Part shown: positions 1 to 64,000 of the stretch, piece after piece | Numbering within the stretch: the stretch's first letter is position 1 | Layout of the letters: each line of letters opens with the position of its first letter | Assembly (NCBI RefSeq): GCF_008704715.1 | Contig: NZ_CP023689.1 | Coordinates: forward strand, 1,550,001-1,614,000 | Source of the DNA: Streptomyces chartreusis | GTDB lineage: Bacteria > Actinomycetota > Actinomycetes > Streptomycetales > Streptomycetaceae | DNA: 64,000 bases | Direction of reading: 5' to 3' | Position numbers and translations under genes: made by a program | The notes under the pieces: model-generated | Databases searched by the model: none | What the model saw: the letters and a program-made list of their open reading frames with translations, nothing else | What the model was told of the DNA's origin: nothing

Positions 1-1381
1 CCAGAGCGCTCAGCGCGGCTTCGGCCGCACTCACGCCGCTGCGGACCGCACTCTCCATGGTCGCGGGCCACCCTGTGGCAGTCCACGCGCCGGCCAGGTA
101 CAGGCCGGATGCCTTGGTGCGGGCGCCGGGCCGCAGCCGCCCGACGCCGGGGGTGGGGGCGAACGTCGCCGTGCGCTCCCTGGTCACGAAGAAGTCCTGC
201 ACCCGGGCGCCGCGCGCCCCGGGCAACAGCCGCTCCAGCTCCGGCAGATACCGCTCGCGCAGGGTGGCCACGGGTTCGTCGATCTCGTCCTGGGCCGCCG
301 ACTGGGAGACGGCGAGGTACTGGCCGTCCTTGAGCCCGGAGGCGTCGGTGCGGTCGAACACCCACTGGAGGGGGCTGCCGAGGGCCGTGAGGAACGGCGT
401 GCTCAGCACCTTGCGGTCGTAGACGACATGCACGTTGAGGATCGGCGCGGTGCCGATCTCCAGGAGCCGTTCGGGGGCGTCGAGAGCACCGCCGGGCAGC
501 AGGTCGTACGCCTCGCGCTGGGCCACGGCGAGCACGACCGCGTCCGCTTCGAGCGTCTCGCCGGGAACCTGAACGCTCCAACGTCCGTTCTCGTCAGAGG
601 AGATGGAGGTGACGCGTGTACGGACCTCGGTACGGACGCCCGCGGTGTCGAGCGCCTTGCGGGCCAGCCGGTCATGCAGTTCGCCCAGCGGGACGCGCGC
701 CCATCCGATGTCGGCGGCGCCCGCTTCGGACAGCAGACCGGTCTTGAACACCATCGCGGCGAGCCCCAGCGAGGCGTCGCCCGCGACCGCGTTGAGAGTG
801 GCGACCCCGACCAGGTCCCACAGGGCCTCGACGGCACGCGCCGACTGACCGTGCGCGGTCAGCCAGCTGCCGAAGTCCTGGGTGTCCAGGGTCGGATCGG
901 CGAGGTCGAGCCCCTTGAGCGCGAGCGCGGCACGCCCGACCCTGGCGCGTTCGGCGAGGGAGAGATGCGGATACGTCGCCAGGCTCCGGCCCAGGTGCAG
1001 GGGCACGGGCAGCGCGTCGCGCCGCAGTCTGCCGAGCCGTCGGCCCTCGGGCTTGTCGACGTCGACCACGGGGACGTCGAGCCGGTCCTGGAGCGGCGCC
1101 AGCGCCGTCCCCTCGATCCGGTCGAGGAACCAGCGGTAGGCGGTGCAGCAGCGCAGGTACACGTGCTGTCCGTTGTCGACCGTCAGATCGCCGCGCTGGA
1201 AGGAGAAGGCCAGGCCGCCCAGCCTCGGCCTGCCCTCGATCAGGGTGACGCGGACGCCCGCGTCGGCGAGTGCGAGCGCGGCGGTGACGCCGGCGAGCCC
1301 GCCGCCGATCACGACGGCGTCCCTCCCGGCGCGTGGCGGGATGTCCGCGAGCGACCCGTCCGGCCGCGTGCCGTCGGTCAT
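1..1381 (-). CDS. hpnE: Hydroxysqualene dehydroxylase HpnE (C-terminus cut by window)
   Basis: FAD-dependent amine-oxidase-fold enzyme expected to reduce hydroxysqualene to squalene, the last step before squalene-hopene cyclase. About 460 codons are visible, near the usual full length, and the frame is still open at base 1. The N-terminus has the dinucleotide-binding motif VVIGGGLAGVTAAL followed by LIEGRPRLGGLAFSF, as in squalene and phytoene desaturases. The ATG at 1381 is preceded by GGAGGG at a good distance. It is the third gene of hpnC-hpnD-hpnE, 139 bp after hpnD. Older annotation may call it squalene-associated FAD-dependent desaturase. Family is clear; the HpnE role rests on the neighbours. 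Confidence 0.88.
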   Translation of the reverse strand, partial: MTDGTRPDGSLADIPPRAGRDAVVIGGGLAGVTAALALADAGVRVTLIEGRPRLGGLAFSFQRGDLTVDNGQHVYLRCCTAYRWFLDRIEGTALAPLQDRLDVPVVDVDKPEGRRLGRLRRDALPVPLHLGRSLATYPHLSLAERARVGRAALALKGLDLADPTLDTQDFGSWLTAHGQSARAVEALWDLVGVATLNAVAGDASLGLAAMVFKTGLLSEAGAADIGWARVPLGELHDRLARKALDTAGVRTEVRTRVTSISSDENGRWSVQVPGETLEADAVVLAVAQREAYDLLPGGALDAPERLLEIGTAPILNVHVVYDRKVLSTPFLTALGSPLQWVFDRTDASGLKDGQYLAVSQSAAQDEIDEPVATLRERYLPELERLLPGARGARVQDFFVTRERTATFAPTPGVGRLRPGARTKASGLYLAGAWTATGWPATMESAVRSGVSAAEAALSAL

Positions 1382-1520
1382 CGTGCACCCTCCCCTGAGC
1401 GACCGCCGTGCCGATGGTTCAACGGTGTACCGCCGGTCGTCTCAGTCAGGGACGCCGCATGACGGTGGAGGGTTGCCTGCCGCTTTTCCCCGGTGGCATC
1501 ACCTTGGGCCGAAATGTCCA

Positions 1521-2468
1521 TCAGGCGCGCCTCCTGACGGTTCGGGTGACATGCCGGGCGTCCAGACCGGACAGACCGCGCACGGCGACGTACGCCTTCT
1601 CACGCCCGGGCAGGGAGACCCGGCCGCGCAGCACGGCCTCCGGGTCGCGCTCGATGCGGTCCAGCAGACGGCGGTAGATGCCGGCCATGGCGGCGACGCA
1701 CGCGCCGCTGCGCCGGTCGAGCATGGGGAGCAGCCGGTAGCCCTCGGCGAAAAGGGCGCGGGCCCGTCGCACTTCGAAGTGCACGAGGCCCGCGAAGTCG
1801 GAGCCCTCCGGTGGGGTCGGCCCGCTGAAGCCGGCCGAGCAGCCGAATTTGGCGAGGTCGTCGGAGGGCAGGTAGGTGCGCCCTCCCTCGGCGTCCTCAC
1901 GGACGTCACGCAGGATGTTGGTCAGCTGCAGCGCCAGGCCGAGCGTGTCCGCGTACTCGGACGCGCGTTCGACGCCGCGGGCCGCCGGTTCGGTGCCGAA
2001 CACGCCGAGCGACAGGCGGCCGATGGCGCCCGCCACACAGCGGCAGTAGACCTTCAGGTCGTCCCAGGTCTCGTAGGTCTCGCCGCGTACGTCCATCAGG
2101 ACGCCGTCGATCAGCTCGTCCAGTCCGCCGAGCGGGATCGGGAAGGCGTCGGCGGCGTGGGCGAGCGCGACGGCCACGGGGTCGGTGTCGTCCTCGTCGA
2201 CCTCGTGCTCGCGGATCCGGGTCAGCAGTTCCCGGGTGTCCTCCAGCCTGGCGATCTTGACGTCGCTGCTCAGGGCGCCGTCGCCGATGTCGTCGACGCG
2301 GCGCGAGAACGCGTACAGCGCCGACATCGCCCGCCGCTTGGGCGTGGGCAGCAGCCGGATGCCGTAGGCGAAGTTCCGTGCCTGCTGTCCGGTGACGGCC
2401 TCGCAGTAGCTGTAGGCGGCGAGTACCGGTGCGGACGCGTGTGGTGCAGACTCCACGGTCCGGATCAC
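1521..2468 (-). CDS. hpnD: Presqualene diphosphate synthase HpnD
   Basis: Trans-isoprenyl diphosphate synthase of the squalene/phytoene synthase family, 315 aa. It should condense two farnesyl diphosphates to presqualene diphosphate, which HpnC converts to hydroxysqualene. The first aspartate-rich motif is in RRVDDIGDG (about residues 56-64). The second is in ILRDVREDAEGGRTYLP (about 186-202). The GTG start at 2468 overlaps the hpnC stop as GTGA, so translation is probably coupled. The family alone does not separate HpnD from HpnC or phytoene synthase; order and pairing with hpnC and hpnE support the assignment. Confidence 0.9.
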   Translation of the reverse strand: MIRTVESAPHASAPVLAAYSYCEAVTGQQARNFAYGIRLLPTPKRRAMSALYAFSRRVDDIGDGALSSDVKIARLEDTRELLTRIREHEVDEDDTDPVAVALAHAADAFPIPLGGLDELIDGVLMDVRGETYETWDDLKVYCRCVAGAIGRLSLGVFGTEPAARGVERASEYADTLGLALQLTNILRDVREDAEGGRTYLPSDDLAKFGCSAGFSGPTPPEGSDFAGLVHFEVRRARALFAEGYRLLPMLDRRSGACVAAMAGIYRRLLDRIERDPEAVLRGRVSLPGREKAYVAVRGLSGLDARHVTRTVRRRA

Positions 2469-3364
2469 CCCTCTCCTCGCAGAGTCACGCCCACCTCGCG
2501 CAGCAGTCGGAGCTTGCTGGCCTTGGGCGGGCCCGGCAGTACGTCGTATTCGGCGGCGGCGATCGCGCCGATCGCCGCCCTTCCCCCCGCCACGAAACCC
2601 GCCAACAGCAGCTTGAGCCTGCCGTGGACGCTACCCACCAAGGGGGTGCCTTCATTCAGGAGGTTCCGGGCATGTTCGGCTTCGTATGCAACCAGTGCGC
2701 GCACCGATGCGCCCGCCGTTTTCGCCCCGAGATCGGTTTCGTCGACGTGAAAGCGTTTCATGTCCGCTGCGGGCAGATAGATCCGGTCACGGCCGAGGTC
2801 CTCGGCGACGTCCTGGAGGTGCTCGACGATCTGGAGTGCCGTGCACACCGCGTCGGAGCGGCGGATCCGCTCGGGCGTCGCCGTGCCGGTGACGGCGAGG
2901 ACGAGCCGGCCGACGGGGTTGGCCGACAGTTCGCAGTAGGCAAGCAGATCGTCGTAGGTCTCGTAGCGCCCGACGAGCTGGTCCTGGCGGTTGGCGGCGA
3001 TCAGGCCGAGGAACGGCTCGGGGGTCAGCGAGCAGCGGCGGACCGTCGGCTGGAGGCGGCGCAGCAGGGGGTGGCCGGGGGTGCCGTCGAAGACGCGGCG
3101 CAGGTCGGCCTCGAAGGCGTCGAGCAGGACAAGGCGGTCCTCGGCCGACTCGGGCGACACGCCGAGCAGGCGGGCGTCGGCACCGCCGGGGGCGAGATCG
3201 CCGTCGCCGATGTCGTCGACGAGGCGGGCGAAGCCGTACACGGCCATCAGGTCGTCGCGCCAGGCCCTGGGCAGGAAGAACGGCGCCACGGGGAAGTTCT
3301 CCGCGGCGGCCTTGTCGAGCGTGCCGCGCGCCGGATCGTCAGGGCGCGCGTCCGTTCCCTTCAC
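2465..3364 (-). CDS. hpnC: Hydroxysqualene synthase HpnC
   Basis: Squalene/phytoene-synthase-family protein, about 299 aa from the GTG at 3364. Both Mg-binding motifs are present: RLVDDIGDGD near residues 46-55 and LQDVAEDLGRDRIYLP near 182-197. It should turn presqualene diphosphate into hydroxysqualene. The start is uncertain: there is no clear ribosome-binding site before 3364, and the GTG overlaps the stop of a 22-codon ORF (ATG at 3429) that does have a GGGAG site. Either hpnC is translated by coupling from that ORF, or a frameshift separates the true N-terminus. The catalytic core is intact either way. Confidence 0.88.
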   Translation of the reverse strand: MKGTDARPDDPARGTLDKAAAENFPVAPFFLPRAWRDDLMAVYGFARLVDDIGDGDLAPGGADARLLGVSPESAEDRLVLLDAFEADLRRVFDGTPGHPLLRRLQPTVRRCSLTPEPFLGLIAANRQDQLVGRYETYDDLLAYCELSANPVGRLVLAVTGTATPERIRRSDAVCTALQIVEHLQDVAEDLGRDRIYLPAADMKRFHVDETDLGAKTAGASVRALVAYEAEHARNLLNEGTPLVGSVHGRLKLLLAGFVAGGRAAIGAIAAAEYDVLPGPPKASKLRLLREVGVTLRGEG

Positions 3365-3429
3365 CGTGGACTGCCCGGGGCGGGGACGGCACAGGCGGGT
3401 GCGTTGAGCTGGGGAGTTTCCGTAGCCAT
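3361..3429 (-). CDS. Short ORF coupled to hpnC (leader or displaced N-terminus)
   Basis: A 22-codon ORF reading MATETPQLNAPACAVPAPGS and then PR before its stop. GGGAG lies about 9 nt upstream of the ATG. Its TGA overlaps the GTG of hpnC as GTGA, the same overlap seen between hpnC and hpnD. It may be a translated leader, or the real N-terminus of HpnC displaced by a one-base change in a C/G-rich run. No function is claimed. Confidence 0.4.
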   Translation of the reverse strand: MATETPQLNAPACAVPAPGSPR

Positions 3430-3753
3430 TGCCGTCACATCTCCCGTTCTACACCGCTGACCCAATGCACACTATTTCGGACACGCCGCCCGGCTGTCCG
3501 CGCCGCAGCCCGGAGAGAGGGTGTCGCGCCTTATCGCCCCACTTGCCGCGTTTCGGTACCGCTACAGCTTACGTTGTACAACGCAGCGTGGCCCGTGAGG
3601 GTGTCCTGCACATCACAACAACACACCGATTGGCGTCAAGATTCCTGGCGTTGGCCGGAGTTGACGTTTCCTTTGCAGACGCGGGCCCCGCCGGTGCAGT
3701 TCCGGCGGGGCCCCGGGAAGCTTGCTGGGCCGCACGGCCCATGTCCGGGTGGA
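3430..3753. other. Intergenic region upstream of hpnC
   Basis: 324 bp with no credible gene. It holds the terminator of the tagGH-type operon at 3683-3713. On the minus strand it probably holds the hpnC promoter: a possible -35 TTGACG reads from 3639 to 3634, without a convincing -10. A perfect 12-bp palindrome, CGTTGTACAACG, lies at 3572-3583 and could be a regulator site. Confidence 0.5.
3683..3713 (-). terminator. Hairpin terminator after the tagGH-type operon
   Basis: Perfect 12-bp stem GGGCCCCGCCGG (3683-3694) with CCGGCGGGGCCC (3702-3713) around a 7-nt loop, 40 bp past the stop of the ABC ATPase. There is no U-tract, which is common in Streptomyces. It separates the seven-gene operon from hpnC. 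Confidence 0.75.
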
Positions 3754-4533
3754 CTACTTGCCCGTGAACTTCTCGTACTCCTTGAGGACCTCGTCCGTCG
3801 GTCCGTCCATGCGCAGCTCGCCGCGTTCCAGCCAAAGGACGCGGTTGCAGGTGTCGCGGATCGACTTGTTGTTGTGGCTGACCAGGAACACCGTGCCGGC
3901 TTCCTTGCGCAGCTCACGGATGCGGTCCTCGGAGCGCTTCTGGAACTTGCGGTCGCCGGTGGCCAGCGCCTCGTCGATCATCAGGACGTCGTGGTCCTTG
4001 GCCGCCGCGATGGAGAAGCGCAGCCGGGCCGCCATGCCGGACGAGTAGGTGCGCATGGGCAGGGTGATGAAGTCGCCCTTCTCGTTGATGCCGGAGAAGT
4101 CGACGATCCCCTGGTAGCGCTCCTTGATCTGCTCGCGGGTCATGCCCATGGCGAGCCCGCCCAATATGACGTTGCGCTCGCCGGTGAGGTCGTTCATCAG
4201 GGCCGCGTTCACACCCAGCAGGGAGGGCTGGCCGTCGGTGTAGACCTTGCCGCTCTCCGGCGGGAGCAGGCCGGCGATGGCACGCAGCAGGGTGGACTTG
4301 CCGGAGCCGTTGGAACCGATGAGGCCGATGGCCTCGCCGCGGTAGGCGATGAAGGAGACGCCGCGCACGGCGTGCACCTTGCGTACGCCCCGCTCCTCGC
4401 CGCGCTTGACGATGCGGCTGAGGGCCGCGGTGGCGCTGCCCTTGCCGGACTTGGCGCCGTTGACGCGGTAGACGATGTGGAGCTCGTCCGCGATGACGGT
4501 GGGGATGTGCGCATCCGTCCTCTGCTCAGCCAC
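3754..4533 (-). CDS. Polysaccharide/teichoic-acid-type ABC exporter ATPase (TagH-like)
   Basis: Cytoplasmic ATPase of an ABC-2 exporter, 259 aa. Walker A is GSNGSGKS (73-80), the signature is YSSGMAAR (163-170) and Walker B is VLMIDEA (183-189). The signature form and the insert before Walker A (residues 27-54) are typical of TagH, RfbB and Wzt exporters that move lipid-linked glycans or teichoic-acid polymers. It overlaps the permease gene by 8 bp. It lacks the extra C-terminal carbohydrate-binding domain of Wzt, so export probably does not depend on recognising a capped chain end. The substrate is unknown; the upstream genes point to a polyol-phosphate glycan. Confidence 0.85.
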   Translation of the reverse strand: MAEQRTDAHIPTVIADELHIVYRVNGAKSGKGSATAALSRIVKRGEERGVRKVHAVRGVSFIAYRGEAIGLIGSNGSGKSTLLRAIAGLLPPESGKVYTDGQPSLLGVNAALMNDLTGERNVILGGLAMGMTREQIKERYQGIVDFSGINEKGDFITLPMRTYSSGMAARLRFSIAAAKDHDVLMIDEALATGDRKFQKRSEDRIRELRKEAGTVFLVSHNNKSIRDTCNRVLWLERGELRMDGPTDEVLKEYEKFTGK

Positions 4534-5455
4534 GGCCGTACCTCTCCTCCGCCTTCCAGAAGTACACGAAGCCGCCGACCGCGAACAGCACGGCCCATCC
4601 GGCCGCCGCCGCCCAGACGTGGTCGGGCAGGTTCGAGGAGCCGTAGCCGTCGATCATGGCGAAGCGCATCAGGTCCATGTAGACCGCGGCCGGGTTCCAC
4701 TGCAGGACGGTGGCGATCCACTCCGGCTTGTCCTTCAGCATGACCGGGATGGAGAACATCACGCCGGACGCGTACATCCACGTACGCATCACGAACGGCA
4801 TCAGCTGGGCCAGGTCCGGGGTCTTCGAGCCGGCGCGGGCCATGATCAGGGCGAGGCCGGTGTTGAACAGGAACTGCAGGGCCAGCACCGGCAGGATCAG
4901 CACCCAGCTCAGCTTCGGGTAGCTGCCGAAGCCGATCGCCACGACGAACAGCACGATCATCGAGTACAGCAGTTGCTGGAGCTGCTGGAGCGCGAAGGAG
5001 ATCGGGAGGGAGGCACGCGGGAAGTGCAGCGCGCGCACCAGGCCCAGGTTGCCCGAGATCGCGCGGACGCCCGCCATCACCGAGCTCTGCGTGAAGGTGA
5101 ACACGAAGACGCCCGTGACCAGGAACGGGATGTAGACCTCGCGGGGCATGCCCCGGTCGGCCTCGAGGATCACGCCGAAGATGAAGAAGTACACGGCCGC
5201 GTTCAGCAGCGGGGTGGCCACCTGCCAGAGCTGGCCGAGCTTCGCCTGGCTGTACTGGGCGGTCAGCTTCGCCCGCGAGAACGCGAGGATGAAGTGCCGC
5301 CGGTCCCAGAGCTGGCGGACGTACTCGAACAGCGAGGGCCGGGCGCCGCTCACAGCGAGCCCGTACTTGGCGGCCAGCTGGGACGCCGTGAGTCCCTCGT
5401 CGGGCGACGGCGGCGCGCTCACCGCGACCGAGCCGTCGTGCGTTGTCTCACTCAC
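4526..5455 (-). CDS. ABC-2 type glycan exporter permease (TagG-like)
   Basis: Integral membrane protein of 309 aa with an N-terminal cytoplasmic stretch and about six hydrophobic segments. The region around LGQLWQVATPLLNAAVYFFI is typical of ABC-2 permeases of the TagG/RfbA/Wzm family. It pairs with the ATPase 8 bp downstream in the same family combination as teichoic acid and O-antigen exporters. It follows the glycosyltransferase gene by 93 bp, the only sizeable gap in the operon, which could hold an internal promoter. Likely role: translocation of the glycan or glycolipid made by the upstream enzymes. Confidence 0.85.
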   Translation of the reverse strand: MSETTHDGSVAVSAPPSPDEGLTASQLAAKYGLAVSGARPSLFEYVRQLWDRRHFILAFSRAKLTAQYSQAKLGQLWQVATPLLNAAVYFFIFGVILEADRGMPREVYIPFLVTGVFVFTFTQSSVMAGVRAISGNLGLVRALHFPRASLPISFALQQLQQLLYSMIVLFVVAIGFGSYPKLSWVLILPVLALQFLFNTGLALIMARAGSKTPDLAQLMPFVMRTWMYASGVMFSIPVMLKDKPEWIATVLQWNPAAVYMDLMRFAMIDGYGSSNLPDHVWAAAAGWAVLFAVGGFVYFWKAEERYGRG

Positions 5456-5548
5456 CAGTTGAAACTTTCGTCTTCGAGATGCGCAGACTGTGCGGGTCTG
5501 GCATGAACCTGGGGCCGTCGGGCCCGGTCGCTCTCAGGGTCGAGCCTG

Positions 5549-6421
5549 TCAGATGACGGGTGGTCGGCCCAGTCGAGTCAGCCGCCACACCGTACGCCAC
5601 TTCATGGGCCTGCGGGGACCGCACGAAGTGGACCAGCCTTCCCGGAATCCGCCGAACCATGCTCGCAGAGCGGGGCGGGAGGGGCGCCGGGCCAGGGTGA
5701 GGAGCAGCCAGACGCCGAGATAGACCGGGACAAGGGGGGCGGGGAGGTTGCGTCGGGCCAGCCAGACGCGGTTGCGGGCGACCATGCGGTGGTAGACCGC
5801 GTGCCGCGAGGGCGCGGTCGTCGGGTGGTACAGCACCATGTCGGACCGGTAGTCGATCATCCAGCCCGCGTCGAGGGCCCGCCATGCCAGGTCGGTTTCC
5901 TCGTGGGCGTAGAAGAACTCGTCCGGAAGCCCGCCGACCTCGGCGAAGACCTGGGTGCGCACGGCGTTGGCGCCGCCGAGGAAGGTGGTGACCCGGGAGG
6001 AGCGCATCGGGTCGGAGGCGCGCAGCCGGGGGACGTGGCGGCGCTGGGTGACACCGGTCTCGGGGTCGGCGATGCGGAAGCTGACGATGCCGAGCTTCGG
6101 GTCGGTCGAGAATGCCTCGCGGCACAGCTCGGCGGTGTCGTGGTGGGCGAGGAGGCCGTCGTCGTCGAGGAAGAGCAATATGTCGACGCCACGGCCGCTC
6201 GGGCCGAAGGCCTCGATGCCGACGTTGCGCCCGCCGGGGATGCCGAGGTTCTCGGGCAGCTCGATGGTGCGCACGCCCTCGGGGACGTCCGGCACCGGGG
6301 AGCCGTTGCCGACCACGACGACCTCGACCGCGTCGCCGTCCTGCTTGGCGACCGAGTCGAGCAGGGCGCGCAGCTCGTCGGGGCGGTTGCCCATGGTGAT
6401 GATCACCGCGCCGACCTTCAT
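5549..6421 (-). CDS. Family 2 glycosyltransferase
   Basis: GT-A fold glycosyltransferase, 290 aa. The N-terminal beta strand VGAVIITMGNRPDELRALL is followed by the metal and nucleotide-sugar motif FLDDD (84-88) and an HEETD motif near 173-177, as in rhamnosyl- and galactofuranosyl-type GT2 enzymes. One hydrophobic stretch near the C-terminus (PVYLGVWLLLTLA) may anchor it to the membrane. I chose the ATG at 6421 because the frame upstream has no family-like sequence and this start sits 5 bp after the preceding gene. Donor and acceptor are unknown; it probably decorates or extends the polymer exported by the downstream ABC pair. Confidence 0.85.
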   Translation of the reverse strand: MKVGAVIITMGNRPDELRALLDSVAKQDGDAVEVVVVGNGSPVPDVPEGVRTIELPENLGIPGGRNVGIEAFGPSGRGVDILLFLDDDGLLAHHDTAELCREAFSTDPKLGIVSFRIADPETGVTQRRHVPRLRASDPMRSSRVTTFLGGANAVRTQVFAEVGGLPDEFFYAHEETDLAWRALDAGWMIDYRSDMVLYHPTTAPSRHAVYHRMVARNRVWLARRNLPAPLVPVYLGVWLLLTLARRPSRPALRAWFGGFREGWSTSCGPRRPMKWRTVWRLTRLGRPPVI

Positions 6422-6426
6422 GCCGT

Positions 6427-7206
6427 TCACTTCAGCCTGCTGGAGGCGAGGATGGACACGAGGTGCAGCAGGGTCTGGAGCAGCGCGATGCCGGCGAGCA
6501 CGGCGACGCCGAGCCGGGAGAAGAACAGGTCGCCGCGGACCTGGTCGGCGATCGCCAGGACCAGGATGAGCAGCGACGCCTCGATGCCGAGGATCAGGCG
6601 GTGGAACTTCAGCAGGGCGGCGGCCTTGCGAGCCATGGCCATGCCGGAGGAGCGCATCTCGGACGCCGCCTCCTGGACCGGCGGCTTGCCGGCCTGGTGG
6701 CGGGCGACGCCGACGAGGTCGGTCTCGGCCTTGATCAGGATGGCGCCCAGCGCGGCCAGCGTGCCGAGGAAGGCCCACAGCCAGTCGATACGGCCGCTGC
6801 CCCACAGGTCGGCGGCGCGCAGGCCGAAGCCGACGAGCACGGCGGCGTCGGTGAGGTACGCGCCGACGCGGTCGAGGTAGACGCCGTTGAGGGAGTACTG
6901 CTTCTTCCAGCGCGCGATCTCGCCGTCGACGCAGTCGAGCAGCAGATACATCTGGACGCACACCACGCCCAGCACGGCCCCCGGGACCCCTGGCACCAGG
7001 AGCGCCGGGGCCGCGAGGACACCGAAGACGGTCATCAGGTACGTGAGCTGGTTGGGCGTGACCCTGGTGTTCACCAGGTAGCGGTCGACCCGCAGGGACA
7101 CCTCGCGCATGTAGAGGCGTCCCATCCAGTGCTCACCGCTGCGCCGGTCCTTCACCCCCGCGGGGTGAACGACGGGGCGGAGTTCAGCTACCGATGGCCT
7201 TGACAT
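6427..7206 (-). CDS. CDP-alcohol phosphatidyltransferase family protein, lacks final Asp
   Basis: Membrane enzyme of 259 aa with about six hydrophobic segments. The CDP-alcohol motif is present from D91 (DCVDGEIAR, then G108 and D112), but the fourth aspartate, usually taken as the catalytic base, is A116. The nearest Asp is D120. The DNA reads clearly here, so this is not a translation slip. It may use another residue, be regulatory, or act on an unusual alcohol. It overlaps the upstream dehydrogenase gene by 23 bp. The paralogue at 8982-10823 keeps all four aspartates, so the two may act together. Substrates are unknown. Confidence 0.8.
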   Translation of the reverse strand: MSRPSVAELRPVVHPAGVKDRRSGEHWMGRLYMREVSLRVDRYLVNTRVTPNQLTYLMTVFGVLAAPALLVPGVPGAVLGVVCVQMYLLLDCVDGEIARWKKQYSLNGVYLDRVGAYLTDAAVLVGFGLRAADLWGSGRIDWLWAFLGTLAALGAILIKAETDLVGVARHQAGKPPVQEAASEMRSSGMAMARKAAALLKFHRLILGIEASLLILVLAIADQVRGDLFFSRLGVAVLAGIALLQTLLHLVSILASSRLK

Positions 7207-8245
7207 AGTCGGCGTAGATGTCCTTGATCTGGTCGGTTGTCAGGTCGAGGTGTTCGAGGATCGTGTAGCGGCCGGGCCGGGTCTGCGGAGCGAACTCCAC
7301 CGCGCGGACGAACTCGTCGTCCGAGAAGCCGATCTCCTCCGGCAGTACCGGCAGGCCGTGCCGGCGCAGCACCTCGGCCATGTGGGCCGACTCCTCGTGG
7401 GCTCCGCGCAGGTACATCGCGAACGCCGCGCCGAGCCCGCACTGCTCGCCGTGGGCGGCGGCGCGCCGGGGGTACAGCAGGTCGAAGGCGTGGTTGATCT
7501 CGTGGCACGCGCCGGAGGACGGACGGGAGTCGCCCGACACCGACATGGCGATGCCGCTGAGCACCAGCGCCTCGGCCAGGACCTGGAGGAAGTCGGTGTC
7601 CCCGATGCCGCCGGGGTGGCGCAGCACGGCCTCGCCGGCCTGCCGGGCGATCGCGGCGGCGAGGCCGTCGATCTTCTCGCCCTTGACCCGGTTGGCCAGC
7701 TCCCAGTCCGCGATGGCGGAGATGTTGGAGACGGCGTCACCGATGCCGGCCCGGACGAAGCGCACGGGGGCGTCGCGGATGACGTCGAGGTCGATGACGA
7801 CGGCGATCGGGTTCGGCACTCCGTAGGAGCCGCGCCCGGCGTCGTTGTCGAGGGTGGCGACCGGCGAGCACAGGCCGTCGTGCGCGAGGTTCGTCGGTAC
7901 GGCGACCAGCGGCAGGCCGACGCGCGCCGCGGCGAACTTGGCGCAGTCGATGATCTTGCCGCCGCCGAGCCCGACGACGGCGTCGTAGTGGCCGGCCCTT
8001 ATGTCGCCGGCCAGCCGGACCGCGTCGTCGAGGGTGCCGCCGCCGACCTCGTACCAGGTGGCCCCGGGCAGTGCGGGAGCGAGCCGCTCCTTGAGCCGGG
8101 CACCGGAGCCGTTGCTGACCGCGACGGCCAGCTTGCCGGAGTGCGAGATCCGTTCGTCGGCGAGCACACCCGCCAGGTCGTCGAGAGCGCCCGGGCGGAT
8201 GTCGACGACGACCGGCGAGGGGATCAGCCGGGTCAGTACTGGCAT
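7184..8245 (-). CDS. Glycerol-1-phosphate dehydrogenase-like, metal-dependent alcohol dehydrogenase fold
   Basis: 353-aa NAD(P)-dependent enzyme of the iron-containing alcohol dehydrogenase/dehydroquinate synthase superfamily. Closest in pattern are sn-glycerol-1-phosphate dehydrogenases (EgsA/AraM): GLGGGKIIDCAK (92-103), VPTNLAHDGLCSP (116-128) and GIGDAVSN (167-174). Probable metal ligands are D170, a histidine in CHEINH (H248 or H252) and H265 in HGEQCG. It would reduce dihydroxyacetone phosphate or a related ketose phosphate to a polyol phosphate for the adjacent cytidylyltransferase. The start overlaps that gene by 13 bp. The exact substrate is inferred, not shown. Confidence 0.8.
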   Translation of the reverse strand: MPVLTRLIPSPVVVDIRPGALDDLAGVLADERISHSGKLAVAVSNGSGARLKERLAPALPGATWYEVGGGTLDDAVRLAGDIRAGHYDAVVGLGGGKIIDCAKFAAARVGLPLVAVPTNLAHDGLCSPVATLDNDAGRGSYGVPNPIAVVIDLDVIRDAPVRFVRAGIGDAVSNISAIADWELANRVKGEKIDGLAAAIARQAGEAVLRHPGGIGDTDFLQVLAEALVLSGIAMSVSGDSRPSSGACHEINHAFDLLYPRRAAAHGEQCGLGAAFAMYLRGAHEESAHMAEVLRRHGLPVLPEEIGFSDDEFVRAVEFAPQTRPGRYTILEHLDLTTDQIKDIYADYVKAIGS

Positions 8246-8985
8246 GCGATCTCCCGTCCCCGGGCGAGGTCGTCGTGGTTGTCGATCTCCACCCAGTCGA
8301 CGTCGCCGATCGGCGCCACGTCGATGCGGAAGCCGCGGTTCACGAGCTCTTGGTAGCCGTGCTCGTAGAACTGCTGCGGGTCGGTCTCCCACACCGCCTT
8401 GAGGGCGTCGGCCAGCTCGGGGGCGGCGTCGCCCTCGATGAGGGTGACGCCGATGTACTCACCGGTGGCCTCGGCGGGGTCCATCAGCTTGGTGATCTTC
8501 GTCATGCCCTTGGCGGGGTCGACGACAACCTTCATCTCCTCGTCGGCGAGGCTCTTCACCGTGTCCAGGGCGAGGATGATCTTCTTGCCGTCGCCGCGGG
8601 CGGCGAGCAGCGTCTTCTCGACGGAGACCGGGTGCACGGTGTCGCCGTTGGCGAGGATCACGCCGTCCTTGAGGGCGTCACGGCCGCACCACAGGGAGTA
8701 GGCGTTGTTCCACTCCTCGGCCTTGTCGTTGTCGATGAGGGTGAGCTTGAGGCCGTACTTCGCCTCCAGCGCGGCCTTGCGCTCGTACACCGCTTCCTTG
8801 CGGTAGCCGACGATGACGGCGACCTCGGTCAGCCCGATCTCGGCGAAGTTGGCGAGCGTGAGGTCGAGGACCGTGGGCTCGCCCTCTATACCCGCAGGAC
8901 CCACCGGCACCAGAGCCTTGGGAAGGCTGTCGGTGTAGGGGCGCAGACGCCGTCCGGCGCCGGCTGCCAGCACGAGGCCGATCAT
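8233..8985 (-). CDS. Sugar/polyol-phosphate cytidylyltransferase (LicC/IPCT-like)
   Basis: 250-aa nucleotidyltransferase. The N-terminus carries the NTP-binding signature LVLAAGAGRRLRPYTDSLPK (4-23). NNAYSLW (93-99) and LANGD (111-115) resemble phosphocholine (LicC) and inositol-1-phosphate cytidylyltransferases rather than glucose-1-phosphate enzymes. It should activate a polyol or choline-type phosphate to its CDP form for one or both CDP-alcohol transferases beside it. Its ATG overlaps the upstream stop as ATGA, and its 3' end overlaps the dehydrogenase gene by 13 bp. CTP preference is inferred from the family and the neighbouring transferases. Confidence 0.82.
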   Translation of the reverse strand: MIGLVLAAGAGRRLRPYTDSLPKALVPVGPAGIEGEPTVLDLTLANFAEIGLTEVAVIVGYRKEAVYERKAALEAKYGLKLTLIDNDKAEEWNNAYSLWCGRDALKDGVILANGDTVHPVSVEKTLLAARGDGKKIILALDTVKSLADEEMKVVVDPAKGMTKITKLMDPAEATGEYIGVTLIEGDAAPELADALKAVWETDPQQFYEHGYQELVNRGFRIDVAPIGDVDWVEIDNHDDLARGREIACQY

Positions 8986-10823
8986 GCGGGTTCTCCTTCA
9001 TCGTGTACGGCGGGCGCCCCGGAGGACACCCAGAAGCGGATGCTCTCGACGAGCACCACGAGCGCCACGGCCACGGCGAGGACCGTGAGCGCGACCTTGA
9101 ACTGCGAGGCGGAGAGCACCGCGGCGAGGACGGTGACGAGCAGCGTCCGTCCTTCGTGCCCCCCGATGGCGCGCACCAGCCAGGCCGGGGGCGCTCCGGC
9201 GTTGCCGCGGATGCGGTACACCGTGTCGTAGTGATGGTAGGCGACGGCGGCCACCAGGCCGAAAGCCGCCGGAAGCACTCCGTTTACCCCGGCTTCAACC
9301 GCGAGCGCAAGGACGGTGCCGTATTCGGCGGCCCGGAAGAACGGCGGGACCAGCCAGTCGAGGGCGCCCTTGAGCGGCCGGGCGACGGCCACGGCCGAGG
9401 TCACGGCGTACACCAGCGCGGCCACCACCGGCCAGGGCCCGCCGAAGTCGGTGAGCGCGGCCGTCGCGACGACGACGGCGCCGCCGAGCAGGGCCACGGC
9501 GGGGACGGCGAAGGCCGGAAGGCGCCGGGCCCGGTTCTTCAGGGCACCCGCGAGGCCCTGGGCGAGCGGGCCGGAGTCCGCGAGGTCGGCGAGGGCCTCG
9601 GCGGCCCGGTCGGTGCGGCGGGCCTTGCGGGTCAGCGAGCGCAGCACGCGCCCGGCCGTCGTGTAGGTGGCGGCGAACGCGCAGCCGATGAGGAGCGCGT
9701 AGAAGGTGATGCGCGGCGTCGTGAACGCCGTCAGGATCGCGATCATCGCCCAGCGCTCGCCGATCGGCAGGACGATCATCCGGCGCACCCAGACCGTCCA
9801 GCCGACGCTGTCGAGCTTGTCGGAGAGGGCGGCCGTGGGGCTGGTGTTGGCGGTGGCGTCGTGGTTGGCCTCGTTGAAGGAGAAGTCCACGACGTGCCGG
9901 CAGGTCTGCAGGACCATCGCGCCGAGGGCGAGGGCCCATACGTCGTCGCCGCCCCGGGCCGCGCCGAGGGCGAGGCCGGCGTAGTAGGCGTACTCCTTGG
10001 CCCGGTCGAAGGTGGCGTCGAGCCAGGCTCCGAGCGTGGAGTACTGCAGGGAGTAGCGGGCGAGCTGGCCGTCCGTGCAGTCCAGGACGAAGGAGAAGAT
10101 CAGCAGCAGGCCGGCCGCGACGAACCCGGGCCGGGTGCCGGTGGCCGCGCAGCCCGCCGCGACGAGCGCGGTGACCAGGGAGGCGGTGGTGACCTGGTTG
10201 GGGGTCAGGCCCCGTCGGGCACACCAGCGGGCGATGTAGCGGGAGTAGGGGCTGATGCAGTACGTCGTGAAGAAGCCGTCGCGGGCCTTCACGGCCGACT
10301 TCAGGCGTACGGCCTCGTCGTCGACGGACGCGACGGCCTGCCGCGCCTCGTTGCGGGCCTGCGGGTCGGCCGGTACGGCGGCGACCAGGCTGCCGAGCTC
10401 GGGGCGGTGGACGTCGGTGCCGTCGTCGTCGAGCGCGACGACGATGCGGTCGGCGAGGCTGTCCACGGCGACGGTGGCTCCCGCCTGGTCCGGCGACGCC
10501 GAGAACTCGGCTGCGCCGCCCGAGGAGTTCTCGCGGGCCATCGCCCGGGTCAGGGCCTGCCGGCCGGCCGGCTGCGCGGTCATCGCTCCCGGGATCGCCG
10601 CCAGCGGGAAGCGCGGGTCGGTCAGACCGAGGCGCAGCGCGTGCTGGTGGCCGACGAAGCGGGCGTCGACGAGGGCGACGCGCTGATCACCGGGTACCTG
10701 GGCGAGGAGCGTCTCGGTCTCGGCCGCGTCCGCGGCGACCCGCACGTCGTAGCCGAGGGACCGCAGATCGCCCTCGATCGACGAGCCGGGGACCGGCTGA
10801 CCGGTGAGGATGGCGGTCGACAA
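8982..10823 (-). CDS. Large CDP-alcohol phosphatidyltransferase with N-terminal extension
   Basis: 613-aa membrane protein and first gene of the operon. Residues 1-180 form a soluble, Ala-rich region I cannot assign. The core has the complete CDP-alcohol motif: D248, D251-G252, A255-R256, G265, D269 and D273. About ten hydrophobic segments follow, including a second membrane block after residue 420 separated by a charged linker, so it may be a fusion. I recall Streptomyces proteins like this being labelled DUF5941. The start is TTG at 10823, supported by GGGAG about 9 nt upstream. Pairing with an IPCT-like gene recalls di-myo-inositol-phosphate synthesis, where a CDP-polyol is condensed with a polyol phosphate. 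Confidence 0.78.
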   Translation of the reverse strand: MSTAILTGQPVPGSSIEGDLRSLGYDVRVAADAAETETLLAQVPGDQRVALVDARFVGHQHALRLGLTDPRFPLAAIPGAMTAQPAGRQALTRAMARENSSGGAAEFSASPDQAGATVAVDSLADRIVVALDDDGTDVHRPELGSLVAAVPADPQARNEARQAVASVDDEAVRLKSAVKARDGFFTTYCISPYSRYIARWCARRGLTPNQVTTASLVTALVAAGCAATGTRPGFVAAGLLLIFSFVLDCTDGQLARYSLQYSTLGAWLDATFDRAKEYAYYAGLALGAARGGDDVWALALGAMVLQTCRHVVDFSFNEANHDATANTSPTAALSDKLDSVGWTVWVRRMIVLPIGERWAMIAILTAFTTPRITFYALLIGCAFAATYTTAGRVLRSLTRKARRTDRAAEALADLADSGPLAQGLAGALKNRARRLPAFAVPAVALLGGAVVVATAALTDFGGPWPVVAALVYAVTSAVAVARPLKGALDWLVPPFFRAAEYGTVLALAVEAGVNGVLPAAFGLVAAVAYHHYDTVYRIRGNAGAPPAWLVRAIGGHEGRTLLVTVLAAVLSASQFKVALTVLAVAVALVVLVESIRFWVSSGAPAVHDEGEPA

Positions 10824-11103
10824 CCGAACTCACTCCCTGGGTGCCGGCATGTCCGCGCCGGTCGTGTACGTGGGTGGCAGCGCCTGTCGGCGGTGCGGCC
10901 GGGCGATGTGTCGGCAGAGGCTATCGGATGATTGGAAGCCAACGTTCACCGGCCGTTTGGCGAAGCGATCAACGTGGTTTGCCCGGCCCTCCGCCGCGAT
11001 CATCATCAGGGATTCCGGGGTCCGCCCACAAACCCGAGCGCACAGAACGGGGCATCGAAGACATTGCGCAGCGCGCGAAAAGCTGCGCATAGGGTGGGCG
11101 ACC
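10824..11103. promoter_or_regulatory. Divergent promoter region between the CDP-alcohol operon and galE
   Basis: 280 bp without a gene between two divergent starts: TTG at 10823 on minus and ATG at 11104 on plus. Promoters for both units must lie here. I could not pick unambiguous -35/-10 pairs. GGGTGGG precedes galE and GGGAG precedes the minus-strand gene. Confidence 0.5.
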
Positions 11104-12075
11104 ATGACATGGCTGATCACAGGCGGAGCCGGCTACATCGGGGCACATGTGGCGCGTGCCATGACCGGCGCCGGGGAACGCGTGCTCGTACTGGACGACC
11201 TCTCGGCCGGGTACCCCGCGCGGCTCCCGGAGGACGTCCCGCTCGTCCAGGGTTCCTCGCTGGACGGTGACCTACTGAAGCGCGTGTTCGCCGAGCACTC
11301 GGTGACGGGTGTGGTGCATCTCGCGGCGCGCAAGCAGGTCGGTGAGTCCGTGGCGCAGCCCACGCGCTACTACCGGGAGAACGTGGGCGGTCTCACCACG
11401 CTCCTGGAGGCGGTCGCGGAGGCGGGTATCAAGCGGTTCCTGTTCTCGTCGTCCGCCGCCGTCTACGGCAACCCGGATGTGGACCTCATCACGGAGGACA
11501 CCGAGTGCGCGCCCGTGAACCCGTACGGCGAGACCAAGCTCGCCGGGGAGTGGCTGGTGCGCGCGGCCGGCCGGGCACACGGGATCTCCACCGTTTGTCT
11601 GCGCTATTTCAACGTCGCCGGCGCCGCCTCGCCCGAGCTGGCCGACACGGGCGTCTTCAACATCGTCCCCATGGTCTTCGACCGGCTCACCCGCGGTGAG
11701 GCCCCGCGGATCTTCGGCGACGACTATCCGACGCCCGACGGCACCTGCGTCCGCGACTACATTCACGTCGCCGATCTCGCCGAGGCGCACCTTGCCGCGG
11801 CCCGGCGGCTGGGCGAGCCGGACGCGGGCGGCGATCTGACGGTCAACATCGGCAGCGGCGATGGCGTCTCGGTGCGCGAGCTGATCACCGTCATCGGCGA
11901 GGTGAGCGGCGACCGGCGCCCCGCCGTCGTCGAGCCCCGGCGCCCCGGGGACGCCCCGCGGGCGGTCGCCTCGGCCGCGCTCGCCGCCGAGCAGCTCGAC
12001 TGGACGGCCCGGCGCGGGGTACGCGAGATGGTCGAGTCGGCGTGGGCGGGCTGGCAGCGGCACCACGGCCTCTGA
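11104..12075 (+). CDS. galE: UDP-glucose 4-epimerase GalE
   Basis: 323-aa extended short-chain dehydrogenase that interconverts UDP-glucose and UDP-galactose. The NAD-binding motif is GGAGYIGAH (7-15). The catalytic Ser lies in FSSSAAVYG (114-122), and the Y141-x3-K145 pair is in NPYGETK. Late GalE-specific features include CLRYFNVAG and GTCVRDYIHVADLA. The ATG at 11104 follows a GGGTGGG site; the frame extends upstream but shows no family sequence. It diverges from the polyol-phosphate operon and could supply UDP-galactose to the glycosyltransferase there, which is inference. A strong terminator follows. Confidence 0.92.
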   Translation: MTWLITGGAGYIGAHVARAMTGAGERVLVLDDLSAGYPARLPEDVPLVQGSSLDGDLLKRVFAEHSVTGVVHLAARKQVGESVAQPTRYYRENVGGLTTLLEAVAEAGIKRFLFSSSAAVYGNPDVDLITEDTECAPVNPYGETKLAGEWLVRAAGRAHGISTVCLRYFNVAGAASPELADTGVFNIVPMVFDRLTRGEAPRIFGDDYPTPDGTCVRDYIHVADLAEAHLAAARRLGEPDAGGDLTVNIGSGDGVSVRELITVIGEVSGDRRPAVVEPRRPGDAPRAVASAALAAEQLDWTARRGVREMVESAWAGWQRHHGL

Positions 12076-12087
12076 TCATGGGAAGCA

Positions 12088-12120
12088 CCCTGACCTGCGG
12101 ATCGTTTCCGCAGGTCAGGG
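12088..12120 (+). terminator. Terminator after galE
   Basis: Perfect 13-bp stem CCCTGACCTGCGG (12088-12100) with CCGCAGGTCAGGG (12108-12120) and a 7-nt loop, 12 bp past the galE stop. Confidence 0.85.
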
Positions 12121-12232
12121 CACATGACAACGGTGTTCAGTGCCGCGTTGCCGGATACCCCCCACCCGTAGTTCACTGTGATCCCGGGACGGAAATTCCG
12201 ATCGTCCGACGGACACAGAAGGGCGGCCTTTC

Positions 12233-13174
12233 ATGGGGGCTGGACACGACCACGGGCACGGGCACTCGCACGCGCCCCCGACCGGTACCGCGGCCGCCGC
12301 GTACCGCGGGAGGCTGCGCGTCGCGCTGGCGATCACGCTCGGCGTCATGGTGGTCCAGATCGTCGGCGGCGTCCTCGCGGACTCACTGGCCCTGATCGCC
12401 GACGCGGCGCACATGGCGACGGACGCGCTGGGACTGGGCATGGCCCTCCTCGCGATCCACTTCGCGAACCTCCCGGCGAGCACCAACCGCACCTTCGGCT
12501 ACGCCCGCGCGGAGATCCTCGCCGCCCTCGCCAACTGTCTGCTCCTGCTGGGCGTCGGCGGTTACGTCCTCTACGAGGCGATCCAGCGGTTCTTCACGCC
12601 GGCTGAGACCGAGGGCGGCCTGATGATCGTGTTCGGTGCGATCGGCCTGGTCGCGAACATGATCTCGCTCACGCTGCTGATGCGGGGCCAGAAGGAGAGC
12701 CTGAACGTGCGCGGTGCCTTCCTGGAGGTCGCCGCCGACACCCTGGGCTCGCTCACGGTGCTGATCTCCGCCGCGGTGATCCTCACCACGGGCTGGCAGG
12801 CGGCCGACCCGATGGCCTCGCTGCTCATCGGCGTCATGATCGTGCCCCGCACCCTGAAGCTGCTGCGCGAGACCCTCGACGTCCTGCTGGAGTCGGCCCC
12901 CAAGGACGTCGACATGGCCCAGGTGCGGGCCCACATACTCGCCCTGGACGGGGTCGAGGACGTCCATGACCTGCACGCCTGGACGATCACGTCCGGCATG
13001 CCGGTGCTGTCGGCCCACGTGGTCGTGCGCTCCGACGTACTGAACGCGATCGGGCACGAGAAAATGCTGCACGAGCTCCAGGGCTGCCTCGGCGATCACT
13101 TCGACGTGGAGCACTGCACGTTCCAGCTGGAGCCGATCGGGCACGCCCAGCACGAGGCCCGGCTCTGCCACTGA
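12233..13174 (+). CDS. Cation diffusion facilitator (CzcD/ZitB-like zinc exporter)
   Basis: 313-aa CDF-family transporter with six predicted membrane helices and a cytoplasmic C-terminal domain. The His-rich N-terminus (residues 5-13) is typical of zinc CDFs. In helix 2 the metal pair is H60 and D64 in AAHMATD. In helix 5 the usual His is Glu: E165 and D169 in LEVAADTLGS. That may alter metal preference, though actinobacterial relatives may share it. It exports Zn(II) or a similar divalent ion by proton antiport. It stands alone between galE and idi. Confidence 0.88.
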   Translation: MGAGHDHGHGHSHAPPTGTAAAAYRGRLRVALAITLGVMVVQIVGGVLADSLALIADAAHMATDALGLGMALLAIHFANLPASTNRTFGYARAEILAALANCLLLLGVGGYVLYEAIQRFFTPAETEGGLMIVFGAIGLVANMISLTLLMRGQKESLNVRGAFLEVAADTLGSLTVLISAAVILTTGWQAADPMASLLIGVMIVPRTLKLLRETLDVLLESAPKDVDMAQVRAHILALDGVEDVHDLHAWTITSGMPVLSAHVVVRSDVLNAIGHEKMLHELQGCLGDHFDVEHCTFQLEPIGHAQHEARLCH

Positions 13175-13387
13175 CACACGCGCATCACGGACACCCCTAA
13201 AACAACCGTACGGTCCGACAAGACGTCAGTACGGGCGGAATGCAGCTTTCCGGTGGTCCGTCGCGTCCTCGTGCTCACAGCCCCCTCTCCGACGGTTCCG
13301 TGCCCGCCGCGCCGGGCACGATCAACTGCCGGGAGTGCCGTGGGAGTACGGCACACTTGGGGCGCAAGACCGATGTGAAGGATGGGT

Positions 13388-13981
13388 ATGCCGATCACAC
13401 CTGCCACCACGACGCACAGTCCGTCGAACGGCACCGCTGACGCGATTTTGCTGGAGCTCGTCGACGAGAACGGTGTGACGATCGGCACCGCGGAGAAGCT
13501 CGCCGCCCATCAGCCGCCGGGACAGCTGCACCGCGCCTTCTCGGTGTTCCTCTTCGACGAGCAGGGCCGGCTGCTGCTCCAGCAGCGCGCGCTCGGCAAG
13601 TACCACTCCCCCGGCGTCTGGTCCAACACCTGCTGCGGCCACCCCTACCCCGGCGAGGCCCCGTTCGCGGCCGCGGCCCGGCGGACGTTCGAGGAGCTCG
13701 GCGTCTCCCCGTCACTGCTCGCCGAGGCGGGCACCGTCCGCTACAACCACCCGGACCCGGCCTCGGGTCTGGTGGAGCAGGAGTACAACCACCTCTTCGT
13801 CGGCATGGTGCAGTCCACGCTGCACCCGGACCCGGAGGAGGTCGGCGAGACGGCCTTCGTGACGCCGGCCGAGCTGGCCGAGCGCCACGCGAAGGACACC
13901 TTCTCGGCGTGGTTCATGACGGTGCTGGACTCGGCCCGTCCCGCGGTCCGCGAGCTGACGGGCCCGTCGGCCGGCTGGTGA
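13388..13981 (+). CDS. idi: Isopentenyl-diphosphate delta-isomerase, type 1
   Basis: 197-aa Nudix-fold enzyme that interconverts isopentenyl and dimethylallyl diphosphate, feeding the farnesyl diphosphate used by the hopanoid genes. The catalytic Cys is in WSNTCCGHPYPGE. The Nudix-like helix is in AARRTFEELGV. The metal-binding glutamates and a Tyr lie in VEQEYNHLFVG. I prefer ATG 13388 over the in-frame ATG 13382 because AAGGA sits 5-6 nt before it. It ends at a repeat-rich bidirectional terminator shared with the convergent ATPase gene. Confidence 0.95.
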   Translation: MPITPATTTHSPSNGTADAILLELVDENGVTIGTAEKLAAHQPPGQLHRAFSVFLFDEQGRLLLQQRALGKYHSPGVWSNTCCGHPYPGEAPFAAAARRTFEELGVSPSLLAEAGTVRYNHPDPASGLVEQEYNHLFVGMVQSTLHPDPEEVGETAFVTPAELAERHAKDTFSAWFMTVLDSARPAVRELTGPSAGW

Positions 13982-13988
13982 CCGTCCC

Positions 13989-14087
13989 GGGGGTGTCCCG
14001 CGGACGCGGGACGGTCCGGCGGACGCGGGACGGTCCGGCGGACGCGGGACGGTCCGGCGGACGCGGGACGGTCCGGCGGACACCCCC
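13989..14087. repeat. 19-bp tandem repeat inside a larger inverted repeat; likely bidirectional terminator
   Basis: Four exact copies of a 19-bp unit (CGGACGCGGGACGGTCCGG) start at 14001, 14020, 14039 and 14058, with a partial fifth at 14077. Each unit carries CGGAC...GTCCG arms. The array is enclosed by a perfect 10-bp inverted repeat, GGGGGTGTCC at 13989-13998 and GGACACCCCC at 14078-14087. It fills the gap between convergent idi and the ATP-binding gene and touches the stop codon of the latter. Copy number is likely to vary between strains. Confidence 0.85.
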
Positions 14088-14596
14088 TAGGGCACGTGCA
14101 CGGGCTTGAGCGGCACGGCGGCCCAGATCACCTTGCCGCCGCTCGCCGTGTGCTCGACGTCGCACACACCGCCCGCCTCCCGGGCCACCTCGCGCACCAG
14201 GAGCAGCCCCCGGCCGCCCGTCTGGCCGTGGTCGGCCTCCAGGGCGGTCGGGCGGTAGGGGTGGTTGTCCTCCACGGACACCCGCAGCCACTCGGCACCG
14301 ACGGCGACCTCCACGGCGAGCATCGGCGACAGCAGCGCCGCGTGCCGGACGGCGTTCGTGACCAGCTCCGAGACGATCAGCAGCAGTCCCTGGACGAGGT
14401 CGTCCGAGACCGGTACGCCCTGGCGGTACAGCAGGTCCCGGACGGCGTGCCGGGCCTGCGGGACGGAGGCGTCCACCGCGGGGGCGGTGAACCTCCAGAC
14501 GCCTTCGTAAGGCAGGGCATTCGGCGGCCGCGGATCGACGGGCTCGTTCGCGCCGTCTGCTGGGCGTGGGCCTGACCCGCGCCCGTGGTTCTCCAT
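14087..14596 (-). CDS. Histidine-kinase-like ATP-binding protein (anti-sigma/RsbW type)
   Basis: About 169 aa, essentially one GHKL ATPase domain. The N box is ELVTNAVRHA, the G1 region is SVEDNHPYRP and the G2 box is TGGRGLLLVREVA. There is no receiver or sensor domain. Streptomyces encode many such proteins, and those studied act as serine kinases or anti-sigma factors with anti-sigma-antagonist partners, but no partner gene is adjacent here. I chose ATG 14596; a GTG at 14632 would add 12 residues but has no ribosome-binding site. Confidence 0.8.
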   Translation of the reverse strand: MENHGRGSGPRPADGANEPVDPRPPNALPYEGVWRFTAPAVDASVPQARHAVRDLLYRQGVPVSDDLVQGLLLIVSELVTNAVRHAALLSPMLAVEVAVGAEWLRVSVEDNHPYRPTALEADHGQTGGRGLLLVREVAREAGGVCDVEHTASGGKVIWAAVPLKPVHVP

Positions 14597-14770
14597 CGTC
14601 CGGTCGCCACCCTCGCGCTCGATTGTCACCACAACTCGAGTGTTGGTAACGCGCAGGTCCGGACCGTTGAACTGAACAGAAGTCAGCAGATATCGAGCGT
14701 TTCTGACCGTTGGCGTATGACGCGGTCAGTTGTGGGACCGCTCCTGTGCAGCTGGTGCAACCTTGGGGAA

Positions 14771-15364
14771 CTATTCGGGTTGTACGGGTTTGCCGGCACC
14801 CTCGGAGACCATGCCGACGACCCGGCGGCCGCCGAAGCCGGTCGCGAGCAGGCCGAGCCCGTCGAAGAGCAGGGCGAGCGAGAAGAGCGTGCCCATCACA
14901 TAGCGGCTGCTGGGCCAGACGCTCAGCACCAGGATGCCGAGGAACAGGTCGAAGGCACCCTGGAGCAGGGTCCAGCCCATCTGCGGCCCGCGCACCACCA
15001 GGCTGCCGGCCAGCCGGAACAGCCCGCCCGTCAGGAACAGAAGGGCACCGAACATGGCCAGCGCCTCTGCCGTCGCCTCCGGTCTGCGGATCACCACCAC
15101 GCCGGCCGCGATGTTCAGTGCCGCGACCACCACGCCGAGCCAGAAGAAGTTGGTGCCGCGCGCCTGGACCGCGTGCAGCAGGCCGACGAGCCCGCCGACC
15201 AGCAGCAGCCAGCCGAACAGCAGCATCGTCGTCAGGGTCGCGAAGGCGGTGTACAGGAGCCCGATCACCCCGCCGATGACGAGCAGTACGCCGAGGGCGG
15301 CGAGCAGGCCGAAGCCGCGCTGGAGCTTCGCCGCCTCGCCCGTGGGCTTGGTGGACCTTGCCAT
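14771..15364 (-). CDS. HdeD-like membrane protein
   Basis: 197-aa integral membrane protein with six hydrophobic segments in three repeated pairs, matching the HdeD (DUF308) family named for acid-resistance protein HdeD of E. coli. The ATG at 15364 has a textbook AGGAGG 7 nt upstream; an ORF start 22 codons earlier lacks one. It is transcribed divergently from the hydratase-like gene at 15478. Its function in Streptomyces is not established. Confidence 0.8.
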   Translation of the reverse strand: MARSTKPTGEAAKLQRGFGLLAALGVLLVIGGVIGLLYTAFATLTTMLLFGWLLLVGGLVGLLHAVQARGTNFFWLGVVVAALNIAAGVVVIRRPEATAEALAMFGALLFLTGGLFRLAGSLVVRGPQMGWTLLQGAFDLFLGILVLSVWPSSRYVMGTLFSLALLFDGLGLLATGFGGRRVVGMVSEGAGKPVQPE

Positions 15365-15477
15365 CGGCGCCTCCTGGATCGTTCGTGTCCTTCTGCCCCT
15401 CTTCGAACCCTGGGTCGTGATCGACTTCATGGCCCTTCGTGATCGGCCGTTCGGCGCAAGCGGATAGCATCCGCCGC

Positions 15478-16233
15478 ATGGAGCCCCAGCTGCTGCACGA
15501 GGTCACCGACTCGGTGGCCACCGTCGTCGTCCACCATCCGGCCAAGCGCAACGCGATGACGGCCGCGATGTGGCGCGCGCTGCCCCCGCTGCTGGACACA
15601 CTGGCCGCCGACCCCGCCGTACGGGTCCTGGTGCTGACCGGTGAGGGCGGGACGTTCTGCGCGGGCGCCGACATCAGCACGCTGCAGGGGTCTCCCCAGG
15701 AGGCGCAAGAGCTGGCGGTGGCCGCCGAGGAGGCGCTGGCCGCGTTCCCGAAGCCGACGCTGGCCGCGATCCGGGGGCACTGTGTGGGCGGTGGTTCGCA
15801 GCTGGCGGCGGCCTGTGATCTGCGGTTCGCCGAGGAGGGGTCGCTGTTCGGGGTGACGCCGGCGAAGCTCGGGATCGTGTATCCGGCGTCCTCCACCCGG
15901 CGGCTGGTGTCGCTGGTGGGGCCGGCCGCGGCCAAGTACCTGCTGTTCTCGGGCGAGTTGATCGACGCGGCCCGGGCGCTGCGGACGGGCCTGGTGGACG
16001 AGGTGCTGCCGGAGGGCGAACTCGGCAAGCGGGTGGCGGACTTCACCCGGGTCCTGGCGTCGCGCTCGCAGCTCACGCAGGCCGCGGCGAAGGAGTTCGC
16101 GAACGGGCGCACGGACCGTGACGCGCACTGGACGGAGCAGGCGCGCGGAAGCGGCGACACCGCGGAGGGGGTCGCCGCGTTCCTGGAGCGCAGGCAGCCC
16201 CGGTTCACCTGGAGCGTGCCTACGCCAGGCTGA
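15478..16233 (+). CDS. Enoyl-CoA hydratase/isomerase family protein without the hydratase glutamates
   Basis: 251-aa crotonase-fold protein that probably binds acyl-CoA. The oxyanion-hole segments are FCAGADIS and GHCVGGGSQLA. Aligned to enoyl-CoA hydratase, the first catalytic Glu falls at Q in GGGSQLA and the second falls at P in LFGVTPAKLG, so neither is kept. Hydration is therefore unlikely; isomerase, decarboxylase or thioesterase chemistry fits better. I chose ATG 15478, since the upstream in-frame start overlaps the divergent promoter. The 3' end overlaps the convergent DJ-1 gene by 14 bp. Substrate unknown. Confidence 0.8.
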   Translation: MEPQLLHEVTDSVATVVVHHPAKRNAMTAAMWRALPPLLDTLAADPAVRVLVLTGEGGTFCAGADISTLQGSPQEAQELAVAAEEALAAFPKPTLAAIRGHCVGGGSQLAAACDLRFAEEGSLFGVTPAKLGIVYPASSTRRLVSLVGPAAAKYLLFSGELIDAARALRTGLVDEVLPEGELGKRVADFTRVLASRSQLTQAAAKEFANGRTDRDAHWTEQARGSGDTAEGVAAFLERRQPRFTWSVPTPG

Positions 16234-16855
16234 ACCTGCTGTTCGTGCGGAACTCCTCGACGAGGTGCGCGGGCGCCTTCTGCGGCGATCCGGCGTCGTA
16301 GGGCGGCTGCGGATCGTACTCGGTCAGCAGCTGCACGGCCTGTGCGTGCTCGTCGCCGGCGATCTTCCCGACCAGGGCCAGGCCCATGTCGATGCCGGAG
16401 GAGACACCGGCCGCGGTGACGTACTTGCCGTCGGGCACGACCCGCTCGCCCGTGGGCTCGGCGCCGTACTGCGCCAGGAAATCGAGGGTGAGCCAGTGGG
16501 TCGTGGCGCGGCGGCCGTCGAGGAGGCCGGCGGCGGCGAGGAGCAGCGAGCCGGTGCAGACGGAGGTCGTCCAGGTGCTCGTGCCGTCGGCGGTCCGCAG
16601 CCAGTCCAGAAAGGTCTCGTTCTCGATCTGGGCGAACGTTCCGGGGCCGCCCGGCACCACGACGATGTCGGGACTCGGAACGTCGGCGAGGGCCTTGTCG
16701 GCCGTGATGGCCAGGAACCCGGTGTCGGCCCGCACGGGTCCCGCGGTCTCGGCGACGAAGACCACCTCCGCGTCCGGGAGCCGGCTCAGTGCCTCGTAGG
16801 GCCCCACGATGTCGAGGGCGGTGAATCGGTCGTAGAGGGCCATCGCGATCTGCAT
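16220..16855 (-). CDS. DJ-1/PfpI family protein, isonitrile-hydratase-like
   Basis: 211-aa class I glutamine-amidotransferase-like protein. The nucleophile Cys is in TTSVCTGSLLLAAAGLL (near residue 98), the elbow found in Pseudomonas isonitrile hydratase InhA and in GlxA-type domains. GIDMGLALV near the C-terminus is also shared. It may hydrate isonitriles or act on another small electrophile. It lies 40 bp after the GlxA-family regulator gene on the same strand, so regulator and enzyme probably form one operon. The two proteins share a closely similar core. Confidence 0.82.
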   Translation of the reverse strand: MQIAMALYDRFTALDIVGPYEALSRLPDAEVVFVAETAGPVRADTGFLAITADKALADVPSPDIVVVPGGPGTFAQIENETFLDWLRTADGTSTWTTSVCTGSLLLAAAGLLDGRRATTHWLTLDFLAQYGAEPTGERVVPDGKYVTAAGVSSGIDMGLALVGKIAGDEHAQAVQLLTEYDPQPPYDAGSPQKAPAHLVEEFRTNSRFSLA

Positions 16856-16895
16856 GGGTCTGCCTTTCGGTTGCGGTGCTGCTCGGTCGGTGGGT

Positions 16896-17855
16896 TCAGC
16901 GGGCGGGTGCCGGGCGGAACCGGCGGCGGTACTCGGCCGGGGCGGCGCCGAGGGCCCTGACGAAGGCCCGGCGCATGGCTTCCGGGGTGCCGTAGCCGCT
17001 GGCCCGGGAGATCTCCTCGACGCCGTCGGAGGTGTCCTCCAGGAGCCGGCGGGCGTGTTCGAGGCGGACCCGGTCGACGTACCTGCCGGGGGTCATGCCG
17101 GTCTCGGTCTGGAAGGCGCGGGCGAAGTGGCGCGGTGAGAGGCTCGCGCGGGTGGCGAGGGACTCGACGGTGAGGTCGGCGTCGGGGTGCTCGGTGATCC
17201 AGCGCTGGACGTCCCGCAAGGGCTCCCGCTGGGCGGTCTGGGCGGCGAGCTGGGCGCTGAACTGGGCCTGGTTCCCGGGCCGGCGCAGGAAGACGACGAG
17301 GTGGCGTGCGATGCCGAGGGCCACGTCCCGGCCCAGGTCCTCCTCGACCAGGGCGAGGGCGAGGTCGATGCCGGAGGTCACACCGGCGGAGGTGGCGACG
17401 TGTCCGTCGCGCACATAGATGGGGTCCGGGTCGACCTCGACGTCCGGGTGGTCGCGGGCGAGCTTGTCGCAGTACGCCCAGTGGGTCGTGGCGCGGCGGC
17501 CGTCCAGCAGGCCCGCGGCGGCGAGCAGGATCGCGCCGGTGCAGACGGAGACCAGCCGCTCGGCGCGGGGGCCGTGCTCGCGCAGCCAGCCGACCAGGGC
17601 GGGGTCCGGGGTGCGGGTGCCCTGGCCGCCGGGGACGACGAGGGTGTGCGCGTCGAGCGGGTCGTCGAGGGCCTGGTCCGGTACGAGGGTCAGGCCGCTG
17701 GAGGTGCGTACGGGAGCGCCGTCCAGGGAGGCGGTGCGGATGCGGTACGTGCCCGGAGCGTGCTGCTCGGCCCCCATGAAGACCTCGAGCGGCCCGGTGA
17801 CATCGAGGCTCTGCACCGCGTCGAAGAGTACGAAGAGAACGGTTCGCTGCGCCAT
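16896..17855 (-). CDS. GlxA-family transcriptional regulator (DJ-1 domain plus AraC HTH)
   Basis: 319-aa regulator. Residues about 1-190 form a DJ-1/PfpI-like sensor domain with VCTGAILLAAAGLLDGRRA around the Cys elbow. Residues about 215-315 form an AraC-type double helix-turn-helix with LSPRHFARAFQTETGMTPGR. ATG 17855 has GAAGG just upstream; an earlier in-frame start lacks this. It probably controls its own operon with the DJ-1 enzyme gene, and possibly the divergent SCO6745-family gene across a 113-bp gap that holds a clear palindrome. Confidence 0.87.
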   Translation of the reverse strand: MAQRTVLFVLFDAVQSLDVTGPLEVFMGAEQHAPGTYRIRTASLDGAPVRTSSGLTLVPDQALDDPLDAHTLVVPGGQGTRTPDPALVGWLREHGPRAERLVSVCTGAILLAAAGLLDGRRATTHWAYCDKLARDHPDVEVDPDPIYVRDGHVATSAGVTSGIDLALALVEEDLGRDVALGIARHLVVFLRRPGNQAQFSAQLAAQTAQREPLRDVQRWITEHPDADLTVESLATRASLSPRHFARAFQTETGMTPGRYVDRVRLEHARRLLEDTSDGVEEISRASGYGTPEAMRRAFVRALGAAPAEYRRRFRPAPAR

Positions 17856-17941
17856 GCCTTCAATTCTTCGGCGCCTACGCGGTGGCCGCAATGACGGGCT
17901 CCCCACCTTTTCTGCCATCATGCGCTCGGACCCGAGCGACG

Positions 17942-17957
17942 TACCAAGCGGTTGGTA
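17942..17957. promoter_or_regulatory. Palindromic operator-like site
   Basis: Inverted repeat TACCAA-GCGG-TTGGTA between divergent glxA-like and SCO6745-family genes, ending 11 bp before the ATG at 17969. Its form suits a TetR-family dimer. No TetR gene is in the window, so the binder is unknown. Confidence 0.55.
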
Positions 17958-17968
17958 ACCTGCCGGGC

Positions 17969-18838
17969 ATGACTACTGCCGCCCTTGAGCCCCGTGCCGG
18001 CCGCCGCTGCCACAACATGCTCAACTCCCTGCACGCGACGTCGTACTTCGCTCCCGAGCTGGGCAGGGAACTGGCCGCTCTCGGGATCACGCACCCGAGG
18101 GCCGTCAACTTCGCGGTACGGGCCGCCGCGCTGGGGCCGGTCGGCGCGGGCGCGGTGACGGCGACGTTCTACAACTACAAGCACGAGCTGGTCGCCCGGC
18201 ACGTCCCCGCCGTGTGGGCGATCGCCTCCCCCGAGGACGTGCTCGCGGCACGCGTGCGTGCGGTCGACTCGGCACTGCGGCGGCTGCTCGGCGAGGAGAC
18301 TCCGGCGTCGGCGGAGATGACGGAGGCCGCGCAGCTCGCGCTGCGGGCGACCGAGGCGTGTTCGCGCAGCGCCCGGCCGTTGTACTCGGCGCACGCGGAT
18401 CTGCCGGTGCCCGAGGAGCCGCATCTGGCGTTCTTCCATGCCACGACACTGCTGCGTGAGCACCGGGGAGACGGTCATCTCGCCGTGCTGATGGCTGCCG
18501 GGCTCGACGGCCTGGAGGCGGTGGTGACCCACACGGCGACCGGCAAGGGCATGACGCCGAAGTGGATCTTCTCCACGCGCGGTTGGACGCAGGAGGACTG
18601 GGACGCGGCGTCGGAGCGCCTGCGCGGGCGCGGTCTGCTGGACGCGGGCGGTGAACTGACGGACCAGGGCACTGCCTTGCGCAAGGAGATCGAGTCCGAG
18701 ACGGACCGCCTGGACCGGGCGCCGTACGAGCACCTCGGGGCGGAGGGCGTCGCGCGGCTGACCGAGCTCGGGGCCGGGTTCGCGGGGGCCGCGGTGACGG
18801 CGGGGGCGTTCCCGGCCGATCTGCTCGGCAAGGGCTGA
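17969..18838 (+). CDS. SCO6745 family protein of unknown function
   Basis: 289-aa soluble protein resembling the actinobacterial family NCBI names SCO6745 (from memory). It is Ala-rich and mostly helical. The C-terminal third, with RGWTQEDWDAASERLRGRG and LTDQGTALRKEIESETD, looks like a winged-helix domain, so a regulatory role is possible, but I see no proven catalytic motif. ATG 17969 is preceded by a palindromic site; an earlier in-frame start would run through it. Function unknown. Confidence 0.75.
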   Translation: MTTAALEPRAGRRCHNMLNSLHATSYFAPELGRELAALGITHPRAVNFAVRAAALGPVGAGAVTATFYNYKHELVARHVPAVWAIASPEDVLAARVRAVDSALRRLLGEETPASAEMTEAAQLALRATEACSRSARPLYSAHADLPVPEEPHLAFFHATTLLREHRGDGHLAVLMAAGLDGLEAVVTHTATGKGMTPKWIFSTRGWTQEDWDAASERLRGRGLLDAGGELTDQGTALRKEIESETDRLDRAPYEHLGAEGVARLTELGAGFAGAAVTAGAFPADLLGKG

Positions 18839-18872
18839 GGCGCGGATTCTCGCCCCCGCCGCCCCTACCCGT

Positions 18873-18915
18873 CCCTCCCCCAAGCTCTCGGCTTCGCTCG
18901 AGCAGGGGGGACCCC
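18873..18915. repeat. Dispersed Streptomyces intergenic hairpin element
   Basis: A hairpin-forming element of the form CTCCCCCAAGCTCTCGGCTT followed by CGCTCGAGCAGGGGGGAC, which I recognise as scattered through many Streptomyces intergenic regions. It lies in the 272-bp gap between the SCO6745-family gene and tex. It may also act as terminator for the upstream gene. Confidence 0.7.
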
Positions 18916-19110
18916 CATCCAGTGGCTCCGCCCCTTCAACCCCTGGGGCTGCCTCCCCAGACCCCGCTTCGGCCCGAACGGCCTCGTCCTCAAACGCCGG
19001 ACGGGCTGAAATGCATGGCGCGACGGGCCGGGTTGGTGCCCTGATCCCCGGTTGTCGGTGTCACCTGCCACAATTGCCGCGCAACCTCAGTGAGAAGGCG
19101 GGACGGGATC

Positions 19111-21525
19111 GTGACGACACCCCTCGTAGGGTCCATCGAAGGCAGGATCGCCGCGGAGCTCGGCGTACGGGAGCGGCAGGTGAAGGCTGCCGTGGAGCTG
19201 CTCGACGGCGGTTCGACGGTGCCTTTCATCGCCCGCTACCGCAAGGAAGCGACCGAGATGCTCGACGACGCGCAGTTGCGCACGCTCGAGGAGCGGCTGC
19301 GCTATCTGCGTGAGCTGGAGGAGCGGCGGACGGCGATCCTCGACTCGGTGCGCGAGCAGGGCAAGCTGACCGAGGAGCTTCAGGCCCGGATCCGCGGCGC
19401 CGAGACCAAGGCGCGGCTCGAGGACATCTATCTGCCGTACAAGCCCAAGCGGCGGACCAAGGCGCAGATCGCCCGCGAGGCCGGCCTTGAGCCGCTGGCC
19501 GACGGGCTGCTCGGTGACGCGACGGTCGAGCCGCTGGCCGCGGCCGCCGCGTTCGTGGACGCCGACAAGGGCGTGGCCGATCCGCAGGCCGCCCTGGACG
19601 GCGCCCGGGCGATCCTGACGGAGCGCTTCTCGGAGGACGCCGACCTCATCGGCGAACTGCGTGAGCGCATGTGGGTGCGCGGGCGGCTGGCCGCGAAGGT
19701 CCGCGAGGGCAAGGAGGAGGCGGGCGCGAAGTTCGCCGACTACTTCGACTTCGCCGAGCCGTTCACGGAGCTGCCCTCGCACCGCATCCTGGCGATGCTG
19801 CGCGGCGAGAAGGAGGAGGTCCTCGACCTCGTCCTGGAGCCCGAGGAGCAGACCGACGGTCCTTCGTCGTACGAGGGGATCGTCGCCCACAAGTTCCAGA
19901 TCGCCGACCGCGGGCGTCCCGCCGACAAGTGGCTGACGGACACGGTCCGCTGGGCCTGGCGGACCCGGATCCTCGTGCACCTCGGCATCGACCTCAGGCT
20001 GCGGCTGCGCACCGCCGCCGAGGACGAGGCGGTCGACGTGTTCGCGAAGAACCTCCGCGACCTGCTGCTCGCCGCCCCGGCCGGCACCCGCTCGACGCTG
20101 GGCCTGGACCCCGGTTTCCGCACGGGTGTGAAGGTCGCCGTCGTCGACGCCACCGGAAAGGTCGTGGCGACGGACGTCATCCACCCGCACGTCCCGGCGA
20201 ACAAGTGGGACGAGGCGATCGCCAAGCTGGCGCGCCTGGCGAAGGAGCACGCGGTCGATCTGATCGCGATCGGCAACGGCACGGCGTCCCGCGAGACCGA
20301 CAAGCTCGCCGGTGAACTGATCACCAAGTACCCCGAGTTGAAGCTCACCAAGGTGATGGTGTCCGAGGCAGGCGCCTCGGTGTACTCGGCGTCCGCCTTC
20401 GCCTCCCAGGAACTGCCCGACATGGACGTGTCGCTGCGCGGTGCCGTCTCGATCGCCCGCCGGCTCCAGGACCCGCTGGCCGAGCTGGTGAAGATCGACC
20501 CGAAGTCGATCGGCGTCGGCCAGTACCAGCACGACCTGTCCGAGGTGAAGCTGTCGCGCTCGCTGGACGCGGTGGTGGAGGACTGTGTGAACGGCGTCGG
20601 GGTCGACGTCAACACCGCCTCCGCGCCGCTGCTCGCCCGCGTCTCCGGCATCACCTCCGGGCTCGCCGAGAACATCGTGTCCCACCGGGACTCCAACGGC
20701 CCGTTCATGTCCCGCTCGCAGCTGAAGAACGTGGCGCGGCTCGGCCCGAAGGCGTACGAGCAGTGCGCGGGCTTCCTGCGCATCCGCGGCGGCGACGACC
20801 CGCTGGACGCCTCCAGCGTGCACCCGGAGGCCTATCCGGTGGTGCGGCGCATGGTGAAGACCTCGGGCCAGGAGGTGGCCTCACTCATCGGCAACACGGG
20901 CGTGCTGCGCTCGCTGAAGCCGAACGAGTTCGTGGACGAGACGTTCGGTCTGCCGACGGTCTCGGACATCCTCAAGGAGCTGGAGAAGCCCGGGCGCGAC
21001 CCGCGGCCCGCCTTCAAGACGGCCACCTTCAAGGAGGGCGTGGAGAAGATCTCCGACCTGACGTCCGGGATGGTCCTGGAGGGCGTCGTGACGAACGTGG
21101 CGGCGTTCGGCGCGTTCATCGACGTCGGTGTCCACCAGGACGGTCTCGCGCATGTCTCCGCGCTGTCGAAGACGTTCGTCAAGGACCCGCGGGACGTCGT
21201 GAAGCCCGGTGACATCGTCAAGGTGAAGGTCCTCGACGTCGACATCCCGCGCAAGCGGATCTCTCTGACGCTCCGCCTCGACGACGAAGCCGCCGGCCAG
21301 GGCCAGCAGGGCGGGGGCGGCGGCGAGCGCCGTCAGCGCGGCGGGCGTCCGCCGCAGCAGCGGCAGGGCCGCGGCGGAGGCGGAGGCGGCGGTTCCCGTC
21401 AGGGCAGTGGCGGTTCCCGTCAGGGCGGTGGTGCTTCCCGTCAGGCGCCGCCGCCGGCCAACAGCGCCATGGCCGACGCGCTGCGCCGCGCGGGTCTGCT
21501 CGACCCGAAGAAGGGCAAGCGCTGA
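19111..21525 (+). CDS. tex: Tex family RNA-binding transcription accessory protein
   Basis: About 804 aa. Domains in order: helical Tex N-terminal region (about 1-200), YqgF/RNase H-like domain starting at [19 protein letters not shown] (about 328), helix-hairpin-helix repeats around [20 protein letters not shown] (about 495), and an S1 RNA-binding domain with [20 protein letters not shown] (about 650-720). The tail (about 730-785) is a Gly/Arg/Gln-rich stretch with repeated SRQG units before a conserved end. Known Tex proteins bind nucleic acid and the transcribing ribosome/RNA polymerase complex. I chose GTG 19111 ([11 protein letters not shown]); an in-frame GTG lies seven codons upstream. 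Confidence 0.92.
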
Positions 21526-21555
21526 CCCGACCCCCGAAAGGGGCGCCGACGCGAC

Positions 21556-21601
21556 AAAGGGCCCGGCCCCTCCGGTACGACTCGGAGGGGCCGGGCCCTT
21601 T
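21556..21601. terminator. Bidirectional terminator between tex and the ABC-F gene
   Basis: Perfect 19-bp stem running from AAAGGGCCCGG (starting 21556) to its complement ending CCGGGCCCTTT (21601), with an 8-nt loop. It starts with A and ends with T residues, so it can work for both convergent genes. Confidence 0.9.
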
Positions 21602-21624
21602 CGTGTGTGGGGCGACGGGGCGTT

Positions 21625-23265
21625 CTAGCGTTCCGTCACCTTGCCGTCGGCGACGTCCAGGCGGCGGGTGAGATGGACCGCGTCGAGCATGCGCCGGTCG
21701 TGGGTGACCAGGAGCAGCGTGCCCTCGTAGGCGTCCAGGGCCGACTCCAGCTGCTCGATGGCCGGCAGGTCGAGATGGTTGGTGGGCTCGTCCAGGACCA
21801 GCAGGTTGACGCCCCTGCCCTGGAGGAGGGCGAGGGCGGCGCGGGTCCGCTCGCCCGGCGAGAGGGTGGCGGCGGAACGCAGGACGTGGTCCCTCTTCAG
21901 GCCGAACTTGGCCAGGAGGGTGCGGACTTCGACCGGTTCGGTGTCGGGGACGGCCGCGCAGAAGGCGTCGAGCAGGGACTCCTCGCCGTGGAACAGCTTG
22001 CGGGCCTGGTCGACCTCGCCGATCAGCACGCCGGAGCCGAGCGACGCCTGGCCCGCGGTCAGCGGGACGCGGCCCAGCAGGGCGCCCAGCAGCGTGGACT
22101 TGCCCGCGCCGTTGGCGCCGGTGACGGCCACGCGGTCCGCCCAGTCGATCTGGAGGGAGACCGGGCCGAGGGTGAAGGCGCCGCGTCGTACCTCGGCGTC
22201 GCGCAGGGTCGCGACCACGGCGCCCGAGCGGGGCGCCGAGGCGATCTCCATGCGCAGTTCCCACTCCTTGCGGGGCTCCTCGACGACGTCCAGGCGCTCG
22301 ATCATGCGCTGGGTCTGGCGGGCCTTGGCGGCCTGCTTCTCGCTGGCCTCGCTGCGGAACTTGCGGCCGATCTTGTCGTTGTCGTTGTTCGCCTTGCGCC
22401 GGGCGTTCTTGACGCCCTTGTCCATCCAGGAGCGCTGCATCTGGGCCCGGTCCTGGAGGGCGGCCTTCTTGTCGGCGTACTCCTCGTAGTCGTCGCGGGC
22501 GTGCCGGCGGGCCACGTCGCGCTCTTCGAGGTACGCCTCGTAGCCGCCGCCGTAGAGGTTGATCTGCCGCTGGGCGAGGTCGAGTTCGAGGACCTTGGTG
22601 ACCGTGCGGGTGAGGAACTCGCGGTCGTGGCTGACGACCACCGTGCCGGCGCGCAGGCCGGAGACGAACGCCTCCAGGCGTTCCAGGCCGTCGAGGTCGA
22701 GGTCGTTGGTCGGCTCGTCCAGCAGGAAGACGTCGTAGCGGGACAGCAGCAGCGAGGCCAGTCCGGCGCGGGCCGCCTGGCCGCCGGACAGCGAGGTCAT
22801 CGGCTGGTCCAGGTCCACGGCGAGGCCCAGCGAGTCGGCGGTCTCCTCCGCCCGCTCGTCGAGGTCGGCGCCGCCCAGGTCCAGCCAGCGCTCCAGGCTC
22901 GTGGCGTACGCGTCGTCCGCGCCCGGCGCCCCGTCCACGAGGGCCTGGGTCGCCTCGTCCATGGTCCGCTGGGCCTCGGCGACTCCGGTGCGGCGGGCCA
23001 GGAACTGCCGTACGGTCTCGCCGGGGCGCCGCTCCGGTTCCTGCGGGAGGTGACCGACGGTCGCCGTCGGCGGGGACAGCCGTAGCTCGCCCTCCTCCGG
23101 CGCGGTCAGCCCGGCGAGCAGGCGCAGCAGCGTGGACTTGCCCGCGCCGTTGGCCCCGACCAGGCCGATCACGTCTCCGGGTGCGACGACGAGGTCGAGC
23201 CCGCTGAACAGGGAGCGGTCACCGTGGCCGGCGGCGAGGTTCTTGGCGACGAGGGTGGCAGTCAC
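21625..23265 (-). CDS. ABC-F family ATPase
   Basis: 546-aa soluble protein with two ABC domains and no membrane segment. There are two identical Walker A motifs GANGAGKS (first near 37-44), signatures LSGGQ and LSPGE, and Walker B/D-loops LLDEPTNDLDL and VLDEPTNHLDL. A long charged linker between the domains (about 255-335, rich in Lys and Arg) would reach into the ribosome as in other ABC-F factors. Such proteins act in translation quality control or ribosome protection against antibiotics; which one applies cannot be told here. It is a single gene convergent with tex. Confidence 0.88.
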   Translation of the reverse strand: MTATLVAKNLAAGHGDRSLFSGLDLVVAPGDVIGLVGANGAGKSTLLRLLAGLTAPEEGELRLSPPTATVGHLPQEPERRPGETVRQFLARRTGVAEAQRTMDEATQALVDGAPGADDAYATSLERWLDLGGADLDERAEETADSLGLAVDLDQPMTSLSGGQAARAGLASLLLSRYDVFLLDEPTNDLDLDGLERLEAFVSGLRAGTVVVSHDREFLTRTVTKVLELDLAQRQINLYGGGYEAYLEERDVARRHARDDYEEYADKKAALQDRAQMQRSWMDKGVKNARRKANNDNDKIGRKFRSEASEKQAAKARQTQRMIERLDVVEEPRKEWELRMEIASAPRSGAVVATLRDAEVRRGAFTLGPVSLQIDWADRVAVTGANGAGKSTLLGALLGRVPLTAGQASLGSGVLIGEVDQARKLFHGEESLLDAFCAAVPDTEPVEVRTLLAKFGLKRDHVLRSAATLSPGERTRAALALLQGRGVNLLVLDEPTNHLDLPAIEQLESALDAYEGTLLLVTHDRRMLDAVHLTRRLDVADGKVTER

Positions 23266-23310
23266 AGAGGGCGATCCTAATCGCCCCGCCGGGCCCCGGG
23301 CACCTTCGTT

Positions 23311-24333
23311 TCATCTCGCCATCGCCTCCACCAGCACGCTCCCGGACGTCCTCGCCACGACGAACGACTCCCCCTTCACCGCCTTCGCGTCCAGCGTGAT
23401 GCGGTGCCGGCCCGCCTCCAGGATGCCGTCGAAGACCTCGTGGGTGTGGGTGCGGTAGAGGCGGTCGAGGCGGTACGCGGTCAGACGTACCCGGCACGGC
23501 GAGGTGACCTCGACGCCGGCCTCGCCGTCGGCGGCGACGAGCCGGGTCAGGCGACGCTGTTCGACGGGGCTGCGGTCCAGGGCGTGTTCGATCTGCGCCA
23601 CGAGCAGCGGCACGATCGGCGCGAGGCCGTCGACGTACGCCACCTCCACCCCGGCGTCGGTGAAGGCGCGGCGTACGGCGGCGCGCTGTTCCCCGCCGAT
23701 GCCGCGGCCGAAGGCGACGGCGCCGTAGGCGCGCAGTTCGTCGGCGGGGACGTCGCCGAGTTCGTGGGTGATGTCGGCGCCGATGCCGATGGTGCGCAGG
23801 GCGGCGGCGAGCTTGGCGAGGAGGGCGACGCGGGCGCCGATGAGGAGCACCCGGCGGCGGGGTGCCTCCGCGGTGCCCTGGAGCAGGGCGCCCAGGGCCG
23901 CGCGGTACTCGGCGCCCTGGAAGCGGAAGGGGCCGATGCCGTGGTAGCCGTTGAGTTCCAGGTCGGCGTGTTCGTCGGTCTGCCAGGCGAAGTCCTGCCA
24001 GATGTAGTCGTCGTCCTCCTTGTCGATGACCGCGGTGACGGCGCCGCAGGCGAGGTCCGCGCATTCGGGGCAGCCGTAGATGACGTACCGCCCGCCCGGC
24101 AGCGGGGGTTCCGCCTCCAGCAGCAGGCTGCGGACCTGTGCGGTGAAGATGGCGGGCGGGACGTCGGAGGCGAGCGGGGAGACGGCGTCGAGGTCGGAGA
24201 GCTGGAACAGCAGCGGGCGTCCGTCGACGATGAAGTCCACGAAGTCCCGGTGCACCTGGAAGTCACCGTTGGCGAGGACGCCACCGGCACGCATCGCCGG
24301 TGCCAGGCCGAAGGTCGCGTACGCGGCAGACAT
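23311..24333 (-). CDS. Protein of unknown function with a CPEC...C cysteine cluster
   Basis: 340-aa predicted cytoplasmic protein. The sequence YGCPECADLACG (C88, C91, C96) could bind a metal. The middle has a Rossmann-like stretch, RRVLLIGARVALLAKLAAAL (about 177-196), as in proteins annotated as oxidoreductases, but no complete nucleotide-binding motif. I chose ATG 24333 (MSAAYATF); an upstream ATG at 24375 would add 14 residues. It is probably a single gene between the ABC-F and BCCT genes. I do not recognise a characterised homologue. Confidence 0.6.
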   Translation of the reverse strand: MSAAYATFGLAPAMRAGGVLANGDFQVHRDFVDFIVDGRPLLFQLSDLDAVSPLASDVPPAIFTAQVRSLLLEAEPPLPGGRYVIYGCPECADLACGAVTAVIDKEDDDYIWQDFAWQTDEHADLELNGYHGIGPFRFQGAEYRAALGALLQGTAEAPRRRVLLIGARVALLAKLAAALRTIGIGADITHELGDVPADELRAYGAVAFGRGIGGEQRAAVRRAFTDAGVEVAYVDGLAPIVPLLVAQIEHALDRSPVEQRRLTRLVAADGEAGVEVTSPCRVRLTAYRLDRLYRTHTHEVFDGILEAGRHRITLDAKAVKGESFVVARTSGSVLVEAMAR

Positions 24334-24451
24334 GCTGTGAGTATCCCCAGAGCGGGACCGATATGAGCGCGGCATGACATATTCCGCTACGTCCCGGCAT
24401 GCGAAACGGACAGGTGGCCGAGGTTGTCGCCGTAAAGAGGGGGCGTGAAGG

Positions 24452-24493
24452 CGCGCGGGGCGGAGGCGTTCCTACTCGCCTCCGCCCCGCGCG
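24452..24493 (-). terminator. Terminator after the BCCT transporter gene
   Basis: Perfect 17-bp stem CGCGCGGGGCGGAGGCG (24452-24468) with its complement at 24477-24493 and an 8-nt loop, 10 bp beyond the BCCT stop on the minus strand. Confidence 0.85.
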
Positions 24494-24503
24494 TGCGCGT
24501 CAC

Positions 24504-26207
24504 TCAGACGTGGTCGTGCCCCAGCGGGTCGCCCTCCGCCTCGGTGCCCGCGCCCGGACCGATCTTGATCTCGAACTCGCCGTCGTACTCCTTGTGCCCG
24601 GCGATCACGGCGAGTTCGACGGCCTCGGAGCCCATCTCGCCGCGCACGATGACCGGGTCCCGGCGCAGATCGCGCATGAGGGCGAAGCACATGCCGATCA
24701 TCACGAGCACGAACGGCGCGGCGGCCAGGATCGTGAGGTTCTGCAGGCCCGTGAGCGCGTCGCCCTGGCCGCTGCCGACGAGCAGCATGATGGCGGCGAC
24801 GGCGCCGGTCACCACACCCCAGAACACCACGACGAACCGGCCGGGTTCGAGGGCGCCCTTCTGGGAGAGCGTGCCCATCACGATGGAGGCGGCGTCGGCC
24901 CCGGAGACGAAGAAGATGCCGACCAGGATCATCACGAGCAGGCTGGTGACCGTGGCGATGGGGAACTCCTGGAGCAGGCCGAAGAGTTGGCCCTCGGGCG
25001 TGTCCTCGCCGCCGAGCCCGCCGCCTTCCTTGACCTTCATGGCCGTACCGCCGAAGATCGCGAACCAGATGAGGCTGACGGTGCTGGGCACGAGGATGAC
25101 GCCGCCGACGAACTGCCGGATGGTGCGGCCGCGGCTGATGCGGGCGATGAACATGCCGACGAAGGGCGTCCAGGAGATCCACCAGGCCCAGTAGAAGACC
25201 GTCCAGCTGCCCAGCCAGTCCGCGACGCCCTCGCCGCCGCTGGCCTCGGTGCGGCCGGCGAGCTGGGGCAGGTCACCGAGGTAGGCGAAGATCGACGTCG
25301 GCACCAGGTCGAGCACGATGATCGTGGGGCCCGCGATGAACACGAAGACCGCGAGGACCAGCGCCAGCACCATGTTGATGTTGGACAGCCACTGGATGCC
25401 ACGCTCGATGCCGGAGATGGCCGAGGCGACGAACGCCAGCGTGAGCACGGCGATGATCGCGACGAGCAGGCCGGTGCTCACGTCGTCCATCCAGTCCAGC
25501 TCCCGGAAGCCGGAGCCGATCTGGAGCGCGCCGAGGCCGAGCGAGGCCGCGGAGCCGAAGACGGTGGCGATGATCGCGAGGATGTCGATCACCCGCCCGC
25601 CGGTGCCGTTGGCGTGCTTCTCACCGATCAGCGGGGTGAACACCGCGCTGATGGTCTGGCGGCGGCGTTTGCGGAAGGTGCTGTAGGCGATGGCCAGTCC
25701 CACCACCGCGTAGATCGCCCAGGGGTGCAGCGTCCAGTGGAAGAGGGTGGTGGCCATCGCCGTCTCCATGCGTTCCCCGGAGTTGGCGGGGTCCGTGCCG
25801 GGCGGCGGGGTCGTGTAGTGCGCGAGCGGCTCGCTGACGCCGTAGAACATCAGGCCGATGCCCATGCCGGCGCTGAACATCATCGCGACCCAAGACACCG
25901 TGCGGAACTCGGGCTCCTCGCCCTCGGCACCCAGGTGGATGCGGCCGTAGCGGCTGATGGCGAGCCACAGCGCGAAGACCACGAAACCGGAGGCGGCCAG
26001 CATGAAGGCCCAGCCGCCGTTGTGGATCAGGCCGTTGAGCATCTTGGTGGACACGCTCTCCAGCGAGTCCGTGCCTGCCCAGCCCCAGATCACGAACGCC
26101 AGCGTGATGGCGGCCGTGACCCCGAACACCACTTGATCGGTGTGGCGGCCGGAAGCGTCGGCATGACCTTCCGGGCCGCCACCCCTCTTCATCAGATCGT
26201 CTGTCAT
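24504..26207 (-). CDS. BCCT family glycine betaine/choline transporter
   Basis: About 567-aa inner-membrane transporter with twelve hydrophobic segments. Family marks include FSAGMGIGLMFYGVSEPLAH and the Trp-rich segment YWAWWISWTPFVGMFIARIS, which forms the trimethylammonium-binding site in betaine carriers. Residues after about 510 form a charged hydrophilic tail; such tails sense osmotic stress in BetP-type carriers. It should import a compatible solute such as glycine betaine with Na+ or H+. ATG 26207 (MTDDLMKR) has GGAAGG upstream; a start 22 codons earlier does not. Confidence 0.9.
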   Translation of the reverse strand: MTDDLMKRGGGPEGHADASGRHTDQVVFGVTAAITLAFVIWGWAGTDSLESVSTKMLNGLIHNGGWAFMLAASGFVVFALWLAISRYGRIHLGAEGEEPEFRTVSWVAMMFSAGMGIGLMFYGVSEPLAHYTTPPPGTDPANSGERMETAMATTLFHWTLHPWAIYAVVGLAIAYSTFRKRRRQTISAVFTPLIGEKHANGTGGRVIDILAIIATVFGSAASLGLGALQIGSGFRELDWMDDVSTGLLVAIIAVLTLAFVASAISGIERGIQWLSNINMVLALVLAVFVFIAGPTIIVLDLVPTSIFAYLGDLPQLAGRTEASGGEGVADWLGSWTVFYWAWWISWTPFVGMFIARISRGRTIRQFVGGVILVPSTVSLIWFAIFGGTAMKVKEGGGLGGEDTPEGQLFGLLQEFPIATVTSLLVMILVGIFFVSGADAASIVMGTLSQKGALEPGRFVVVFWGVVTGAVAAIMLLVGSGQGDALTGLQNLTILAAAPFVLVMIGMCFALMRDLRRDPVIVRGEMGSEAVELAVIAGHKEYDGEFEIKIGPGAGTEAEGDPLGHDHV

Positions 26208-26295
26208 CAGCGGCACCTTCCCCTGGAACCCGTGGATACGCCGGTTTCCACGTCGTTTCCCAGGACCTACCACAGATCCCGCCGATCACAGCAGC

Positions 26296-27555
26296 TCAGC
26301 AGTCGGTGTCGGGCTCGCCGACCGTGAGGTGGTACGGGGCTCGTTCGTCGAGGAGCAACGGGACGAGGGCGCGCAGGGACTGGCGGAGCGGGACGTAGGT
26401 GCCGTGGGTCCGCACCCCGTGCAGGGCCAGTTCGTCCTTCACCTGGGCGTACTGGTCGTCGGTGAGCCGGTAGCCGCAGGGCGGGTCCTGGATCACCTCG
26501 GTGATCTCGGGCGGGTCGTTGTCGGCTCCGCCCACGTACACGGGCCCGGTGTCGGCGTAACCGGTCAGACGGGCCAGGCCGGTGGCCGCCTCGATCCGGC
26601 CGCGCCGGTCGTCGGTGAAGTCGAACAGCCCGCCCAGCGCGGCGAGTTGGGAGTGCACACGGCGCCGGTTGTTCAGCGCCGGGTCGGCCTTCTCCGCCTC
26701 GGTGAGGGGGTCGACGCGGCTCTCGATGAGCAGGCCGACGGAGTGCTTGACGCCGGACATGTTCCGCAGGATGCGTTCCTGACCGTCACCGGCGACCTGC
26801 CGGATCGGATCGCCCGTCTCGGGGTCGGTCCAGATGCCGTAGGTGCCGGTCGAGTAGCCGCCGTCCGCCGCGGCCGGGCGCACGTACGACTCGGACAGGG
26901 CCCGCGCCTCGTCGTGGACGTCGTCGTCCGTGTTGAGGTTGCGGGGCCACAGGTCGAACAGGTCCTTGTCGTAGTACGGGGGTGTGGCGCCGTACTCGTG
27001 GAGGTCGTAGATGACGTCGGGCCGGCGGTCGCGGACGAGCGCGGCCATGGCGCGTCCCTCGGCGGTCGCCAGCGCCAGGTGGTCGCGGTTGATGTCGACG
27101 CCGTCGCTGTTGCCGCGTGTGTCGGCGGCCCTGCCGTCCGGGTTGGCGGTGGGCACGACCAGCAGGGTGGTGCGCTCCAGGAAGCGCCGGGTCTGCCGGT
27201 CCTTGGCGTAGGCCAGGTCGCGGATCGTGGAAAGGCACGCCTCGCGGCCGGAGGGTTCGTCGCCGTGCTGGCTGCACACGAGGAGCACCTTGTTCGCCGC
27301 GGGGCGTTCTCCGATGCGGACCAGTTGGAGCGGGCGGCCCTGCTTGGTCGTCCCGATCCGGTCGACGGAGACCCTCTCGCTCGCCCTGTCGACGGCGGCC
27401 AGGAAGTCCTGCTCCTCGGGCTGGCTGGTCCAGCGGGCCCCGTTCGTCTGCTCGAAGCCGGTGCGGGGCGGGGAGTCGGCGGCTCGGGCGGGCACGGCCA
27501 CCAGGGACGCGGCGAGGGCCGCCGCGGTCAGGGTGAGGGCTCGGACGCGGTTCAA
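26296..27555 (-). CDS. Secreted M14 family zinc carboxypeptidase
   Basis: 419-aa exported metallopeptidase. The signal peptide ends around AVPARA-ADS (residue 26). Zinc ligands fit H97 and E100 in QHGDEPSG and H186 in DLHEYG. N156-R157 in DINRD bind the substrate carboxylate, and the catalytic Glu lies in LLIESRVD. It removes C-terminal residues or acts on cell-wall peptides. The start is TTG at 27555, overlapping the upstream S15 peptidase stop as TTGA with GGGAG just before it, so the two are co-translated. Confidence 0.88.
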
Positions 27556-29540
27556 CGGGCTCCCTCCGGGATGCGGTGGGCGGGTCGCGGCGCGCTCGTC
27601 ACGCCGTCGAGGGGCTCGGCCGCGGGTGCGGCCGACGGGGCGCCGGCGATGGCGCGCGCGAAGGCTCCGGCGCCGCCGACCAGCGGGACGCGGGCCTTGG
27701 TGCGGGAGAGGTCGAGGGTGAGGGTCGGCCTGGACGACGGAGGGTCGATCAGGTCCTTGTCCGTGCCCGCGACGATCAGGGCCAGGCGATGGCCGGCCGG
27801 GACGACGTGGTCGGTGGCGGCCAGGTCGAGGGTGATCGTGTACGCCTTGCCCGGGGTGAGCGGTACGCCCTTGTGGTCCGAGGCGTGGTTGCCGAGGTCG
27901 GCCCAGCCGCGGCTGACGACCGTGTGGTCGACGTCGGCGGTCCTGGCCTTCGTCTCCTTGAAGCAGGCGCTGTCGCCCGTGGTGCTCGCGCCCCAGCAGG
28001 TGCGGTCGGTGAGCGTGCTGATGCCCTCACCGCTCGCCGCGTAGTCGCGGATGGTGTCGGGGCCGAGGTCGACCAGGACGGCGGAGAGGTGGGCCGTCGA
28101 GGTGGACGGGGTGGCGGTGACGGTGACCTCGGAGGAGCCGGACAGACGCAGGTCGCGGGTGAGCGGGCCGGTCGTGAAGCCGGCCTTGTCCGGGGTGGAC
28201 GCGTCGATCTGCGTGGCCCAGTCGGTCTCGCTGTGCTGCGGGTCGTCGGTGAAGGTCTCGGTGCCCTTGCCGGGGCGCAGGCCGAGGGTACCGACGCCGG
28301 CCTGGGTGCCCTTGGCGGGCCGCAGGGTGGCGGTGTCGGTGCCGCGCGGCGGCCAGGCTTTGGAGGTGACCCACTGGTCGGGGTGGCGCTCGATGTCGGC
28401 CATCGGCTCGCGGTCGATGCCGTTGTCGTAGCCGAGGAGTTCGTGGTCGAACCAGCGGTGCAGGGTCTTGACCCAGTCGGCGCGGCGGAAGTCGAAGGGG
28501 TCGACATGGCCGGTCTGGGAGAGCCAGATCTTGCGCTCGACGCCGTTCTTCGCGAGGGCGTCCCACCACTGGCCGAGGTGCTTCATCCGGACGTTGAGGT
28601 CCTGCATGCCGTGGATGGCGAAGACGCTGGCCTTCACCTTGCGGGCGTCCTTGACGTAGTCGCGCTCGGTCCACAGGGGCGTCCAGTCGCCGGTGCGCGG
28701 GGCGCCGTCGGCGAGCATCTGCTGGACGGCGCCGCATTTGGCGCGGGCGTCGGGGCTGTCGACGTAGTCGGAGAGCCAGTCGGGGCCGGAGTCGTAGAGC
28801 GGGGCGCCCTGCTGGAAGTAGTAGTCGTACCAGGAGGAGATGGCGCTGATCGGGACGACGGTCCGCAGTCCCTTGACACCGGTCGCGGCGACGCCGTTGG
28901 CGATGGTGCCGTCCCAGCTCTTGCCGATCATGCCGGTTCTGCCGTTGGTCCAGGTCGCCTTGGCGGTGGTGGTGCCGGTGCGGGTCGTGTACGCCTTCGC
29001 GCGGCCGTTCAGCCAGTCGACGACGGCCTTCGCGGAGAGGATGTCGGAGCGGCCTCCGACGTCCACGCAGCCGTCGGAGCGGTTGGTGCCTGCGAGGTCG
29101 ACGCCGACGAACGCGTAGCCGCGGGGCACGAAGTAGTTGTCGTAGTACAGCGGCGCCTGGACCATGTTGCCGCTCGCGTCGTACGTCTTCTTCTGGCTCT
29201 CGTTGCCGCGTCCGCAGCAGGAGTAGTACGGGCTGGCGTCCATGATGACGGGCACCTTGCGGCCCTCGGCGGCCGCTTCGCGGGGCCGGACGATGTCGAC
29301 GGCGACGCGGTCGTGGCCGCCGTCGCGGTCGAGGTCGAGTCCGGTGTCCACCCAGACGGCCTCGCGGACGGCGTTGTCGTAGGAGTAGACGGGTGTGCTC
29401 TCCCGCGGGCCACTCGCCCCGGGGCCGGCTTGTGCCGTCGTGGGCACGAGGAACATGGCCATCAGGGCGGCTGCGGCCGCCGTCGCGAGCGGTCTCCAGA
29501 TCGTGAAGCGCGTGCGTTTCGGCATGCGCGGACGGTACAT
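27552..29540 (-). CDS. Secreted Xaa-Pro dipeptidyl-peptidase (S15 family)
   Basis: 662-aa exported serine peptidase that should release Xaa-Pro dipeptides from peptide N-termini. The signal peptide is strong (R-rich start, hydrophobic core 17-33, TTAQA-GPG). The catalytic Ser is S208 in [10 protein letters not shown]. Asp fits GMQDLNVR and His fits [11 protein letters not shown]-terminal galactose-binding-like domain follows from about residue 420. ATG 29540 has AGGAG at 7 nt. It is coupled to the M14 gene and diverges from an M1 peptidase across 192 bp, so the three probably serve extracellular peptide use. Confidence 0.9.
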
Positions 29541-29732
29541 CGGTCAACTCCTGTGCAGAAGAGGGCGACTGACGCCGCATGAGGTCACGGGTGGCCGATA
29601 AACACCCTTGTGGCGGATCCGCTCATGTCGGCCGAATGGCGATCGTGTGACACGGGTGGTCATGGACACGCAGGAGGCACAGGTACTCAATAGGCTCCGG
29701 ACAGACTCCACCCCCTACGACTTGGAGCTTTC

Positions 29733-31223
29733 GTGCACCGCAGAATCATGGCGCCGGGCGCGCTGGCTGCTGCCTCGCTGATGCTGGCGATCCCGGCGTC
29801 GGCGGCGAGCCTCTCCCCCGGAGCCCCGGGCATCGGCGACCCCTACTACCCGGCCTACGGCAACGGCGGCTACGACGTCTCCCACTACGACCTGCGGCTG
29901 AAGTACCAGCCGGCCACGGACGAGCTGGAGGGCACGGCCACCCTGCTGGCGAAGACCACGCAGGACCTTTCCCGGTTCAACCTGGACTTCCTGCTGGACG
30001 TCAGCGAGGTGCGGGTGAACGGCGCGAAGGCGTCCTTCGCGACCTCGGGCGAGCACGAGCTGGAGATCACGCCGAACAAGGCGCTGGCCAAGGGCACGTC
30101 CGTCACCGTCGTCGTGCGCTACCGCGGGGTGCCGTCGACGAAGGAGGCGTACGGCTTCAACGCGTGGCTGCGCACCTCGGACGGCGGTGTCGCCGCAGGT
30201 GAGCCCGAGGGGGCGTGGTGGTGGTTCCCGAGCAACGACCACCCGCTCGACAAGGCGACCTACGACGTGTCGGTGCAGGTGCCGAACGGTACGCAGTTCA
30301 TCTCCAACGGGACGCTCCAGTCGACGAGTTCGCGGGCGGGCTGGACCCGGTACAACTGGCGTTCCAACAAGCCGCAGGCCACATATCTGGCCACGTTCGC
30401 GGCGGGCCGCTTCGACGTCACCACGGGGACGTCCGAGAGTGGAATTCCGGTCATCAACGCCTACAGCAAGGATCTCGGCGACCGGGCGGGGGCGGCGCGG
30501 GCGAGCATCGAGCGGACCGGCGAGATCGCCGACTGGCTGAGCGAGTACTTCGGGCCGTATCCGTACAACGCGCTCGGCGGGTATGTGCCGAACACGAACA
30601 CCGGGTACGCGCTGGAGACGCAGACCCGGCCGTTCTACAGCCCCTCGAACTTCGCGAACGGGTCGAACACGTCCGTCGTCGTGCATGAGCTGGCCCACCA
30701 GTGGTGGGGTGACCTGGTGTCCGTGAAGAAGTGGAAGGACATCTGGATCAACGAGGGCTTCGCGCGGTACGCGCAGTGGCTGTGGTCCGAGCACGAGGGT
30801 GAGGGGACGGCTCAGGAGATCGCCGACTACGTGTACGCGTCGCGGGCGGCCGACGACGCGTTCTGGTCGGTCGAGCCCGGGGATCCGGGGCCGGAGAACC
30901 AGTTCCACATCGCCGTGTACGACCGGGGGGCGCTGGCGCTTCAGGCGCTGCGCAACGAGATCGGGGACGACGCGTTCTTCGCGATTCTGAAGGGGTGGCC
31001 TGCCAAGTACGCGTATGGCAACGCCTCGGTGGCCGACTTTGTGCGGTACGCCGAGGAGGTGTCCGGCAAGCCGCTGGCCGCGCTGTTCGACACGTGGTTG
31101 TTCCAGCCGTCCAAGCCGGGGGCGCCTGCGGCGCGTAGTGCGTCGATCGCCAAGTCGGCGGCGACGGTGCAGCCGAAGTCGTGGAAGAAGATCGCTGCGA
31201 CGAATGAGGTGCACGGGCACTGA
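29733..31223 (+). CDS. Secreted M1 family metallopeptidase, short form
   Basis: 496-aa exported zinc aminopeptidase. The signal peptide ends near IPASA-ASL. The zinc site is HELAHQWWG (318-326) with the third ligand E341 in INEGFARY. The exopeptidase motif usually written GAMEN reads GYALETQ (291-297), so substrate N-terminus recognition is altered. It lacks the large C-terminal helical domain of PepN. The GTG start at 29733 is preceded by GGAG. It is divergent from the S15/M14 peptidase operon. Confidence 0.88.
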   Translation: MHRRIMAPGALAAASLMLAIPASAASLSPGAPGIGDPYYPAYGNGGYDVSHYDLRLKYQPATDELEGTATLLAKTTQDLSRFNLDFLLDVSEVRVNGAKASFATSGEHELEITPNKALAKGTSVTVVVRYRGVPSTKEAYGFNAWLRTSDGGVAAGEPEGAWWWFPSNDHPLDKATYDVSVQVPNGTQFISNGTLQSTSSRAGWTRYNWRSNKPQATYLATFAAGRFDVTTGTSESGIPVINAYSKDLGDRAGAARASIERTGEIADWLSEYFGPYPYNALGGYVPNTNTGYALETQTRPFYSPSNFANGSNTSVVVHELAHQWWGDLVSVKKWKDIWINEGFARYAQWLWSEHEGEGTAQEIADYVYASRAADDAFWSVEPGDPGPENQFHIAVYDRGALALQALRNEIGDDAFFAILKGWPAKYAYGNASVADFVRYAEEVSGKPLAALFDTWLFQPSKPGAPAARSASIAKSAATVQPKSWKKIAATNEVHGH

Positions 31224-31275
31224 GTTCGCCACTGGGGTGCCGCGTCGGGTTGTCGGGCGGCTGCGGGTGCGCTGT

Positions 31276-31313
31276 GGTTGATCGCGCAGTTCCCCGCGCC
31301 CCTTAGGGGGTTG
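31276..31313. repeat. Dispersed Streptomyces repeat with CGCGCAGTTCCCCGCG core
   Basis: Contains CGCGCAGTTCCCCGCGCCCC, a short element I recognise at many Streptomyces loci, followed by the small hairpin CCCCTTAGGGG. It sits between the M1 and PfkB genes, which converge, and overlaps the stop codon of the PfkB gene. It may serve as a terminator. Confidence 0.65.
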
Positions 31314-32205
31314 CGGCCCACGTGAGCAGATCGTCCAGGCCAATTGCCGCCGCCTCCGTCGACGGGATCGTGCAGGCGTGGGCGCCTGCGATGGTGCCGT
31401 ACAGGGCGCTGCGGGCCGGGGTCTCCCGGTTGAGCCAGGCGTAGAGGAACGCGGCGGCGAAGGCGTCGCCCGCGCCGTTGGAGTCCACCACCGGCGCGGG
31501 CGGGGTCGCGGCGGGCAGGCGGGTCAGTTCGTCGTCGGCGAGTACGTACGCGCCCTTCGCGCCCGCCGTGGCGACGACCACCTCGGCCCGGCCCCGGTCG
31601 GCGATGCGGCGCATGGTGCGCTCGGGGTCGGTCAGGGCGGTGGCGGACAGGAAGACTACGTCCGCGGCCTGTGCGAAGGACTCGTGGTACGGGTTCTCGC
31701 CGTCCCAGTCGTGCAGGTCGGTGGAGAGCGTCGCGCCCGACTCGCGCAGGAGGGGCAGGGCGTGGGCGCAGGGCTGGGTGATGGCGACGTGGACGTGGCG
31801 GCTCGCGCCGGCCAGGGCGGTCACCGTGGCCTCCGGGAGGCGGTCGTCGGCGTGGCCGCGGCTGGTGTCGTACAGCGACAGCCTTCTGCCGTCGGGGCTC
31901 ACGAGGTTGACGGCCCGCTTCGTCCCCGCGGGCTGCGGGATCGCGGTCAGGGCGATGCCCTTCTCAGCGTGGAGGGCGCGGACCAGGTCGCCCTCGGGGT
32001 CGTCGCCGAGCATGTCGAGGTGATGGACCCGCAGGCCGAGCGCGGTCAGGCCCAGGGCGACGAAGTCACCGGTCTGCCCGGCGCGGGTGCGGATACCCGA
32101 GTCGATCATGTAGCTGTCGGCGTACGGCAGCGGCAGTTCCGGCACGTACACGATGGTGTCGACGCCCGCCCCACCCAGCACGAGCACATCGATGTCGCGG
32201 CTCAA
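31303..32205 (-). CDS. PfkB family carbohydrate/nucleoside kinase
   Basis: 300-aa ribokinase-fold enzyme. The N-terminal sugar-binding region is VLVLGGAGVDTIVYV, and the C-terminal signature VDSNGAGDAFAAAFLYAW carries the catalytic Asp in the anion-hole turn GAGD. The substrate could be ribose, an adenosine-like nucleoside or another sugar. The TTG start at 32205 overlaps the upstream macro-domain stop as TTGA and has GGAGGG 5 nt before it. The link to a macro-domain ADP-ribose protein suggests salvage of ribose or ADP-ribose, which is inference. Confidence 0.85.
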   Translation of the reverse strand: MSRDIDVLVLGGAGVDTIVYVPELPLPYADSYMIDSGIRTRAGQTGDFVALGLTALGLRVHHLDMLGDDPEGDLVRALHAEKGIALTAIPQPAGTKRAVNLVSPDGRRLSLYDTSRGHADDRLPEATVTALAGASRHVHVAITQPCAHALPLLRESGATLSTDLHDWDGENPYHESFAQAADVVFLSATALTDPERTMRRIADRGRAEVVVATAGAKGAYVLADDELTRLPAATPPAPVVDSNGAGDAFAAAFLYAWLNRETPARSALYGTIAGAHACTIPSTEAAAIGLDDLLTWAATP

Positions 32206-32690
32206 CTCGGGCCCTCCCCATGGTCGTAGACCGTCACGGCGATCCCTCGTCGCACCAGCCGATCGGTGATCAGCGGCTCGACCCGGGACCACTTGCCGCC
32301 GGCCAACCCGCACCCTATCCGGGGCATGTGGACCGACGCGCCGAGGTCGGCGGCCTTCTCGGCCAGCCTCTCCAGCGCGGCGTCGATCGCCTCGTAGCGC
32401 ACGGGAACGCCCTTGCTGCCCGTGCGGATGCCGCGCTGCCCGACCATGTTGGCCACCCAGACGTAGGGCTCGACCTGGACGAACCGGACCGCGCCCAGCC
32501 CGAAGTCGTTGGACGCGCGCTCGCGGTGCCAGGCCCGGTAGGACTTCTCCGGCTCCGGCCAGCGGCGCGATATCGCGAGGACGAAGCCCTTTCCCCATCC
32601 CCCGATGTCGTTGCAGACATGGGCGATCACCTTGACGCCCTTCACCGACGGAACGGTGGCGTCACCCCGGATGTAAGTGATCTCCGACAT
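32202..32690 (-). CDS. Macro domain protein (ADP-ribose processing)
   Basis: 162-aa single-domain protein. GDATVPSVKGVKVIAHVCND and GGWGKGFVLAIS match the ADP-ribose-binding loops of macro domains of the ADP-ribose-1''-phosphate phosphatase / Poa1p type. MPRIGCGLAGGKW supplies the second phosphate loop. It should hydrolyse or bind ADP-ribose derivatives or reverse ADP-ribosylation. It is translationally coupled to the PfkB kinase gene. ATG 32690 begins MSEITYIRGDA. Confidence 0.87.
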   Translation of the reverse strand: MSEITYIRGDATVPSVKGVKVIAHVCNDIGGWGKGFVLAISRRWPEPEKSYRAWHRERASNDFGLGAVRFVQVEPYVWVANMVGQRGIRTGSKGVPVRYEAIDAALERLAEKAADLGASVHMPRIGCGLAGGKWSRVEPLITDRLVRRGIAVTVYDHGEGPS

Positions 32691-32730
32691 GACGCCACCG
32701 TAGAGGCCGGGACTGACAGCGGCCCCGGAA

Positions 32731-34197
32731 TTACTTCGTGAGCTCGGACAGTTCCTGGTCCTCCGTGTGGTTCACGCGGCGGCGGACCGCGTACCAGCCG
32801 GTGACCAGCATCGCGGCGATCACCGGGATGAGGAGGAGGGTCTTGCGGCCGACCTCGGGGTCGTTCCACATCATGCCGAGGCAGGCGAGCAGGAAGACGA
32901 CCGTGGCGATCTCGGTGACGGGGCTGCCGGGGAGGCGGAAGGAGGGGCGCTGAAGCAGGCCGGCCTTCGCGCGGCGGACGAAGACCAGGTGGCAGACCAT
33001 GATGATCACCCAGGTGGAGATGATGCCGAGGGACGCCACGTTCAGCACGATCTCGAAGGCCTGGCTGGGCATCAGGTAGTTCAGGCCGACGCCGAGCACG
33101 CACACCGCGCAGGTGAGCAGGATGCCGCCGTAGGGCACCTGGCTGCGGTTCATGCGGGCCGTGAACTTCGGGGCCGAGCCCGCCATCGCCATGGAGCGCA
33201 GGATGCGGCCGGTGGAGTAGAGGCCGGAGTTGAGGGAGGACATGGCGGCCGTGAGGACCACCAGGTTCATCACGTCACCGGCCGCCGGGACGCCGATCTT
33301 CGACAGGACGGTGACGAAGGGGCTCTCGTCGGCCGAGTAGACCGAGCCGGGGAGGAGGAGCGCGAGCAGGACGACCGAGCCGACGTAGAAGAGGCCGACG
33401 CGCCACATGATCGAGTTCACCGCGCGCGGGACGACCTTCTCCGGCTCCGCGGTCTCACCCGCGGCGACACCGACGAGTTCCAGCGCGGCGTACGCGAAGA
33501 TCACGCCCTGCATGACCAGGACGACGGGCATCATGCCGTGCGGGAAGACACCGCCGTTGTCGGCGATCACGCTCACGCCGGGCGTCGTGCCGCCCACCTC
33601 GTGCTGGGTGGCGAGCAGGAAGATGCCGACGAACATGAAGCCGACCAGCGTGGCGACCTTGATGATCGCGAACCAGAACTCCATCTCGCCGAAGATCTTC
33701 ACCGAGATCAGGTTCACGGCCAGCACGACCGCCAGCGCGATCAGGGCCAGCACCCACTGCGGGATGTCGGTGAACAGGCTCCAGTAGTGCGTGTAGAGCG
33801 CGATCGCGGTGATGTCGGCGATGCCGGTCGTCGACCAGTTCAGGAAGTACATCCAGCCGGCGACGTAGGCGCCCTTCTCGCCGAGGAACTCACGCGCGTA
33901 CGACACGAACGAGCCGGACGAGGGGCGGTAGAGGACCAGTTCGCCCAGGGCGCGCACGACGAAGAAGGCGAAGACGCCGCAGACGAGGTAGGCGATCGCG
34001 AGGGCCGGGCCCGCGTTGTGGAGGCGACCGCCGGCGCCGAGGAAGAGGCCGGTGCCGATGGCCCCGCCGATGGCGATCATGTTGACGTGGCGGGCCTTGA
34101 GGTCCTTGCTGTAACCGGCGTCGCCCGCGTCCGCGGGCACCTGGGCCGCGTCGGTGCGGGATGCGGCCACTGCCGTGTTCACGGCGTCCTTGCTCAC
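32731..34197 (-). CDS. Amino acid permease (AnsP/APC type)
   Basis: About 488-aa secondary transporter with twelve membrane segments. The first helix carries the APC substrate motif [34 protein letters not shown] follows, as in L-asparagine (AnsP), proline and GABA permeases. It imports an amino acid with H+. The chosen GTG at 34197 (MSKDAVNTA) lacks a strong ribosome-binding site; the longer ORF upstream has no family-like sequence. It is divergent from a MerR-like regulator across 221 bp. Exact substrate unproven. Confidence 0.87.
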
Positions 34198-34418
34198 GGG
34201 TGGTACCAATCTCTGGTGCGCCCGAGCGGGTCGCGCTCGGGTGTCCGGACGAACGTATGGCCTGCGCCCTCCGTAAAAGGCACAGACCAAGGGGCCACCT
34301 TCCCCCACGGAACGCTCCCCATGCGGTGGCATACGTCACAGAGCGTTACTTCTCACACGGCCGTCCCAGTGGTCCCGGCAGGTGTCACAGCAGTGGTGAG
34401 ACAGCGATACTGCTGCAC

Positions 34419-35150
34419 ATGACGACCGGCACCGAGGAACCGACCCAGCCCACCCTCACGATCGACGAACTGGCCGCGCGCGCCGGGATGACGGTCCGCA
34501 CGGTGCGGTTCTACGGCACCAGGGGTCTGCTGCCGCCGCCGGTGATCGGCCCGCGCCGGGTGGGGCACTACGGGCGCGAGCACCTGGCCCGGCTGGCGCT
34601 CATCGAGGAGCTTCAGCAGCAGGGCATGACGCTCGCGGCGATCGAGCGGTATCTCCAGCAGCTGCCGGCGGATCTGGACGCCCACGACCTCGCCCTGCAC
34701 CGGGCCGTGGTGGCCTCCTGGGCGCCGGAGACCGTGGAGACGGTGTCGCGGGAGGAGCTGGAGCGGCGGGCGGGGCGCGCCCTCGGCGACGACGACCTGG
34801 AGCGGCTGGCCGCGATGGGTGTGGTCGAGGCCGGTGAGGGGGACGGCGAGTACCGCGTGGACCTCGGGCTGCTGCGGCTCGGCGTCGGGCTGCTGGACGT
34901 GCCGCTGTCCCAGGACGCGATCCTCGCGTCGCGCACGGTCCTCATCGAGCACTCGCGGGCGGCGGCGCACGAACTGTCGCAGCTCTTCCGCGACGAGGTG
35001 TCGGAACGCGACGCGCAGGACGTGAAGTCGCTGTCCGCCTATATGCAACCCGTCATCGTGCAGGCCCTGCTGACGACCTTTCAGCGGTCCCTGCGCGAGG
35101 AGCTGCGGCAGTGGCTGGGCGGCGGCTCAGAGGAACGCGGATCCGCCTGA
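34419..35150 (+). CDS. MerR family transcriptional regulator
   Basis: 243-aa regulator. The N-terminal winged HTH is TIDELAARAGMTVRTVRFYG (14-33), followed by the wing LLPPPVIGPRRVGHYGREHL and a dimer helix. The C-terminal half (about 110-243) has no cysteines for metal sensing and probably binds an unknown ligand or partner. ATG 34419 gives the family's usual spacing to the HTH. It is divergent from the amino-acid permease and may control it. Its 3' end overlaps the convergent dehydrogenase gene by 24 bp. Confidence 0.87.
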   Translation: MTTGTEEPTQPTLTIDELAARAGMTVRTVRFYGTRGLLPPPVIGPRRVGHYGREHLARLALIEELQQQGMTLAAIERYLQQLPADLDAHDLALHRAVVASWAPETVETVSREELERRAGRALGDDDLERLAAMGVVEAGEGDGEYRVDLGLLRLGVGLLDVPLSQDAILASRTVLIEHSRAAAHELSQLFRDEVSERDAQDVKSLSAYMQPVIVQALLTTFQRSLREELRQWLGGGSEERGSA

Positions 35151-35852
35151 CACGTTGAGCGTCTGCCCGGTGAGGAAGCCGCTGCCCTCGTCGACGACGT
35201 ACAGCAGCGTCGACACCAGGTCGGACGGTTCCTGGGTCCGGGGCACGGCCTGCCGCTCGCGGACCGACTCGAAGCCGCCGCCCGCGCCCACCGTGCGCTC
35301 AGCCGTCGCCGTGCGGACCATGCTCGGCGCGATCGCGTTGACCGTGATGCCGTTCGGCGCGAGGGCCGCCGCCAGCGCGCGGGTGAAGCCGATCAGGCCC
35401 ATCTTCGAGGCGACGTACGGGACCATCGTGGGCGGCGCGGTGAGGACGGCCGCCGAGGCGATGTTGACGACACGGCCCCACCCGGCGGCCTTCAGATACG
35501 GCAGCGCGGCCCGGGTCACCAGGAACGGCGCCTCCAGGTTGACCCGCATGATCCGGCGCCACTCCTCGACCGACGTCTCCTCGAAGGGCTGCGCCGGGTA
35601 CACGCCCGCGTTGTTGACGACGACGTGCAGCGCGCCGAACCGGTCGATGACACGCTCCAGCCCCCGGCGGACCTGCGTCTCGTCGGTGACGTCGGCCGTC
35701 AACTCCACGTAGTCGAGGATCTTCCCCGCGGTCTCCGGCTGGGGGACGAGGTCCAGGCCGGCGACCCGGTAGCCGCGCCCCGCGAGCGCGACGGCGAACT
35801 GCTGTCCGAGGCCCTGTGCCGCTCCGGTCACCAGGGCGGTACGCGTCTCCAT
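35127..35852 (-). CDS. Short-chain dehydrogenase/reductase
   Basis: 241-aa classical SDR. The cofactor motif is VTGAAQGLGQQ (8-18), the structural motif VVNNAG, the catalytic Ser in NIASAAV and the Y-x3-K pair in VPYVASKMG. It probably oxidises a sugar, sugar acid or polyol. It is divergent from a sugar ABC importer (164-bp shared region), so it likely handles the imported compound. The substrate cannot be fixed from sequence. Confidence 0.88.
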   Translation of the reverse strand: METRTALVTGAAQGLGQQFAVALAGRGYRVAGLDLVPQPETAGKILDYVELTADVTDETQVRRGLERVIDRFGALHVVVNNAGVYPAQPFEETSVEEWRRIMRVNLEAPFLVTRAALPYLKAAGWGRVVNIASAAVLTAPPTMVPYVASKMGLIGFTRALAAALAPNGITVNAIAPSMVRTATAERTVGAGGGFESVRERQAVPRTQEPSDLVSTLLYVVDEGSGFLTGQTLNVSGGSAFL

Positions 35853-36016
35853 GGGGCGAGTGTGATGACCCGTCAGCGGTCGGGCAAGGGCGCATTCCAC
35901 TCGCCGGAACGCCGTGGTTGCCGCCCGGCCCCGCCGGACCGACGCTGCGGGACGACGCCTCAGCGCCACCGCCGACGCCGCCCCGGCGCAGGCCGTACGT
36001 ACGGGAGCCGTGCCCG

Positions 36017-37048
36017 ATGACCGATACCGAGCGTGCCGTGGACGACGCCTCCCACGCCCCGCGCGCCCGTGCACGGGACGGCGGGAAACGGTGGCCCGGG
36101 CGGCGCCGACCGGTGCGGGACGAGCTCGGCGTACTGCTGGTGCTGGCGCTGCTGGTGGCCGCGATCGGGATTCCGTACCCGGACTTCCTCGACACGGACA
36201 ACCTGCTGTCCACCGCGCACAACTCGGTCTACATCTCGCTGATGGCGTGCGGGATGGTGTTCGCGCTCGCCATGCGCGAGGTCGACCTTTCGGTGGGCGG
36301 CGGCTACGCGATGTGCCTGGTCGTCGGGGCGCTGCTGGTGCGCGAAGGCGTACCGCCCTGGCTGGCGGTGCCTGTGGTCCTGGTCACCGGGATCGTGCTG
36401 GGTGTGTTCAACGCGCTGGTCACCACGCTGCTCGCGCTGCCGTCGTTCATCGTCACGCTGGGCACGCTGATGCTGTACCGGGGTGTCGGGCTGGCGCTCG
36501 CCGACGGCAGGCAGATCACCGATCTGCCGCTGGACGACTCGTTCTTCACGTTCGCGGGCGGCGATCCGGGCGGGGTGCCGTTCGCGCTGTGGGTGCTGCT
36601 GACGGTGGTCGTCGTGCTCGCGGTCGTGCTGGCCCGCACCCGGTTCGGGGCGCGGGTGCGGGCGATCGGGTCCAATCCGGACGCCGCCGAGTTCAGCGGC
36701 ATCCCCGTCGTCCGCACCCGGATCCAGGCCCTGGCGCTGTCCGGGTTCACCACGGCCTGCGCCGCCGCGCTCGCCCTCGCCTTCTACGGCGCCGGCGACC
36801 CCACCCTGGGCCAGGGCTACGAGTTGCAGGCCATCGCCGCGTGCATCATCGGCGGCACCCCGCTGGCCGGCGGACGCGGCTCGGTGGTCGGTGCGGTGGC
36901 CGGCGCGATGATCCTGTCGGTCGTGGCCGCCGGGCTCGTGTTCTTCGAAGTCCCCATCAACTGGACGTCGTTCGCGACCGGCGGGGTGATCCTCGTCGCG
37001 GTCGCGGCGGACAGCGCCCTGCGCCGCGGCGGACGCCGTCGCGAGTGA
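36017..37048 (+). CDS. Sugar ABC transporter permease (RbsC/RhaP type)
   Basis: 343-aa permease with about nine membrane segments in the BPD_transp_2 family. MREVDLSVGGGYAMCLVVGA and IGGTPLAGGRGSVVGAVAGA are the conserved inner-helix and loop motifs of ribose-type importers. A basic N-terminal tail (about 1-33) precedes the first helix. ATG 36017 follows GGGAG. It is the first gene of permease, binding protein, ATPase. There is only one permease gene, so it should homodimerise. Confidence 0.85.
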   Translation: MTDTERAVDDASHAPRARARDGGKRWPGRRRPVRDELGVLLVLALLVAAIGIPYPDFLDTDNLLSTAHNSVYISLMACGMVFALAMREVDLSVGGGYAMCLVVGALLVREGVPPWLAVPVVLVTGIVLGVFNALVTTLLALPSFIVTLGTLMLYRGVGLALADGRQITDLPLDDSFFTFAGGDPGGVPFALWVLLTVVVVLAVVLARTRFGARVRAIGSNPDAAEFSGIPVVRTRIQALALSGFTTACAAALALAFYGAGDPTLGQGYELQAIAACIIGGTPLAGGRGSVVGAVAGAMILSVVAAGLVFFEVPINWTSFATGGVILVAVAADSALRRGGRRRE

Positions 37049-37062
37049 GCCTGGAGGCCGTG

Positions 37063-38115
37063 ATGCACCCCCGATTCCGTACGGTGGCCGCCGCGCTGGT
37101 GCTGCTCACCGCCGTCGGCTGCGGCGACAGCGGCCCCGGCGAGGGCGACCGGCTGGACATGGGCATCGCCGTCGCCAACATCTCCCTGAACTTCGCCCAC
37201 GAGATGGTGCTGGGCGCCGAGAGCGCCGCCGAGCACGCGGGCGACGTCGACTTCAAGGCCGTCGGCCCGCCCAACACCGACGGACCGGCCGAGGTGCAGC
37301 TGTTCCAGAACCTCACGACCCGCGCCGAGGACGGCATCGTCCTGGAGAACCTCGACCCGCCGATCTTCACGCGCCCCGCCGCCCGGGCCGTCGACCGGGG
37401 CATCCCGATCGTCGCCCTGGACACCGCGCCCACCGACGGCAGCAAGGTCACCTTCTACGTCGGCAACGACAACTACGCGCTCGGCGAGCTCATGGCGAAG
37501 GAGGCTCTGAAGCGGCTCGGCGACGACCCGGAGGGCCAGATCGTCATCGGCGTGCCCAACCCCGGCACGCCCGTGCTGGACAGCCGGGCCCAGGGCATCG
37601 CCGACACGTTCGGGAAGCAGGCGCCGGGCGTGAAGGTGCTCGGCCCCTTCCAGACGTACAGCGATCCCGGGCAGAACTACAGCTCCTGGTCGGCGCAGGT
37701 GAACGCGCACCCGGACGCGCTCGCCTTCCTCGGTGTCGGTGACGCCGACAGCTACAACCTCGCCAGGATCAAGAAGGCGAAGGACGGGAAGTGGCTGACC
37801 GCGGGCTTCGACGTCGATCCGAAGACGCTCGAAGCGGTCCAGGACGGCTCGAACTTCGTCACCATCGACCCGCAGCACTTCCTCAAGGGCTATCTGTCCA
37901 CGGCGATGCTGATTAAGTCGGTACGCGAGAAGGACGGCAGGCTGCCGGACGGCTGGTTCCTCTCCCCCGGCGGCGTCGTCGACTCCGCCAACATCGACGA
38001 CATCATCGCCCGGCAGAAGTCGGCGAAGGCGGCCTACGACTGGTACCGGCCGGCGATCGACAAGCTGCTCGGCGACCAGGCCGGCAACATGCACCCGTTG
38101 AAGGACGCCCGCTGA
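37063..38115 (+). CDS. Sugar-binding lipoprotein of ABC importer
   Basis: 350-aa periplasmic-binding-protein type 1 domain. The N-terminus is a lipoprotein signal with the Cys in TAVGC-GDSG (near residue 20). Sugar-binding features include GIAVANISLNFAHEM at the start, GIVLENLDPP and ALDTAPTDGSKVTFYVGNDN. Family members bind ribose, rhamnose, autoinducer-2 or inositol. GGAGG at 37053-37057 sets the ATG 37063 start. It is one base from the ATPase start (stop TGA at 38113-38115, ATG at 38117). Confidence 0.88.
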   Translation: MHPRFRTVAAALVLLTAVGCGDSGPGEGDRLDMGIAVANISLNFAHEMVLGAESAAEHAGDVDFKAVGPPNTDGPAEVQLFQNLTTRAEDGIVLENLDPPIFTRPAARAVDRGIPIVALDTAPTDGSKVTFYVGNDNYALGELMAKEALKRLGDDPEGQIVIGVPNPGTPVLDSRAQGIADTFGKQAPGVKVLGPFQTYSDPGQNYSSWSAQVNAHPDALAFLGVGDADSYNLARIKKAKDGKWLTAGFDVDPKTLEAVQDGSNFVTIDPQHFLKGYLSTAMLIKSVREKDGRLPDGWFLSPGGVVDSANIDDIIARQKSAKAAYDWYRPAIDKLLGDQAGNMHPLKDAR

Positions 38116-38116
38116 G

Positions 38117-39580
38117 ATGACGTACGGCGACGTCCTCGTGGCGCGGGGCCTGGTCAAGTCCTACGGCGGTGTGCGGGCGCTGGACGGGGCCGGCATCCGG
38201 CTGCGGGGCGGTGAGGTGCACGCGCTGGTCGGGGAGAACGGCGCGGGCAAGTCGACGCTGGTGCGGATCCTGTCGGGGACGCGGGCGGCGGACGCGGGTG
38301 CCGTGCGCGCGGCCCCGGGCACCCGGATCGCCATGGTGGCCCAGGAGTTGAGTCTCTTCCCGGACCTCACGGTGCGGGAGAACCTCTTCCCGCACCGGCC
38401 ACCGCGCCGCCACGGCCTGCTCGACCGCGGCGCCATGGACCGGGCGGCCCGGCCCGTCCTCGACGAGCTGGGGCTCGACGTCGACCTGGACGCGCGGGTC
38501 GGTGAACTCCCGCTGGCCGACCAGCAGTTGACGGAGATCACCCGGGCCCTGCTGCGCGACCCCGGGCTCCTCGTCCTCGACGAGCCGACCTCGGCGCTCC
38601 CGGCCGCCGCCGTCGACCGGCTCGAACGGGTCCTGCACGCCCTCACCGGACGCGGAATCGCCGTCCTGTACGTCACCCATTTCCTGGCCGAGGTGATGCG
38701 GTTCGCGCACCGGGTCACGGTGCTGCGGGACGGGCGGGTCGCGCTGTCGGGGGTGCGCCGGACGGAGGTCGACGTGCCCGAGCTGGTGGCCGCGATGCTC
38801 GGCGGCCGTCCCGAGCAGCCGGAGCGCCGGACCCGGACCGTGGTCGATCTGGCGCCGCCGGTGGTGCTGTCGCAGGTGAGCGTGCCGGGGCGGCTGGCGG
38901 ACGTGACGTTAACTGTGCGGGCCGGCGAGGTGGTGGGGGTCGCCGGGCTGCAAGGTGCCGGGCATCTCGACGCGCTGGAGGTGGTGTGCGGCCGTACGGC
39001 GATCTCGGCGGGCCGGGTGGACGTCGGCGGCCGTGGTCTGCCGCGCTCGCTGCGGGACGCGATCCGCGCGGGCGTCGCCTTCGTGCCGAGCGACCGCAAG
39101 CGGTACGGGCTGATGACGGACCGCGCGGTGTGGGAGAACGCCACCGCGGTGAGCTGGCTGGGCCTGGGGCGCGGCGGCGTCATGCCGTCACGGGCCGAAC
39201 TCGTGCGCCGTACGGCCGGGTTGACGGAGCGGCTGCGGCTGCGCGGCGGCCCGTACGACGTCGTGGCCCGGCTGTCCGGCGGCAACCAGCAGAAGGTCGT
39301 CCTCGCGAAGTGGCTGGCGACGGAGCCGAGGATCGTGGTGCTGGACGACCCGACGCGGGGTGTGGACGTCGGGGTACGGGGCGAGATGCACCGCATCATC
39401 GGCGAGTTGGCGGCGGGCGGGGCGGCCGTGCTGATCGCCTCGACGGACCTCGCGGAGCTGACGGAGGTGTGCGACCGGGTGCTGGTGTTCGTGCGCGGGC
39501 GGGTCGACGGAGAGTTGAGCGGCAGCCGGCTGACGGAGCGGTCGCTGGCGGTCGCGATGCAGCGCCCGAGCGGCGACTGA
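38117..39580 (+). CDS. Sugar ABC importer ATPase (double domain, RbsA type) with a TTA codon
   Basis: 487-aa ATPase with two ABC domains as in RbsA/MglA. The first has Walker A GENGAGKS and Walker B LLVLDEPTSAL but a weak signature (LPLADQQL). The second has the good signature LSGGNQQKVVLAKW and VVLDDPTRGVDVG but no clear Walker A, the usual asymmetry of this family. Codon 265 (38909-38911) is TTA, a rare leucine codon read by the bldA tRNA, so full import activity may be tied to development. A terminator follows at 39588. Confidence 0.9.
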   Translation: MTYGDVLVARGLVKSYGGVRALDGAGIRLRGGEVHALVGENGAGKSTLVRILSGTRAADAGAVRAAPGTRIAMVAQELSLFPDLTVRENLFPHRPPRRHGLLDRGAMDRAARPVLDELGLDVDLDARVGELPLADQQLTEITRALLRDPGLLVLDEPTSALPAAAVDRLERVLHALTGRGIAVLYVTHFLAEVMRFAHRVTVLRDGRVALSGVRRTEVDVPELVAAMLGGRPEQPERRTRTVVDLAPPVVLSQVSVPGRLADVTLTVRAGEVVGVAGLQGAGHLDALEVVCGRTAISAGRVDVGGRGLPRSLRDAIRAGVAFVPSDRKRYGLMTDRAVWENATAVSWLGLGRGGVMPSRAELVRRTAGLTERLRLRGGPYDVVARLSGGNQQKVVLAKWLATEPRIVVLDDPTRGVDVGVRGEMHRIIGELAAGGAAVLIASTDLAELTEVCDRVLVFVRGRVDGELSGSRLTERSLAVAMQRPSGD

Positions 39581-39587
39581 GGCGGAC

Positions 39588-39618
39588 GGGCCCGCTCCAC
39601 CGGACAGGGAGCGGGCCC
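39588..39618. terminator. Terminator after the sugar importer operon
   Basis: Perfect 11-bp stem GGGCCCGCTCC (39588-39598) with GGAGCGGGCCC (39608-39618) and a 9-nt loop, just past the ATPase stop and before the convergent secreted-protein gene, so it may serve both. Confidence 0.8.
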
Positions 39619-39645
39619 ACGCGTGTCGTCAGTGGCGGCCCGGCG

Positions 39646-40074
39646 TCACGGGCTGCCGTAGATCTTGCTGTAGTCGGCGCAGGTCCAGTCGGCGCCCTGT
39701 TCCGTGAGGCACTCCTTGGCCTCGAACCAGGACACGGTGTCGTCGAAGTTCCAGGTGTAGCTGTTCTCGGCGCCCGATCCCGAGGCGGAGAGGACCTCGG
39801 TCCGGTCGCCGCCCCACCCGTCCTGGTAGGTCGCCCGCAGGTACACCCGGGCGCCGTGCGAGTCGGCCTTGGTGTCGCGGATGTTCACCTTGACGTAGTA
39901 CCGCCCGCCGGACAGGCTGACGGTGCCCCAGGCGTGCGCGCCCACCAGGTCGCCCTGGGTGTACTGGAGGTTCCAGCTCGACGCCGCGTTGGCGGTGCCC
40001 GCCGAGACACCGACGGCCAGTGCGGCCCCGGCGGCGGCAACTCCGAGTGAACGCATGATCTGCTTCGTACGCAT
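39646..40074 (-). CDS. Small secreted protein of unknown function
   Basis: 142-aa exported protein. The signal peptide is clear (MRTKQIMRSLGVAAAGAALA then VSAGTANA-ASS). The mature part of about 112 residues is rich in Trp, Tyr and Ser, with two cysteines (in AKECLTEQ and DWTCADY) likely to form a disulfide near the C-terminus. The pattern suggests a small beta-sandwich. ATG 40074 has GGGGA a few bases upstream; an in-frame start 18 codons earlier does not. Function unknown. Confidence 0.75.
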   Translation of the reverse strand: MRTKQIMRSLGVAAAGAALAVGVSAGTANAASSWNLQYTQGDLVGAHAWGTVSLSGGRYYVKVNIRDTKADSHGARVYLRATYQDGWGGDRTEVLSASGSGAENSYTWNFDDTVSWFEAKECLTEQGADWTCADYSKIYGSP

Positions 40075-40167
40075 AGGTCCCCTGCTTCCCGGTCGTGTTT
40101 CCGGATACGTCCATGAAGCTAGGGACACCGCTTTGCGCGGACCTTGGACGATTCTTGAAACCCCTGT

Positions 40168-40914
40168 TCAGGCCGACAGCGCCCGGGTCAGCGCCCGTGC
40201 CGCGGCGCACACCCGGGCGCCGAGGCGTTCCACGTCGAGCCTGCGGGTGCCGCCGGTGACGGAGATCGCGGCGATGGGGCGGGAGTCACGGCCGCGGGCG
40301 TAGACGGGGGCGGCCACGGCCGAGACGCCGACCTCGGCCTCCTCCAGGTTGACGCCGAAGCCGCGGGCCCGGGTCAGCGCCAGGTCGCGGGCGAGCTGGC
40401 CGGGCAGGACGAGGGTGCGCGGGGTGAGGCGGGGCAGGGTGCGGTGCGGTGGACGGCCGTCCTCGGCGAGCGCGAGGAAGACCTTGCCGGTGGCGGTGCA
40501 GTGGGCGGGCAGCCGGCCCCCGGTGCGGGACACGATGGGCGTGGCGCGGCGGCCGGTGACCTTCTCCAGGAACAGGGTGTCGGTGCCGTCCGGGACGGCC
40601 AGGTGCACGTTCTCCTGCGTGGCGTCGTGCAGGTCGCCGAGGTAGGGCAGCGCGGCGTCGCACAGTTCGCGCACGGACGGCGCCGACTGGCCGAGGACGA
40701 AGAGGCCGAGCCCGATGCGGTAGGTGCCCTCGGGTGTGCGCTCGACGAGGCCGAGCCGGACCAGTTCCCCGATGAGGCGGTGCGCGGTCGGCTTGGGCAG
40801 CCCCGTGCGCAGGGCGAGTTCGGCGAGGGTGAGGGCGGTGTCGGAGCCACCGCAGGCACGCAGCAGCAGGACGCCGCGCGCGAGCACGGACTTGGGCAGC
40901 GGGCCGTCCGTCAT
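40168..40914 (-). CDS. IclR family transcriptional regulator
   Basis: 248-aa regulator. The N-terminal winged helix includes LTLAELALRTGLPKPTAHRL, and the C-terminal effector domain runs from about residue 90 with HCTATGKVFLALAE typical of IclR proteins. It lies 59 bp downstream of the benzoylformate-decarboxylase-like gene on the same strand and probably regulates it in response to an aromatic or keto acid. ATG 40914 is chosen; the ORF extends 21 codons further without family sequence. Confidence 0.87.
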   Translation of the reverse strand: MTDGPLPKSVLARGVLLLRACGGSDTALTLAELALRTGLPKPTAHRLIGELVRLGLVERTPEGTYRIGLGLFVLGQSAPSVRELCDAALPYLGDLHDATQENVHLAVPDGTDTLFLEKVTGRRATPIVSRTGGRLPAHCTATGKVFLALAEDGRPPHRTLPRLTPRTLVLPGQLARDLALTRARGFGVNLEEAEVGVSAVAAPVYARGRDSRPIAAISVTGGTRRLDVERLGARVCAAARALTRALSA

Positions 40915-40973
40915 GGACCGATGGTGGTGGCTCGGGGGTGCGGTGACAAGGTGCGGGTCCCTGTGAGTCGCCG

Positions 40974-42602
40974 TCACGCGCGCAGCGGTACGTCGACCAG
41001 GAGCGGCCCGCTCAAGTGGCCCGCCCCGGCGACCAGTTCACGCAGGTGGGCCGCGCTCTGGGCGCGTACGGCGTCGACGCCGAAGAAGCCTGCGGCCCGG
41101 GTGAAGTCCAGCTGCCCGAGGTCGGTGCCGGGGCAGACGCCCTTGCCGCCCATCGCCTCGTAGGTGTCCTGGAGGGTGCGGTAGGCGCCGTTGCCCATCA
41201 CCACGAACAGCACGGGGACGGCCAGCCGTGCCGCGCTCCACAGGCCCTGGAGGCCGAACAGGGTGCCGCCGTCGCCGAGGACGGCGACCACGGGCCGGCC
41301 GGGTTCGGCGAGTGCGCGGCCGACGGCGGCGCCGATGCCCCAGCCGAGTCCGCCGCCGACGGTGTGGGTGTAGCTGCCGGCTCGCTCCAGGCGCACCATG
41401 CGGCGTAACAACAGGCCGACGGTGATGGCCTCTTCGACGACCACGGCACCGGGCGGCAGGCCGGCGGCCACGGCATGCGCGGCGGCCCAGGGGGCGAGCG
41501 GGGCCGGGGAGTAGGCGGCGCGGGCGGCGGCCTCGGCGCGGTCGCGCTCTACTGCGTGCCGTTCGCCCGCCCGCTCGACGCGGCCCTTCGCGGTGTGCTC
41601 GGGGACACGGTCGGCCACCAGCGTGGCGAGCCGGTGCAGGGAGGGTCCGAGGGCGCCGACGAGCCCGGCGTCGACGGGGAAGTTGCGGCCGATCTCGTCC
41701 GGGTCGGAGTCGAGTTGTACGACGGTGAGGCCGGGGGGCAGCGCGGGGCCGGGCGTGTAGTGGTGCGGGGTGAAGGCGTGCGCCCCGGCGATCAGCACGG
41801 CGTCGTACGCGCCGAGCGCGGAGCGGATGGCGTCGTGGCGCGGCGGCAGCATCCCGGCGTAGAGGGGGTGCGTGGTCGGGAAGTTCAGGCCGTCGCTCAT
41901 CGGCTGGTGATGGACGGTCGCGCCGCAGGCCTCCGCGGTGCGCACGAGCGCGCCGAGGGCGTCCTCGCGGCCCACGCCGTCCCCGGCGACGATCGCGGGG
42001 CGGGCTGCGTCGCCGAGCAGGAGGGCGGCGCGTTCCAGGCCCGGGGCGGGTCCCTGGGCGGGTGCGGGGGTGCGGGCCGGGACCTCGATCTCGGTGTCCT
42101 CGGCGAGCAGGTCCATGGGGAGGGAGAGGAACACCGGCCCGGCGGGCGGCCGTACCGCGAGCGCGAAGGCCCGGCGCAGGGCGAGCGGCAGGTCATGGGC
42201 GTACCGGATGTCGTACGCAGCCTTCACCGCGGGTGCCGCGAGGCCCGTCAGATCACCGGCGAGCATCGGGTCCTGCTGGAGGTGCCGGCGGTCCTGCTGG
42301 CCGGCCGTCACCACCAGCGGGGTGCGGGAGCGGCGGGCGTTGAGCAGGCCGATCAGCCCGTTGGCGAGGCCCGCTGCGATGTGCAGGCTCACGAACGCGG
42401 GGCGGCCGGTGCCGCGCGCGTATCCGTCGGCCATCGACACGACGGCGCCCTCGTGCACGCCGAGGACGTACTCGGGGGCGCCCTCGGTCTCCGACAGCGC
42501 TGCCAGGAAGGGCAGTTCGGTGGTGCCGGGGTTGCCGAAGACGCGGTCCACGCCCTCGCCGCGCAGGATGTCCAGCAGGGCGAGGGCGGGGCGGGATCCC
42601 AT
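40974..42602 (-). CDS. Benzoylformate decarboxylase-like ThDP enzyme with a TTA codon
   Basis: 542-aa thiamine-diphosphate enzyme. The cofactor-activating Glu is in LGVHEGAVVSMADGYAR (near residue 47). The ThDP/Mg motif runs from LGDGG to NGAYRTLQ near residues 430-460. The overall pattern fits benzoylformate decarboxylases (MdlC), though acetolactate-synthase-like or other 2-keto-acid decarboxylase activity is possible. GAGGAG lies 7 nt before ATG 42602. The codon at 41406-41408 reads TTA on the coding strand, so expression may depend on bldA. The IclR gene follows. Confidence 0.83.
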   Translation of the reverse strand: MGSRPALALLDILRGEGVDRVFGNPGTTELPFLAALSETEGAPEYVLGVHEGAVVSMADGYARGTGRPAFVSLHIAAGLANGLIGLLNARRSRTPLVVTAGQQDRRHLQQDPMLAGDLTGLAAPAVKAAYDIRYAHDLPLALRRAFALAVRPPAGPVFLSLPMDLLAEDTEIEVPARTPAPAQGPAPGLERAALLLGDAARPAIVAGDGVGREDALGALVRTAEACGATVHHQPMSDGLNFPTTHPLYAGMLPPRHDAIRSALGAYDAVLIAGAHAFTPHHYTPGPALPPGLTVVQLDSDPDEIGRNFPVDAGLVGALGPSLHRLATLVADRVPEHTAKGRVERAGERHAVERDRAEAAARAAYSPAPLAPWAAAHAVAAGLPPGAVVVEEAITVGLLLRRMVRLERAGSYTHTVGGGLGWGIGAAVGRALAEPGRPVVAVLGDGGTLFGLQGLWSAARLAVPVLFVVMGNGAYRTLQDTYEAMGGKGVCPGTDLGQLDFTRAAGFFGVDAVRAQSAAHLRELVAGAGHLSGPLLVDVPLRA

Positions 42603-42721
42603 GGGGGGGCTCCTCGGGGAAGGGGACCTGTGCGGGAGGACGGTTCGTCCGCCAGCTTGGGTGCCCCGTTCCCCGGGGAGCAAGGTCGGCGTATCGCTGA
42701 ACGGTATGTGGCGCTACGGCG

Positions 42722-44896
42722 TCAGTCGCCGAAGTTCTCCCCGTTCTCCGCCTTCTCCACCAGCAGCGCGGGCGGGGTGAACCGCTCGCCGTACGTCTGC
42801 GCCAGTTCACGCGCGCGTGCCACGAAGCCGGCGACTCCGCCCTCGTAGCCGTTGATGTACTGCAGGACACCGCCCGTCCAGCCGGGGAAGCCGATGCCGA
42901 AGATGGAGCCGATGTTGGCGTCGGCGACGGAGGTGAGGACTCCCTCCTCCACCAGCCGGACCGTGTCCAGGGCCTCGGAGAAGAGCATGCGTTCCTGCAT
43001 GTCGCGGAACGGGATCTGCGCGCCCTCACGGGTGAAGTGCTCGCGCAGGCCCGGCCACAGCGCGGCCCGCTTGCCGTTCTCGTCGTAGTCGTAGAAGCCG
43101 GCTCCGCCGCTGCGTCCGGGGCGCTCGAACTCGTCGACCATGCGGTCGATGACGGCCTCGGCGGGGTGCGCGGTCCAGGTGGCGCCCGACTCCTCCACGG
43201 CCCGCTTGGACTCGTTGCGGATCTTGCGGGGCAGCGTGAGCGTCAGTTCGTCCATCAGGGACAGGACCTTGGCGGGGTAGCCCGCCTGGGCCGCCGCCTG
43301 CTCGACCGACGCGGGCTCGATGCCCTCGCCGACCATCGCCACGCCCTCGTTGATGAAGTGGCCGATGACGCGGGAGGTGAAGAAGCCGCGGGAGTCGTTG
43401 ACGACGATCGGCGTCTTGTTGATCTGCCGGACCAGGTCGAACGCGCGGGCCAGCGCCTCGTCGCCGGTCCGCTCGCCCTTGATGATCTCGACGAGCGGCA
43501 TCTTGTCGACGGGCGAGAAGAAGTGCAGTCCGATGAAGTCGGCCTGGCGCTCCACGCCTTCGGCGAGGACGGTGATCGGCAGCGTCGAGGTGTTGGAGCA
43601 CAGCAGCGCGTCCGGCTGGACGATCCCCTGGATCTCCTGGAAGACCTTGTGCTTGAGCTCCGGGTTCTCGAAGACGGCCTCGATGACCGCGTCGCAGCCG
43701 GCCACGTCCTGCGGGTCGCCGGTGGGCGTGATGCGAGCGAGGAGCGCGTCGGCCTTCTCCTGCGTCGTACGGCCCCGGGAGACCGCCTTCGCGCACAGCT
43801 TCTCCGAGTACGCCTTGCCCTTGGCGGCGGCCTCCGCCGACACGTCCTTCAGGACGACGTCGATGCCCGCGCGGGCGCAGGAGTAGGCGATGCCGGCGCC
43901 CATCATCCCGGCGCCGAGGACGGCGACCTTGCGGACCTTGCGGGGCTCGATGCCCTTGGGGCGGTTGGCGCCGGAGTTGACGGCCTGGAGGTCGAAGAAG
44001 AACGCCTGGATCATGTTCTTCGAGGTCTGGCCCGCCGCCAGCTCCACGAAGTAGCGCGCCTCGATGACCTGCGCGGTCTCGAAGTCGACCTGGGAGCCCT
44101 CGACGGCGGCCGCTAGGATGTTGCGCGGGGCCGGGTAAGGCGCGCCGGCTGTCTGCTTGCGCAGGTTGGCCGGGAAGGCGGGCAGGTTCGCGGCGAACTT
44201 GGGGTTGGCGGGCGTGCCGCCGGGGATGCGGTAGCCCGGCTTGTCCCAGGGCTGCTGCGACTCGGGGTGGGCCTCGATGAACGCTCGTGCCTTGGCGAGC
44301 AGTTCGTCCTGCGTGGTGGCCACGTCGTCGATGAGGCCGTTCTGAAGGGCGCGCTGCGGGTTGTACTGGGTGCCCTGGAGGAGGACCTTCAGCAGGGCGT
44401 CGGCGATGCCGAGCAGACGGACGGTGCGCACCACGCCGCCGCCGCCCGGCAGCAGGCCGAGGGTGACCTCGGGGCAGCCGATCTTGGAGCCGGGCGCGTC
44501 GAGGGCGACGCGGTGGTGGCAGGCGAGGGCGATCTCGTAGCCGCCGCCCAGGGCCGCACCGTTCAGCGCGGCGACGACCGGCTTGCCCAGGGTCTCGATG
44601 CGGCGCAGCTGGCGCTTGATCGCCATGCCGCCCTCGAAGAGGTCCTGCGCGGTCTCCGGGGTGACCCGGATGAGGTCGCGCAGGTCGCCGCCGGCGAAGA
44701 AGGTCTTCTTGGCGGAGGTGATGATGACACCGCGGATGGTGTCCTTCTCCGCCTCCAGCCGGTCCACGATCACGGCCAGGGAGTCGCGGAACGCCTGGTT
44801 CATGGTGTTCGCGGACTGGTTCGGGTCGTCCAGGACGAGGGTGACGACGCCGTCGCGGTCCTGTTCCCAGCGGATGGTGGTGGATTCAGTGCTCAT
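42722..44896 (-). CDS. Multifunctional fatty-acid oxidation protein (enoyl-CoA hydratase/3-hydroxyacyl-CoA dehydrogenase)
   Basis: 724-aa FadB/FadJ-type protein. The hydratase half (about 1-220) keeps both catalytic glutamates, in GGGYEIALACHH and GCPEVTLGLLPGGGG. The dehydrogenase half starts at VAVLGAGMMGAGIAYSCARA (about 327) and has the catalytic His in HFFSPVDKMPLVE. A C-terminal helical domain completes it. It hydrates trans-2-enoyl-CoA and oxidises the product to 3-ketoacyl-CoA with NAD+, passing it to the thiolase encoded 34 bp upstream. It is the last gene of a four-gene operon. Confidence 0.92.
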   Translation of the reverse strand: MSTESTTIRWEQDRDGVVTLVLDDPNQSANTMNQAFRDSLAVIVDRLEAEKDTIRGVIITSAKKTFFAGGDLRDLIRVTPETAQDLFEGGMAIKRQLRRIETLGKPVVAALNGAALGGGYEIALACHHRVALDAPGSKIGCPEVTLGLLPGGGGVVRTVRLLGIADALLKVLLQGTQYNPQRALQNGLIDDVATTQDELLAKARAFIEAHPESQQPWDKPGYRIPGGTPANPKFAANLPAFPANLRKQTAGAPYPAPRNILAAAVEGSQVDFETAQVIEARYFVELAAGQTSKNMIQAFFFDLQAVNSGANRPKGIEPRKVRKVAVLGAGMMGAGIAYSCARAGIDVVLKDVSAEAAAKGKAYSEKLCAKAVSRGRTTQEKADALLARITPTGDPQDVAGCDAVIEAVFENPELKHKVFQEIQGIVQPDALLCSNTSTLPITVLAEGVERQADFIGLHFFSPVDKMPLVEIIKGERTGDEALARAFDLVRQINKTPIVVNDSRGFFTSRVIGHFINEGVAMVGEGIEPASVEQAAAQAGYPAKVLSLMDELTLTLPRKIRNESKRAVEESGATWTAHPAEAVIDRMVDEFERPGRSGGAGFYDYDENGKRAALWPGLREHFTREGAQIPFRDMQERMLFSEALDTVRLVEEGVLTSVADANIGSIFGIGFPGWTGGVLQYINGYEGGVAGFVARARELAQTYGERFTPPALLVEKAENGENFGD

Positions 44897-44930
44897 GTGG
44901 AGGTGCTCCGTGTGATCCGTCGGGAGGGGG

Positions 44931-46145
44931 TCAGATGCGCTCGACGATGGTGGCGATGCCCATGCCGCCGCCGACGCAGAGCGTGGCGAGGCCGTACCGC
45001 TTGTCCTGGCGCTCCAGTTCGTCGACGAGCGAGCCGAGGATCATGGCACCGGTCGCGCCGAGCGGGTGGCCGAGGGCGATGGCGCCGCCGTTGACGTTGA
45101 CCTTGTCCAGGGACAGTCCCATGTCCTTGACGAAGCGCAGGACGACCGCCGCGAACGCCTCGTTGATCTCGACGAGGTCGATGTCGTCGATGGTCAGGCC
45201 GGCCTTCTTCAGGGCCTTGCGGGTGGCGGGCGCGGGGCCGGTGAGCATGATGGTGGGCTCGGAGCCGGAGACGGCGGCGGAGACGATCCGGGCGCGCGGG
45301 GTGAGGCCGTTGCGCTCGCCGACCTCCTTGTTGCCGATGGCGACGAGGGAGGCGCCGTCGACGATGCCGGAGGAGTTGCCCGCGTGGTGGACGTGGTCGA
45401 TCTTCTCGACCCAGTGGTACTTCTGGAGCGCGACGGCGTCGAAGCCCCCCAGGTCGCCGATGTCCGCGAAGGACGCCTTCAGCTTGGCGAGGGAGTCGGC
45501 GGTGGTGCCGGGGCGCATGTGCTCGTCGTGGTCGAGGACGACCAGGCCGCTGCGGTCCCTGACCGGGACGACGGACCGGTCGAAGCGGCCCTCCTTCCAG
45601 GCCGTGGCCGCCCGCTCCTGGGAGAGCGCCGCGTACTCGTCGACGTCGCGGCGGGAGAAGCCCTCGATGGTGGCGATGAGGTCGGCGCCGATGCCCTGCG
45701 GCACGAAGTTGGTGGACAGGTTGGTCATCGGGTCGTTGAACCAGGCGCCGCCGTCCGAGGCCATCGGCACCCGGGACATGGACTCGACGCCGCCCGCGAG
45801 GACGAGGTCCTCGAAGCCCGAACGGACCTTGGCGGCGGCCATGTTGACGGCCTCCAGGCCGGAGGCACAGAAGCGGTTCTCCTGTACGCCCGCGACCGTG
45901 TCGGGCAGTCCGGCGGCGATGGCGGCGATACGGGCGATGTCGGAGCCCTGGTCGCCGACCGGGCCGACGACGCCGAGCACGATGTCGTCGATCTCCGCCG
46001 GGTCCAGGCCGGGGAAGCGGTCGCGGATCTCGTGGATGAGGCCTACGACCAGGTCGATGGGCTTGGTGCCGTGCAAGGAGCCGTTCGCCTTGCCGCGGCC
46101 GCGCGGGGTGCGGATCGCGTCGTACACATACGCTTCGGTGCTCAC
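44931..46145 (-). CDS. Acetyl-CoA C-acyltransferase (3-ketoacyl-CoA thiolase)
   Basis: 404-aa thiolase. The acylated Cys is in [12 protein letters not shown] (near 89). The His is in [16 protein letters not shown], and the second Cys is in LCVGGGMG at the C-terminus. It cleaves 3-ketoacyl-CoA with CoA. I chose GTG 46145 ([16 protein letters not shown]) because AAAGG lies 8 nt upstream; a TTG five codons earlier is the alternative. It sits 21 bp after the acyl-CoA dehydrogenase gene and before the FadB-like gene, forming the matching thiolase for that complex. Confidence 0.92.
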
Positions 46146-46166
46146 TGGAAAGCCTTTCAACGAGGG

Positions 46167-47309
46167 TTAGCCGAGCAGGGAACGACCGATGATCTCCTTC
46201 ATGATCTCGGTCGTCCCGCCGTAGATGGTCTGGATGCGGCCGTCGGTGAAGGCCTTGGCGACGGGGTACTCGCTCATGTAGCCGTAGCCGCCGTGCAGTT
46301 GCAGACAGCGGTCGGCGACGCGCTTCTGGAGCTCGGTCGCCCACCACTTGGCCATGGAGGCGTGGACGGCGTCGAGCTCCCCGTTCGCGTGGTCCTCGAT
46401 GCAGCGGTCGAGGAAGGTGCGGGTGACCGCGCACTCGGTGGCCATCTCGGCCACCTCGAAGCGGATGTGCTGCTTGGTCGCCAGCGGCCGGCCGAACGCC
46501 TCGCGCTCCTTGACGTACTCGGTGGTGATCTCCAGCAGGTGCTCGGCGGCGGCGATCGCGGCGACGGCGATGCTCAGGCGCTCCTGCGCGAGGTTCGTCA
46601 TCAGGTGCACGAAGGCGCCGTCGAGGTCGCCGAGGAGGTTGGCCTTGGGCACCTTGACGTCGTGGAAGAACAGCTCGGCGGTGTCCTGCGACTTCTGGCC
46701 GATCTTGTCGAGGTTACGGCCGCGTTCGAAGCCTTCCATGCCCCGCTCGACGACGAGCAGCGACAGGCCGCGCGCGCCGCCCTCGGGCGTCGTCTTCGCG
46801 ACGACGATCACCAGGTCGGCAAGGATGCCGTTGGAGATGAACGTCTTGGAGCCGTTGAGCACCCAGTGGTCGCCGCGGTCCTCGGCGTGGGTGCGGATGC
46901 CCTGGAGGTCGGAGCCGGCGCCGGGTTCGGTCATGGCGATGGCGGTGATGATCGAGCCGTCGCAGAAGCCCGGCAGCCAGCGGCGCTTCTGCTCGTCGGT
47001 GGCGAGGCTCGTCAGATAGGGGCCGATGATGTCGTTGTGCAGGCCGAGGGCGAGGCCCGGGGCGCCCGCGCGGGTGAACTCCTCGGCGAGGACGGCGCTG
47101 TAGCGGAAGTCGTCGGTGCCGCCGCCTCCGTACTCCTCGGGCACGGCGAAGCCGAGCAGGCCCTGCTTGCCTGCCGCGCGCCAGGCGTCGCGGGAGACGA
47201 TGCCGTCCTTCTCCCACTGCTCGTAGTGCGGCAGCACCTCCCGGTCCAGGAAGCTGCGCACGGTCGCGCGGAACGCGTCGTGCTCGGGGGCGAAGATCTG
47301 CCGCTTCAT
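46167..47309 (-). CDS. Acyl-CoA dehydrogenase
   Basis: 380-aa FAD flavoenzyme. The FAD and substrate signature is IAMTEPGAGSDLQGIRT. The catalytic base is the Glu in IYGGTTEIMKEIIGR near the C-terminus. It introduces the first double bond in beta-oxidation. ATG 47309 overlaps the racemase stop as ATGA and follows GAAGG. Its position right after an alpha-methylacyl-CoA racemase suggests branched (2-methyl) acyl-CoA substrates. Confidence 0.93.
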   Translation of the reverse strand: MKRQIFAPEHDAFRATVRSFLDREVLPHYEQWEKDGIVSRDAWRAAGKQGLLGFAVPEEYGGGGTDDFRYSAVLAEEFTRAGAPGLALGLHNDIIGPYLTSLATDEQKRRWLPGFCDGSIITAIAMTEPGAGSDLQGIRTHAEDRGDHWVLNGSKTFISNGILADLVIVVAKTTPEGGARGLSLLVVERGMEGFERGRNLDKIGQKSQDTAELFFHDVKVPKANLLGDLDGAFVHLMTNLAQERLSIAVAAIAAAEHLLEITTEYVKEREAFGRPLATKQHIRFEVAEMATECAVTRTFLDRCIEDHANGELDAVHASMAKWWATELQKRVADRCLQLHGGYGYMSEYPVAKAFTDGRIQTIYGGTTEIMKEIIGRSLLG

Positions 47310-48454
47310 TCGAGGCCCTTCGTGGGTTCCTGGTGCTGCACAAGGTCGGGTACGTCCCAGTCGCGCGCCACGTCGGCGGTGTCCGCGCCGGGCTGGGCCG
47401 GGCCCGTCCGGACGGCCGTCGGGGTCGCGGAGAACCGGGGCGCAGGGGCGGGCTGGGTGATGCCGCCGTGGTCGGTGAAGGTGCCGCGGGCGGCGAGGTG
47501 CGGGTGCTGCGGGGCCTCGCGCAGGGACAGGACGGGGGCCACGCAGGCGTCGGAGCCCTCGAAGACGGCCGTCCACTCGTCCCTGGTGCGGGACTTGAAG
47601 CGGGCGGCGACAGCGTCGCGCAGCTCGCCCCAGCGGGAGAAGTCCTTGCGGGCGGAGGCGAGGTTCTCGACGCCGAGCAGGCGGAGGAACTCGTCGTAGA
47701 ACTGCGGTTCCAGGGCGCCGACCGCCATGTACCGGCCGTCGGCGGTCTCGTAGGTGCCGTAGTACGGGCAGCCGCCGTCCAGGAGGTTGGCGCCGCGCCG
47801 GTCCTGCCAGCCGCCCGCCGCGAGCATGCCGTGGATCATCGCGGAGAGGTGGGAGGTGCCGTCGACGATCGCGGCGTCGACGACCTGGCCGGAGCCGGTG
47901 GCGCGGGCGTGGTGCAGGGCGGCGAGGACGCCGACGACGAGGTAGAGGGAGCCGCCCGCGTAGTCGCCGACCAGGTTGGCGGGGACGGCGGGTGGTTCGT
48001 CGGGGTTGCCGATCATGCCGAGGGTGCCGGTGACCGCGATGTACGCGATGTCGTGGCCGGCGCGCTCGGCGAGCGGTCCGTCCTGGCCCCAGCCGGTCAT
48101 CCGGCCGTAGACCAGCGCGGGGTTGCGGGCGTGGCAGGCCTCTGGGCCGACGCCGAGGCGTTCGGCGACACCGGGGCGGTAGCCCTCGATGAGGATGTCG
48201 GCGCGGGCGGCGAGGTCGAGGACGCGCGCGGGGCCGTCGGGGGACTTCAGGTCGATGATCACCGAGCGCTTGTTGCGGTTGGTGATGTCGTACTCGGTGT
48301 TGATGGCCAGCCCGGTGCCGCCCGGCCGGTCGACGCGGACGACGTCCGCGCCGAGGTCGGCGAGGAGCATGGCGGCGAACGGGCCGGGCCCGATCCCGGC
48401 CAGCTCGACCACGCGCACGCCGGTCAGCGGGCCCTGTCCTGGCGTCGTCGCCAT
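47306..48454 (-). CDS. Alpha-methylacyl-CoA racemase (family III CoA-transferase fold)
   Basis: 382-aa protein. The CoA-binding start VRVVELAGIGPGPFAAMLLA and the active-site segments GHDIAYIAVTG (His) and LVGDYAGGSLYLVVGVL (Asp) match alpha-methylacyl-CoA racemases better than CoA-transferases. It would epimerise (2R)- to (2S)-methylacyl-CoA so that the next gene's dehydrogenase can act. First gene of the racemase, dehydrogenase, thiolase, FadB operon. An AAGCGCTT-centred palindrome lies about 80 bp upstream. Confidence 0.88.
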   Translation of the reverse strand: MATTPGQGPLTGVRVVELAGIGPGPFAAMLLADLGADVVRVDRPGGTGLAINTEYDITNRNKRSVIIDLKSPDGPARVLDLAARADILIEGYRPGVAERLGVGPEACHARNPALVYGRMTGWGQDGPLAERAGHDIAYIAVTGTLGMIGNPDEPPAVPANLVGDYAGGSLYLVVGVLAALHHARATGSGQVVDAAIVDGTSHLSAMIHGMLAAGGWQDRRGANLLDGGCPYYGTYETADGRYMAVGALEPQFYDEFLRLLGVENLASARKDFSRWGELRDAVAARFKSRTRDEWTAVFEGSDACVAPVLSLREAPQHPHLAARGTFTDHGGITQPAPAPRFSATPTAVRTGPAQPGADTADVARDWDVPDLVQHQEPTKGLE

Positions 48455-48524
48455 CCTGCCCCCAGGGGTTTGACACTACTGCTGTAACACCAGCGATGCT
48501 AAGAAAGTGTCCCGGCGGATACAA

Positions 48525-48540
48525 GAGCAAGCGCTTAGGA
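48525..48540. promoter_or_regulatory. AAGCGCTT palindrome upstream of the beta-oxidation operon
   Basis: GAGCAAGCGCTTAGGA carries the palindromic core AAGCGCTT (48529-48536), about 75-90 bp before the racemase start. TetR-type fatty-acid regulators in actinobacteria bind sites of this general form. The regulator is not in the window. Confidence 0.5.
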
Positions 48541-48582
48541 AGTTACTCGCCGGGAGCCTGACCGCGAACCCACCCCGCGCAA

Positions 48583-48963
48583 TCAGCGCGCTTCGAGCTC
48601 CGCTATCAGCCGCTTCGGCGCGATCGTGCGGTAGCTCTCCTCGACCCAGTCGCACAGCAGCTCCGCCGCCGGGGCGCCCTGCTGCTCCAACGGGATGCCG
48701 ACCCAGCCCGCCTTGCCCAGGCCGTATCCGGCGGGCTCGGCGCCGGGGCAGGTCAGGGCGTGCGCGTGGGCCGCCTCGTCCTTTAGCTTCACGGTGACGC
48801 CGATCGGATAGCTGCCGTCGGTGACGCCGAGGAAGACGAACACCTTCTTGTTGACCTTCGCGACCGTCTCGCCCCAGGGGAACTCCTCGACCGCGCCGGG
48901 CATGCCGAGCGCGAACTCGCGCACTTTTTCCCACTTCTTCAGGGCAGACCTGGGCACGGCCAC
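48583..48963 (-). CDS. MmcQ/YjbR family DNA-binding-fold protein
   Basis: 126-aa single-domain protein of the YjbR/MmcQ fold. Typical features are MPGAVEEFPWGETVAKVNKK, FVFLGV in the middle, and a C-terminal LLCDWVEESYRTIAPKRL. Function is not established for the family. GTG 48963 has GGAGG 6 nt upstream, which fixes the start. It is divergent from the saccharopine-dehydrogenase-like gene (91-bp gap). Confidence 0.8.
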   Translation of the reverse strand: MAVPRSALKKWEKVREFALGMPGAVEEFPWGETVAKVNKKVFVFLGVTDGSYPIGVTVKLKDEAAHAHALTCPGAEPAGYGLGKAGWVGIPLEQQGAPAAELLCDWVEESYRTIAPKRLIAELEAR

Positions 48964-49054
48964 CGCATACCTCCGGGCTCGTCGTCGGGCTCCGCACACC
49001 TCACGCTAGCCTCGGCCACCGACAACGGCGCGTGGTGCGGGACCGAGGGGTGTC

Positions 49055-50233
49055 ATGAGCAGGCTGAGCAGGACGGATCGTCCGTACGACATCGTGCTCT
49101 TCGGAGCGACGGGCTTCGTCGGGGTACTCACCGCGGAGTACCTCGCGGAGAACGCGCCCGAGGGCCTGCGCTGGGCGATCGCCGGGCGCAGCGCCGAGAA
49201 GCTGGAGCGGCTGCGCGAGTCGCTGCCGGGCGGCGAGGGGGTCGGGGTGCTGGAGGCGGACGTAGCCGATCCGGCGTCCATGCGGCGGCTCGCCGAGCAG
49301 GCGCGGGTGGTGGCCACGACGGTGGGCCCCTATGTGAAGTACGGCGAGGATCTCGTCGCCGCCTGCGCGGACACCGGCGCCGACTATCTCGACCTGTCGG
49401 GTGAGCCGGAGTTCGTGGACCTGACGTACGTCCGGCACGACGCACGCGCGCGTGAGACGGGTGCGCGGCTGGTGCACGCCTGCGGTTTCGACTCGATCCC
49501 GCACGACCTGGGCGCGTACTTCACCGTGCAGCAGCTGCCGCAGGACGTGCCGCTTGCGGTGGACGGGTTCGTGACGGCCGACGCCACCTTCTCGGGCGGT
49601 ACGTTCGCCTCGGCGCTCGGCCAGTTCGCGCGCGGGCGCCAGATGATCGCCGCAGCGCGTGACCGGGCCCGCCACGAGCCGCGGCTGATGGGGCGCCGGG
49701 CGCAGGCGCCGACGGGTGTGCCCCGGTTCGTGGGTGAGGTGGGGGCGTGGGCGCTGCCGCTGCCGACGATCGACCCGCAGATCGTGAAGCGGTCCGCGCG
49801 GGCCCTGGAGCGCTACGGCCCCGACTTCCGCTACCGCCACTACGCCGCCGTACGAACTCTTCCCGTCGCGGTCGGCGGGGTCGCGGCGATGGGCGCGCTC
49901 TTCTCGGCCGCCCAGCTGCCGCCGGCCCGGCGCTGGCTGTCGGACCGGCTCAAGCCCGGCGAGGGACCGGGGCCGGAGAAGCGCGCGAGGAGCTGGTTCT
50001 CGGTCCGCTTCGTCGGCGAGGGCGGCGGCAGGCGCGTCTTCACAGAGGTCTCCGGCGGCGACCCCGGCTACGGCGAGACGGCGAAGATGTTCGCCGAGTC
50101 GGCCCTCTGCCTCGCCTTCGACGAACTGCCCCCCACAGCAGGCCAGGTCACCACGGCGGTGGCCATGGGCAACACCCTGATCGAACGCCTGCGCGCGGCA
50201 GGCATCACCTTCAGGGTGGCCGCCACCCGCTGA
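49055..50233 (+). CDS. Saccharopine-dehydrogenase-like / trans-acting enoyl reductase family protein
   Basis: 392-aa NAD(P)-binding protein. The Rossmann motif is VLFGATGFVGVLTAEYLA (14-31), and ACGFDSIPHDLGAYF is a family hallmark shared with mycobacterial trans-acting enoyl reductase Rv2953. A weakly hydrophobic stretch near residues 269-290 may contact the membrane. Probable role: reduction of a lipid or polyketide-like intermediate, but no polyketide synthase is nearby. True saccharopine dehydrogenase activity is unlikely. Confidence 0.8.
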   Translation: MSRLSRTDRPYDIVLFGATGFVGVLTAEYLAENAPEGLRWAIAGRSAEKLERLRESLPGGEGVGVLEADVADPASMRRLAEQARVVATTVGPYVKYGEDLVAACADTGADYLDLSGEPEFVDLTYVRHDARARETGARLVHACGFDSIPHDLGAYFTVQQLPQDVPLAVDGFVTADATFSGGTFASALGQFARGRQMIAAARDRARHEPRLMGRRAQAPTGVPRFVGEVGAWALPLPTIDPQIVKRSARALERYGPDFRYRHYAAVRTLPVAVGGVAAMGALFSAAQLPPARRWLSDRLKPGEGPGPEKRARSWFSVRFVGEGGGRRVFTEVSGGDPGYGETAKMFAESALCLAFDELPPTAGQVTTAVAMGNTLIERLRAAGITFRVAATR

Positions 50234-50239
50234 ATCGCC

Positions 50240-50386
50240 CTACAGCGGCCACCCGGCAATGGTGTAGATCATCCCGACGATCCACCCCAGCCCGGCCAGG
50301 GTGGCCACCACCAGCGCAGCCGTCACGGCACGCTCAACAGGACGATCAGGATCAACGAGGGGCTTCGGGGAGCGGTGCGTCGTCAT
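50240..50386 (-). CDS. Small single-span membrane protein
   Basis: 48-aa protein (MTTHRSPKPLVDPDRPVERA then one hydrophobic helix of about 22 residues ending IAGWPL). ATG 50386 has AGGGTGGG just upstream, supporting real translation; an earlier in-frame start lacks it. The basic N-terminus would stay in the cytoplasm. It lies 6 bp from the end of the convergent reductase gene. Function unknown. Confidence 0.6.
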   Translation of the reverse strand: MTTHRSPKPLVDPDRPVERAVTAALVVATLAGLGWIVGMIYTIAGWPL

Positions 50387-50470
50387 GCACCCACCCTGCC
50401 GATCGCTGCGGGGCGGCGGCATCCGTACGGGTACTCAGTCCCGGTACTCAGATCCTGCGGTGCCGCCCCG

Positions 50471-51160
50471 TCAGGTAGCCGCCTCCTTCAGCGCCTTCCG
50501 GCACAGTGAGTCCGCTTTGCGGGTCGTCTCCGGCAGGCGGTATTCGGGGGCCAGCGCCAGGGTGTGGGCGCAGGCGGTTTCCAGGCTCACGCGGTGGCCC
50601 GCCGAGACGAAGACCGGCTTGACGGAGTCGCTGGTGCGCAGGGCACGGCCGACCTCCTCGTCCGCTGCCAGGAGGGGGGTCCAGGAGCCTCGGGGGGCGG
50701 CGGGGGCTTCGTAGGTGAAGGTGAAGGGGTTCTTGGCGACGCCGATCGTGGGCAGGTCGGTGAGGACGCCGAGGTGGCTGGCGAGGCCGAAGCGGCGGGG
50801 GTGGGCCAGGCCGTAGCCGTCGCAGACGACCAGGCCGGGCGGGCAGGGCAGGGCGTCGAGAGCGGCCAGCACCGTGGGGATCTCGCGGAAGGCGAGCAGG
50901 CCCGGGACGTAGGGGAACGAGATCCGGCCGACGGCCGTGGCCTCGGCGACCACGTCGAGGGTCGCCGCGTCGAGTACGACCGCCGCGGCGGCGACCACGT
51001 CGTGCTCGTCGTCGTAGGCCACGTCCACGCCGGTCACGTGCCCGGATCCGGGCGGCGGCCCCGGCTCGTCGAGCACCACCCGCGCCCGCAGCTCGTCCTG
51101 GACGGCGCGGGCTTCCTCCTCGGTCGCGGGCCAGCCCGCGGGAATGCTTACGGTCGTCAT
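50471..51160 (-). CDS. nfi: Endonuclease V
   Basis: 229-aa DNA repair nuclease that cuts near deoxyinosine and other deaminated bases. Metal-binding acids fit VTGVDVAYDDE, the Glu in FPYVPGLLAFREIP and the Asp in VVCDGYGLAHPRRFGLASHLG. The wedge motif PYVPGLLAFRE is characteristic. The chosen ATG 51160 (MTTVSIPAGW) is a few codons inside a possible GTG start; neither has a strong ribosome-binding site, and the mRNA may be leaderless. Divergent from the YciI gene across 41 bp. Confidence 0.9.
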   Translation of the reverse strand: MTTVSIPAGWPATEEEARAVQDELRARVVLDEPGPPPGSGHVTGVDVAYDDEHDVVAAAAVVLDAATLDVVAEATAVGRISFPYVPGLLAFREIPTVLAALDALPCPPGLVVCDGYGLAHPRRFGLASHLGVLTDLPTIGVAKNPFTFTYEAPAAPRGSWTPLLAADEEVGRALRTSDSVKPVFVSAGHRVSLETACAHTLALAPEYRLPETTRKADSLCRKALKEAAT

Positions 51161-51201
51161 GGTGGGCACGAGCGTACGGGCCCGGCGATAGGCTCGCGAT
51201 C

Positions 51202-51498
51202 ATGTTCGTGCTGGAGCTGACCTACACCGCACCGATCGAGGCCGTCGACACCGTGCTGGAGGCCCATGTGGGGTGGCTCGACGAGCAGTACGCGAAGGGG
51301 ACCTTCCTCGCGTCCGGGCCCAAGGACCCCCGCGACGGCGGCGTGATCCTGGCCGTCGCGGAGGACCGCGCCGCGATCGAGCGGATCGCCGCGACCGACC
51401 CGTTCGTCGGCGCGGGCGTCTGCGCCTACCGCGTCACCGAGTTCGTCGCCACCAAGACGGCGCCGGAATTGGAGCGGCACCGCGAGGCGCCCCGGTGA
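51202..51498 (+). CDS. YciI family protein
   Basis: 98-aa ferredoxin-like-fold protein. VLELTYTAPIEAVDTVLEAH, FLASGPKDPRDGGVILAVAE and TDPFVGAGVCAYRVTEF match YciI-like domains, with the conserved His (in EAHVGWLDEQ) and Asp (in ATDPF). Proposed as small dehydratase-like enzymes, but roles are largely unknown. Single gene divergent from endonuclease V. Confidence 0.85.
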   Translation: MFVLELTYTAPIEAVDTVLEAHVGWLDEQYAKGTFLASGPKDPRDGGVILAVAEDRAAIERIAATDPFVGAGVCAYRVTEFVATKTAPELERHREAPR

Positions 51499-51501
51499 GC
51501 C

Positions 51502-51825
51502 TCACTTGCCCAGCGCCTGCTTGAGCCGGCCCTTGTTCATGTCCGAACGCCCGTGGATGTTGCGCTGCTTGGCCTCTTCGTACAGCTGGTCGTAGGTCGG
51601 ACCCCGCGAGCCCTTCCCGGACCGCTGCCCGCCCCTCCCGCCGGAGGACATGTCCTCGGTGGACGTACGGCCGGCGGTCCTGGACTCGCCGGAGCGGGCA
51701 CGCTCCTTGTTCACCGTCCGCGCGGCGATCTCCTCGGCGCGCGAGGTGCTCTCACCGCGGTCCTGGGCGCTCTTCTTGATGTGCTCGTACTGGCGTTCCC
51801 GCTTCTGGTTCGAACCGGCCGGCAT
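51502..51825 (-). CDS. Small basic protein with Rho_N/SAP-like C-terminal motif
   Basis: 107-aa highly charged protein. The N-terminal half (NQKRERQYEHIKKSAQDRGE) looks helical, the middle is Gly/Ser/Arg-rich, and the end DQLYEEAKQRNIHGRSDMNK resembles the Rho N-terminal/SAP helix-turn-helix, which can bind nucleic acid. Similar proteins are sometimes called plasmid stabilization protein without strong support. ATG 51825 has GAGGAG at 8 nt. Confidence 0.7.
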   Translation of the reverse strand: MPAGSNQKRERQYEHIKKSAQDRGESTSRAEEIAARTVNKERARSGESRTAGRTSTEDMSSGGRGGQRSGKGSRGPTYDQLYEEAKQRNIHGRSDMNKGRLKQALGK

Positions 51826-51872
51826 ACGGATCACTCCTCTCGCCGTCCGCGTCCGGGTACCCACATTCCGGT

Positions 51873-52976
51873 TCAGCTCTCCAGCCGCGCGATGCGCCCC
51901 TTCTCCCCCGCGGCCCAGCACCCCAGGTCGGGCGTGCAGTCCACGGTGTCGTAGGAGCCGCTGTCCACGGTCCGCCAGGTCCGGCCGCCGTCGGTCGTCA
52001 GGTCGGTGCCGGTGGGGCCGACCGCGAGGGCGGCGCTGCGGCTGTGCGGGAGCCAGGCCACGCCGGAGCGATAGGCGGGCACCGGCGTCGCGGCGGACCG
52101 CCAGGTGCCGCCCCCGTCGCCGGTGCGGGCGGCGGCCTGCGGGGAGGCCTGGTCGGGGCGGTAGTCGCCGCCGACGGCGAGGCCGTGCGTGCGGTCACGG
52201 AAGGCGAGCCCGAAGACCCCGCGGGCCGGGTCGCCCGCCGGGATCGGTGTGTCGGCGGCGGTCCAGGTCAGCCCCCGGTCGGCGGAGTGCAGCACACGCG
52301 CGCGTGCCGCCCCGCCGGTGGCCAGCCAGACGTCCTTCGGGCCGGAGGCGACCAGGCACTGCCCGCTCGCCGCGAACCCGGCCTCGCCCTCCTGCGCCGC
52401 GGGCATCCCGTCGCCGGGGAGCACCTTCCAGGTACGGCCGCCGTCGCCGGTCGACAGGATCCGGAACCGGCCGTCGACCGGGTCGCTCATCGCCAGGCCG
52501 TGACGGTGGTCGAAGAAGGTGAGGCAGTCGTAGAAGGCCCGCGGATCGGTGTTGCGGAAGGACTCGGTCCAGGTCGCGCCGCCGTCGTCCGTGCGGTAGA
52601 CCCGGGACGCCTCGCCCTCCCCGATGGCCAGCACCACGGCGCGTCGCGCGTCGAAGGCCTCGATGTCCCGGAACTGGAGCTCGGCCGCGCCGGGCGGCGA
52701 GACGTTCCGCCAGCTCGCGCCGCCGTCGGTGGTGCGCAGCACGGTGCCGGCGGTCCCGGCCACCCATGCGGTGTTCCGGCTCACCGCGGACAGACCGCGG
52801 AACCGCACCTCCGGCGTGCCGCTGTCCTTGAGCTCCCAGTGCGGCGCGTGCCGCCCCGGCTCACGTGCCTGCGCCGGTACGGCCGCGAGGGCGGCCAGCG
52901 CCGCCCCGCACGCCACCACCGCGGCCACTGTCCGAAACGTACGCCCCACCCGTCGCGTGCTTCCCGAACGCCTCAT
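51873..52976 (-). CDS. Secreted YCF48/BNR-repeat beta-propeller protein
   Basis: About 367-aa exported protein. A signal peptide (Arg-rich start, hydrophobic core, AVPAQA-REP) precedes repeated Asp-box-like motifs such as RTTDGGASWRNV, RTDDGGATWTES, STGDGGRTWKVL and HSADRGLTWTAA, one per blade of a six- or seven-bladed propeller. Called oxidoreductase or photosystem-assembly-like in databases; no catalytic residues are evident. Divergent from ssgD (223-bp gap). Confidence 0.8.
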   Translation of the reverse strand: MRRSGSTRRVGRTFRTVAAVVACGAALAALAAVPAQAREPGRHAPHWELKDSGTPEVRFRGLSAVSRNTAWVAGTAGTVLRTTDGGASWRNVSPPGAAELQFRDIEAFDARRAVVLAIGEGEASRVYRTDDGGATWTESFRNTDPRAFYDCLTFFDHRHGLAMSDPVDGRFRILSTGDGGRTWKVLPGDGMPAAQEGEAGFAASGQCLVASGPKDVWLATGGAARARVLHSADRGLTWTAADTPIPAGDPARGVFGLAFRDRTHGLAVGGDYRPDQASPQAAARTGDGGGTWRSAATPVPAYRSGVAWLPHSRSAALAVGPTGTDLTTDGGRTWRTVDSGSYDTVDCTPDLGCWAAGEKGRIARLES

Positions 52977-53199
52977 GGCGGGCGAAGCTAGTCGACCGCC
53001 CCGTCGCCGTCCAGACGGCCTCACCCGTCACAGCCGACCATCCGGTCACGGAGGGACGAACGCCCCACTCCCGCGCATGAAGGCGGTGACAGAGGTCACT
53101 CGCCCTCCGGGTGCACGGATTCGCCGATTCCGTCGTCTCTACCAGTGCCCCGTCTCGTCCACCCGGATGTTCGTCCAGCCGTCGCAAGGGAGCAAGGCG

Positions 53200-53616
53200 T
53201 TGTCCACTGTCATCGAGCAGCCCGTCGAGGCCCGCCTCGTCGCCGCCGCGCCGCGGATGCCGAGCATTCCGGCCACTTTGCACTACGACCGGAGCGACCC
53301 GTTCGCCGTCCGGATGACCTTCCCCGCCCCGGCCACCCTGGAGGGCGTCGAGGTCTGCTGGACCTTCAGCCGGGAGCTGCTGGTGGCCGGCCTCGAAGGC
53401 CCCGACGGCCACGGCGACGTCCGGGTGCGGCCGTACGGCTTCGACCGGACCGTCCTGGAGTTCCACGCGCCCGAGGGCACCGCGGTCGTGCACATCCGCA
53501 GCGGTGAGGTGCGCCGCTTCCTGAAGTCGACGAGCGACCTGGTGCCGCTCGGCCTGGAGCACCTCCAGCTCGATCTGGACCGCGACCTGGCGGAACTGAT
53601 GCGGGACGCCTGCTGA
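53200..53616 (+). CDS. ssgD: SsgA-like sporulation and cell-division regulator, probably SsgD
   Basis: 138-aa SsgA-like protein (SALP), a family confined to sporulating actinomycetes that controls septum localisation and peptidoglycan turnover. Features include PATLHYDRSDPFAVRMTF, VCWTFSRELLVAGL and DVRVRPYGFDRTVLEFHAPE, which form the family's bell-shaped core. The start is TTG at 53200 with AAGGGAG 7 nt upstream. The SsgD assignment rests on remembered sequence and on synteny with SCO6745, UvrA-like and ABC-F neighbours, so the paralogue call is less certain than the family. Confidence 0.8.
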   Translation: MSTVIEQPVEARLVAAAPRMPSIPATLHYDRSDPFAVRMTFPAPATLEGVEVCWTFSRELLVAGLEGPDGHGDVRVRPYGFDRTVLEFHAPEGTAVVHIRSGEVRRFLKSTSDLVPLGLEHLQLDLDRDLAELMRDAC

Positions 53617-53674
53617 GGCGCCCCGCCCGGCTCCCCCGCCGGCCAGGGCCCCGCACCGGGCCCGCTCAATCACG

Positions 53675-53703
53675 TTGACACCGTCGGTGCCCCCTCGTAC
53701 GGT
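53675..53703 (+). promoter_or_regulatory. Strong -35/-10 promoter for the ABC-F operon
   Basis: TTGACA (53675-53680), a 17-bp spacer, then TACGGT (53698-53703): a near-ideal HrdB-type promoter. The predicted transcript starts near 53710 and has a leader of over 200 nt before the ABC-F ATG. Confidence 0.75.
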
Positions 53704-53740
53704 GTATATCGGTCCTGTTGCCGTCGATTGGAGAAGGACG

Positions 53741-53752
53741 TTGCTCGTCTGA
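53741..53752 (+). CDS. Possible three-codon leader peptide (Met-Leu-Val)
   Basis: TTG CTC GTC TGA directly behind GGAGAAGGACG, at correct spacing for initiation. It sits about 30 nt after the expected transcription start. Its size suits a sensor of antibiotic-stalled ribosomes. Evidence is positional only. Confidence 0.35.
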   Translation: MLV

Positions 53753-53931
53753 GGTCTGAGACACCGCGTCACACCTGAAGTGTGTGTACGCCGCGTGCGA
53801 CCTCGGCGTTCGAGCCGTCCCTCACGGAACAGGGCTTTTCTCATGCCCAGGGCCCCTCGCCGCCCGCTGGTCGCCGGTGTCTCGATACGCGTTTGCCCCT
53901 GATCGTTTCGAGCAACCGCGGAGGCGCCCTA

Positions 53932-55557
53932 ATGCCTACTTCCATCAGCTGTACCTCCCTCTCCTTCGCCTGGCCCGACGGGACCGCCGTCTTCGAGGGT
54001 CTGGACGTCGCGTTCGGTCCCGGCAGGACCGGGCTCGTCGGCGTCAACGGGTCGGGGAAATCAACCCTGTTGAAGCTCGTCGCCGGTGAGCTGACCCCGG
54101 TCGACGGCGTCGTGCGCGTCGCGGGCGAGGTCGGCTACCTCCCGCAGAACGTCACGCTCGACACCGCCCTCAAGGTCGACGAGGCCCTCGGCATCGCCGC
54201 CAAGCGGGTCGCGCTGCACGCCATCGAGGCGGGCGACGTGGCCGAGGAGCACTTCGAGGCCGTCGGCGACGACTGGGACGTGGAGGAGCGCGCCCTCGCC
54301 ACCCTCGGCGAACTCGGGCTCGGCCACGTCGAGTTGGACCGCACGATCGGCGAGGTGTCGGGCGGCGAGTCGGTGCTGTTGCGCCTTGCCGCGCTGCTGC
54401 TGCGCCGCCCCGACGTCCTGCTGCTGGACGAGCCCACCAACAATCTCGACCTGTACGCACGCAGGCGGCTGTACGCGGCCGTCGAGTCCTGGCCGGGGGT
54501 GATGGTGGTGGTCAGCCATGACCGTGAACTCCTGGACCTGGTCGATCAGATCGCCGATCTGCGCTCCGGGGAGATCGCCTGGTACGGCGGCAACTACTCG
54601 GCGTACGAGGAGGCGCTCGCGACCGAGCAGGAGGCGGCCGAGCGCATGGTGCGGGTCGCCGAGGCCGACCTGAAGAAGCAGAAGCGCGAACTGGTCGACG
54701 CCCAGGTCAAGTTGGCCCGCCGCAAGCGGTACGGCCAGAAGATGTGGGACCAGAAGCGCGAGCCGAAGATCGTCATGGGTGCGCGCAAGCGCGCGGCGCA
54801 GGAGTCCGCGGGCAAGCACCGGATCATGCACGAGGAGAAGCTCGCCGAGGCCAGGGAACGGCTCGACGACGCGGTGGACGCCGTACGGGACGACGACGAG
54901 ATCCGCGTCGACCTGCCGTACACGGCCGTACCGCCGGGCCGCGGTGTGCTGACGCTGCGCGATCTGGAACTGGCGTACGGCGCGCGGGTGGCCGGTGGTC
55001 TCGATCTGCACGGTCCGGAGCGGATCGCGCTGATCGGGCGCAACGGCTCGGGCAAGACGACGCTGCTCCGCACGATCGCCGGTGAGCTGGCGCCGGTGGC
55101 GGGCGAGGCGACGGCACACGTCCCGCTCCGGTTCCTGCCGCAGCGGCTGGACGTCCTCGACGACGGGCTGTCGGTCGCCGAGAACGTGGCCCGGTTCGCG
55201 CCGGGTGCCACCAACAACCGGATCCGGGCACGCCTTGCCCGCTTCCTGTTCCGGGGCGCCCGCGCCGACCAGCAGGCGGCGACGCTCTCGGGCGGCGAAC
55301 GCTTCCGAGCGGCGCTGGCCGCGCTGATGCTGGCGGAGCCCGCGCCACAGCTGCTGATGCTCGACGAGCCGACGAACAACCTGGACATGGCGAGCGTGCG
55401 GCAGCTCACCACGGCGCTGGAGTCGTACGAGGGGGCGCTGATCGTGGCCAGTCACGACCTGCCGTTCCTGGAGTCGATCGGCATCACGCGCTGGCTGATG
55501 GTGGAGGAGGGAGAACTGAAGGAAATCACGCCAGAAGCTGTCGGGTATCCCGCCTAG
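53932..55557 (+). CDS. ABC-F family ATPase, likely ribosome-protection type
   Basis: 541-aa soluble twin-ABC protein. Walker A motifs are GVNGSGKS (near 38-45) and GRNGSGKT. Signatures are VSGGE and LSGGE, and the D-loops LLDEPTNNLDL and MLDEPTNNLDM. The interdomain linker (about 225-320) is rich in Lys and Arg. It lies behind a promoter and attenuator-like leader and is 10 bp from a UvrA-like gene, so antibiotic-inducible ribosome protection is plausible; I recall a pleuromutilin-responsive ABC-F in S. coelicolor but cannot confirm orthology. GGAGG lies 7 nt before ATG 53932. Confidence 0.88.
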   Translation: MPTSISCTSLSFAWPDGTAVFEGLDVAFGPGRTGLVGVNGSGKSTLLKLVAGELTPVDGVVRVAGEVGYLPQNVTLDTALKVDEALGIAAKRVALHAIEAGDVAEEHFEAVGDDWDVEERALATLGELGLGHVELDRTIGEVSGGESVLLRLAALLLRRPDVLLLDEPTNNLDLYARRRLYAAVESWPGVMVVVSHDRELLDLVDQIADLRSGEIAWYGGNYSAYEEALATEQEAAERMVRVAEADLKKQKRELVDAQVKLARRKRYGQKMWDQKREPKIVMGARKRAAQESAGKHRIMHEEKLAEARERLDDAVDAVRDDDEIRVDLPYTAVPPGRGVLTLRDLELAYGARVAGGLDLHGPERIALIGRNGSGKTTLLRTIAGELAPVAGEATAHVPLRFLPQRLDVLDDGLSVAENVARFAPGATNNRIRARLARFLFRGARADQQAATLSGGERFRAALAALMLAEPAPQLLMLDEPTNNLDMASVRQLTTALESYEGALIVASHDLPFLESIGITRWLMVEEGELKEITPEAVGYPA

Positions 55558-55567
55558 CTTCGGGGGC

Positions 55568-57835
<2,268 letters not shown>

Positions 57836-57935
57836 CCCGGAGGGTTTTGTACGGGCGGGTAGGCCCTGCATCATGGCGGGTCGGTGCACCCTGCATCATG
57901 AGCGCCGAACCCGCCACCGATCCGGAGATCCCGTC

Positions 57936-58712
57936 GTGCCCAGCAAGAAGGCCCTCGTCCGCCGCCCCAGCCCGCGCCTCGCCGAAGGGCTGGTCACGCA
58001 CATCGAGCGGGAGAAGGTCGACCTCGATCTCGCGGTCGAGCAGTGGGAGGCGTACACCGAGGCCCTGAGCACGCACGGCTGGGAGACGATCGAGGTCGAC
58101 CCTGCCGACGACTGCCCCGACTCGGTGTTCGTCGAGGACACGGTCGTCATGTACCGCAACGTCGCGCTGATCGCCCGCTCCGGCGCCGAGTCCCGGCGCG
58201 AGGAGACCGCGGGCGTCGAGGAGGCCGTCGCCTCGCTCGGCTGCTCCGTGAACTGGATCTGGGAGCCCGGCACGCTGGACGGCGGCGATGTCCTGAAGGT
58301 CGGCGACACGATCTACGTCGGCCGGGGCGGGCGTACCAACGCGGCCGGCGTCCAGCAGCTGCGGGCCGCGTTCGAGCCGCTGGGCGCGCGGGTCGTCGCG
58401 GTGCCCGTGAGCAAGGTGCTGCACCTGAAGTCGGCGATCACGGCACTGCCCGACGGAACGATCCTGGGCCGTATCCCGCAGCTGGACGCCCCGTCGCTGT
58501 TCCCGCGCTTCCTGCCGGTGCCGGAGGAGTCCGGGGCGCATGTGGTGCTGCTGGGCGGTGACAAGCTGCTCATCGCCGCGAGCGCGCCGAAGACGGCGGA
58601 GCTGCTCGCCGACCTCGGCCACGAGACCGTGCCGGTCGACATCAGCGAGTTCGAGAAGCTCGAAGGTTGTGTGACTTGCCTCTCGGTCCGAATGCGGGAA
58701 CTGTACGTCTGA
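57936..58712 (+). CDS. Dimethylarginine dimethylaminohydrolase (DDAH)
   Basis: 258-aa pentein-fold hydrolase expected to convert N-omega,N-omega-dimethylarginine to citrulline and dimethylamine. FVEDTVVM and EPGTLDGGDVLKVGDTIYVG hold the substrate-binding acids. The catalytic His is in VLHLKSAITALPDG and the Cys in LEGCVTCLSVR (C248 by position). The GTG start at 57936 has GGAG about 9 nt upstream. Gene stands alone behind a pair of 12-bp direct repeats. Confidence 0.9.
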   Translation: MPSKKALVRRPSPRLAEGLVTHIEREKVDLDLAVEQWEAYTEALSTHGWETIEVDPADDCPDSVFVEDTVVMYRNVALIARSGAESRREETAGVEEAVASLGCSVNWIWEPGTLDGGDVLKVGDTIYVGRGGRTNAAGVQQLRAAFEPLGARVVAVPVSKVLHLKSAITALPDGTILGRIPQLDAPSLFPRFLPVPEESGAHVVLLGGDKLLIAASAPKTAELLADLGHETVPVDISEFEKLEGCVTCLSVRMRELYV

Positions 58713-58714
58713 CC

Positions 58715-58757
58715 GGCTGAACGAGTCGCCTTTTCAGCCCTGGGACCTGCGGGTCCC
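58715..58757 (+). terminator. Two small hairpins after DDAH
   Basis: GGCTGAA (58715-58721) pairs with TTCAGCC (58733-58739), and GGGACC (58742-58747) pairs with GGTCCC (58752-58757). Together they probably end the DDAH transcript. Confidence 0.5.
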
Positions 58758-58827
58758 GGGACTGCACGCGACCCCGTGAACTTCCGGTGGCAGGGCAGCT
58801 GATCAGCGATCTTTACATCGCTCTTAA

Positions 58828-58873
58828 CCTACGGCTTCGTAACCTACGGGTTCGTAGCCTACGATCCCGTAGG
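58828..58873. promoter_or_regulatory. Three tandem 15-bp palindromic operators before the desaturase gene
   Basis: Units start at 58828, 58843 and 58858, exactly 15 bp apart: CCTACGGCTTCGTAA, CCTACGGGTTCGTAG and CCTACGATCCCGTAGG. The core is CTACG-N4-CGTAG. The second and third are perfect palindromes; the first has one mismatch. They end 57 bp before the desaturase start, where a repressor dimer array would cover the promoter. Confidence 0.8.
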
Positions 58874-58930
58874 TTCCGGCAACCGCTCGCCGGTCACCAT
58901 TCCTGTGTTGCGCGTCCCCCTGGAGTTCCC

Positions 58931-59905
58931 GTGACGATCACTTCCCCTCACCTCGGCAGCTCTGCCGGCTGGACCGACGCCCGTCTGCTGTACGCGCTGG
59001 AGGAAGTGGTCGAGAAGGAACTCAACCGGCACCTGAAGGTCGCCAAGGACTGGATGCCGCACGAGTACGTCCCGTGGTCGGACGCCCGCAACTTCCCCGG
59101 CTTCTTCGAGGACGGCGAGGCCTGGGACAAGGAGCAGTCCAAGGTCACCGAGATCGGCCGGATCGCCCTGGTGGTGAACCTCCTCACCGAGGACAACCTG
59201 CCGAGCTACCACCACGAGATCGCCTCGCTCTTCGGCCGTGACGGCGCCTGGGGCACCTGGGTGCACCGCTGGACGGCCGAGGAGGGCCGGCACGGCATCG
59301 TGATGCGCGACTACCTGCTCGCCTCGCGCGCGGTGGACCCGGACAAGCTGGAGCAGTTCCGCATGGCCCACATGAGCGAGGGCTTCGAGTCGGACAACAG
59401 CCACTCGATGCTGCACTCGGTCGCCTACGTCTCCTTCCAGGAGCTCGCGACCCGCATCTCGCACCGCAATACCGGCCACCAGTCCGGTGACCCGGTCTGC
59501 GACCGCATGCTGGCGCGCATCGCGACCGACGAGAACCTCCACATGATCTTCTACCGGAACCTGCTGAAGGCCGCGTTCGAGATCGCCCCCGACCTCACCA
59601 TGCAGGCCGTGCGCGACGTCGTGGTCAACTTCCGCATGCCCGGCCACGGCATGCCCGGCTTCGAGCGCGCGGCCGCCCAGATGGCCATCGGCGAGGTCTA
59701 CAACATGCGCATCCACCACGACGACGTCCTCGAGCCGGTCCTGCGCTTCCTGAAGATCATGGAGATCGACGGTCTCGGCCCCGAGGGCCAGAAGGCCCAG
59801 GAGGAACTGGGTCTGTTCATGGGCGGACTGAACGCCGAGGCCACGAAGTTCGACGAGAAGCTCGCGGCGCGCAAGGCCCGCATGGCCGCGCGGGCGGCCG
59901 GCTGA
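58931..59905 (+). CDS. Acyl-[acyl-carrier-protein] desaturase (ferritin-like di-iron)
   Basis: 324-aa soluble di-iron desaturase that introduces a cis double bond into acyl-ACP. Iron ligands are in WTAEEGRHGIVMRDYL (ExxH) and in ATDENLHMIFYRN (second ExxH). The helical bundle region LHSVAYVSFQELATRISHRN also matches. The start is GTG at 58931 with GGAG 6 nt upstream. It is a single gene between a triple operator and a U-tract terminator, so it is probably controlled on its own by a fatty-acid or temperature regulator. Confidence 0.92.
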   Translation: MTITSPHLGSSAGWTDARLLYALEEVVEKELNRHLKVAKDWMPHEYVPWSDARNFPGFFEDGEAWDKEQSKVTEIGRIALVVNLLTEDNLPSYHHEIASLFGRDGAWGTWVHRWTAEEGRHGIVMRDYLLASRAVDPDKLEQFRMAHMSEGFESDNSHSMLHSVAYVSFQELATRISHRNTGHQSGDPVCDRMLARIATDENLHMIFYRNLLKAAFEIAPDLTMQAVRDVVVNFRMPGHGMPGFERAAAQMAIGEVYNMRIHHDDVLEPVLRFLKIMEIDGLGPEGQKAQEELGLFMGGLNAEATKFDEKLAARKARMAARAAG

Positions 59906-59925
59906 CCGCCGAGTCCCACGGTCAC

Positions 59926-59966
59926 CGACGGCCGGCCCGCCGCACAGCGGGCCGGCCGTCGCTTTT
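59926..59966 (+). terminator. Intrinsic terminator after the desaturase gene
   Basis: Perfect 15-bp stem CGACGGCCGGCCCGC (59926-59940) with its complement at 59947-59961, a 6-nt loop, then CTTTTT. The best classical terminator in the window. Confidence 0.95.
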
Positions 59967-59998
59967 TCCTGTGCGCGTCGGCCCTGGCCTGCGGCATC

Positions 59999-60847
59999 AT
60001 GCTCGCCATGCGTGAGAACAGCAGGGTGGAGCAGGCCGTCGGCTTCCTGCTCCACCTGGTCGATGCGGAGACCGCCGAGCGGGTCCGGGCGCGCACCGGG
60101 CTGCCCGGGCCGGAGGACCCGAGGACGTCCCGGCTGCGGCTCACGCGCGCGTGGACGTGGGCGCGGCGCCTGCCGTCCTCCGTGGCGCTGTGGGTCCTGG
60201 AGAACGACGATCCGGCGCTCAACGCCGTGATGTGGACCTGCATCGCCAATGACGCGGGACTGCGCCGGGCGGTCGCCCGCGGCGTGCCCTTCGGAGCCGG
60301 CCGCACCGGTCCCCTCCAGGTCGACCTGGCACTGCGGGAGCAGGAGCCCGAGGTGCCCGACAGCTACGTCCGCCACGGCCTCGTGGGCGCGCTGCGCGCC
60401 GTCACGTCGATGGGCCAGGCGCGCGCCGCCGCGTCCATGGTGCTGACGGCCGACGACTGGTGGACGGTCGGGGAGGCCGATCTCGACCGTCCGCTGCCCG
60501 GCTACGCCCGCTGGGCGCTGTCGGTGCGCCCGGACTGCCCGCCCCTGGTGCGCGCGGGGTTCGGCTCGCACGCCAAGTTCACGCATCGCCTGCGGGAGGC
60601 GGGCATCGTCGAGGGCCCGGCCGAGTACGCGACGGCCCATGGGCCCGCCGTCGACGTCCTGGAGGTCCTGGCGATGGGACATCTGCTGTTCCCCGCGCGC
60701 GTCCACGAGGCGCAGGACGCCCTGCGGCCGCTCGTGCGGGACCACTTGGGCGAGCGCGAGGAGGCCTGGGCGGTGCTGGCGCAGCTCATGGAGACGTTCC
60801 ACGGCAGGACGCCGGAGCTGGTGATGACGGCCGGCTCGATCGCCTGA
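59999..60847 (+). CDS. Hypothetical protein
   Basis: 282-aa predicted cytoplasmic protein with Ala-, Leu- and Arg-rich helices and no signal peptide or membrane span. Recurrent patterns such as VVENDD-like ALWVLENDDPALNAVMW and GLVGALRAVTSMGQARAA suggest alpha-helical repeats. I do not recognise a family. ATG 59999 is used; an in-frame ATG at 60008 is equally possible. It lies between the desaturase terminator and the tRNA-like gene. Confidence 0.65.
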   Translation: MLAMRENSRVEQAVGFLLHLVDAETAERVRARTGLPGPEDPRTSRLRLTRAWTWARRLPSSVALWVLENDDPALNAVMWTCIANDAGLRRAVARGVPFGAGRTGPLQVDLALREQEPEVPDSYVRHGLVGALRAVTSMGQARAAASMVLTADDWWTVGEADLDRPLPGYARWALSVRPDCPPLVRAGFGSHAKFTHRLREAGIVEGPAEYATAHGPAVDVLEVLAMGHLLFPARVHEAQDALRPLVRDHLGEREEAWAVLAQLMETFHGRTPELVMTAGSIA

Positions 60848-60875
60848 CGGCACCCGGCCGCTCGCCGTGAGGGGG

Positions 60876-60949
60876 GCGGGGCGGCTGGATTCGAACCAGC
60901 GTGCTCTGGTTTTGGAGACCGGCGCGCCTGCCTCTGCGCTACGACCCCG
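60876..60949 (-). tRNA. tRNA-Trp-like gene (anticodon CCA) with a bulged acceptor stem
   Basis: Minus-strand cloverleaf. The D arm is GCGC/GCGC, the anticodon loop CTCCAAA gives anticodon CCA, the variable loop has 5 nt, and the T arm is GCTGG-TTCGAAT-CCAGC. The acceptor stem pairs only if one U (base 60944 region, coding strand GGGGTCG) is bulged, and the anticodon stem has one C-A mismatch. The 3' CCA is not encoded. It may be a second, divergent tRNA-Trp or a decaying copy. Confidence 0.65.
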
Positions 60950-61039
60950 CCCTTGATCCCCGAGCGTAATGCGTTGGCCCGTTGTCAGTGGGCGCTGCTA
61001 CCAATGAGGTCCGGGGGAAATTCGGTACGGGGGCTCGTC

Positions 61040-62443
61040 ATGGCGTACGGAGAGCGGGGGCGGCGTGTCCCTGTGGTCGACCTGAACGACCGCAGGGCGC
61101 TGGAGCGTCACCGGCCGGCGGACCCGGCGACGGTGGAGGAGGCACGGGGCCTCAAGGAGGCCGCGCTGCTGGACTTCGGCCTGACGGAGTCGGCGGTGGC
61201 GTCCTGGCTGTACGCGAAGTGCCATCACCAGATCCCGACGACCGCGGTGGACACGGCGGCCGTGGTGGCCTCGGGCGACGGCACCTGCCTGCTGCTCTAC
61301 AACCCCGGCTTCTTCGTACGACTGGGCCTGGACGGCGTGAAGTTCGTGCTGTTCCACGAGGCCCGGCACCTCGTGCACCGGCATCTGTTCACCAACCCGG
61401 AGCTGCGCGAGGATCCGGTGTTCGAGCTGGCCTGCGAGGTCTCCATCAACCACGTGGCCCTGATCCGGCTCGGCAGAGAGCAGTTGCCGCTGCTGGAGGG
61501 CCGTCCGACGGGAGTCGACCCCCGCGAGGTGTACGCCGCCTACCGCGCGGACCTGACGGCGCACGGCCTGGAGCCGGTGCCGTACGAGACGTTCATCGAG
61601 ACGGACATGCGGGTGTACGGCGAGTTGAAGCGCATGCACCGCCCGCCGGTGCCGGCGCGACGCCTGTGTGTGCACCTCCAGGACGGGGCGGTCCCCGCCG
61701 ACCAGGAGACCGTGGACGGGGTGGCCTCGTCGGCCCTGCTCAACGCGCTGCTCGCGGCCCGGCGCGGACACGCGGGCGCGGAGCGGGAGTTGCTGGAGCT
61801 GATGGGCCGCAGCGAGGAGGGCAACGCCCGGGCCGCGAAGCTCTGGGGGAACCTGGGCGCGGGCGCCCTGCGCGGCGAGACCGCACGCACCCGCACGGTC
61901 GACTGGTGGCAGCGCTGGCTGGTCGACGTGCTCGGCTCGAAGCTGCGCGACGGCGAGCGGCTGGTGTACCCGAAGAAACGCGGCGCGCTGCTCGCGGCGC
62001 TCGGCCAGGACCCGATGCTCGCGCGACGCGGCCCGGTGCGGGACAAGGTGCTCGTCATCGCCTACGACACCTCGGGCTCGATGCCGGCCCACGTGATCGA
62101 CTGGCTCACCGAACTGGTGGGCCGTATCGACGGCGTGGAGGCGCACTGGCTGTCCTTCGACGCCGTGGTGATGCCCTTCGCACCGGGCGAGCGGGTGTAC
62201 GGCGGCGGCGGCACGAGCTTCCACGTGGTCGCCGACTACGTGGAGGGCCGCACGGAGGTGAACGGGCGGCGGCTGGACGTCGTACCGGACGCGGTCGTCG
62301 TCCTCACCGACGGACTCGCGCCGCCGATCACGCCCGCCGAGCCGGAGAAGTGGATCTGGCTGATCACCGAGGGCGGCAGCGAGTGGCCCGAGACGCACAA
62401 GCCTGCGATGGACTGCCATCGCGTCACGACAGGATCGCGGTAG
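61040..62443 (+). CDS. VWA-like protein with putative metallopeptidase N-domain (DUF2201-like)
   Basis: 467-aa soluble protein. The N-terminal part has FHEARHLVHRH (H106, E107, H110), an HExxH-type zinc motif, followed by ACEVSINH. The C-terminal part is a VWA-like domain with the MIDAS motif D343-T-S345-G-S347 and a late VVVLTDG. This two-domain layout partners MoxR-type AAA ATPases, and indeed the next gene starts one base after the stop. ATG 61040 is used; in-frame upstream starts exist. Probable role: an ATPase-driven chaperone or protein-processing complex with unknown clients. Confidence 0.8.
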   Translation: MAYGERGRRVPVVDLNDRRALERHRPADPATVEEARGLKEAALLDFGLTESAVASWLYAKCHHQIPTTAVDTAAVVASGDGTCLLLYNPGFFVRLGLDGVKFVLFHEARHLVHRHLFTNPELREDPVFELACEVSINHVALIRLGREQLPLLEGRPTGVDPREVYAAYRADLTAHGLEPVPYETFIETDMRVYGELKRMHRPPVPARRLCVHLQDGAVPADQETVDGVASSALLNALLAARRGHAGAERELLELMGRSEEGNARAAKLWGNLGAGALRGETARTRTVDWWQRWLVDVLGSKLRDGERLVYPKKRGALLAALGQDPMLARRGPVRDKVLVIAYDTSGSMPAHVIDWLTELVGRIDGVEAHWLSFDAVVMPFAPGERVYGGGGTSFHVVADYVEGRTEVNGRRLDVVPDAVVVLTDGLAPPITPAEPEKWIWLITEGGSEWPETHKPAMDCHRVTTGSR

Positions 62444-64000
62444 ATGACCACGCAAGCACGGCAGACGGACGTGTCCGGGCCGGACTCCCCCCAGGGCGGG
62501 GGACGTTCGGCCACCCCGTCCCGCCTGGAGTCCTTCATCGACGCGATGATCGACATGGGGCAGACCGGGCAGATCTTCGGCGAGCACGGCATCGGCAAGA
62601 CGGCGACGTTCTTCACGCACATCGAGCGCGCCCACGAGAACACCGAGCTGGTGTACGTCCCGGCGGCGAACCTGACGCCGGACGACCTGCTCGTCAACGC
62701 GCCGGTGCGCGACGCGCACACCGGTGAACTCGTGCTGCGGCAGCTGGTGATGAGCCAGCTCAAGCCGGGCAGGCCGTTCGTGCTGCTGATCGACGACTCG
62801 CTCCAGGCGGGCGACACCATCCAGTCGCAGCTGATGCAGATCGCCTGCAACTGGACGCTGGGCGAGCACGATCTGCGGGCGCTGGGCTGCGTGGGCGTCT
62901 TCCTCACCGACAACGAGTCGCTGGCCGAGACGTCGGCCCGGCGCAGCGACCTCGCGCTGCTGGACCGCATGGTCACGATGCGGATCACGGCGAACGACAC
63001 GGCCTGGCGACGGCACCTGGCCGCCAAGTACCGCCCGTGGGACCTGCGCCCGGTGTTCTCGCTCTGGGCGTCGCTCTCCCCGGCCCTGCGCGAACTGCTG
63101 TCCCCGCGCACCCTGGACCACGTCCTGGCCAACGCCAAGGAGGGCTTCCCGCTCCGCTGGGGCCTGCCCCTGGTCGACGGCGAGCGGCTGCGGCTGACCG
63201 AGCCGGGCGCGGACGGCCGGCCCGGCCAGAACCGCACGGCCGAGATCCTGGACCGCATCGCCGAGTCCCTGGGCGTGCCCAACCCGCCGACCGTTCCCGA
63301 CCCCGTCCGACAGGTGGTCCGCGCGGCCCTGCGCAACCGCTGGACGGTGCTGCTGCAGGGCCCTCCGGGCTGCGGCAAGACGGAACTGGTGCGGGAGACG
63401 GTGCGCGAGGGCCTGGGCCGGGACGCGCTGTACTTCTCGCTGCCGGTGACCAACGTCGAGGACCTGTGCGCGCCGATCCCTTCGGCCGACGGCACTCTGG
63501 AGAACCTGCTGGCGGCGAAGTTCACCGGGCCGGAGCCCAAGGCGATCGTGTGGGACGAGTACAACCGCCCCAAGGACAAGGCAGCGTTCGCCAAGCTCAT
63601 GGAGATCACCCAGGAGTGGTCGCTGGCGGGCCGCCGCATAGCGAACCTGCGGGCCCAGATAGCCGTCCAGAACCCGCCCTACCACCTGGGCCGCAAGCTG
63701 CTGGTCGCCCGGAACAACATCGCCCAGGCGACCCGGTTCACGGCATCCCTGGAGGTCCGGCCCGAGGACATCCCGGCGAACGAGTGGCTGCTCGCGCACT
63801 ACGGCCAGGACGCCGAGACGGTGCTCGAGTGGTGGAAGCACGACATCGACGACGACGGCCGCGCCTGGATCACCAAGCGCACCCTGGAGCGGCTCATCAA
63901 GCTGCACCGCCGCGGCCTCCCTCTGGAGATGGCCACGGTCTACCTGGGCGACGGCGAATACGCCCCGGTACCGCTGACGGCTCTCATGGACCGCCTCAAG
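62444..64000 (+). CDS. MoxR-like AAA ATPase with two P-loops (3' end beyond window)
   Basis: At least 519 codons, open at the window end. It begins MTTQARQTDVSGPDSPQGGG immediately after the VWA gene's TAG. Two separate ATP-binding modules are visible: Walker A GEHGIGKT (46-53) with VLLIDDS, and Walker A GPPGCGKT (306-313) with IVWDEYNRP. MoxR proteins normally have one such domain, so this is a tandem form. It should power its VWA/metallopeptidase-like partner. The C-terminus, and any further domain, are not seen. Confidence 0.82.
   Translation, partial: MTTQARQTDVSGPDSPQGGGRSATPSRLESFIDAMIDMGQTGQIFGEHGIGKTATFFTHIERAHENTELVYVPAANLTPDDLLVNAPVRDAHTGELVLRQLVMSQLKPGRPFVLLIDDSLQAGDTIQSQLMQIACNWTLGEHDLRALGCVGVFLTDNESLAETSARRSDLALLDRMVTMRITANDTAWRRHLAAKYRPWDLRPVFSLWASLSPALRELLSPRTLDHVLANAKEGFPLRWGLPLVDGERLRLTEPGADGRPGQNRTAEILDRIAESLGVPNPPTVPDPVRQVVRAALRNRWTVLLQGPPGCGKTELVRETVREGLGRDALYFSLPVTNVEDLCAPIPSADGTLENLLAAKFTGPEPKAIVWDEYNRPKDKAAFAKLMEITQEWSLAGRRIANLRAQIAVQNPPYHLGRKLLVARNNIAQATRFTASLEVRPEDIPANEWLLAHYGQDAETVLEWWKHDIDDDGRAWITKRTLERLIKLHRRGLPLEMATVYLGDGEYAPVPLTALMDRLK

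What the first reader, a model, noticed from the sequence alone, without database searches (positions are those of the whole stretch)
61040..64000. VWA/metallopeptidase-like protein coupled to a tandem double-P-loop AAA ATPase
One protein combines an HExxH-type motif with a VWA MIDAS motif. The next, starting with no gap, has two complete ATPase modules instead of the single MoxR domain. Such MoxR-VWA pairs remodel or mature proteins; the peptidase motif and duplicated motor suggest an uncharacterised processing or defence machine.
Basis: partly seen in the sequence, partly recalled or inferred. Interest (0 to 1): 0.65.

Follow-up and report, generated by a model that had tools for sequence, protein, structure and literature searches.

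The report
Peptidase-chaperone pair in tRNA-like island
A soil bacterium carries a peptidase-like protein made together with a two-engine molecular motor, and in many relatives the pair sits inside a gene island with odd tRNA-like RNAs, which hints at an unstudied protein-and-RNA machine.

Summary
Window 61040-62443 encodes a 467-aa protein with HEARH and a VWA MIDAS motif; at 62444, with no gap, begins a 614-aa ATPase with two intact AAA modules (it ends outside the window). In 79 orthologues HExxH and MIDAS never vary, and both Walker sets are kept in 73 of 73 long ATPases.

The parts are known: DUF2201 metallopeptidase-VWA proteins with a MoxR-type ATPase, described also in jumbo phages. 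The tandem motor is the variant: of 14 ordinary DUF2201 loci 13 have a partner with one Walker A, one shows none. The model superposes on adjacent dynein or midasin modules.

The RNAs track the SDR: 49 of 51 SDR genes have one just upstream, against 7 of 1130 other genes.

Most likely it is an ATP-driven remodelling or processing machine for an island-encoded client (inferred). Defence is possible but unsupported. My literature searches found no description of the combination.

The parts
59999..60847 (+). 282-aa helical-repeat-like protein (cluster 3), recurrent partner upstream of the pair
   Evidence: No Pfam match; joined by HMM with clusters 17, 58, 224, 241 and, through 17, with 31; a member lies near the VWA gene in 59 of 79 loci. 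'Helical repeat' is my reading of the sequence; no structure was predicted.
60873..60950 (-). tRNA-Trp-like RNA gene (anticodon CCA) between the helical gene and the VWA gene
   Evidence: ARAGORN; Rfam tRNA 44.2 bits (L006:1877-1948); island D-arm and T-arm; no other close copy in the genome
61040..62443 (+). DUF2201-type metallopeptidase-VWA protein, 467 aa
61355..61369 (+). HEARH (residues 106-110), zincin-like active-site motif
   Evidence: HExxH in 79 of 79
62066..62080 (+). MIDAS motif DTSGS (residues 343-347)
   Evidence: DxSxS in 79 of 79
62444..64000 (+). Tandem AAA_5 ATPase, 614 aa; the gene continues 288 bases beyond the window
62579..62602 (+). Walker A of module 1 (GEHGIGKT)
   Evidence: 73 of 73
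63359..63382 (+). Walker A of module 2 (GPPGCGKT)
   Evidence: 73 of 73

Best explanation
The two genes encode a translationally coupled MoxR-type remodelling machine of the DUF2201 kind. The ATPase, whose two AAA modules both keep their catalytic motifs, most likely builds a six-module ring from three two-module chains, with neighbouring modules arranged as in dynein or midasin. The VWA protein is its co-chaperone: it docks through its MIDAS/VWA domain and carries an N-terminal zincin-like peptidase domain that ATP-driven pulling or twisting presents to, or opens for, a client. The client is most likely a complex encoded in the same island: helical-repeat protein, LRR protein, Zn-ribbon SDR and their tRNA-like RNAs (in another clade an LRR protein and a putative 2OG-Fe(II) oxygenase). 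Shown: gene anatomy, conserved motifs, abutting or overlapping genes, similarity of the two modules, recurrent neighbours, folded tRNA-like RNAs beside the SDR. Inferred: ring stoichiometry, zinc binding and peptidase activity, docking, and that island products are the client. Its role for the cell is not known.
For: Motifs: HExxH, E133, N137, H138 and the MIDAS residues invariant in 25 of 25 aligned, both ATPase motif sets invariant in 23 of 23 and in all long members. Coupling: of 77 loci with both genes called, 56 have an ATPase start at or overlapping the VWA stop, 34 of them by 4 bases (starts were chosen nearest to the stop, which favours this). Tandem: module 1 against module 2 probability 94.5, E 8e-8 over 193 columns; the model aligns over both modules with dynein (Z 16.4, 425 residues, rmsd 6.8) and midasin (Z 14.8, 436 residues, rmsd 6.7), module 2 with NorQ (Z 13.1, 212 residues, rmsd 5.1). 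VWA fold at residues 333-467, Z about 10. Island: helical protein near the VWA gene in 59 of 79 loci, LRR in 45, SDR or cluster 22 in 58, with different outer genes in different genera. Mechanism by analogy with NorQD (PMC13036017, abstract).
Against: No client, zinc or peptidase activity has been shown. The structural superpositions have high rmsd and the models a mean pLDDT of 75. The tRNA-like RNAs and the SDR often occur without the pair: 17 of 20 VWA-negative regions that were fetched for the RNA pattern hold the SDR. The pair occurs without SDR, LRR or RNA in several loci (L061, L064, L070, L077). Damaged pairs lie beside an intact SDR in G064 and G149, so the SDR does not depend on the pair.
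Confidence: 0.45

Rival explanations
1. An ordinary MoxR-VWA maturation chaperone: it inserts a metal or cofactor into, or reactivates, a neighbouring enzyme (the SDR, or the putative 2OG-Fe(II) oxygenase in the Actinomadura type), as NorQD and CoxDE do for their enzymes. HExxH is structural or a metal relay and not a protease.
For: NorQD precedent (PMC13036017, abstract); an SDR or cluster 22 lies nearby in 58 of 79 loci; VWA and AAA folds match NorD and NorQ.
Against: The SDR has Thr in place of the catalytic Tyr in 51 of 51, so it may be no normal enzyme, and it occurs without the pair. HExxH and E133 never vary. The oxygenase assignment is a motif reading only.
Confidence: 0.2
2. A conflict (defence) system like the MoxR-vWA ternary systems: the tRNA-like RNAs are sentinels or decoys whose cutting in the anticodon loop signals an invader, and the ATPase-VWA pair releases an effector by remodelling and proteolysis.
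For: Patchy distribution (32 of 392); block present or absent as a unit at one site; anticodons change while the RNA body is fixed; MoxR-vWA ternary systems are predicted conflict systems in multicellular bacteria (PMC7159879, passages); broken tRNAs signal in the RtcR system (PMC7790460, abstract).
Against: PADLOC has no specific match for the pair; the flanking genes in Streptomyces read as chromosomal housekeeping genes; the VWA protein ends with its VWA domain and has no fused effector; no infection data.
Confidence: 0.2
3. Hitch-hiking: the pair and its helical partner are a unit of their own that merely shares a permissive site with a tRNA-SDR-LRR unit; the two have no functional link.
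For: Each occurs without the other; 5 of 35 VWA-negative genomes searched have the SDR orthologue at my 60% identity limit.
Against: The order helical-tRNA-VWA-AAA-LRR-SDR-tRNA recurs in several genera with different outer genes. In 392 genomes two or more copies of the RNA pattern occur in 17 of 32 VWA-positive and 11 of 360 others (p 3e-14, kinship not corrected). Catenulispora keeps the set in another order. Neighbourhood type changes only 8 times on a tree of 73 ATPases.
Confidence: 0.15

Closest known systems
DUF2201 metallopeptidase-VWA protein with MoxR ATPase (Pfam PF13203/PF09967 with PF07728), including this genome's two other pairs
   Same: N-terminal metallopeptidase-like and C-terminal VWA domain; AAA_5 partner encoded next to it
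   Different: Ordinary partners show one Walker A (13 of 13 found); here two intact modules, gene order VWA then ATPase, and an island of neighbours
MoxR-vWA pair of group 2.2 jumbo phages with metallopeptidase fused to vWA (PMC7824862, passages)
   Same: Metallopeptidase-VWA fusion with a MoxR partner; whole-length fold alignment to phage proteins of this kind, with high rmsd
   Different: Chromosomal, no phage record matched by tblastn at E 1e-5; tandem ATPase; the virion-assembly role proposed there cannot apply
NorQ/NorD (PMC13036017, abstract)
   Same: MoxR-class AAA+ ring with a VWA co-chaperone
   Different: NorQ has one module per chain; no peptidase motif; client is nitric oxide reductase
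Midasin and dynein motor
   Same: Covalently linked AAA_5-type modules; midasin also ends in a MIDAS domain (recalled); superposition over both modules
   Different: Two modules here, six there (recalled); VWA on a separate chain
MoxR-vWA ternary conflict systems (PMC7159879, passages)
   Same: MoxR-vWA core with a third conserved protein in multicellular actinobacteria
   Different: No VMAP, iSTAND, FtsH or propeller partner recognised by Pfam in the neighbours scanned; no effector fused to the VWA protein; tandem ATPase
Ro60 (Rsr) with Y RNAs in the rsr-yrlBA-rtcBA operon (PMC7790460, abstract and headings; domain details recalled)
   Same: Helical repeats, a VWA domain and neighbouring tRNA-like RNA genes
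   Different: Repeats and VWA on separate proteins; no TROVE match in the proteins scanned; an AAA motor is present; the RNAs track the SDR, not the VWA protein

Membership tests
DUF2201 metallopeptidase-VWA family | PF13203 DUF2201_N above its curated cut-off | tested here: met
   34.6 bits against 23.2, profile positions 7-108 of 271
DUF2201 metallopeptidase-VWA family | PF09967 VWA-like domain above its curated cut-off | tested here: not met
   14 bits against 26.4; but MIDAS motif in 79 of 79 and VWA fold Z about 10 over residues 333-467
DUF2201 metallopeptidase-VWA family | HExxH in the N-terminal domain | tested here: met
   79 of 79; in ordinary DUF2201_N loci a regex found it in 9 of 14
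Active zinc peptidase | Bound zinc and cleavage of a substrate | not testable with these tools
   E133 as third ligand is a guess from invariance
MoxR-type AAA+ (AAA_5) | AAA_5 domain with Walker A, Walker B, sensor and arginine positions | tested here: met
   PF07728 36.5 bits, two stretches; positions invariant in 23 of 23
MoxR-type AAA+ (AAA_5) | A single AAA module per chain | tested here: not met
   Two modules; 13 of 14 control loci have a one-Walker-A partner, one shows none
Midasin/dynein | Six AAA modules in one chain | tested here: not met
   614 aa with two modules
MoxR-vWA ternary conflict system | VMAP, iSTAND, FtsH or propeller third component | tested here: inconclusive
   Ten neighbour proteins gave no such Pfam match; no dedicated VMAP profile was searched
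Known anti-phage system | Specific match in PADLOC-DB | tested here: not met
   VWA protein no match; ATPase seven weak P-loop matches, best 27 bits
Ro60/Y RNA system | TROVE domain | tested here: not met
   No TROVE among Pfam matches of the pair or of ten neighbour proteins
tRNA (Rfam RF00005) | Score above gathering threshold | tested here: met
   44.2, 50.1 and 56.2 bits for the three RNAs of this locus
tRNA (Rfam RF00005) | Stable decoding identity among orthologues | tested here: not met
   Genes at the same place differ in anticodon between related species; charging and decoding untested

The most novel reading that the evidence does not exclude
The island is a previously undescribed RNA-protein system. 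tRNA-like RNAs with fixed D- and T-arms and exchangeable anticodons are made together with an atypical Zn-ribbon SDR and an LRR protein, which bind or use them (for example as sentinels for anticodon damage). A half-midasin motor with a peptidase-VWA co-chaperone and a helical scaffold remodels or cleaves the resulting particle. The two-module motor would also be a living intermediate between single-module MoxR rings and the linked six-module rings of midasin and dynein.
Probability: 0.25. Interest if true: 0.92.

Novelty: new variant of a known kind. Interest (0 to 1): 0.7.

Why it matters
The pair adds a motor with two intact engines to a chaperone class whose partners examined here have one. 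That is a testable step towards the linked rings of midasin and dynein. The island around it supplies a concrete client hypothesis. It also exposes a family of tRNA-like RNAs whose anticodons change while their bodies do not, tied to a degenerate SDR, for which the literature searches named here returned no description.

Tried and rejected
Phage or plasmid origin: tblastn of both proteins against the phage collection gave nothing at E 1e-5; the ATPase against plasmids gave one partial match (22% of the query, 46.6% identity) in a chromosome-sized record named Nonomuraea gerenzanensis; the VWA protein was not searched in plasmids. The IMG/VR scan with A2 confirmed none of 65 pattern matches. 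Distant kinship with phage proteins exists by PHROGs and by fold.

Defence system: PADLOC and NCBIfam gave nothing specific for the pair.

Integrative element at the tRNA-Trp: rejected as main reading. The 5' end of that tRNA faces the pair, further tRNA-like genes sit at the other end of the block, and 11 of the 12 regions fetched from genomes without the VWA gene show no tRNA by ARAGORN; L160, which keeps LRR and SDR, shows one.

tRNA-like RNAs as extra copies of housekeeping tRNAs: rejected. The Trp-like gene has no other close copy in the genome; the Asp/Gly pair shares only short stretches (45 bases or fewer, 80-91%) with places elsewhere, apart from the 61-base, 75% match to the Trp-like gene.

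Things against me or mended: my first alignment used the wrong strand for three of nine rows (redone). My note after says 6 empty sites; a recount gives 7 of 12. The reversed control pattern gave single hits in 33 of 392 genomes (my count of its table) and never two in one genome, so single hits of the pattern can be chance; 28 genomes have two or more. Of 30 VWA-negative genomes with the pattern I examined 21 (20, G019 as L160); 9 were not looked at. Of 138 RNAs 3 were unparsed and 1. The anticodon-stem shuffle favoured the observed set; a fairer one gives 4.71 against 3.58. L085 (Catenulisporales bin) has the RNA after the ATPase but no SDR was called. The 2OG-Fe(II) oxygenase reading of cluster 22 rests on an HxD...H...R motif; Pfam and the PDB sequence search gave no match. 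The PDB sequence search with the VWA profile gave only two matches above E 0.1, taken as chance. The one-Walker-A control is a regex and would miss a second, degenerate module.
Full report
OBSERVATION. The first gene is window 61040-62443 (467 aa) and the second starts on the next base, 62444. The window cuts the second gene; it ends 288 bases further on and encodes 614 aa. The window lies at C1:1550001-1614000 of a 9.9-Mb single-contig genome; the closest named relatives are Streptomyces. Motif coordinates are in the parts table.

FAMILY. Pfam gives DUF2201_N (putative metallopeptidase) for the first protein and AAA_5 for the second; the DUF2201 VWA model scores below its cut-off. AlphaFold models have mean pLDDT 75. 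Residues 333-467 of the first protein align with VWA domains at Z about 10, NorD of NorQD among them (Z 9.7); the whole protein aligns, with high rmsd, with phage proteins annotated metallopeptidase or VWA-like. The second protein aligns over both modules with dynein (Z 16.4, 425 residues, rmsd 6.8) and midasin (Z 14.8, 436 residues, rmsd 6.7), and module 2 with NorQ (Z 13.1, 212 residues, rmsd 5.1). Modules 1 and 2 align with each other over 193 columns (probability 94.5, E 8e-8, 21% identity), so the tandem looks like a duplication or a fusion of related modules.

CONSERVATION. One genome-contig scan found 93 relatives and kept the best 80, in Streptomyces, Kitasatospora, Catenulispora, Actinomadura, Lentzea, Amycolatopsis, Micromonospora and other actinomycetes. 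With the own locus that makes 81 loci; a VWA gene was called in 79 (L101 and L107 are broken or cut). HExxH is present in 79 of 79 and DxSxS in 79 of 79; all four Walker motifs in 73 of 73 ATPases of 550 aa or more. E133, N137 and H138 are invariant in 25 of 25 aligned sequences, the sensor and arginine positions in 23 of 23. In 77 loci with both genes called, 56 have an ATPase start at or overlapping the VWA stop, 34 of them by four bases; starts were chosen nearest to that stop, which favours this. In L074 3.5 kb lie between them.

HOW UNUSUAL IS THE TANDEM? This genome has two further DUF2201_N genes, with HEVSH and HEMLH and one-module partners of 400 and 353 aa. Of 149 genomes drawn from the phylum, 12 have DUF2201_N, the own one included. 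I fetched 12 of the 13 places outside this genome (the other is at a contig end). With the two own loci, 13 of 14 have a neighbouring AAA protein with one Walker A (ORFs of 353-513 aa) and one shows none in the stretch. A regex found HExxH in 9 of the 14. So the peptidase-VWA/MoxR pair is a known kind and the tandem motor is this branch's own.

DISTRIBUTION. In Streptomyces the VWA gene is patchy: 32 of 392 genomes, a few of them fragments. At the window's chromosomal site I looked at 12 genomes without it: 7 have the desaturase-like and the WhiB-like outer genes directly adjacent, 2 have only the SDR between them, 1 has LRR and SDR, 2 are rearranged (the two outer genes were named by eye). 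The block behaves as an optional island. On a tree of 73 ATPases (quick method) the neighbourhood type (SDR, cluster 22, neither) changes 8 times, and Streptomyces aculeolatus sits among the Actinomadura type, consistent with transfer.

NEIGHBOURS. Three protein kinds recur beside the pair in different outer contexts: a helical-repeat-like protein (59 of 79 loci; clusters joined by HMM), an LRR protein (45 of 79), and a Zn-ribbon SDR or, in the Actinomadura type, cluster 22 (58 of 79 for either). Contig ends lower these counts. In the SDR the YxxxK lysine is kept in 51 of 51 and the tyrosine is Thr in 51 of 51, so it is probably not a normal oxidoreductase. A paralogue elsewhere in this genome has the same Thr and no tRNA gene in the 10 kb around it. 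Cluster 22 has an HxD...H...R pattern that I read as a 2OG-Fe(II) oxygenase; searches gave nothing.

THE tRNA-LIKE RNAs. ARAGORN finds tRNA genes at fixed places in SDR-type loci of several genera: one between the helical gene and the VWA gene, and one to five upstream of the SDR, all on the SDR's strand. They share one D-arm and one T-arm sequence, while anticodons differ, sometimes by one base between close relatives. The stems are real. Acceptor strands pair 6.62 of 7 on average against 4.84 (sd 0.15) when 3' strands are shuffled among 71 distinct strand pairs. Anticodon arms give 4.71 of 5 against 3.58 (sd 0.06) for 100 distinct arms, register searched alike in both. Rfam tRNA scores are 30 to 56 bits in the five loci with hits; the two loci of other types in that search have none. 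The window's Trp-like RNA reads as having extra bases between the acceptor stem and the usual U8 and has no other close copy in the genome.

WHAT DO THE RNAs TRACK? A D-arm pattern occurs in 50 of 392 Streptomyces genomes, in 28 of them twice or more; the reversed control pattern occurs once each in 33 genomes (my count) and never twice. At least one copy: 20 of 32 genomes with the VWA gene, 30 of 360 without (p 2e-12); two or more: 17 of 32 and 11 of 360 (p 3e-14). Kinship is not corrected. In 20 fetched VWA-negative regions with the pattern, 17 hold the SDR (one as a remnant) and 3 do not. Among 67 genomes searched for the SDR (orthologue set at about 60% identity or more by me), it is in 21 of 32 with and 5 of 35 without the VWA gene (p 2e-5); all 21 with the RNA pattern have it, and 5 have it without the pattern. 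A D-arm lies within 1 kb upstream on the same strand in 49 of 51 SDR genes (median 95 bases from the called start) and in 7 of 1130 other genes of the same loci. Of the two misses, L049 has an ARAGORN tRNA there and L074 has none. In Catenulispora L080 and L081 the RNA lies between the ATPase stop and the SDR; L085 has the RNA without a called SDR. So the RNAs belong first to the SDR, and the pair is a frequent but optional addition. None of the nine loci of the cluster-22 type shows the pattern.

MECHANISM. By analogy with NorQD (PMC13036017, abstract) I propose that the AAA ring engages the VWA protein and works on its linker or client by ATP-driven motion, here with a peptidase-like domain in reach. 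Three two-module chains per ring is an inference from the fused arrangement. The client being an island product is an inference from gene neighbourhood alone. Phage proteins of the same architecture were proposed to act in virion assembly with peptide processing (PMC7824862, passages).

LITERATURE. Ten searches of the held library listed no paper whose title or abstract start describes this combination or the tRNA-like family. I read passages or abstracts of five papers, none in full. Most subscription papers are absent from that library, so this is weak evidence of absence.

VERDICT. The pair is a new variant of a known kind. The island with its tRNA-like RNAs is the part a specialist would find surprising, and its function is open.

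Noticed in passing
L006:7986-8142 (genome C1:1616986-1617142, outside the window): Asp-like and Gly-like tRNA genes just upstream of the SDR, same D- and T-arm as the window's Trp-like gene; related species have other anticodons here.
   Followed up: partly
L006:5312-6463 and 6532-7800 (outside the window): LRR protein and Zn-ribbon SDR (Thr for the catalytic Tyr in 51 of 51 SDRs) on the opposite strand directly after the pair.
   Followed up: partly
L137 and L138 (genome about 4.80 and 1.91 Mb): Two further DUF2201-type peptidase-VWA genes of this genome, each with a single-module ATPase.
   Followed up: yes
window 59282-59349, - strand: Rfam ASdes match (69.5 bits) antisense to the desaturase-like gene; may only reflect coding conservation (L006:282-349).
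   Followed up: no
L088:13272-16075 and eight like loci: In the Actinomadura type the pair is followed by cluster 22 (possible 2OG-Fe(II) oxygenase, no family match) and another LRR protein.
   Followed up: partly
L166, L101, L107 and genomes G064, G149: Broken or partly lost copies of the pair beside kept LRR or SDR genes.
   Followed up: no
L175 and L177: Single tRNA-like genes with the island D-arm in Streptomyces regions that lack the SDR and the pair; unexplained, could be chance or decay.
   Followed up: no
PHROGs phrog_1314: The phage family nearest to the VWA protein is annotated 'HNH endonuclease' in PHROGs, which does not fit its match to a metallopeptidase-VWA protein.
   Followed up: no
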